From IMG/VR virus record IMGVR_UViG_3300004805_000046, positions 1-20,582 of that record: a stretch of DNA of 20,582 nucleotides; one strand, given 5' to 3'. Of this stretch, positions 1 to 20,582 are shown in pieces. Position numbers and translations under genes: made by a program. The notes below the pieces were generated by a model. It made no database searches and had not been told where the DNA came from. It was given only the letters and a program-made list of their open reading frames with translations. The stretch comes from a virus. How positions within the stretch are numbered: the stretch's first letter is position 1; the number at the start of each line of letters is the position of its first letter.

Positions 1-1134
1 CTGTGGAGCACCACTCACCGTACCACTTACATAGACCGTTGATCCCTTGGGAATGGTTGACCCGGTAGGATTCTCTGCAATGAATACGTTATCCCGAGCG
101 TAGACTACATTGGTTGCAGATTCGTTGTCCTGCTCCAGCCGGGTAAACCCATTCAAGGTCTTGGAGTGAACAAGTAAAGTCCCCGCCGCAGGAGAAGCAG
201 GATTAGAAGATTGTCCGACAAATGTCTGAAACCCTGCGCCCGCAGTGCCTGTGATTGCAAGGGATGTTGCAGAGGCTACGCCAAGGCTAGGCGTTATCAG
301 CGTGGGGCTGGTGCTGTAGACCAGCTTGGCGGTGCCCGTAGCACCCGTGCTGGTGACACCCTCGAAGGTAGTGTGGCCTGTGACGCTGAGCGCCCCGGTG
401 AGGGACACTGACTTATCTTGGTCAACTGTTACCGCGACAACAGGAGTTGTAGTCGTATTAGGCGTAACGTACAGCAGTGCTTTCGTGCCATGTGCTGTAG
501 CGCCCCACGCTTCAGTGGTAACACCTTCCCAATACGCACCGGCAAGACCATCGGCAGAGGTAGTCGCATATGCAGCAAACTCAAACCGGCCCAGACTGTC
601 TCCACTTTGAGGGGCTTGTGGCGCACCAGTATTCCCACGGAATTTGGTAACACGAATAGCAGAGCCATTGGCGTCACCGGAGTAGCCGCGCATAGCTATA
701 CGGGAAAGAGAGCCGTTGTCCCCGACAGCGCGGATCAGGATATCAGGTGCAACTGCTGTCCCAACACCAATATGGGCTGCGTTTATTAATGCAGCATTTG
801 CTAGATTAACATCTCCTGCTGCATCTGTGTTTACAGACTTCTCTGCGGGGTAAGCGCAGAACACATCCTTGTTGCCTGAAGTAAGTGTCAGGATTGAACC
901 TGTGCTGGAAGCTAGGATCGTATCGCGGGAGAGGGTTGTACCGGAAGCTGTGTACGTACCCAGACCCACTTCCCATGCTCCCGTAATGGGGTCAGCAATG
1001 GCGTAGTATGTAGTGTTTGTGTTCCCAATGGCGGCGAAGGATTGGAACCCAGCTACAGCACCAGCAAGAGTCAGTGTCCCAGCGCCTGTAGTAGCGGTGG
1101 TTTCCTTCACACGGTCTTTAAGCACTAGCGCCAT
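1..1134 (-). CDS. Tail fibre-like structural protein, 3' end cut by window edge
   Basis: An open frame of 378 codons runs from ATG at 1134 to the left edge without a stop. It has a good SD (AAGGA, 7 nt before ATG), and the stop codon of the upstream gene is part of that site (TAAGGA). The N-terminus (MALVLKDRVKETT, then an AGAVAGFQSF stretch and WEVGLGTYTASGTTLSRDT near residues 50-70) matches a head domain I know from many phage tail fibre and appendage proteins. The rest is low-charge, Gly/Thr/Ala/Ser-rich sequence typical of beta-structured fibres. The expected role is virion surface structure or receptor contact. The C-terminal part, which would show receptor-binding or chaperone domains, lies outside the window. 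The family call is from memory of similar sequences; the fibre role is inferred. Confidence 0.8.
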   Translation of the reverse strand, partial: MALVLKDRVKETTATTGAGTLTLAGAVAGFQSFAAIGNTNTTYYAIADPITGAWEVGLGTYTASGTTLSRDTILASSTGSILTLTSGNKDVFCAYPAEKSVNTDAAGDVNLANAALINAAHIGVGTAVAPDILIRAVGDNGSLSRIAMRGYSGDANGSAIRVTKFRGNTGAPQAPQSGDSLGRFEFAAYATTSADGLAGAYWEGVTTEAWGATAHGTKALLYVTPNTTTTPVVAVTVDQDKSVSLTGALSVTGHTTFEGVTSTGATGTAKLVYSTSPTLITPSLGVASATSLAITGTAGAGFQTFVGQSSNPASPAAGTLLVHSKTLNGFTRLEQDNESATNVVYARDNVFIAENPTGSTIPKGSTVYVSGTVSGAPQ

Positions 1135-1143
1135 TTTGTATCC

Positions 1144-2070
1144 TTACGTTGGAATAACGATCCAACCGGGGGTCTGGTCATCGTCTATATTTTGCCAGTT
1201 CGCGCTCTGACTGTCATCAATTATCCCCCACACCAGCACGTTGCCAATGGAAACAATAAGTTGTACCCCGGTGACGTTGGCGTTTACTGTTTTGATAACC
1301 GTCTGTGCTGCAACTGCCTGTACCAATTCTGATACGGTGCCAGCAAAGACAGTCTGCACAGCTACGGATGAAGCGATAGATGCGGACTCAGCCAGCACCG
1401 CATACTGTGTGCTTGCACCAGCAAAACTAGCAGATGCCGCTACCGCTTCAGCAACTGCGGCTACAAACACCGCTGTATTAGAAAGGGATGATGCTGCCTG
1501 CGCCACTTCTGCAATAGCAGCCGCAAAGTCAGTCTGAACTGAACCCACTGCACTAGCGGAAACGTGTTCTGAAACTGAAGCAAGGAATGCGACTTGGGAT
1601 GCGAAGGATGCCGCAGCAGAAGCGCCTTCAGCTACGCTTGCCGTGGCAAGGAACCCGCCAGAAATACTATCCGCTGCCTGTACAGCTTCCGCTATTGCCC
1701 CAATGAAGGTAGCTATTGCTGAACTTGTGTCTGTACCTGTAGCTGTCTCTGCTACTGCGGCTGTGAAGGTAATGTTTCTGTTGCTGCTATCCGCTCCTGT
1801 AGCTGCAGCAGTCAGGGCTACGTTAAACGTGTTGTTTTGCGTATCAAACACAACCCCTGCGGTTGCAGCCTCTGACCGGGCAACATTGAACGTGTTGTTT
1901 AAGTTGTTGAATACAGCCCCCGCAGAAGCCGCTTCAGCAATGTTCCCACCAAAGATAGCCGTAGTGCTATATGCCCCACTAGCTGCTGCTGCCTCCGCAA
2001 CAGCAACAGAGAACGCGCTGCCCCCTAATGTGGCAAACGGCGATTGGGCAAATGCAACATCTCCAAACAC
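1144..2070 (-). CDS. Repeat-built tail/appendage protein (GTG start)
   Basis: A 308-residue protein starting at GTG 2070, with SD AAGGA 6 nt upstream that contains the previous gene's TAA. From about residue 19 to 270 it consists of roughly twelve tandem units of about 20 residues. Each unit begins with Phe, followed by a [VI]AE-type core and an Ala/Ser-rich stretch (for example FVAAVAEAVAASASFAGAST). The C-terminus changes to a different pair of units, I-x-D-D-x-Q-x-x-x-W-x-x-I, seen as IIDDSQSANWQNI and IDDDQTPGWIVI. No signal peptide, membrane segment or enzyme motif is visible. Its place between two tail-type genes and its composition suggest an elongated virion appendage. Similar AEA-repeat proteins occur in environmental phages, but I know of no assigned function. 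Confidence 0.75.
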   Translation of the reverse strand: MFGDVAFAQSPFATLGGSAFSVAVAEAAAASGAYSTTAIFGGNIAEAASAGAVFNNLNNTFNVARSEAATAGVVFDTQNNTFNVALTAAATGADSSNRNITFTAAVAETATGTDTSSAIATFIGAIAEAVQAADSISGGFLATASVAEGASAAASFASQVAFLASVSEHVSASAVGSVQTDFAAAIAEVAQAASSLSNTAVFVAAVAEAVAASASFAGASTQYAVLAESASIASSVAVQTVFAGTVSELVQAVAAQTVIKTVNANVTGVQLIVSIGNVLVWGIIDDSQSANWQNIDDDQTPGWIVIPT

Positions 2071-2079
2071 CGCACTTCC

Positions 2080-2661
2080 TTAAGTCGCAGTCAAGGAGAA
2101 GGTGTACGTTACATTGAGCGTGTCGCCTGACGCTACAGACTTATCACCGCCAGTGAAGTCACCACCTGAGAACAGTGTGCCTGAAGTCGTAGTCGCAACG
2201 CTACACAAAAAGGCCCCTGCGATAGTAGCAGTGCCGTTAATGGCGAATGAAGTGGGCGTATTGGTAATTACCGAAGGATTGGCAGTTGTAGATGCGCCAA
2301 ACGTCACAGCTTTACGGTTCCCGGTGTAGTCCGTATTCTCAGTCCAGCCGCCTGCACCTGTTGCGCCATGAGAAGCCAGCGTATCGCCTGCGGAGTATGT
2401 TGTATTAGCGCCGGGGCCAGTGACAAGCCCGAGATACCAAGTCGTAACCTGAGTGGCTGCGCCAAAGTACACATCGTTCATGCTCTTAAGGCCAACATTC
2501 ACAACGAGGTTGTGGAACGTGTCCGACCATTTCTCTTGACCATCAGGGCCAATACAGGTAACGGTGTAAACACCACCTGCACCAACGCTATCAGAGCCTT
2601 GGGGATTGGTAATCAAGCCAGCAGTAACTGTGTCTTGAGCTTTGGAAATTTCTGTAGGCAT
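2080..2661 (-). CDS. Conserved phage virion/tail protein
   Basis: A 193-residue protein with ATG at 2661 and a clear AGGAG site. Residues about 40-75 (EKWSDTFHNLVVNVGLKSMN, then YFGAATQVTTWYLGL) and the later GDTLASH and GGWTENTDYTGNRKAVTFG segments match a conserved phage family found among tail and structural genes of environmental siphoviruses and podoviruses. The C-terminus (SGGDFTGGDKSV then ASGDTLNVTYTFSLTAT) is the usual ending. Predicted beta-rich, no catalytic motif. It lies between the 148-residue structural protein and the repeat protein, in one operon. The precise virion role (tail tip or appendage base) is inferred from position only. Confidence 0.7.
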   Translation of the reverse strand: MPTEISKAQDTVTAGLITNPQGSDSVGAGGVYTVTCIGPDGQEKWSDTFHNLVVNVGLKSMNDVYFGAATQVTTWYLGLVTGPGANTTYSAGDTLASHGATGAGGWTENTDYTGNRKAVTFGASTTANPSVITNTPTSFAINGTATIAGAFLCSVATTTSGTLFSGGDFTGGDKSVASGDTLNVTYTFSLTAT

Positions 2662-2673
2662 GATAGCTCCTGA

Positions 2674-3120
2674 TTAAGAAATACGCACAATGGCGTTGTT
2701 GGCATCTGGTGTGGGGAAGATAACGGTAAAGGTATCGTTAGCCACGGTTTTGTCTGATCCAAAGTCCAGCACAGCTACGGACTTGTTACCCTTGGATGCG
2801 TTATAAATCAGCGCACCCCGTGCTGTAAACGTGCCGTTGGGCCATGTAGCATTGGCAAACGAAGCAAACGCAGTCGGAATATTGTTGGCGTTGTTACCGT
2901 AAGTCGGGGATATGGAGATAACCAAGTCCTGCCCAGTAGTCGTGTAGCCTGCGCCTGAGATTTCACCTGTAGCTGTATATACAGTGGTAGTCGGGCCAAT
3001 AGACGCAGACGCTGTGTACAGTGCGATCTTGAACGTATCAGGCAGTGTGGGGCCAAAGTTATGAACCGCCTGAAGCGCCTCAACCTTAAACGATGTGGTT
3101 GCTGTTTGGGAGATTGTCAT
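2674..3120 (-). CDS. Conserved phage structural protein
   Basis: A 148-residue protein whose ATG overlaps the upstream stop as ATGA, so translation is probably coupled. The sequence follows a pattern common in environmental phage genomes: SFKVEALQAVHNF, then DTFKIALYTASA, GEISGAGYTTTG, GALIYNASKGNKSVAVLDFG and a C-terminal Phe-Pro-Thr-Pro-Asp-Ala-Asn-Asn-Ala-Ile segment. The family is repeatedly found beside connector and tail genes and is annotated only as a structural protein. Beta-rich, without signal peptide or catalytic residues. A head-tail or tail-completion role is likely from context; no specific role can be assigned. Confidence 0.72.
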   Translation of the reverse strand: MTISQTATTSFKVEALQAVHNFGPTLPDTFKIALYTASASIGPTTTVYTATGEISGAGYTTTGQDLVISISPTYGNNANNIPTAFASFANATWPNGTFTARGALIYNASKGNKSVAVLDFGSDKTVANDTFTVIFPTPDANNAIVRIS

Positions 3121-3776
3121 GGTACTTTAACCTTTGCTTGTCCATCTCTGTAGGCATCCCCGCGCTCAAGCCCGTCACCCAGACGTTTAAGTTGCTGCAT
3201 AGCCTCGGTGTATTTAGCAACATAGAGTTGAAGTAAGTCTGCTTCGCCTTTAAGATACGTATAGGCTTCAATGATGGCACCGTACAACAGTACAGGATCA
3301 AAATTATCACCAAGCCATGTCGTACCACTTGCCGCAGTGGTTATAGACTCTGGGTAATAGAAGTAGTGCAGTTCAGCGGCATAGCCAACATCAGGGGTTG
3401 GGCCAACCATAAACGACAACTCTGTAGGCTGCGTTAGGCGAGAACCGAACAGAGCGTAGTACTTAGGCGTCCCGGTAGTTGTGGGGACTGTGTAGCACTC
3501 GCGGATGAAATTCACATCCTTGTTCAGCAAGTAACTATAAGCCCCCGTAACGGGATCAATAATGGCTAACGAGTACGTAGCAAGAAAGTCATCAGGGCAG
3601 GCTAGGTACTTATTACTTGCTGTCATAGCGCCTGTGACATTCTTCCGAAGTGCCGAAATCTGCACTGTGTTGTATATACGTTTCTCGGCTTCAGTAATGA
3701 AGACGTTCATGTCCGCTGTGGGAAACGTGTTCTCACAGTAAGAGGAAACAGCCGCGCAAAGTTCAGAGTACGTCAC
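3117..3776 (-). CDS. Adaptor/head-completion-like virion protein (GTG start)
   Basis: A 219-residue protein starting at GTG 3776, overlapping the upstream stop as GTGA. The N-terminal MTYSELCAAV and the ENTFPTADMNVFITEAEKRI helix, followed by KNVTGAMTASNKYLACPDDF, resemble the helical start of phage head-tail adaptor proteins. The middle (NKDVNFIRECY, GTPKYYALF, GPTPDVGYAAELHYFYYPES) and the C-terminal helices (DPVLLYGAIIEAYTYLKGEA, then YRDGQAKVKVP) belong to a conserved family that I have seen annotated as adaptor or structural protein. It lies between two small virion-type genes and the 148-residue structural gene. A role as head-tail adaptor or stopper is inferred from this and is not certain. 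Confidence 0.72.
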   Translation of the reverse strand: MTYSELCAAVSSYCENTFPTADMNVFITEAEKRIYNTVQISALRKNVTGAMTASNKYLACPDDFLATYSLAIIDPVTGAYSYLLNKDVNFIRECYTVPTTTGTPKYYALFGSRLTQPTELSFMVGPTPDVGYAAELHYFYYPESITTAASGTTWLGDNFDPVLLYGAIIEAYTYLKGEADLLQLYVAKYTEAMQQLKRLGDGLERGDAYRDGQAKVKVP

Positions 3777-3979
3777 GCCATCGGCCCCCGAGCCATAACT
3801 CCACGTTCAGCCGCGCCAGTACCACGAATCTTGATACCGGAGGTTTTGGTTTCAGAAGGTGTACTGATGCCAACTCCATCCATCGGAGTCCAATCAGGAT
3901 TGTTCATCTTCTTGGCAATGCGCTTACCCGCTTCAATGGCGGGGATAGACTTAGGCTGTCTATAAACTGTAGTGACCAT
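3773..3979 (-). CDS. Small conserved phage protein, 68 aa
   Basis: A short gene with ATG 3979 overlapping the upstream stop by one base (TAATG) and its own stop overlapping the downstream GTG start (GTGA), so it sits in a translationally coupled chain. The protein is basic and polar (KSIPAIEAGKRIAKKMNNPD, then GISTPSETKTSGIKIRGTG) and ends in MARGPMA. It has no membrane segment or known motif. Its position among connector genes suggests a minor virion or assembly factor, but I do not recognise the family function. Confidence 0.65.
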   Translation of the reverse strand: MVTTVYRQPKSIPAIEAGKRIAKKMNNPDWTPMDGVGISTPSETKTSGIKIRGTGAAERGVMARGPMA

Positions 3980-4107
3980 TACTTGCTCCGTTTCTGGTTT
4001 ACAACCTTGGCTTCACCACGCCCATACTTGAGCATATCTTCGTTGGTTTTGCCACCACCGCTGCCGGGTTTCTGGTTTTGCACCGGAACTGTCTTTTGAG
4101 TAGCCAT
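3979..4107 (-). CDS. Very small basic phage protein, 42 aa
   Basis: Read directly from the minus strand: ATG at 4107 to TAA at 3979-3981, starting MATQKTVPVQNQKPGSGGGK and ending VVNQKRSK. A second ATG lies at 4110, but the SD GGAG (within GTAGGAGAAA) is 6 nt from the 4107 start and only 3 nt from 4110, so 4107 is preferred. The TAG stop of the upstream gene is part of the SD. The downstream gene starts on its last stop base (TAATG). The protein is Gly/Lys-rich and probably disordered. Function unknown. Its place in the coupled chain is the main reason to call it a gene. Confidence 0.6.
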   Translation of the reverse strand: MATQKTVPVQNQKPGSGGGKTNEDMLKYGRGEAKVVNQKRSK

Positions 4108-4116
4108 CATTTTCTC

Positions 4117-4506
4117 CTACGAAACCGTCACTGTTACTGTACCGATTATCACACTACAGACCAAATAATTTGGCGTTGTTTGTGTGACTGCGCTATCTCC
4201 ACCGCCAACCGGGTTCCAACCCCACTGAAATACTCTGCTACCTTGGGCAAGCGAATCGTCCACTGTAAGCCCAGACTGCAAGTAGCTATTGTCCCGCCTC
4301 GGGTTACGTAAAGCCTGTGGGTCTTGGACAGGATACATCCCTAATTGTAATTGTGGATGATCTGGACTCCAACATTCACTACATACCAACAGCCCCGTTC
4401 TTTTCAACTTAACAACTTCGTACTGCAAGTTTTTAAGCAGGAACTGAAACCCACACCTATCGCAGACACTTATCGCCTTCTTGCCACTAGCAAAAGGGCT
4501 ACCCAT
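4117..4506 (-). CDS. Zinc-ribbon virion-associated protein
   Basis: A 129-residue protein with an N-terminal four-cysteine zinc ribbon: CDRCGFQF (Cys15, Cys18) and LLVCSECWSPDHPQ (Cys42, Cys45). It is followed by the signature PVQDPQALRNPRRDNSY. This pairing of CxxC...CxxC with DPQALRNPR is a pattern I know from conserved hypothetical proteins in the structural modules of environmental phages. The C-terminal third is beta-prone and hydrophobic (LVCSVIIGTVTVTVS). Its start overlaps the end of the HNH endonuclease gene by 8 nt. The role may be a minor virion or connector-associated protein; the metal site is inferred from cysteine spacing. Confidence 0.72.
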   Translation of the reverse strand: MGSPFASGKKAISVCDRCGFQFLLKNLQYEVVKLKRTGLLVCSECWSPDHPQLQLGMYPVQDPQALRNPRRDNSYLQSGLTVDDSLAQGSRVFQWGWNPVGGGDSAVTQTTPNYLVCSVIIGTVTVTVS

Positions 4507-5098
4507 ACGCCACCCGATTACCTTTACGACAGTTTTCCAAGCCCGGTATAACCTGCATATTCAGCGGAGTGTGCAGCCCAGAAACAATCTTTCCCTGCAG
4601 CGGAATCACATGATCCACGTGCCACGGAAATCCAAACATCTTGGTTCGTAATGCAGCTAATTCATGCGCCTGTTCAATCATCCACATATCGTCTTCTGCC
4701 AGCCAAGCAGGGGTGCGTTGAAGTTTTGCGGCTTTGCGCTTCGCTACCAGCGCGTTTATCTTGCCGGGATTCTCCTGTGCGTACTGCTTCTTGCTTGCTA
4801 CTACCGCTGCTCTGTTAACCGCCCGATAGTTCGCCGCATACTGTAAGTTAGTTGCCTGCCGAAGCTGGTACTGCTCTTTCCCAAGTTGCTTGTATTTCTC
4901 GGGGTCTTCGGCATATCTGGCACGAAGTTTTAACTTATTCTCTTCGTGGTTGGCAAACCATGCCGCTTTCTTATCCGCAAGCACTTTCTCACGATTTCTG
5001 AGTCGCCACGCAGCCTGATCTGCTTTCGTCTTTTCTAGGTGCGCTAAACGATACGCCTTCTTACAGGCGGCAGCAGCAAGAGGGTCTTTATGCGGCAT
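4499..5098 (-). CDS. Free-standing HNH endonuclease
   Basis: A 199-residue protein. Residues 1-130 form a long Lys/Arg/Ala-rich helical region with repeated short units (AWRLRNREK, AWFANHEENK, RARYAEDPEKYKQ), probably for DNA binding. The HNH nuclease is at the C-terminus: WHVDHVIPLQGK gives His160, Asp162 and His163, followed by SGLHTPLNMQVIP (Asn180) and LENCRKGNR (Asn189). This is the HNH type common in free-standing phage homing endonucleases. It lies between the connector gene (stop 3 nt upstream) and the zinc-ribbon gene (8-nt overlap). No strong SD is visible, so it may be translated by coupling from the connector gene. It is probably a mobile insertion in the structural operon. Confidence 0.88.
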   Translation of the reverse strand: MPHKDPLAAAACKKAYRLAHLEKTKADQAAWRLRNREKVLADKKAAWFANHEENKLKLRARYAEDPEKYKQLGKEQYQLRQATNLQYAANYRAVNRAAVVASKKQYAQENPGKINALVAKRKAAKLQRTPAWLAEDDMWMIEQAHELAALRTKMFGFPWHVDHVIPLQGKIVSGLHTPLNMQVIPGLENCRKGNRVAYG

Positions 5099-5101
5099 AA
5101 C

Positions 5102-5791
5102 TTAGCTTATGAACATTTGCCGGGGCACCAGACGAAGGGTAGCTTTTTCTCTGTCCTCGGAACTGGCTAAATCCCACGCTTCTTGATATTGCTGCTGTAG
5201 CATACCCAGCCGCTCCATCCCATTAGGCAGCTTCAGCGCCAAGTAGTACGCCAGCCCAGCAACTAGTGAAGGGAGGAAGCGGAACGGCACATCCGGGGTG
5301 TTGGCACCATTGCCAGCGTCTTGCAGTCTACGCAAACGCCAGTACACGATCTGATAGGTCTGGGACGCATCAGGAACAGGCCAGAGCGTAAATTGTGGTG
5401 CTTCCAGACGTTGTATCCAGATTTGCAATGGACGCGCCTGAGAGAGTTTATTTGGGATCGTGGCATAGGTACTGGAACTGATGCGAGTACAAGTCAAGTC
5501 AGCCTGCGTTGATGCACTACCTGCGCCTGTACGGATCACATGGTCGATAAGGTCAACTGTATCTGCGGGAAGTACGTAGGTAGCGGTTCCGGGGACAAGG
5601 TTGATGGTGCCTGAGTCGATTGTCCATAGGTTAATGCCACGGTTGGCCCAATCTGCAAACAGCAGATTCATGCTGCGGCGTGCGGTACGTAAAGAATATC
5701 CTGTCCTCAATTCTTCTCCACACCGCTCCATCGCCTCTTCTACGATTTCTGGAAAATCCAAAACAAAGCCTGTCGTACCCGACGTGGTCAT
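5102..5791 (-). CDS. Head-tail connector (gp4/tail tubular A-like)
   Basis: A 229-residue protein with ATG 5791 and SD GGAG (GTAGGAGCAGTAT), overlapping the preceding endonuclease stop as ATGA. The N-terminal helices (FPEIVEEAMERCGEELRTGY, then RRSMNLLFADWANRGINLWT) followed by a strand-rich middle (LVPGTATYVLPADTVDLIDH, QFTLWPVPDASQTYQIVYWR) and C-terminal helices (LPSLVAGLAYYLALKLPN) fit the podoviral connector family that sits under the portal, comparable to P22 gp4 and T7 gp11. Length is in the usual range. It would join the portal ring to the tail and help seal packaged DNA. The family call is by pattern recognition, with no structural comparison. Confidence 0.75.
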   Translation of the reverse strand: MTTSGTTGFVLDFPEIVEEAMERCGEELRTGYSLRTARRSMNLLFADWANRGINLWTIDSGTINLVPGTATYVLPADTVDLIDHVIRTGAGSASTQADLTCTRISSSTYATIPNKLSQARPLQIWIQRLEAPQFTLWPVPDASQTYQIVYWRLRRLQDAGNGANTPDVPFRFLPSLVAGLAYYLALKLPNGMERLGMLQQQYQEAWDLASSEDREKATLRLVPRQMFIS

Positions 5792-6654
5792 ATACTGCTC
5801 CTACAGTTAGAAAAATGCCACCGCTTCATAGCATTTACGTGGCCTGCTTTCCCGCAGTGCGGGCATACTACTGGCTCTCTAGCTGCATGTGCGGCGATCA
5901 TTTTAGCACGGGTATCATCTGTATGGGTCTTGCCAAAGAAGGGGTTTCCCTCACCGGTAAACATCTCCGCGTAGCGCCGCTTTAACGCCTCCGGCACTAC
6001 TCGCCCAAACATGGGATTGTTTCTGCCACGAACACGGCCCGGGTTATTTGCGTGGTTACGTTTTTGCGAAGCACGTATCTTTTCATTACGGGTAGTAGCA
6101 CCAACCTCCGCGTAGTGTTGTTCCAGAGTAGTATCCACTGCGTGAATACGACGCGCTTTATTCCTTGCGGCTAGCGCATCTCGCTCGTATTGTTGAATAG
6201 GTAGTTTGCGCAGTACTTTGCCCTTAAAGGAATTCCGTAAAAGTTCCCGTGTACTATCGGCAACCGGATGCCCCATCTGTCCAGCAGACATTCGACTACG
6301 AGTCTCCGTGCTGCGAATCTTACCTTTACCCGCTAGTGATATTTTGGCGCGTACTTCCATAGAAGGACTTCCTAATTGCCCCCCGCCACCCATCGCGTTA
6401 TAGTGCGGGCGCAGCGTCACGATGTGCTTGACTTCAGCGGCATTAAGGCTATCGCGGTCTTCACATTCCTCAATAATTTCATGGGTAAATGCGCCGGGGC
6501 CATATTTACGAATAGCTGCCGCCATAACCCATCCGGCACCATTACGGGCATCTTGACAGTGCTTCGACCAACGCGAGCTAAAACGCGTCTTTGTCTGCCC
6601 TATGTAGAAATGCCCGTTCACCGTATTTGTTACCTTATACACAATGCCGTACAT
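5788..6654 (-). CDS. GIY-YIG homing endonuclease with NUMOD3 repeats and zinc finger
   Basis: A 288-residue protein with SD AAGGA and ATG 6654. The GIY-YIG nuclease is N-terminal: MYGIVYKVTN (GIY-equivalent at residues 3-6), FYIGQT (residues 16-21), Arg28, His32 and the likely catalytic Glu74. The middle carries NUMOD3-type DNA-binding repeats (GRNNPMFGRVVPEALKRR and GEGNPFFGKTHTDDTRAKM). The C-terminus holds a Cys264/Cys267/His280/Cys284 zinc finger. This is the SegA/I-TevI-like free-standing endonuclease design. It sits between a small gene and the connector gene, has its own promoter-like sequence upstream, and its stop overlaps the connector start (ATGA). The connector's SD lies inside its last codons. 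Confidence 0.93.
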   Translation of the reverse strand: MYGIVYKVTNTVNGHFYIGQTKTRFSSRWSKHCQDARNGAGWVMAAAIRKYGPGAFTHEIIEECEDRDSLNAAEVKHIVTLRPHYNAMGGGGQLGSPSMEVRAKISLAGKGKIRSTETRSRMSAGQMGHPVADSTRELLRNSFKGKVLRKLPIQQYERDALAARNKARRIHAVDTTLEQHYAEVGATTRNEKIRASQKRNHANNPGRVRGRNNPMFGRVVPEALKRRYAEMFTGEGNPFFGKTHTDDTRAKMIAAHAAREPVVCPHCGKAGHVNAMKRWHFSNCRSSI

Positions 6655-6682
6655 ACTATTCCTTCTGAACTACGTACCGGGT

Positions 6683-6711
6683 ATGATACAGTATCCAGAA
6701 AGACCTGTCAG
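6683..6711 (-). promoter_or_regulatory. Sigma-70-like promoter before GIY-YIG endonuclease gene
   Basis: On the minus strand, CTGACA (6711-6706) and TATCAT (6688-6683) are separated by exactly 17 nt; each matches the consensus at five of six positions. The site starts right after the upstream stop codon and would begin transcription about 20 nt before the endonuclease ATG. It would serve the endonuclease and the connector/tail genes behind it. Called by eye, no experimental support. Confidence 0.6.
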
Positions 6712-6981
6712 CTATTTAAGTCCCTTAAGCGTTTCCGCGAGTCTTGCCCGTTGCCCCAGCTTCCCGCCAGCCTGCGCCGCCTTAGCCAGCTTCTTAGCAG
6801 GAATCTTCTCTCCTGCAGGAATCCCCATCTGTCGATGTAAGCCACCTTTGTTTTTCGTAGCTTCTGCTATCCAGCCGCCTTTGGCGTACACAGTGAAGTC
6901 TGTATTGTCCCGGCGCGGCCTTTCCTTCGCACTTGGCATCTTGCTCGGGGCTATGTCGCCCATACCCCGGCTCGGCATCAT
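6712..6981 (-). CDS. Small basic KGG-motif protein, 89 aa
   Basis: The frame is open from ATG 7020, but the start is placed at 6981, where ATG overlaps the stop of the preceding gene (ATGA); 7020 has no properly spaced SD. The protein begins MMPSRGMGDIAPSKMP, a start seen in other phage small proteins. It carries a VYAKGGW motif near the middle, then KNKGGLHRQMGIPAGEKIPA and LGQRARLAETLKGLK. This last basic module recurs at the ends of small proteins of many tailed phages. No catalytic or membrane features. Together with its two KGG-bearing neighbours it may be a virion-internal or DNA-associated protein, which is inference. Confidence 0.65.
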   Translation of the reverse strand: MMPSRGMGDIAPSKMPSAKERPRRDNTDFTVYAKGGWIAEATKNKGGLHRQMGIPAGEKIPAKKLAKAAQAGGKLGQRARLAETLKGLK

Positions 6982-7751
6982 GTTATCTTCGCAGCGCGTG
7001 CGCCCCGTGCTTCGCCCCATCCTTTGACGGAGCCGCCCTTAGCCATACCCATACCAGAGTAAGAGCCTCTAGCCTTAATGCGCGGGTCTTCAACAGGTAC
7101 TGTCCTACGAGCTTGATTACGTGCAATAGCTGCCTTGGTATCTGGGCCAAGAGTATCCACAACTGAACCGCTATAAATGCTGCGTTTGTTAGGATTCTCA
7201 GCGGGAGCAGCCTCAGTTGTGGGGTTTATCTTCCCACGCCCGCTGCCACCTTTGCTGGAAGAACCCATATCAGTGGTGAACTTCTTACCGCGCCACATGA
7301 AGGTTTTAAGACCTTCTGCACGGGCTTCTGCAAATGCTTCTTTAAACGAAAGCTCTGGAACAGGCTCGGCTTTTGGGCCAGCAGGTACAGATGCGGCAAT
7401 GTCTTGCGACTCAGCAGAAGCGTTAGCTGCTTCCATTGGATCAACTTCACCGCCATCATCATAGCGTTTAACTCGCCCACCTTTGGCGTAGCCCATAGCA
7501 GCAATCTTCTTGCGGTCTTTTTCGTCTTGCGCTGCTTGCATAGCCTCTTTCTCGGCATCTGATTTCACGCGAGGAGGATTAACAAAACCACGACCAGCAC
7601 CGGCTGTAGAGCCGCCATCACCGAATTTACGCACACGACCTCCCCGTTTCATTTCAGCAGCTTCCGCTGCCTCTTCCTTAACGTACTTTTCTGGGACGCC
7701 AGCTTTTTTCATAGCTGCAACGTGTCGAAGTTCTTCAGCTTTGGTAGCCAT
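6978..7751 (-). CDS. KGG-motif phage protein, 257 aa
   Basis: ATG 7751 has an AGGAG site whose TAG belongs to the upstream gene. The protein is basic and largely disordered, with three related motifs: EMKRGGRVRKFGDGG (about 33-47), MGYAKGGRVKRYDDGG (about 86-101) and MGMAKGGSVKGWG near the C-terminus. The middle has a compact segment, SFKEAFAEARAEGLKTFMWR followed by GKKFTTD (about 135-161), which I have seen conserved in other phage proteins without a known role. No signal peptide or membrane segment. It may be an internal virion or assembly protein; the function is unknown. Confidence 0.7.
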   Translation of the reverse strand: MATKAEELRHVAAMKKAGVPEKYVKEEAAEAAEMKRGGRVRKFGDGGSTAGAGRGFVNPPRVKSDAEKEAMQAAQDEKDRKKIAAMGYAKGGRVKRYDDGGEVDPMEAANASAESQDIAASVPAGPKAEPVPELSFKEAFAEARAEGLKTFMWRGKKFTTDMGSSSKGGSGRGKINPTTEAAPAENPNKRSIYSGSVVDTLGPDTKAAIARNQARRTVPVEDPRIKARGSYSGMGMAKGGSVKGWGEARGARAAKIT

Positions 7752-7760
7752 GTCAGTCTC

Positions 7761-7967
7761 CTAGCACTTACCGCCGCGCTTCATGGTGATGGTCTTGCCA
7801 ACAGTCTTGCCACGCTGGGCAATACCGTCAACAGCACCGCCCTTGGCAAACTTCTGCTTCTTGTCGAAGGCTTCCTCTTTCTTGGAACCTTCTTTGCCAG
7901 CGCCTTTTTCTTTATCCTTAGCGGACTTCTCAAACAAAGCGAATGGGAACTTACCTTTGGTAGCCAT
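7761..7967 (-). CDS. Lysine-rich KGG-motif protein, 68 aa
   Basis: A small, very basic protein: ATG 7967 with SD TAAGGAG that includes the TAA of the upstream gene. The N-terminus is MATKGKFPFALFEKSAKDKE, followed by a Lys/Glu-rich stretch and then QKFAKGGAVDGIAQRGKTV and a C-terminal TMKRGGKC. The FAKGG and MKRGG motifs are the same as those in the two genes that follow it, which points to a functional set. Probably disordered and nucleic-acid-binding by charge. Function unknown. Confidence 0.68.
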   Translation of the reverse strand: MATKGKFPFALFEKSAKDKEKGAGKEGSKKEEAFDKKQKFAKGGAVDGIAQRGKTVGKTITMKRGGKC

Positions 7968-7977
7968 GACTTACTCC

Positions 7978-8577
7978 TTATCCACAGAACAGGGTTACAG
8001 CAGTAACGACTGCCAGCGTGACGATTGCGAAATCAGAAAGACTACTGCGTGTAGTCAGGATGCCATCTTGAGGAATAGCAACGCTCACAGCGAATGCGGC
8101 TGCGGTGACAGGCGGTGTATCAACCTGAAGGATCAACGTACCTGAAGTGGTATTGCGGTTGATCTTCACACTACCTGCGGTAGCACCAGCCACGTAGTGC
8201 ATCCCCTTGATGCGGCAACGGGGAAGGGCTAGGGAGCCAACCGTTCCAACACTGACATTACCTGCGGCAGCGCCACTTGCGGTGATGCTGTCCACCCGTG
8301 CGAAGAAGGCAGTTGTAGTAACCGCAGCACCACTTCCGCCTGTCAAGACTTCAGTAGTTACTGCGCCATTGAGCGTACCAACTGCTTGCCCGACAACCGT
8401 GAAGGTAATGCCTGTGTCCACCCCAGCAGAGGTGATTGCGATCTTGTACCCGCAACCATTGAGAGAAACCTCATTGGTCAGAAGCGTCAGCGCACCTGCG
8501 CCAGATACTCCAGCGGCAGCACGTAGCAGGACTGCACTAACAGACGGTGTTATTGCCCATACATCAGCTTGGCTCAT
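7978..8577 (-). CDS. Conserved phage virion protein, 199 aa
   Basis: Begins MSQADVWAITPSVSAVLLRA and is Ala/Gly/Thr/Val-rich throughout, with a beta-strand pattern. The later part (RCRIKGMHYVAGATAGSVKI, GTLILQVDTPP, IPQDGILTTRSSLSDFAIVT, VTAVTLFCG) follows a family found widely in environmental phages near capsid and tail genes. Its start overlaps the end of the 53-residue gene by 14 nt. The role is probably a minor capsid, decoration or appendage protein. No enzyme motif is seen. The hydrophobic C-terminus looks like a buried strand rather than a membrane anchor. Confidence 0.68.
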   Translation of the reverse strand: MSQADVWAITPSVSAVLLRAAAGVSGAGALTLLTNEVSLNGCGYKIAITSAGVDTGITFTVVGQAVGTLNGAVTTEVLTGGSGAAVTTTAFFARVDSITASGAAAGNVSVGTVGSLALPRCRIKGMHYVAGATAGSVKINRNTTSGTLILQVDTPPVTAAAFAVSVAIPQDGILTTRSSLSDFAIVTLAVVTAVTLFCG

Positions 8578-8725
8578 TTTGAGGCTCCGGTTCGTTCAGT
8601 TTGGCTATCAGCATCTTGTAAGAAGCGACTGTCCCTTGGGCGTGTGCTATAAAGGTTTGGGCCTTCTGCATCTCGACTTCAAGGGAAACAATCTCAGCCT
8701 GCAAGAACTCTTGCGTGATGACCAT
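8564..8725 (-). CDS. Small coiled-coil protein, 53 aa
   Basis: Read directly from the minus strand: ATG 8725 to TGA 8564-8566, starting MVITQEFLQAEIVSLEVEMQ and ending LNEPEPQNEPS. ATG lies 2 nt after the TAA of the upstream gene, so translation is probably by reinitiation; no strong SD is seen. Its end overlaps the next gene by 14 nt. The heptad-like spacing of Ile, Val, Leu and Met over residues 8-42 suggests a short coiled coil. Small coiled-coil proteins in this position are common in phage structural modules. Function unknown. Confidence 0.65.
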   Translation of the reverse strand: MVITQEFLQAEIVSLEVEMQKAQTFIAHAQGTVASYKMLIAKLNEPEPQNEPS

Positions 8726-8727
8726 GA

Positions 8728-9309
8728 TTACTGTGCGTCAGAAACCATCAACCAGTACGCCTTGCCAGCCGAGTCAACCATCTTGATCGTGTGGCTGATA
8801 GCAGCGGCTGTCTTGGTAGCAACCATTGCCGCAGGAGCGTTGAACAGGTTCGTCACTGCGCCTGTACCAGAGTTAGTAAAGCGGATGAAGGAGGCGTTAG
8901 TCCAAGTGCCGCCAGTAGCGAAGCTGGAGTCAGCTTGGATAGCTGCCAGAGTGCCGCCCGGATTGGTAGACGTACCGCCCAGAGTAGCGCGTAGCGCGTT
9001 ACCAGCACCGGAGACAGTCGAGGTGCCATCAATCTCAAGGCTGATGTGTGCGCCGTTTACAGTGCCGCCGGGGGCAACTGCACCAGAGCCGGTAGCAATG
9101 GAAGTGAAAGCGCGGAGCGTTTCGCCAGAACCAGCAGCAGTGAAGACCAGCTTTTGATAGCTCAGGCGGGTGTCGCCATTCGTAGCGGAGGTCGATGCGT
9201 AAGAGCTAGTGACGTTACCAGCGGTAGTGACTGCGATGGGGGCTGTGGCGGTGCCGGAAATGAAGCCGTTCAGGGACGTAACCGGGCCGGAAAACGTGGT
9301 GGAACTCAT
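8728..9309 (-). CDS. Probable virion appendage/decoration protein
   Basis: A 193-residue protein with SD AGGAG 8 nt before ATG 9309. The sequence is Ser/Thr/Gly/Ala-rich with regular beta-strand spacing (GFISGTATAPIAVTTAGNVT; ISLEIDGTSTVSGAGNALRA) and ends in IKMVDSAGKAYWLMVSDAQ, a tail seen in other phage surface proteins. It has no catalytic residues or signal peptide. It is the first virion-type gene behind the GIY-YIG endonuclease and the structured spacer. It is likely on the capsid or tail surface, but this is inferred from composition and location. Confidence 0.65.
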   Translation of the reverse strand: MSSTTFSGPVTSLNGFISGTATAPIAVTTAGNVTSSYASTSATNGDTRLSYQKLVFTAAGSGETLRAFTSIATGSGAVAPGGTVNGAHISLEIDGTSTVSGAGNALRATLGGTSTNPGGTLAAIQADSSFATGGTWTNASFIRFTNSGTGAVTNLFNAPAAMVATKTAAAISHTIKMVDSAGKAYWLMVSDAQ

Positions 9310-9330
9310 TGAGTTTTCTCCTAAGCGATT

Positions 9331-9404
9331 AAGGAGTACCCGTCTGCTTAGCGTCGGCCCGACCCGTCTGGTACTCCCGATTGTTCGGGGTTATGCGAAG
9401 CATA
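9331..9404 (-). other. Hairpin-rich spacer between endonuclease and virion gene
   Basis: A non-coding spacer with several symmetric elements. TATGC/GCATA flank a 3-nt loop at 9392-9404, directly after the endonuclease stop. CCCGA/TCGGG flank a 4-nt loop at 9376-9389. The 8-bp inverted arms GGAGTACC (9333-9340) and GGTACTCC (9370-9377) enclose 29 nt, and ACCCGTCTG occurs twice (9338-9346, 9362-9370). No T-run follows, so this is not a standard terminator. It may be an RNA-processing or mRNA-stability element, or a remnant of endonuclease insertion. Confidence 0.45.
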
Positions 9405-10151
9405 CTACTTTAACTCTGGGGGTGCAAGTTTCTTTTGCCCCCGCTTCGCAAGAAATGCGGCTTTCCATACCGGGTCTGCCCATCGCGCCCTAAGCGCAGC
9501 AGCCTTAGCTGCCTTCACATCAGGTCGGTTAGCTATCTCTTTATTGTTGGCTGTCTGTGCGGCAGCGTACAGCGGATCGGCCCATTGTGCCGAAGCCTGT
9601 TTGCTGGTCTTGGCCTTGGAAGCGTCTGTGCTACGGGCAGCGGCGATACCGTCCTGCCGCTTCTCGCGTATATCGGCCTTTTTCCATGTGGCTATGCTAG
9701 CTTCCGACTTGACTGCACGTGCTTCGGGGGTGCCTTGCACTTTGGTCTGGGCGGCGACTACCTTGGCGCGGTACTCCGGGCGCTGCCATTTATCCTCAGA
9801 CATTTTCTGAATAACCGCCTTCTGTGCAGCAGTCCACACAGTACCACTACCGCCTTCGCCCCCATCAGTAAGATTGAACAGCGTACCCGTGCCGAGGTTC
9901 CGCCGCCCATAGACAGCAATCAGCTCTATCTCTTTGGTGAAGGCAGCGGCCTCATCAGGTGTTTCAAGCACGCGCTGGGGATGTACCTCAAGTCCCTTCT
10001 GGCGCAGGTGAGACATGAAGTCTTGAAAAGGTTTGTTGTGTGAACCTTTAAGCCAGTGGGACACATCCCTATCCCCCGTGCCTTTACCTACGTACACAGG
10101 CTGGTTGTTCTTACTGGGGCGGGGGTCACGGTAAACATAAACATAAAACAT
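9405..10151 (-). CDS. GIY-YIG endonuclease, free-standing
   Basis: A 248-residue protein. The frame is open to 10367, but the start is placed at ATG 10151, which has a strong SD (AAGGAG, 6 nt away) and begins exactly with the nuclease fold; a longer start would run through the terminator and promoter. The nuclease is MFYVYVYRDPRPSK (Tyr5-Val6-Tyr7) with PVYVGKGTGDR (Tyr20-Val21-Gly22, Arg28), the likely catalytic Glu74 and the closing LFNLTDGGEG. The C-terminal half has repeated basic helical units (EDKWQRPEYRAKVV, SAQWADPLYAAAQ, ARWADPVWKAAF) typical of DNA-binding repeats in homing endonucleases. It lies behind the capsid terminator with its own promoter-like site and is probably a mobile gene. 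Confidence 0.9.
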   Translation of the reverse strand: MFYVYVYRDPRPSKNNQPVYVGKGTGDRDVSHWLKGSHNKPFQDFMSHLRQKGLEVHPQRVLETPDEAAAFTKEIELIAVYGRRNLGTGTLFNLTDGGEGGSGTVWTAAQKAVIQKMSEDKWQRPEYRAKVVAAQTKVQGTPEARAVKSEASIATWKKADIREKRQDGIAAARSTDASKAKTSKQASAQWADPLYAAAQTANNKEIANRPDVKAAKAAALRARWADPVWKAAFLAKRGQKKLAPPELK

Positions 10152-10174
10152 GGTAGCTCCTTGGTTGATGCCCA

Positions 10175-10203
10175 AGTATATACCAATGAACGGAGAATTA
10201 CAA
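10175..10203 (-). promoter_or_regulatory. Sigma-70-like promoter before second GIY-YIG gene
   Basis: On the minus strand, TTGTAA (10203-10198) and TATACT (10180-10175) are 17 nt apart; the matches are 4/6 and 5/6. TGG directly before an alternative TATATA also gives an extended -10 look. The predicted start is about 10168, just before the SD and ATG 10151. Because a terminator lies between this site and the capsid gene, it could restart transcription for the left half of the operon. Confidence 0.6.
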
Positions 10204-10257
10204 GTATTTCGCAGGGTTACGAAAAGGTTATGACACAGGAAATCCGTACACACAAAG

Positions 10258-10283
10258 AAAAAGGGAGCCGTAGCTCCCTTTTT
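10258..10283 (-). terminator. Intrinsic terminator after major capsid gene
   Basis: A perfect hairpin: AAGGGAGC (10261-10268) pairs with GCTCCCTT (10273-10280) around a 4-base loop, extended by A-runs and T-runs to an 11-bp stem (10258-10283). Read on the minus strand it ends in a short T-tract, 35 nt after the capsid stop. It is symmetric, so it could act in both directions, but only the minus strand has genes here. Confidence 0.8.
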
Positions 10284-10317
10284 GATAGCATAGAATCTAG
10301 GTTCTATGCGGGTTCGC

Positions 10318-11235
10318 TTAGGACGAACCGGGGCTACCAAATACCCCGAGCGGATCGCTGACACCAAAAGAATAGCGTTCGCGGCTCTTATATCTCACGT
10401 TGCCTGTATCAAAGTCTCCATCCATTCCGGTACTCAAAGGAGTACGGACGAAGTGCTTCAGGCCGTTCGGAACGTCAGTCAGCAAGAACCAAGCATTCGT
10501 GTCGGTCAAGAAGTGGTTAACGGTGTAGCCTTCGGGGATGGAACCGTTGTTCTTCAGCGCGTTGAGATCGTTGTCAGCGGTGCCAACACGGAGGTTGGTT
10601 TCCAAGACACGGGTAGCAACGAATTGCAGAGCAGGCGGGATCACCAGCTTCTTCGGCTTTGCAGCGATCAGCAGACCACGCTCATCAGTCCAAGCGGCGA
10701 TCTGAATGACTGCGTTTTCCAACGAAGTTTCATTCAAGTCAGCGCCGGTAGTTGGGCGATTGCTATTGGTGCCGCCACCAACCAGCGGGTGTGCCGTAGA
10801 GAACAGCACTTGACCGTCACCATAGGTGGGGTTGCCCACACCAGTGAAGCCGGTGTTCAGGGTGTAAGCACCCTTGACCTGCTTGGTATAAGCCATTGCA
10901 CGGGCCAAAGACTTCGTATAACGAGCCGAGAGGCTGTCATACAGATTATCTTCAACCGCTTCTTCCGTGATGGAGAAGCCCATTGCGATGGTCTGGTGAT
11001 CGTAACGAGCAGTCCATGCTTCTTGCGCGTTGTCATACGCAATAGCAGAACCTTCGTTCTTCACCGGGGCCGCACCGAAGCCAGCCAGCTTGGTTTCTTC
11101 TTCAAAGGAGCGCTCAGACGATTCGGTTTCATAAATTTCTTTATGTTCTTCACCGTAACGAGCATATTCCATACCGAACAGAGCGTTCAGGCCGGGAAGG
11201 AGTTCCTTCAGTAGTTGTGCGCGAGAGATTGCCAT
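10318..11235 (-). CDS. Major capsid protein (Mu gpT-like family)
   Basis: A 305-residue protein with SD AAGGAG before ATG 11235. The N-terminus MAISRAQLLKELLPGLNALF and the following EEHKEIYETESSERSFEEET segment, then AWTARYDHQTIAMGFSITEE and DNLYDSLSARYTKSLARAMA, fit the Mu gpT-like HK97-fold major head subunit. Later conserved parts are DGQVLFSTAHPL, LIAAKPKKLVIPPALQ and AWFLLTDVPNGLKHF, ending YSFGVSDPLGVFG. It would polymerise with the scaffold into the procapsid. It lies directly after the probable decoration protein and is followed by a strong terminator, a usual arrangement for the most abundant virion protein. No protease gene is visible nearby. Confidence 0.88.
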   Translation of the reverse strand: MAISRAQLLKELLPGLNALFGMEYARYGEEHKEIYETESSERSFEEETKLAGFGAAPVKNEGSAIAYDNAQEAWTARYDHQTIAMGFSITEEAVEDNLYDSLSARYTKSLARAMAYTKQVKGAYTLNTGFTGVGNPTYGDGQVLFSTAHPLVGGGTNSNRPTTGADLNETSLENAVIQIAAWTDERGLLIAAKPKKLVIPPALQFVATRVLETNLRVGTADNDLNALKNNGSIPEGYTVNHFLTDTNAWFLLTDVPNGLKHFVRTPLSTGMDGDFDTGNVRYKSRERYSFGVSDPLGVFGSPGSS

Positions 11236-11249
11236 GATTTAGCTCCTTA

Positions 11250-11849
11250 TTAGGCAACGCCGGTAGCGTTAGTGTAGGAATGTTGCCCAATGTTGAACTT
11301 CACCAGCAAATCCGTCTTGGCATCGCCAACGGTAGATGTAGTGCTGTTAACAAAGCCGACAATACGGAACGCTGCTGTACCAGCCTGCGCGGTCAAGCTG
11401 ACTGCCACATTGGAGTTACCCGTTGCGGTAGAACCAGTTGAAGTGCTTTGCGAGTTAGCGAACAGCACGTTTTGGCCCAAGGAGGTCTGACCAACAGCAC
11501 CATTTGCCTGAACTTGAAAGACTGCGCGGTCATCATCAATGACGTATGCAACACCATTCAAGGAGCCGGTGGGGTAGTACTGACCAAAGACCGTTTGGCC
11601 CATAGAGTTGGTATACGAACAACCAACGAACACGCCAATCGTGCCAGCAGGGAAGGGGCTACCTGTGCTGCCATCTTCGGTGACTACGTTGATGTAACCG
11701 TCAGTATGAATCTTCACGACAAAGCCGTTGAAGATGTTGGACGCATAACCCGCAGGGTCAATAGCGAAAGACCGAGTGCTACCGGCAAACGGTAGACCCC
11801 CGATCAGATTTACGGCACGAAGGCCGTTGGGAGAAGCAGTAGCAGCCAT
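11250..11849 (-). CDS. Probable capsid decoration/structural protein
   Basis: A 199-residue protein with the strongest SD in the window (AGGAGGT before ATG 11849), which suggests high expression. The N-terminus MAATASPNGLRAVNLIGGLP and the SYTNSMGQTVFGQYYPTGS and YVIDDDRAVFQVQANG segments follow a family found just upstream of capsid genes in environmental phages. It is beta-rich, small and lacks enzyme motifs. Its position between the scaffold-side genes and the major capsid, and its translation signal, fit a decoration or minor capsid protein. The exact role is inferred. Confidence 0.68.
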   Translation of the reverse strand: MAATASPNGLRAVNLIGGLPFAGSTRSFAIDPAGYASNIFNGFVVKIHTDGYINVVTEDGSTGSPFPAGTIGVFVGCSYTNSMGQTVFGQYYPTGSLNGVAYVIDDDRAVFQVQANGAVGQTSLGQNVLFANSQSTSTGSTATGNSNVAVSLTAQAGTAAFRIVGFVNSTTSTVGDAKTDLLVKFNIGQHSYTNATGVA

Positions 11850-11867
11850 GTAAATGACCTCCTAAAG

Positions 11868-12320
11868 TTAGATACCTTTTCCGAAAGTAACCTTTGAACT
11901 ACGCTCTTTAAACAGCGGCATTCTTGGGTCACTATCACGCATGAAGTTGTTATCCACAGAGTCCATCTGCGCCATCGCCAGTTGACGGTAATGGGCGTCA
12001 CGTTGCTCTGTAAACTCAACAGGTGTTTTGCAAAGAAGCAAGCCACCGATTTCCACGCTGTCTGGGAAGCGGAGCTTGTCGCCGCCCATAAGCTGAATTT
12101 CGGGATGCTCAGAAGCCTTTACAGGTTCCCAACCCTCACGGAGCTTTGAAGAGATATTGATGGCATCTGGGTTTCCGAGGGTACTCAAACGAATCCAGCG
12201 AAATGCAAAACCCGGCTCAGGAGTCGGATCAGGCAAAAGCTGTGGGGGTGTCCATTTTGTAGGACGCTCCAGTTTTGCGCGAGTTTCAAGTTCCCGTGGT
12301 GTACGTTCAGTGGTTGCCAT
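11868..12320 (-). CDS. Conserved phage head-module protein, 150 aa
   Basis: Starts at ATG 12320 on the last base of the scaffold stop (TAATG), so it is translated by coupling. Residues 33-60 contain PEPGFAFRWIRLSTLGNPDA, followed by SSKLREGWEPVKASEHPEI and SVEIGGLLLCKTPVEFTEQR, then basic and acidic helices. The pattern F-x-F-R-W-I-R and the W-E-P-V segment are familiar from conserved proteins located between scaffold and capsid genes in other phages, with no known activity. It ends SKVTFGKGI. A head assembly or minor capsid role is likely from position only. Confidence 0.68.
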   Translation of the reverse strand: MATTERTPRELETRAKLERPTKWTPPQLLPDPTPEPGFAFRWIRLSTLGNPDAINISSKLREGWEPVKASEHPEIQLMGGDKLRFPDSVEIGGLLLCKTPVEFTEQRDAHYRQLAMAQMDSVDNNFMRDSDPRMPLFKERSSKVTFGKGI

Positions 12321-13246
12321 TATATTTTCCTCATTTCTTCCGCTACCTTACGGGCATAGAGTTCCAAAGGAACGCCGAGCCGCTTGGCGATGTTTACCTG
12401 CGTTTGTGTAAGTACGACTTTTTTCGGCGCTGTACTACGTGATGCTGGTGCAACTACATTTGACTTGGTGCGCTGAGAAGATTTAGCTTCAGCGGGTTCC
12501 TCGGCAAATGTCTCCGGGAACCGATTCCTGATATCAGAGTTAATACTGTTAAAGTATTCGTCACTGGCTACCGGGACTCCTGATTCAACAAGGTCTTCGT
12601 GGAGGCTTAGAGCATAAGCTGTCATCTTTCGATTACTACCAAACCACGGATTCTGCTCATTCCATTCGCGTGTTTTAGTATCCAACTGAGGCTGTTGAGC
12701 CTGTTGTGGCGGTTGTACAACATTTTGGGGTGCTTGTACAGGGGCTGGTCGAAAATTGTTTACACGATCAGCTTTGATTGTTGCGGTAGTCAGTTTTGCC
12801 TGTGCTGCGATAACCCCATCCGAATCACCGGATTCATAAGCTGCCTTGTATTCCCGCTTTGCATCCTCAATCTCGGAGCCGACCACCTTCTTTGCCTGTT
12901 CCAGCAGGGCATTCTGGTTGTTTGCCAGTGATCCTTGGAGTTTCTTATTCTCCTCAACCACTGACTGAGCCATACGGAGAGCTTCATCCCGCTCCCGCGA
13001 AGCTGTTTCCTTGGCTCTTCGTTCCTCATGGTAGCCCTTGCCCAGATGTGCCAGCCTATCCTTGAGTTTCTGGTCAGAGTACTTGGTTAACTCCTCATCA
13101 GTAACTTCTGCAGGTGCTTCGCGTAGCGGGGTTCGGTTTTGGTCTTCCGCAGGGGTGTCGTTGATAACCTCGATCTTGGTATCGCCATCAAGGATCACGC
13201 CATCTTCGACTTCATAAGCCGATTCTTGTGCTTCTGCTGTAGCCAT
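12320..13246 (-). CDS. Capsid scaffolding protein
   Basis: A 308-residue protein starting at ATG 13246 on the last base of the co-chaperonin stop (TAATG). The N-terminus is acidic (EVEDGVILDGDTKIEVINDT), followed by a long charged helix from about 50 to 150 (EERRAKETASRERDEALRMA and onward). A Gln/Pro-rich linker follows (near 168-190, PVQAPQNVVQPPQQAQQPQ), and the C-terminus is basic and helical (TQTQVNIAKRLGVPLELYAR), typical of the capsid-binding end of scaffolds. The composition and place directly before the capsid genes fit a T7 gp9-like scaffolding protein. No protease motif is seen. Confidence 0.8.
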   Translation of the reverse strand: MATAEAQESAYEVEDGVILDGDTKIEVINDTPAEDQNRTPLREAPAEVTDEELTKYSDQKLKDRLAHLGKGYHEERRAKETASRERDEALRMAQSVVEENKKLQGSLANNQNALLEQAKKVVGSEIEDAKREYKAAYESGDSDGVIAAQAKLTTATIKADRVNNFRPAPVQAPQNVVQPPQQAQQPQLDTKTREWNEQNPWFGSNRKMTAYALSLHEDLVESGVPVASDEYFNSINSDIRNRFPETFAEEPAEAKSSQRTKSNVVAPASRSTAPKKVVLTQTQVNIAKRLGVPLELYARKVAEEMRKI

Positions 13247-13650
13247 TACACCCTCCCCAGACCACGGGGGTCTTCGATGGTGGCTTCAACGGAGTCATCG
13301 TTAATCAAGCGCCATTCAGTACCGTGAATCTTCATGCGTGTGCCTGAGTTGGGGCGGACAATGATGAAGTCTCCGACCTTGCAAGAGGGGCCAGATGGGA
13401 AGCGCTTCTCGTCTTTAAACGCATCAGGGCCAATCTTGGCGACGAACAGGACCGGGGAAAGCAGTTCTTCAAACTGCATTGTCTTGTCTGCTTTGAGAAT
13501 ACCGCTGTCATAGGCGAGAGCGGCTTCAGGAAGCATACACAGCAGATGGTATGTCACAGGTTCAGGCATTTGCTTTGCCTTGTCGATATCCGGCAAATCG
13601 GATACCGGCCCTGTCGGGTCGAGCTTCAACCCTATATTAAAGGTTTCCAT
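13246..13650 (-). CDS. GroES-like co-chaperonin
   Basis: A 134-residue protein with SD AAGGA before ATG 13650. After an N-terminal extension of about 30 residues it follows the Cpn10 fold: VTYHLLCMLPEA (strand 1), a loop with SGILKAD (49-55) where GroES has its mobile-loop GGIVL, LLSPVLFVAKIGPDAF (63-78, like the VLAVG segment), GPSCKVGDFIIVRPNSGTRM (87-106, like the VKVGD strand) and LINDDSVEATIEDP (like the EsDILAI ending). GroES normally caps GroEL to fold proteins. T4 gp31 is the known phage version, needed for capsid protein folding. Its location between portal and scaffold genes suggests the same job here. The match is by pattern, so a non-chaperonin head protein remains possible. Confidence 0.72.
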   Translation of the reverse strand: METFNIGLKLDPTGPVSDLPDIDKAKQMPEPVTYHLLCMLPEAALAYDSGILKADKTMQFEELLSPVLFVAKIGPDAFKDEKRFPSGPSCKVGDFIIVRPNSGTRMKIHGTEWRLINDDSVEATIEDPRGLGRV

Positions 13651-13715
13651 AGTTTCCTTAATTACGCATGGGGTTTAATAAAGATTGGAGGCACCCCAGA
13701 AAAGCCTACCCAATT

Positions 13716-13910
13716 TCACTCGTCTTGTTGCTTCAGCCAAACTTTCATCTCGCTAACGATACGGTATGCCAGCATAAGGCCGTACACCTTGCCGACTATT
13801 TCCCGATACCGTGGGTAATCTTCAGCGCAACCATCGGCAAGCGCGTCTGTCAGCGCCTTGCGTTCATCGTCGATCTGCTTCTGCAGCAGGGTCATAACGT
13901 CACTCGCCAT
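13716..13910 (-). CDS. Small helical protein after portal, 64 aa
   Basis: ATG 13910 overlaps the portal stop by 11 nt, so it is probably translated with the portal gene. The sequence is all-helical in character (VMTLLQKQIDDERKALTDAL, then YREIVGKVYGLMLAYRIVSE) and ends MKVWLKQQDE. It has no cysteines and no membrane segment. Small helical genes directly after the portal are common in podoviruses. The function is unknown; an assembly or connector accessory is possible. Confidence 0.65.
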   Translation of the reverse strand: MASDVMTLLQKQIDDERKALTDALADGCAEDYPRYREIVGKVYGLMLAYRIVSEMKVWLKQQDE

Positions 13911-16443
13911 TCGTAGTCTCCTTCTTCTGTTTCGCTGCCAGCGCCTGTGCAGCCAACTTCATCATGTGTTGCTGCTGCTTATGGCTCAGCCCTTGAACAT
14001 GAGCCTGCTGTTTATGCGCTGCTTGTTGTTGAAGCTGCTGCGCCTTTAAAGCTGCGGCCTGCTGCATTGCCTGTTGCTGGGCCTGTGCCTGCTGCGCCTG
14101 AATAGCCAACTGCTGCTGATGAGCCTGTTGTCCTTGCTGGGCTTGTTGCGCTGCTTGCTGCATAGCAATACGAGGGTCTGGGCCTTGTGGCTGCTGCTTC
14201 GCCGCTTCCATTTGCAGCTTCTGCTGGTTGTACGCAATATCCGCATCGACCTTCTTGGCCTTGATCTGGGCTTCCTGCCCTTTGATTTGCAACTCAGCCT
14301 GCTGCATCTGGATGAGCGGGTCTTGCGCTTGTTGCTGGGCCTGTTGTTGTGCTGCGCCAGCCTTATTCATCTGGAGCAACTGCGTAGCGGCTTGCGCTAC
14401 AAGGCGAGACAACTGCACCTCCATCTCAGGCGGTAGTTCTGCATTGGGCAGCGGCAGCGGAGCGCCAAGACGATCCTCAATCTTCTTACGATAGGAGAAG
14501 GCCAGATGCTCAGAGATATGCGCCATGATTGCCGCCCCCATCTGCTGTGCCATCGGGTTCTGCCCAATCACTTGCGCGATCATCGGGTCTTGCATGAAGG
14601 TTTGATGCACTGCAATATGAGCATCGTGATCTTGCAGCAGGAACGCCTTTGTCGGTTTGCCGTTCAGGAACGCCATGTTCTCGCTGATCGGGTCTACCTG
14701 CAACATATCATCTTCAGTAGGAATCAGCTTCGCAGCGTTCTTAATACCAAGAACTTCCAGCATCTGCCGATGCAGCAGTGGAAGGTCATAAATCTGTGGT
14801 GCTGTAGCCGCCAACTGAAGTGCGGCCTGATACTGCATGATCCGCTGTGCCATCGTCGCACTATTGGGATCACTGACCGGAATGACTTCGACAAGGGAAT
14901 AGTCCGACTTCTTGGCGCTACGATCCCCGCTCTCCGGGTCATACTCATAATCTTCAGCCGAGTGATCCCGGCGAATCGCGGCCAGCAGTTTAAACTCCTG
15001 CTTCATGGAGTTGTGTACACGGGCCTGCACAGCCGACATAGTTTTAAGCGTGCGTTCCAGCAGCGCCAGCGTTGTGCCCACCGGAGCATTGGCCGACATA
15101 TCGCTGATGTTCATGTCAGAGATAGCCCCCAGCCGCCGTGCTTCCTCTGTCAACTGATTGAGCAGCGCCATCAGAACCTGACTCGGCTCCTTGTACGGCA
15201 GCGGCATGATGTTGTCACGCAGCACCCCACTCGCTACATCAACATCCCGCCACTCGCCCGGGCCGATGGGAGTGTCATCGCCCTTGATCCGCAGTCCCCG
15301 TGTCTTCATACCACCGGGAAGATTACTCAACTGGCCTGCATCAATAAGCTCACGGATGATGCTGGTGCCTGACCGGGCGTAGCCGCCGATCAAGTTAATA
15401 AGGCCCATCCCATATGCGCCAAAGCCGGGGATGTATGTGTACTGCACGAAGTGCTGGCGCTTTAACTGGTTCTCATCGTCCTCTTCCCAGTTACGGTACA
15501 CGCTAAGAACTTTATTCGTCCCTTTCTCAAGGGTCACGATGTAGGGCCGTGCAATGCCGTTGGGGTCTTCGTCACCGGGGACTTCCCAATCCACTTGAAT
15601 CTCACACAACTGATAGCGGTTGTCATCTGTGAGTGTGAAGCCCTGATGCTCGGCCTTCTTCTTCTCAATATCCGTATGCGTCTGCACCGGCTCGCCAAGA
15701 TCAACCTCGCGGTAGAACCCCGCCACTTGCAGCTTCTTCACCTCGTTAGGAGTCTTACGCATGATATGCGTAACACGCTCAGATGTTTGTGCATCGCTGG
15801 CACCATAAGGGATGATTACATCTTCAGCCGGGATGAACATCGAAACTTGGCGTCCAAGCGCGGTGTCAAAGTACACCTTCTTGAATGAGGCACCGGATAA
15901 GCCGAGGGAGAACAACATCCGCTCATGTTCAGGCCGATACTCAGGCATCTTCTCGGTCAACTGGTAGTTCATGTCGGTACGAACTCGGGCCGCAGCATCA
16001 ATCTTGTCCTGCGTTTCTTCTCCGATAATCTCGGTCTTGACCGGGCCTGCTGCCGGAAAAGTCTCCATGATCGTTTCGGACTGAAAGCGTATCGCTGCCT
16101 CTGCAAGAACTGTAGAGTAAACCCCGCATGCGCCTGTCCACGGCTCAGTGCGCTCCTCGTACTTCAGGCCCAGAACTTCCAGCCCCTTGATGTAGTTGTC
16201 CACCCAATCCTTGCGGCTGGTAATGTCGGCCTCAACCAACTCCATCAAGTCGCTGCCAAGCGTCTGCAACTCCGCTTCGCTCATCCTCTCAGCCAGATTC
16301 TCACCGAACCCGTCTTCTTCAACTTCAATAACTACCAGTGCATCAGTGGGTTCCCCCTCAATCTCAAACTCAGTAGGCTCATCGGCTGCGGCTTGCAGAA
16401 ACGGATTCTGGCCTTGCGGCATAGAGTAGAGAGGTTTTTCCAT
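13900..16443 (-). CDS. Portal protein, large type with Gln-rich C-terminus
   Basis: An 847-residue protein with ATG 16443 and SD AGGG. The N-terminal third carries the signature of large portals: RTEPWTGACGVYSTVLAEAA (about 98-117) and RFQSETIMETFPAAGPVKTE (119-138), followed by FIPAEDVIIPYGA and THIMRKTPNEVKKL. The core includes KRQHFVQYTYIPGFGAYGMG and MNISDMSANAPVGTTLALLE, the stem and clip region of the dodecameric ring. From about 689 to the end it becomes extremely Gln/Ala-rich and helical (QQAQQQAMQQAAALKAQQLQ), fitting an extended barrel or coiled coil inside the head. It provides the DNA entry pore and docking site for TerL. The C-terminal repeat is longer and more biased than usual. 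Confidence 0.9.
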   Translation of the reverse strand: MEKPLYSMPQGQNPFLQAAADEPTEFEIEGEPTDALVVIEVEEDGFGENLAERMSEAELQTLGSDLMELVEADITSRKDWVDNYIKGLEVLGLKYEERTEPWTGACGVYSTVLAEAAIRFQSETIMETFPAAGPVKTEIIGEETQDKIDAAARVRTDMNYQLTEKMPEYRPEHERMLFSLGLSGASFKKVYFDTALGRQVSMFIPAEDVIIPYGASDAQTSERVTHIMRKTPNEVKKLQVAGFYREVDLGEPVQTHTDIEKKKAEHQGFTLTDDNRYQLCEIQVDWEVPGDEDPNGIARPYIVTLEKGTNKVLSVYRNWEEDDENQLKRQHFVQYTYIPGFGAYGMGLINLIGGYARSGTSIIRELIDAGQLSNLPGGMKTRGLRIKGDDTPIGPGEWRDVDVASGVLRDNIMPLPYKEPSQVLMALLNQLTEEARRLGAISDMNISDMSANAPVGTTLALLERTLKTMSAVQARVHNSMKQEFKLLAAIRRDHSAEDYEYDPESGDRSAKKSDYSLVEVIPVSDPNSATMAQRIMQYQAALQLAATAPQIYDLPLLHRQMLEVLGIKNAAKLIPTEDDMLQVDPISENMAFLNGKPTKAFLLQDHDAHIAVHQTFMQDPMIAQVIGQNPMAQQMGAAIMAHISEHLAFSYRKKIEDRLGAPLPLPNAELPPEMEVQLSRLVAQAATQLLQMNKAGAAQQQAQQQAQDPLIQMQQAELQIKGQEAQIKAKKVDADIAYNQQKLQMEAAKQQPQGPDPRIAMQQAAQQAQQGQQAHQQQLAIQAQQAQAQQQAMQQAAALKAQQLQQQAAHKQQAHVQGLSHKQQQHMMKLAAQALAAKQKKETTNGE

Positions 16444-16445
16444 GA

Positions 16446-16706
16446 TTAGCCCTTAAGAGTAGCCCGATTGGTCTTGAGGTTGTAATTGTATTTGGATGTG
16501 GGCTTCCCGGATAGCTTAGACGCCCTATCCTTGGCACGCTCCTCTGCGGTCATCCTGTTCCGCGCTTCCCCCGCAGCGGTCAATTTTTCAGAGTCCTTCT
16601 CCATCTGCCCCCGCGCTCTGAGTAGCCCCAAAGCAGTTTCCCGGGAGCCAACTTGGGAAGTCAGGCGGTCAATCAGGTCATTTCTGCCTGTATGTTTCTG
16701 TGTCAT
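16446..16706 (-). CDS. Conserved small protein between terL and portal, 86 aa
   Basis: ATG 16706 shares a base with the TerL stop (TAATG), so it is coupled to terminase translation. The protein is strongly charged and helical: RETALGLLRARGQMEKDSEK, then LTAAGEARNRMTAEERAKDR and SGKPTSKYNYNLKTNRATL. The LTAAG-x-x-R-x-x-MTAEERAKDRAS core and the Y-N-x-K-T-N-R-A-T-L ending are a pattern that recurs in small proteins next to portal genes of environmental phages. No enzymatic motif is visible. It may assist packaging or portal assembly; unproven. Confidence 0.68.
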   Translation of the reverse strand: MTQKHTGRNDLIDRLTSQVGSRETALGLLRARGQMEKDSEKLTAAGEARNRMTAEERAKDRASKLSGKPTSKYNYNLKTNRATLKG

Positions 16707-19126
16707 TAGTAGTACCCTCCTGCACGCCGTGGTGTAAACGGTTGCCCGTCCTCGATATCTGTATTAAGTTTGAGCATCCCACCCTTACGGATTCGCATCA
16801 ATCCAAGCGTCATAGTATCGACCTCATCGTCATGTTCCCCAGCAGGAAATGCCAATATCTCTTCCACAACCTCCGCAGCCCAATGCGTTTCAGGAAACCA
16901 TATATGCCCCGATGCGTACATGTCAGCTACGGCATTCAACCGTGCTATCTTATCCTGCCCTTTACCCGGGCTGTAGTCCTGCACAAATATGCCTGATCTT
17001 CGCATCTCATCAATCAACGGCTGACCGCTTGCCTTGGCCTCCACAATCACACTGTCCGGTTGCCATATCTCATACTGCTCGTGAGCCATCTTCTTTAGCT
17101 CGGGAAACTCGTACTTGCCCTTGACCCGGTTCAGCAGGATAGCGTTAGTAACCTTGTCTTCGTTCGTCCATACACCCCAAGTTTGGCATACCGAAAAGTC
17201 CGAGCGTTCCTTAGTAGTGAGCGCAGTATCCCAAGCCTGTACAATAAAGTCAACTGCAGGTGGACTCTCGCTAGGCCACCACTTTATCCAATCCCGCTTA
17301 ATAATCGCAGCTTCTGCAGCCGTGGGATTCTGCTGGTACTGCGCATACCACTGCCACATTATGTGGTGCATCGACGCCCGTGTTTGCTGCAGGCTTGCAA
17401 TGCTCCACTGCTCGGGCCACAGAGATTTCTCCTCTGTAGTGCCTTCGTTCAGGATAGCCGGGAACTCAAATGACTCGTACTTATCCCCACCAACATTCAG
17501 TTCTGAATCTTTCAGCAGTCGCCCTATCAAGTCCCTTTGGTGCCATCTGGTGTTATGGCTAACCACCCCATTCGCTATGAAGCTCTCTGTGCCTTCAACC
17601 TGAATATCAAATACATCCTCTTCTCCATCAGGGATTATGGATACGATCTCATCCAGCGTGAGACTCAATGTACTTAATGGCTTTGCGGAGAAGATCGGGG
17701 GTGTTGCGTTCTTTAACAACGAGGTTGCATGAGTTGCATAGTAGTGCGCGGACTTTGCCAGTTGGGTGGCAGTGGTCAACAGCCAACCTCCGAACTTTCC
17801 ATGCCGCTGGGGTGTTGGTGTCAGTTGGAGGCTCCCCGCATATTGCACAGACCCCAGACTGCTCGGAAAACATTCGGTCGTAGTCAGCCCCAGTGATCCC
17901 ATACTGCAGCTTGAGATGCGCGTCACTTCGTTTCTTGGGGCAGTAGTGACCCCCTTTTGCTTTGCGCTCAGCGTAGATAGCTTTGTTGTTACACGCGAGG
18001 CAAAGTCCTTTAGCGTACGCAGGGTTGTTGCAGTCAGGTGTGCCGCAAGTCTTACCCCTCCACTTACCCCAACCAGTTGCTGCAAGGCTTTCTGGAGCTT
18101 CTCTACGCGCCTTGTGGTAGTGGTACTTACACTTTCCTCTAGCGTAGTGGGGTTCCGCGCATCCGGGTTCGTCGCACATACAAGGGACATCCCCACCTGC
18201 AAGTCGCATATTGGTATCCATTGTTCTACTCCGTTTTGGTTCACAAGCAGCGGATGCCGCTCATTCCCACGGATTATAACACCAGACTTCAACGCCACTG
18301 AATAAACGCGATCTAACCCTTGGTTTGACCAACCTAACACCTTAGCAGCACGGAACCCCCCATCCACATAGCTAGCTACCATATCTCCGGGCTGCACGTT
18401 TTTTATGGGTTTGTCGGTGCCGTTTGCCAGCGTGACTCGGGTATCCCCGGTTAAACAGTGCAACACGCATATCTTCCCACCCGGCATCAAGCGCGTGCGC
18501 AGGCCAGCACTAAACCACTCGTAGACCGTGTCAAGGGATGTGGTGTTCCCCATTTTGATGTCTTGCTCTGACAACGGATCATCTGCCACGATTAAGTTAG
18601 CCCCCCGTCCAGCTAACGCACCACCCACACCGATTGCGAAGAACTCACCCCCGGCAGTTGTGTTCCATTGACCTGCGGCCTTGGCATCTGCGGCAATTAA
18701 GGTATTAGGGAAAATCGTGCGATATTCTGTAGTCTGCATTAAGTTACGCACCTTGCGCGACATGACAACAGCCAGATCAACAGTATGCGAAGCCACAATA
18801 ACCTTGTGATCCGGGTGTTTGCCAAGATACCACGCCGGGTAATATATGGAAATCATCTGCGATTTGCCAAAACGCGGTGCCATTGACACAGCAATCCGGG
18901 TTTTTACCTCCTGTTCTACGTCCATTAACAGGCTTCCGAGCTTTTTCAGATGAATACCAAACTTATATGCCGGGTCTACCGCAGCAATAAACGCGAGGAA
19001 GTCGTTTTGGCAGATATTTATCCGTTTGCGACCTTCTAGCTCATTCATCATCGTAAGAATGGCGGCTTTTTCCCCATCTGGCAGGGATTTTAGTATCTTT
19101 GTAATCTGGGATTGCGTCAGGCTCAT
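16706..19126 (-). CDS. terL: Terminase large subunit, interrupted by an intein
   Basis: An 806-residue precursor; removing the 302-residue intein leaves 504 residues, a normal TerL size. The ATPase domain has a Walker A-type motif (MAPRFGKSQ, 82-90) and Walker B (ANLIVADDP, 176-184); the coupling motif TRWHQRDLIGRL starts at 526, directly after the intein. The RNase H-like nuclease has AWDTALTTKERSDF (Asp633), VIVEAKASGQPL (Glu696) and GEHDDEVDTMTLGL (Asp766/Asp767/Asp770). It drives DNA translocation into the head and cuts concatemers. ATG overlaps the small terminase stop (ATGA). The intein lies between residues 223 and 526 (His | intein | Thr), so function depends on splicing. The frame is open throughout. 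Confidence 0.95.
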   Translation of the reverse strand: MSLTQSQITKILKSLPDGEKAAILTMMNELEGRKRINICQNDFLAFIAAVDPAYKFGIHLKKLGSLLMDVEQEVKTRIAVSMAPRFGKSQMISIYYPAWYLGKHPDHKVIVASHTVDLAVVMSRKVRNLMQTTEYRTIFPNTLIAADAKAAGQWNTTAGGEFFAIGVGGALAGRGANLIVADDPLSEQDIKMGNTTSLDTVYEWFSAGLRTRLMPGGKICVLHCLTGDTRVTLANGTDKPIKNVQPGDMVASYVDGGFRAAKVLGWSNQGLDRVYSVALKSGVIIRGNERHPLLVNQNGVEQWIPICDLQVGMSLVCATNPDARNPTTLEESVSTTTTRRVEKLQKALQQLVGVSGGVRLAAHLTATTLRTLKDFASRVTTKLSTLSAKQKGVTTAPRNEVTRISSCSMGSLGLTTTECFPSSLGSVQYAGSLQLTPTPQRHGKFGGWLLTTATQLAKSAHYYATHATSLLKNATPPIFSAKPLSTLSLTLDEIVSIIPDGEEDVFDIQVEGTESFIANGVVSHNTRWHQRDLIGRLLKDSELNVGGDKYESFEFPAILNEGTTEEKSLWPEQWSIASLQQTRASMHHIMWQWYAQYQQNPTAAEAAIIKRDWIKWWPSESPPAVDFIVQAWDTALTTKERSDFSVCQTWGVWTNEDKVTNAILLNRVKGKYEFPELKKMAHEQYEIWQPDSVIVEAKASGQPLIDEMRRSGIFVQDYSPGKGQDKIARLNAVADMYASGHIWFPETHWAAEVVEEILAFPAGEHDDEVDTMTLGLMRIRKGGMLKLNTDIEDGQPFTPRRAGGYY
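17649..18221 (-). CDS. Endonuclease VII-type HNH nuclease nested out of frame in the intein
   Basis: A 190-residue protein on the same strand as TerL but in another frame, wholly inside the intein. ATG 18221 has SD GGAG 7 nt upstream (18229-18232). The N-terminus has two tandem Cys-rich units: CDEPGCAEPHYARGKCKYH (16-34) and CGTPDCNNPAYAKGLCLAC (59-77), likely zinc-binding. The nuclease is the recombination endonuclease VII family: LQYGITGADYDRMFSEQSGV, CAIC (Cys125/Cys128), LAVDHCHPTGKVRALLCNSC (Asp149, His150, His152, Cys162, Cys165) and Asn166. It would cut the intein-less terL allele to spread the intein. Coding quality is clearly better in this frame than in the intein frame here. The stop (TGA 17649) falls exactly where the intein's C-terminal splicing block begins. 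Confidence 0.9.
   Translation of the reverse strand: MDTNMRLAGGDVPCMCDEPGCAEPHYARGKCKYHYHKARREAPESLAATGWGKWRGKTCGTPDCNNPAYAKGLCLACNNKAIYAERKAKGGHYCPKKRSDAHLKLQYGITGADYDRMFSEQSGVCAICGEPPTDTNTPAAWKVRRLAVDHCHPTGKVRALLCNSCNLVVKERNTPDLLRKAIKYIESHAG
18229..18232 (-). promoter_or_regulatory. Ribosome binding site of the nested HNH gene
   Basis: On the minus strand the sequence CGGAGTAGAACA precedes ATG 18221, placing GGAG 7 nt from the start, a normal spacing. It lies within the coding sequence of the intein's N-terminal splicing domain. It decides the start at 18221 over the in-frame ATG four codons later, which has no such site. Confidence 0.7.
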
Positions 19127-19680
19127 ACACTGACACCGACAATATCGGAAATATCCGGCAGGGAGGGATTACGCTGGTGCGCAGGGGTAGGCGCATCATA
19201 GGTTTCTGCTTCAATAACCCGTGTAAGCCGCTCCCGTAGCATCTGCTCAAGCTCTTCTGTGGGCCGATGCCGCATAGTAATCTCTGTTTTCTCAGTAAAC
19301 AGGCCAACATCCGAGATTTTGCCCAGCATCTCAAGCGCCTTAATGCGTATTCGTGGGTCTGGGCTATCTGATTCAAGCAAAAGCCGATTTGTGATGTACG
19401 TTCTTAGTTGCGCTGCCGACTGTACTACCGTTTTGTCGTATTCAGACAGCAGGGCCGCTACCTGTGCTACTACCCCGGGGGAACACAAGTCCCGATCTGT
19501 CGCGTTTTTGGCCCCAGTAAATATTTGCCTCGCGAGGTCTTGCTCTTGCGCAGTTGGCTCTACCGCAGCACCAACGTCATCTAGGGCAGCTACAGCCGCA
19601 TCAATGCGATCCTGTAGGGATTCAAATGTGGGGGAGAAGTCCGAAAGCGGTATTTCGGTTTCCAGCAGAACAGTGTACAT
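19123..19680 (-). CDS. Probable terminase small subunit
   Basis: A 185-residue protein starting at ATG 19680; the frame stays open upstream to 19908, but that part is made from the intergenic repeats and is not conserved-looking, so the shorter start is chosen. Only a weak SD is visible. It is acidic and helical, with a conserved-looking core DPRIRIKALEMLGKISDVGL and FTEKTEITMRHRPTEELEQM (about 108-147), then LRERLTRVIE, a pattern I associate with small terminases of environmental phages. Its stop overlaps the TerL start (ATGA), the normal place for TerS, which recognises the packaging site and recruits TerL. No clear helix-turn-helix could be marked by eye, so the call rests on position and this core. 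Confidence 0.68.
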   Translation of the reverse strand: MYTVLLETEIPLSDFSPTFESLQDRIDAAVAALDDVGAAVEPTAQEQDLARQIFTGAKNATDRDLCSPGVVAQVAALLSEYDKTVVQSAAQLRTYITNRLLLESDSPDPRIRIKALEMLGKISDVGLFTEKTEITMRHRPTEELEQMLRERLTRVIEAETYDAPTPAHQRNPSLPDISDIVGVSV

Positions 19681-19707
19681 AACGCAACCAGTTAAGGCGA
19701 TGGGGGA

Positions 19708-19736
19708 AGTATACGGGAAATATAAAAAATTTTCGA
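19708..19736 (-). promoter_or_regulatory. Candidate promoter for the structural operon
   Basis: On the minus strand, TATACT (19713-19708) is a 5/6 match to the -10 box, with TCGAAA (19736-19731, 4/6) exactly 17 nt upstream. The start would be about 19701, some 20 nt before the small terminase ATG. The -10 box has the same sequence as in the promoter at 10175-10203. The surrounding AT-rich block (19721-19736) helps the case; the weak -35 lowers it. Confidence 0.5.
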
Positions 19737-19770
19737 GTGGCCTTTTTATTTTGGTGGGGGGGCATCCCAT

Positions 19771-19804
19771 AATACCCGACTTATTTAGTGGGTTATATCT
19801 TTTA
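19771..19804. repeat. 34-bp direct repeat, copy 1
   Basis: Identical to the copy at 19825-19858, with a period of 54 bp. It starts AATACCCGACTTATTTAGTG and ends in TTATATCTTTTA. Inside it is an imperfect dyad, ACCCgACT and AGTGGGT around TATTT. A weaker match (GGCATCC) extends to the left of both copies. Candidate protein-binding site (operator, packaging or origin). Confidence 0.9.
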
Positions 19805-19824
19805 AAAATGTGGGCATCCTTCAC

Positions 19825-19858
19825 AATACCCGACTTATTTAGTGGGTTATATCTTTTA
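19825..19858. repeat. 34-bp direct repeat, copy 2
   Basis: Second identical copy, separated from the first by 20 bp, so the two sites lie about five helical turns apart on the same DNA face. No further copy was noticed in the window. The exact identity, in a region where nothing encodes protein, argues for recent duplication or selection on a binding site. Confidence 0.9.
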
Positions 19859-19974
19859 GAAGCGCCGGGGGGTACTGCGCCCAGCGTAAGCGGCGCGTGG
19901 GACTCCATCTACCCATAAGTGGGGATGGGGGTGTAGTGGGGTAATAGGAACCCCAAAATTCTAACCCTAGAAGC

Positions 19975-20003
19975 TTGACAGAGTATATGAACTAGGTTAC
20001 ATT
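19975..20003 (+). promoter_or_regulatory. Sigma-70-like promoter for the rightward gene
   Basis: A perfect -35 TTGACA (19975-19980), a 17-nt spacer and TACATT (19998-20003, 4/6). The expected start is near 20010, 43 nt before ATG 20053. This is the best -35 box in the window and fits an early gene read by the host polymerase. Confidence 0.7.
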
Positions 20004-20008
20004 ATAGG

Positions 20009-20026
20009 TGTCGGTTGATTCCGACA
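20009..20026 (+). other. Stem-loop at the 5' end of the rightward transcript
   Basis: TGTCGG (20009-20014) and CCGACA (20021-20026) form a 6-bp stem with a 6-nt loop, placed at the predicted transcription start. A 5'-terminal hairpin can protect mRNA from decay; it could also be an operator next to the promoter. Confidence 0.5.
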
Positions 20027-20052
20027 GTTTATTAACCCTTTTGGAGTATCTC

Positions 20053-20565
20053 ATGTCGTTTATCCCATCTGCCATCACGAAGGCAATCATCACATCATTC
20101 GCTAAAGAGGCAAAGGCATTGGCCAATGTCCGCAGCGAGCAGGATAAAACAATCCAAAAAGCGCTGGATTGCATATGGACCGCGTGCACCATTGCGAAGC
20201 CTGAATTTATGAAAGGCAATAGTAAAACCAATGCAGCACGTGCAGAAGTTAAGGCAATATTTGACGCATTGGTTGAAGGAAAGTACATTGCCAAGGCGTC
20301 TGGCGCAATGTACCAATCAAGCTTCTGGATTGCCTTCGAAACCAGCGTGCCATTTAAACGTGATTTGGCATCGAAAGCAAAGCCTGAAGCCACTGGTGCA
20401 GCACCAGCACCAAAGCGTACCGTTAGCGCATCACGTGAGAATCTGGACCGTGTTTTAAATCAAGCGCTTAGCATGGCACGTGCACTAGGATTGAACGAAT
20501 TTGCGGCGTCTATTTTGGATGTGGCACTCGATACCCTCGAAGGGTTCGCTGAGAAAGCCGAGTAA
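20053..20565 (+). CDS. Unrecognised rightward (early?) protein, 170 aa
   Basis: The only plus-strand gene. ATG 20053 has SD GGAG 6 nt upstream; an in-frame GTG at 20008 exists but lies at the predicted transcription start without an SD. The protein starts MSFIPSAITKAIITSFAKEA and is helical and Ala/Lys-rich, with an aromatic segment YQSSFWIAFETSVPFKRDL (about 96-114). A flexible linker follows (KPEATGAAPAPKR, about 118-130), then a C-terminal helical domain (LDRVLNQALSMARALGLNEF). No cysteine-metal site, membrane segment or catalytic motif is visible. I do not recognise the family. Its divergent position and strong promoter suggest the first gene of an early region continuing to the right. 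Confidence 0.75.
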   Translation: MSFIPSAITKAIITSFAKEAKALANVRSEQDKTIQKALDCIWTACTIAKPEFMKGNSKTNAARAEVKAIFDALVEGKYIAKASGAMYQSSFWIAFETSVPFKRDLASKAKPEATGAAPAPKRTVSASRENLDRVLNQALSMARALGLNEFAASILDVALDTLEGFAEKAE

Positions 20566-20582
20566 AACAAATCACCCCGAGC

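Follow-up and report, generated by a model that had tools for sequence, protein, structure and literature searches.

The terminase large-subunit gene (terL) on the viral DNA analysed here, a stretch of 20,582 nucleotides referred to below as the window, raises two questions: how a gene essential to the phage can house a second, nuclease-coding gene and still stay in one piece, and what that nuclease is for. A sequence-only reading had proposed an intein at 17552-18457 with a complete endonuclease VII (EndoVII)-type HNH gene nested inside it in a different frame. Our analysis makes it highly probable that terL carries, in its ATPase C-motif, a mobile class-1-type intein whose homing endonuclease is overprinted on the intein and internally initiated.

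Table 1. Features of terL, its intein and the nested HNH gene in the window
Feature	Position	Strand	Details
terL precursor ORF	16706..19126	-	806 aa; Terminase_6C, phrog_38 E=1.5e-90; stop-free
N-extein	18458..19126	-	223 aa; last residues ..GKICVLH, at the ATPase C-motif; GKICVLH|TRWHQRDL in relatives lacking the intein
Intein	17552..18457	-	302 aa; Cys1, block B NERHP, block G ..SHN, Thr+1
Hint N-terminal part, folded	18158..18457	-	intein residues 1-100; pLDDT 83-98; Foldseek: DnaB/RecA mini-inteins
Intein loop in TerL frame, overprinted on HNH	17687..18157	-	intein residues 101-257; pLDDT about 30; residues drift
Hint C-terminal part, blocks F and G	17552..17686	-	intein residues 258-302; pLDDT 88-98
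Nested EndoVII-type HNH, homing-endonuclease-like	17649..18221	-	190 codons and stop; frame +2 relative to TerL
Endonuclease_7 catalytic domain of nested protein	17664..17918	-	HNH residues 102-186; Foldseek: Hpy99I, T4 EndoVII
HNH start ATG (18219-18221) built on TGG (18218-18220) of invariant Trp80	18218..18221	-	base-before-Trp counts, 88 loci
Shine-Dalgarno-like GGAG upstream of HNH start	18229..18232	-	SD-like core in 58% of 88 loci, 7.3% at control Trp codons
C-extein	16706..17551	-	281 aa; begins TRWHQRDL

The 806-aa terL product matches both Pfam Intein_splicing (E=3.5e-11) and Terminase_6C, the nuclease domain of terminases (E=7.7e-10). The intein begins with CLTGDTRV and ends in SHN|T, and removal of its 302 aa leaves an extein total of 504 aa. 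The proposed intein boundaries proved exact, and the empty site of relatives lies at the identical point. Among 33 homologues, C1, H68 and N302 are invariant and H301 is kept in at least 90%; Thr+1 is present, and the interruption of TerL is exact, in frame and located at the ATPase C-motif, as is characteristic of a class 1 intein host site. We therefore file the splicing part as a class 1 intein, on the basis that its testable defining features were found and that splicing has been published for a homologue. The TerL ORF is uninterrupted, whereas a split intein breaks its host gene into two ORFs. An RNA intron was rejected as the identity of the insert, since the window contains no Rfam match to a group I or group II intron at gathering score.

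The nested ORF matches Pfam Endonuclease_7 (PF02945; E=1.1e-19, 70.6 bits against a curated cut-off of 23.6) and PHROG endonuclease VII (E=1.5e-29). The catalytic-motif residues D149, H150, H152, N163 and N166, together with the zinc-binding C125, C128, C162 and C165, are invariant in 33 sequences. The nested protein is thus filed as an EndoVII-type HNH, and the earlier claim of a full 190-residue protein of this type in another frame holds. Specifically, HNH codon position 1 coincides with TerL position 3, and HNH position 3 with TerL position 2. The gene had been placed between the splicing blocks. It does lie inside the intein, but not solely between the blocks: about 20 codons at its 5′ end overlap the folded intein, with the start codon on Trp80 of the Hint fold.

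The predicted structures follow this division. An AlphaFold model of the in-frame intein, run with 33 homologues, has high pLDDT over residues 1-100 and about 260-302 and low pLDDT over residues 101-257 (values in Table 1), leaving the 157-residue overprinted loop without predicted structure. The nearest solved structures found by Foldseek are the Ssp and Npu DnaB and Mtu RecA mini-inteins (TMt 0.77-0.89). The HNH model has a mean pLDDT of 85.7; among solved structures it comes closest to Hpy99I and T4 endonuclease VII, a modest resemblance with a best E value of 2.7e-3. Two complete genes share one stretch of DNA: from one come the folding ends with their free filler, from the other an enzyme. 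The unstructured loop offers a natural example of what an intein tolerates inside.

To define how widespread the layout is, we conducted two surveys. Searching with a profile of the nested HNH yielded 80 viral loci. In each of the best 37, the HNH lies out of frame inside an ORF of 550-1130 aa; the enclosing ORFs of these 37 nearly always have a C-terminal intein block like TENFIANGLVSHN|T. The lower-ranked matches are mostly free-standing, and the corresponding frame closes after 8-115 codons. To check that the nested cases had not been picked in a circular way, the Hint blocks were run by tblastn against all non-nested HNH matches; they hit only L160, itself nested, and no HNH match with an intein context had a closed TerL frame. 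Four loci with short open second frames devoid of any Hint motif (L272, L275, L276 and L278) and one whose 819-aa second frame does not cover the HNH (L277) were left out of the count.

The second survey used the N-terminal intein blocks alone as query, with no HNH required, and gave 80 loci, some of them near-duplicates. EndoVII HNHs are present in 75 of the 80, every one in frame +2; in L220 the HNH is cut by the contig end and matches in frame +2. This constancy was taken from independent HMM frames and offsets, as the set of Trp80 starts described below fixes the frame by construction. A single indel in L218 shifts the TerL and HNH frames together. Three loci (L210, L215 and L243) have mini-intein forms of 144-159 aa in which the HNH is reduced to deletion remnants and the TerL frame is intact; L160 has a shortened, still nested HNH, and L117 a disrupted HNH N-terminus with the TerL frame kept.

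The search of metagenomic TerL inteins for the same insertion, suggested at the outset, thus found the element in dozens of IMG/VR contigs. The layout also occurs in Gordonia phages Affeca, Nordenberg and Angelicage and in Mycobacterium phages AlanGrant, Phlyer, Kronus, Chandler and phi1_186018, where annotation reads only 'terminase', with a putative intein added in Phlyer, and in bacterial contigs titled Nonomuraea, Mycolicibacterium, Bradyrhizobium, Chloroflexi and others. The double-coded intein/HNH is a widespread phage family overlooked by annotation, and many phage terminase annotations miss a gene.

Two further loci bear on the intein itself. A near-identical intein in IMGVR_UViG_3300025616_000138 (L002/L006) carries Asp5 to Tyr in block A (CLTGYTRV), a position invariant elsewhere; this copy may splice poorly or hold an error. 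The TerLs of L013 and L120 have two inteins each, a P-loop intein apparently with an in-frame LAGLIDADG-like endonuclease and a C-motif intein with the overprinted HNH, so that both architectures occur in one gene.

The start of the nested gene was examined at 88 non-redundant loci. The base preceding the TGG of Trp80 is A in 73, G in 13, T in 2 and C in none, whereas control Trp codons of the same genes are preceded by A 235, G 511, C 324 and T 192 times, and from the residues that precede Trp80 one would expect 28 A and 50 G. The resulting start-codon enrichment has p=4e-42, a value inflated by kinship of the sequences, although its direction is uniform. In addition, the upstream Shine-Dalgarno (SD) core is eightfold more frequent than at control Trp codons (p=1e-30, likewise inflated by kinship). 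The claim that the HNH has an SD of its own is borne out both by the GGAG of the window and by this enrichment.

Selection on the two frames was compared, by codon-phase counts and fourfold rates, in seven relatives whose inteins align over 906 nt without gaps. For TerL codon positions 1/2/3, the differences per site amount to.214/.137/.437 ahead of the HNH (Hint-N),.091/.417/.153 in the HNH core,.026/.066/.362 after the HNH (Hint-C) and.098/.058/.402 in the extein. In these close relatives the substitution phase therefore passes from TerL to HNH over the insert and back to TerL. Fourfold sites of the HNH frame change as fast (.50) as those of TerL elsewhere (.42-.58). From the phase differences and fourfold rates it follows that the HNH core is constrained and the TerL-frame residues there are nearly free: amino acids of the HNH frame are under purifying selection, and only their synonymous phase varies freely. 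Selection on the TerL frame of the loop goes no further than keeping it in phase and without stops, and the residues that it encodes drift as neutral sites do. The proposal that purifying selection keeps both frames open accordingly stands for the openness of both frames and for the HNH residues, but not for the TerL-frame residues of the loop. Codon phase reveals the selection acting on each frame, making the locus a clean, naturally occurring example of overlapping genes.

The open TerL frame is not a matter of chance. Expected stops were computed from the HNH proteins and TerL codon use: across 40 loci, the TerL frame has 0 stops where 98 are expected, whereas the third frame, as a control in the same loci, has 362 where 340 are expected. 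These counts reject a TerL frame open by chance. For the window alone, the chance of a stop-free TerL frame is about 0.004 given the HNH protein and TerL codon use, which replaces an initial estimate of 1 in 10,000.

The distribution of the element points to mobility. The site is empty at H|T, reading GKICVLH|TRWHQRDL, in 76 of the 80 closest TerLs. Distances of Hint and HNH correlate with each other (rho 0.59) more than either does with the extein (0.26 and 0.23, respectively). Inteins 83-87% identical lie inside terminases 31% identical (L121/L124), and Gordonia terminases that are 98-99% alike hold inteins whose HNHs are only about 50% alike. Sporadic occurrence at a single site, alongside empty alleles and with transfer from host to host, is the distribution of a homing endonuclease gene. 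Supported by this distribution, a homing endonuclease is the best reading of what the HNH probably does. In a tree of EndoVII-type HNHs (109 columns), a single, weakly supported branch (57-80) has the nested HNHs all to one side, and they always occupy one frame; both points fit the earlier suggestion that an independent HNH gene invaded a mini-intein.

The sequence-only reading had also held that homologues with a broken HNH and a kept intein frame would speak against it. Such homologues exist (L210, L215, L243, L160 and L117), but we read them as stages of a homing cycle, because deleted or broken HNHs together with an unbroken TerL frame are what such a cycle predicts. With stages of invasion, fixation and deletion all visible in relatives, the origin of mobile inteins becomes testable here. 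Near the C-motif of another locus (L123), an empty-site sequence (VM|TRWGKRDLTG..) is joined to the intein N-terminal part midway along the latter; this chimeric junction reflects either mis-assembly of empty and filled alleles or incomplete conversion.

In the mechanism that we propose, a single mRNA would yield two products. Translation from the terL start would give the 806-aa precursor, whose Hint halves would fold together and splice out 302 residues; splicing is expected to occur in cis because host gene and intein form one uninterrupted ORF. The 157-residue middle, with no sequence constraint of its own, would form an unstructured loop where the endonuclease sits in ordinary inteins. 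A second start, the ATG on the Trp80 codon with its own SD, would give the separate 190-aa EndoVII-type HNH in the -1 frame. The HNH would then cut intein-less terL at the C-motif codons, and repair would copy in the whole element. HNH production, empty-site cleavage and homing are the steps that we infer. The HNH probably entered once, in one frame, in an ancestor of the intein family, and intein and HNH have been transferred together from then on.

Other explanations differ from this mechanism in how the HNH is made or whether it is real. The HNH might be produced as a Hint-N/HNH fusion by programmed -1 frameshifting during terL translation, with no internal initiation. A -1 shift would indeed lead into the HNH frame, and near the start 29 of 83 loci carry an X XXY YYZ heptamer; however, the heptamer is not conserved and is absent in the window, the HNH frame has a stop within 5 codons upstream of its start in 31 of 83 loci, and the start codon and SD are strongly conserved, which together make frameshifting quite improbable. 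It is scarcely credible that the arrangement is an artefact or relic, with a sequencing error behind the frame difference or a dead HNH left open by chance. Although a few relatives do have indels or deletions (L218, L117, L210, L215 and L243), the two frames stand in the same relation in dozens of independent assemblies, finished phage genomes included, and the HNH residues are under purifying selection. As regards the layout, the artefact reading is already refuted.

A further alternative gives the HNH a role other than homing, in which the conserved protein has been co-opted, for example to aid the terminase in packaging. Its gene sits inside terL, and HNH proteins cooperate with terminases in some phages (HK97-like systems, according to work cited in PMC12613952), yet co-option appears unlikely given that 76 of 80 close TerL relatives, with their empty sites, lack the HNH, that the HNH travels with the intein between very different TerLs, and that it is deleted in some relatives whose terL is still intact. 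The remaining alternative is that the insert stays unspliced in TerL, a possibility with precedent in the out-of-frame HNH genes ShiLan and Pacc40, whose host ORFs have no splicing motifs (PMC11855218). Against it, the window family has and conserves every splicing residue as well as the Hint fold, and a homologue spliced in a reporter (PMC5050341), so that retention is very improbable. A spliced intein with an overprinted homing endonuclease remains our preferred reading.

The closest characterised inteins are the TerL6-f inteins of cluster B3/B4 mycobacteriophages (PMC5050341), which share the insertion site at the ATPase C-motif (VLH/IQ|C..SHN|T) and belong to one Hint family with the window intein, itself a distant member. 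The Chandler gp6 TerL6-f intein splices rapidly in a reporter (Kelley et al. 2016, PMC5050341). It is 254 aa long, and we find in it a nested HNH in frame +2 with a GTG start on a Trp codon and an SD-like GGAGG; nested HNHs are likewise found here in Phlyer, Kronus, AlanGrant and others. The passages of PMC5050341 that deal with TerL6-f report splicing, with no endonuclease test for this site and no mention of a nested HNH; they associate such activity with two further TerL inteins, both containing LAGLIDADG domains.

The ShiLan domain and Pacc40 gp60, in phage DNA methylases (Arsenault et al. 2025, PMC11855218), also have an HNH out of frame in an open host ORF and a sporadic distribution for which homing was proposed. 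They differ in having no intein motifs and no detectable SD and in being thought to be retained unspliced, whereas in the window family a complete Hint intein surrounds the HNH, with SD enrichment and a start codon anchored to a conserved Trp codon. Full-text searches for a published intein with a nested out-of-frame HNH found none, only ShiLan/Pacc40 and Applejack; a preprint on actinobacteriophage intein architecture (Gosselin 2025, 10.1101/2025.01.02.630785) may overlap. The statement that the layout has no named example thus holds for inteins within the full texts searched, with the unspliced ShiLan methylase insertions as a close published relative.

Ordinary mobile inteins with in-frame LAGLIDADG domains likewise hold the endonuclease at the same structural place in Hint and have empty sites and decay to mini-inteins. 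In the window family, in contrast, a different frame encodes the endonuclease, a separate protein of the EndoVII HNH type, and the filler read in the TerL frame lacks a fold. In 2009, Dassa and colleagues reportedly described split inteins of phage genes whose two halves flank a free-standing endonuclease gene. They resemble the window family in the separate gene between Hint halves and differ from it in that host gene and intein here form one uninterrupted ORF. Besides in-frame fusion and split halves, the layout is a third way to join a homing endonuclease and an intein, and it accounts for an essential phage gene harbouring a nuclease of its own while remaining whole.

Two other TerL intein sites hold two unrelated out-of-frame HNH types. 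Overprinting is likely to be general and repeatedly evolved for intein homing endonucleases, with an EndoVII HNH at the C-motif, an AP2-like HNH at Walker B and an HNH_3 at the C-terminal nuclease site; these three TerL sites would share internal initiation, with the start on a Trp codon just after block B in two of them, and the best-sampled would be an old cross-phylum mobile family.

Several separate observations concern related genes. At L011:1842-2546, L332:2426-3130 and L334:540-1271, TerL has an intein at a second site, near Walker B, where the other frame holds an unrelated HNH/AP2-type gene (phrog_3377) with a strong SD. EndoVII HNHs lie out of frame in helicase-like ORFs with no Hint blocks at L140:3279-3812 and L176:3222-3782, like ShiLan/Pacc40 (PMC11855218). 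Elsewhere in the window, all on the minus strand, 5788-6654 encodes a GIY-YIG endonuclease with NUMOD3, another homing-type gene; 4499-5098 is an unassigned HNH-like ORF (..WHVDHVIPLQGK..) and 9405-10367 a weak GIY-YIG-like ORF, each a possible selfish nuclease. Finally, a 31-bp perfect direct repeat (ACCCGACTTATTTAGTGGGTTATATCTTTTA) occupies 19774-19804 and 19828-19858, just upstream of the likely terS start, and encodes KRYNPLNKSGI twice in a long ORF.
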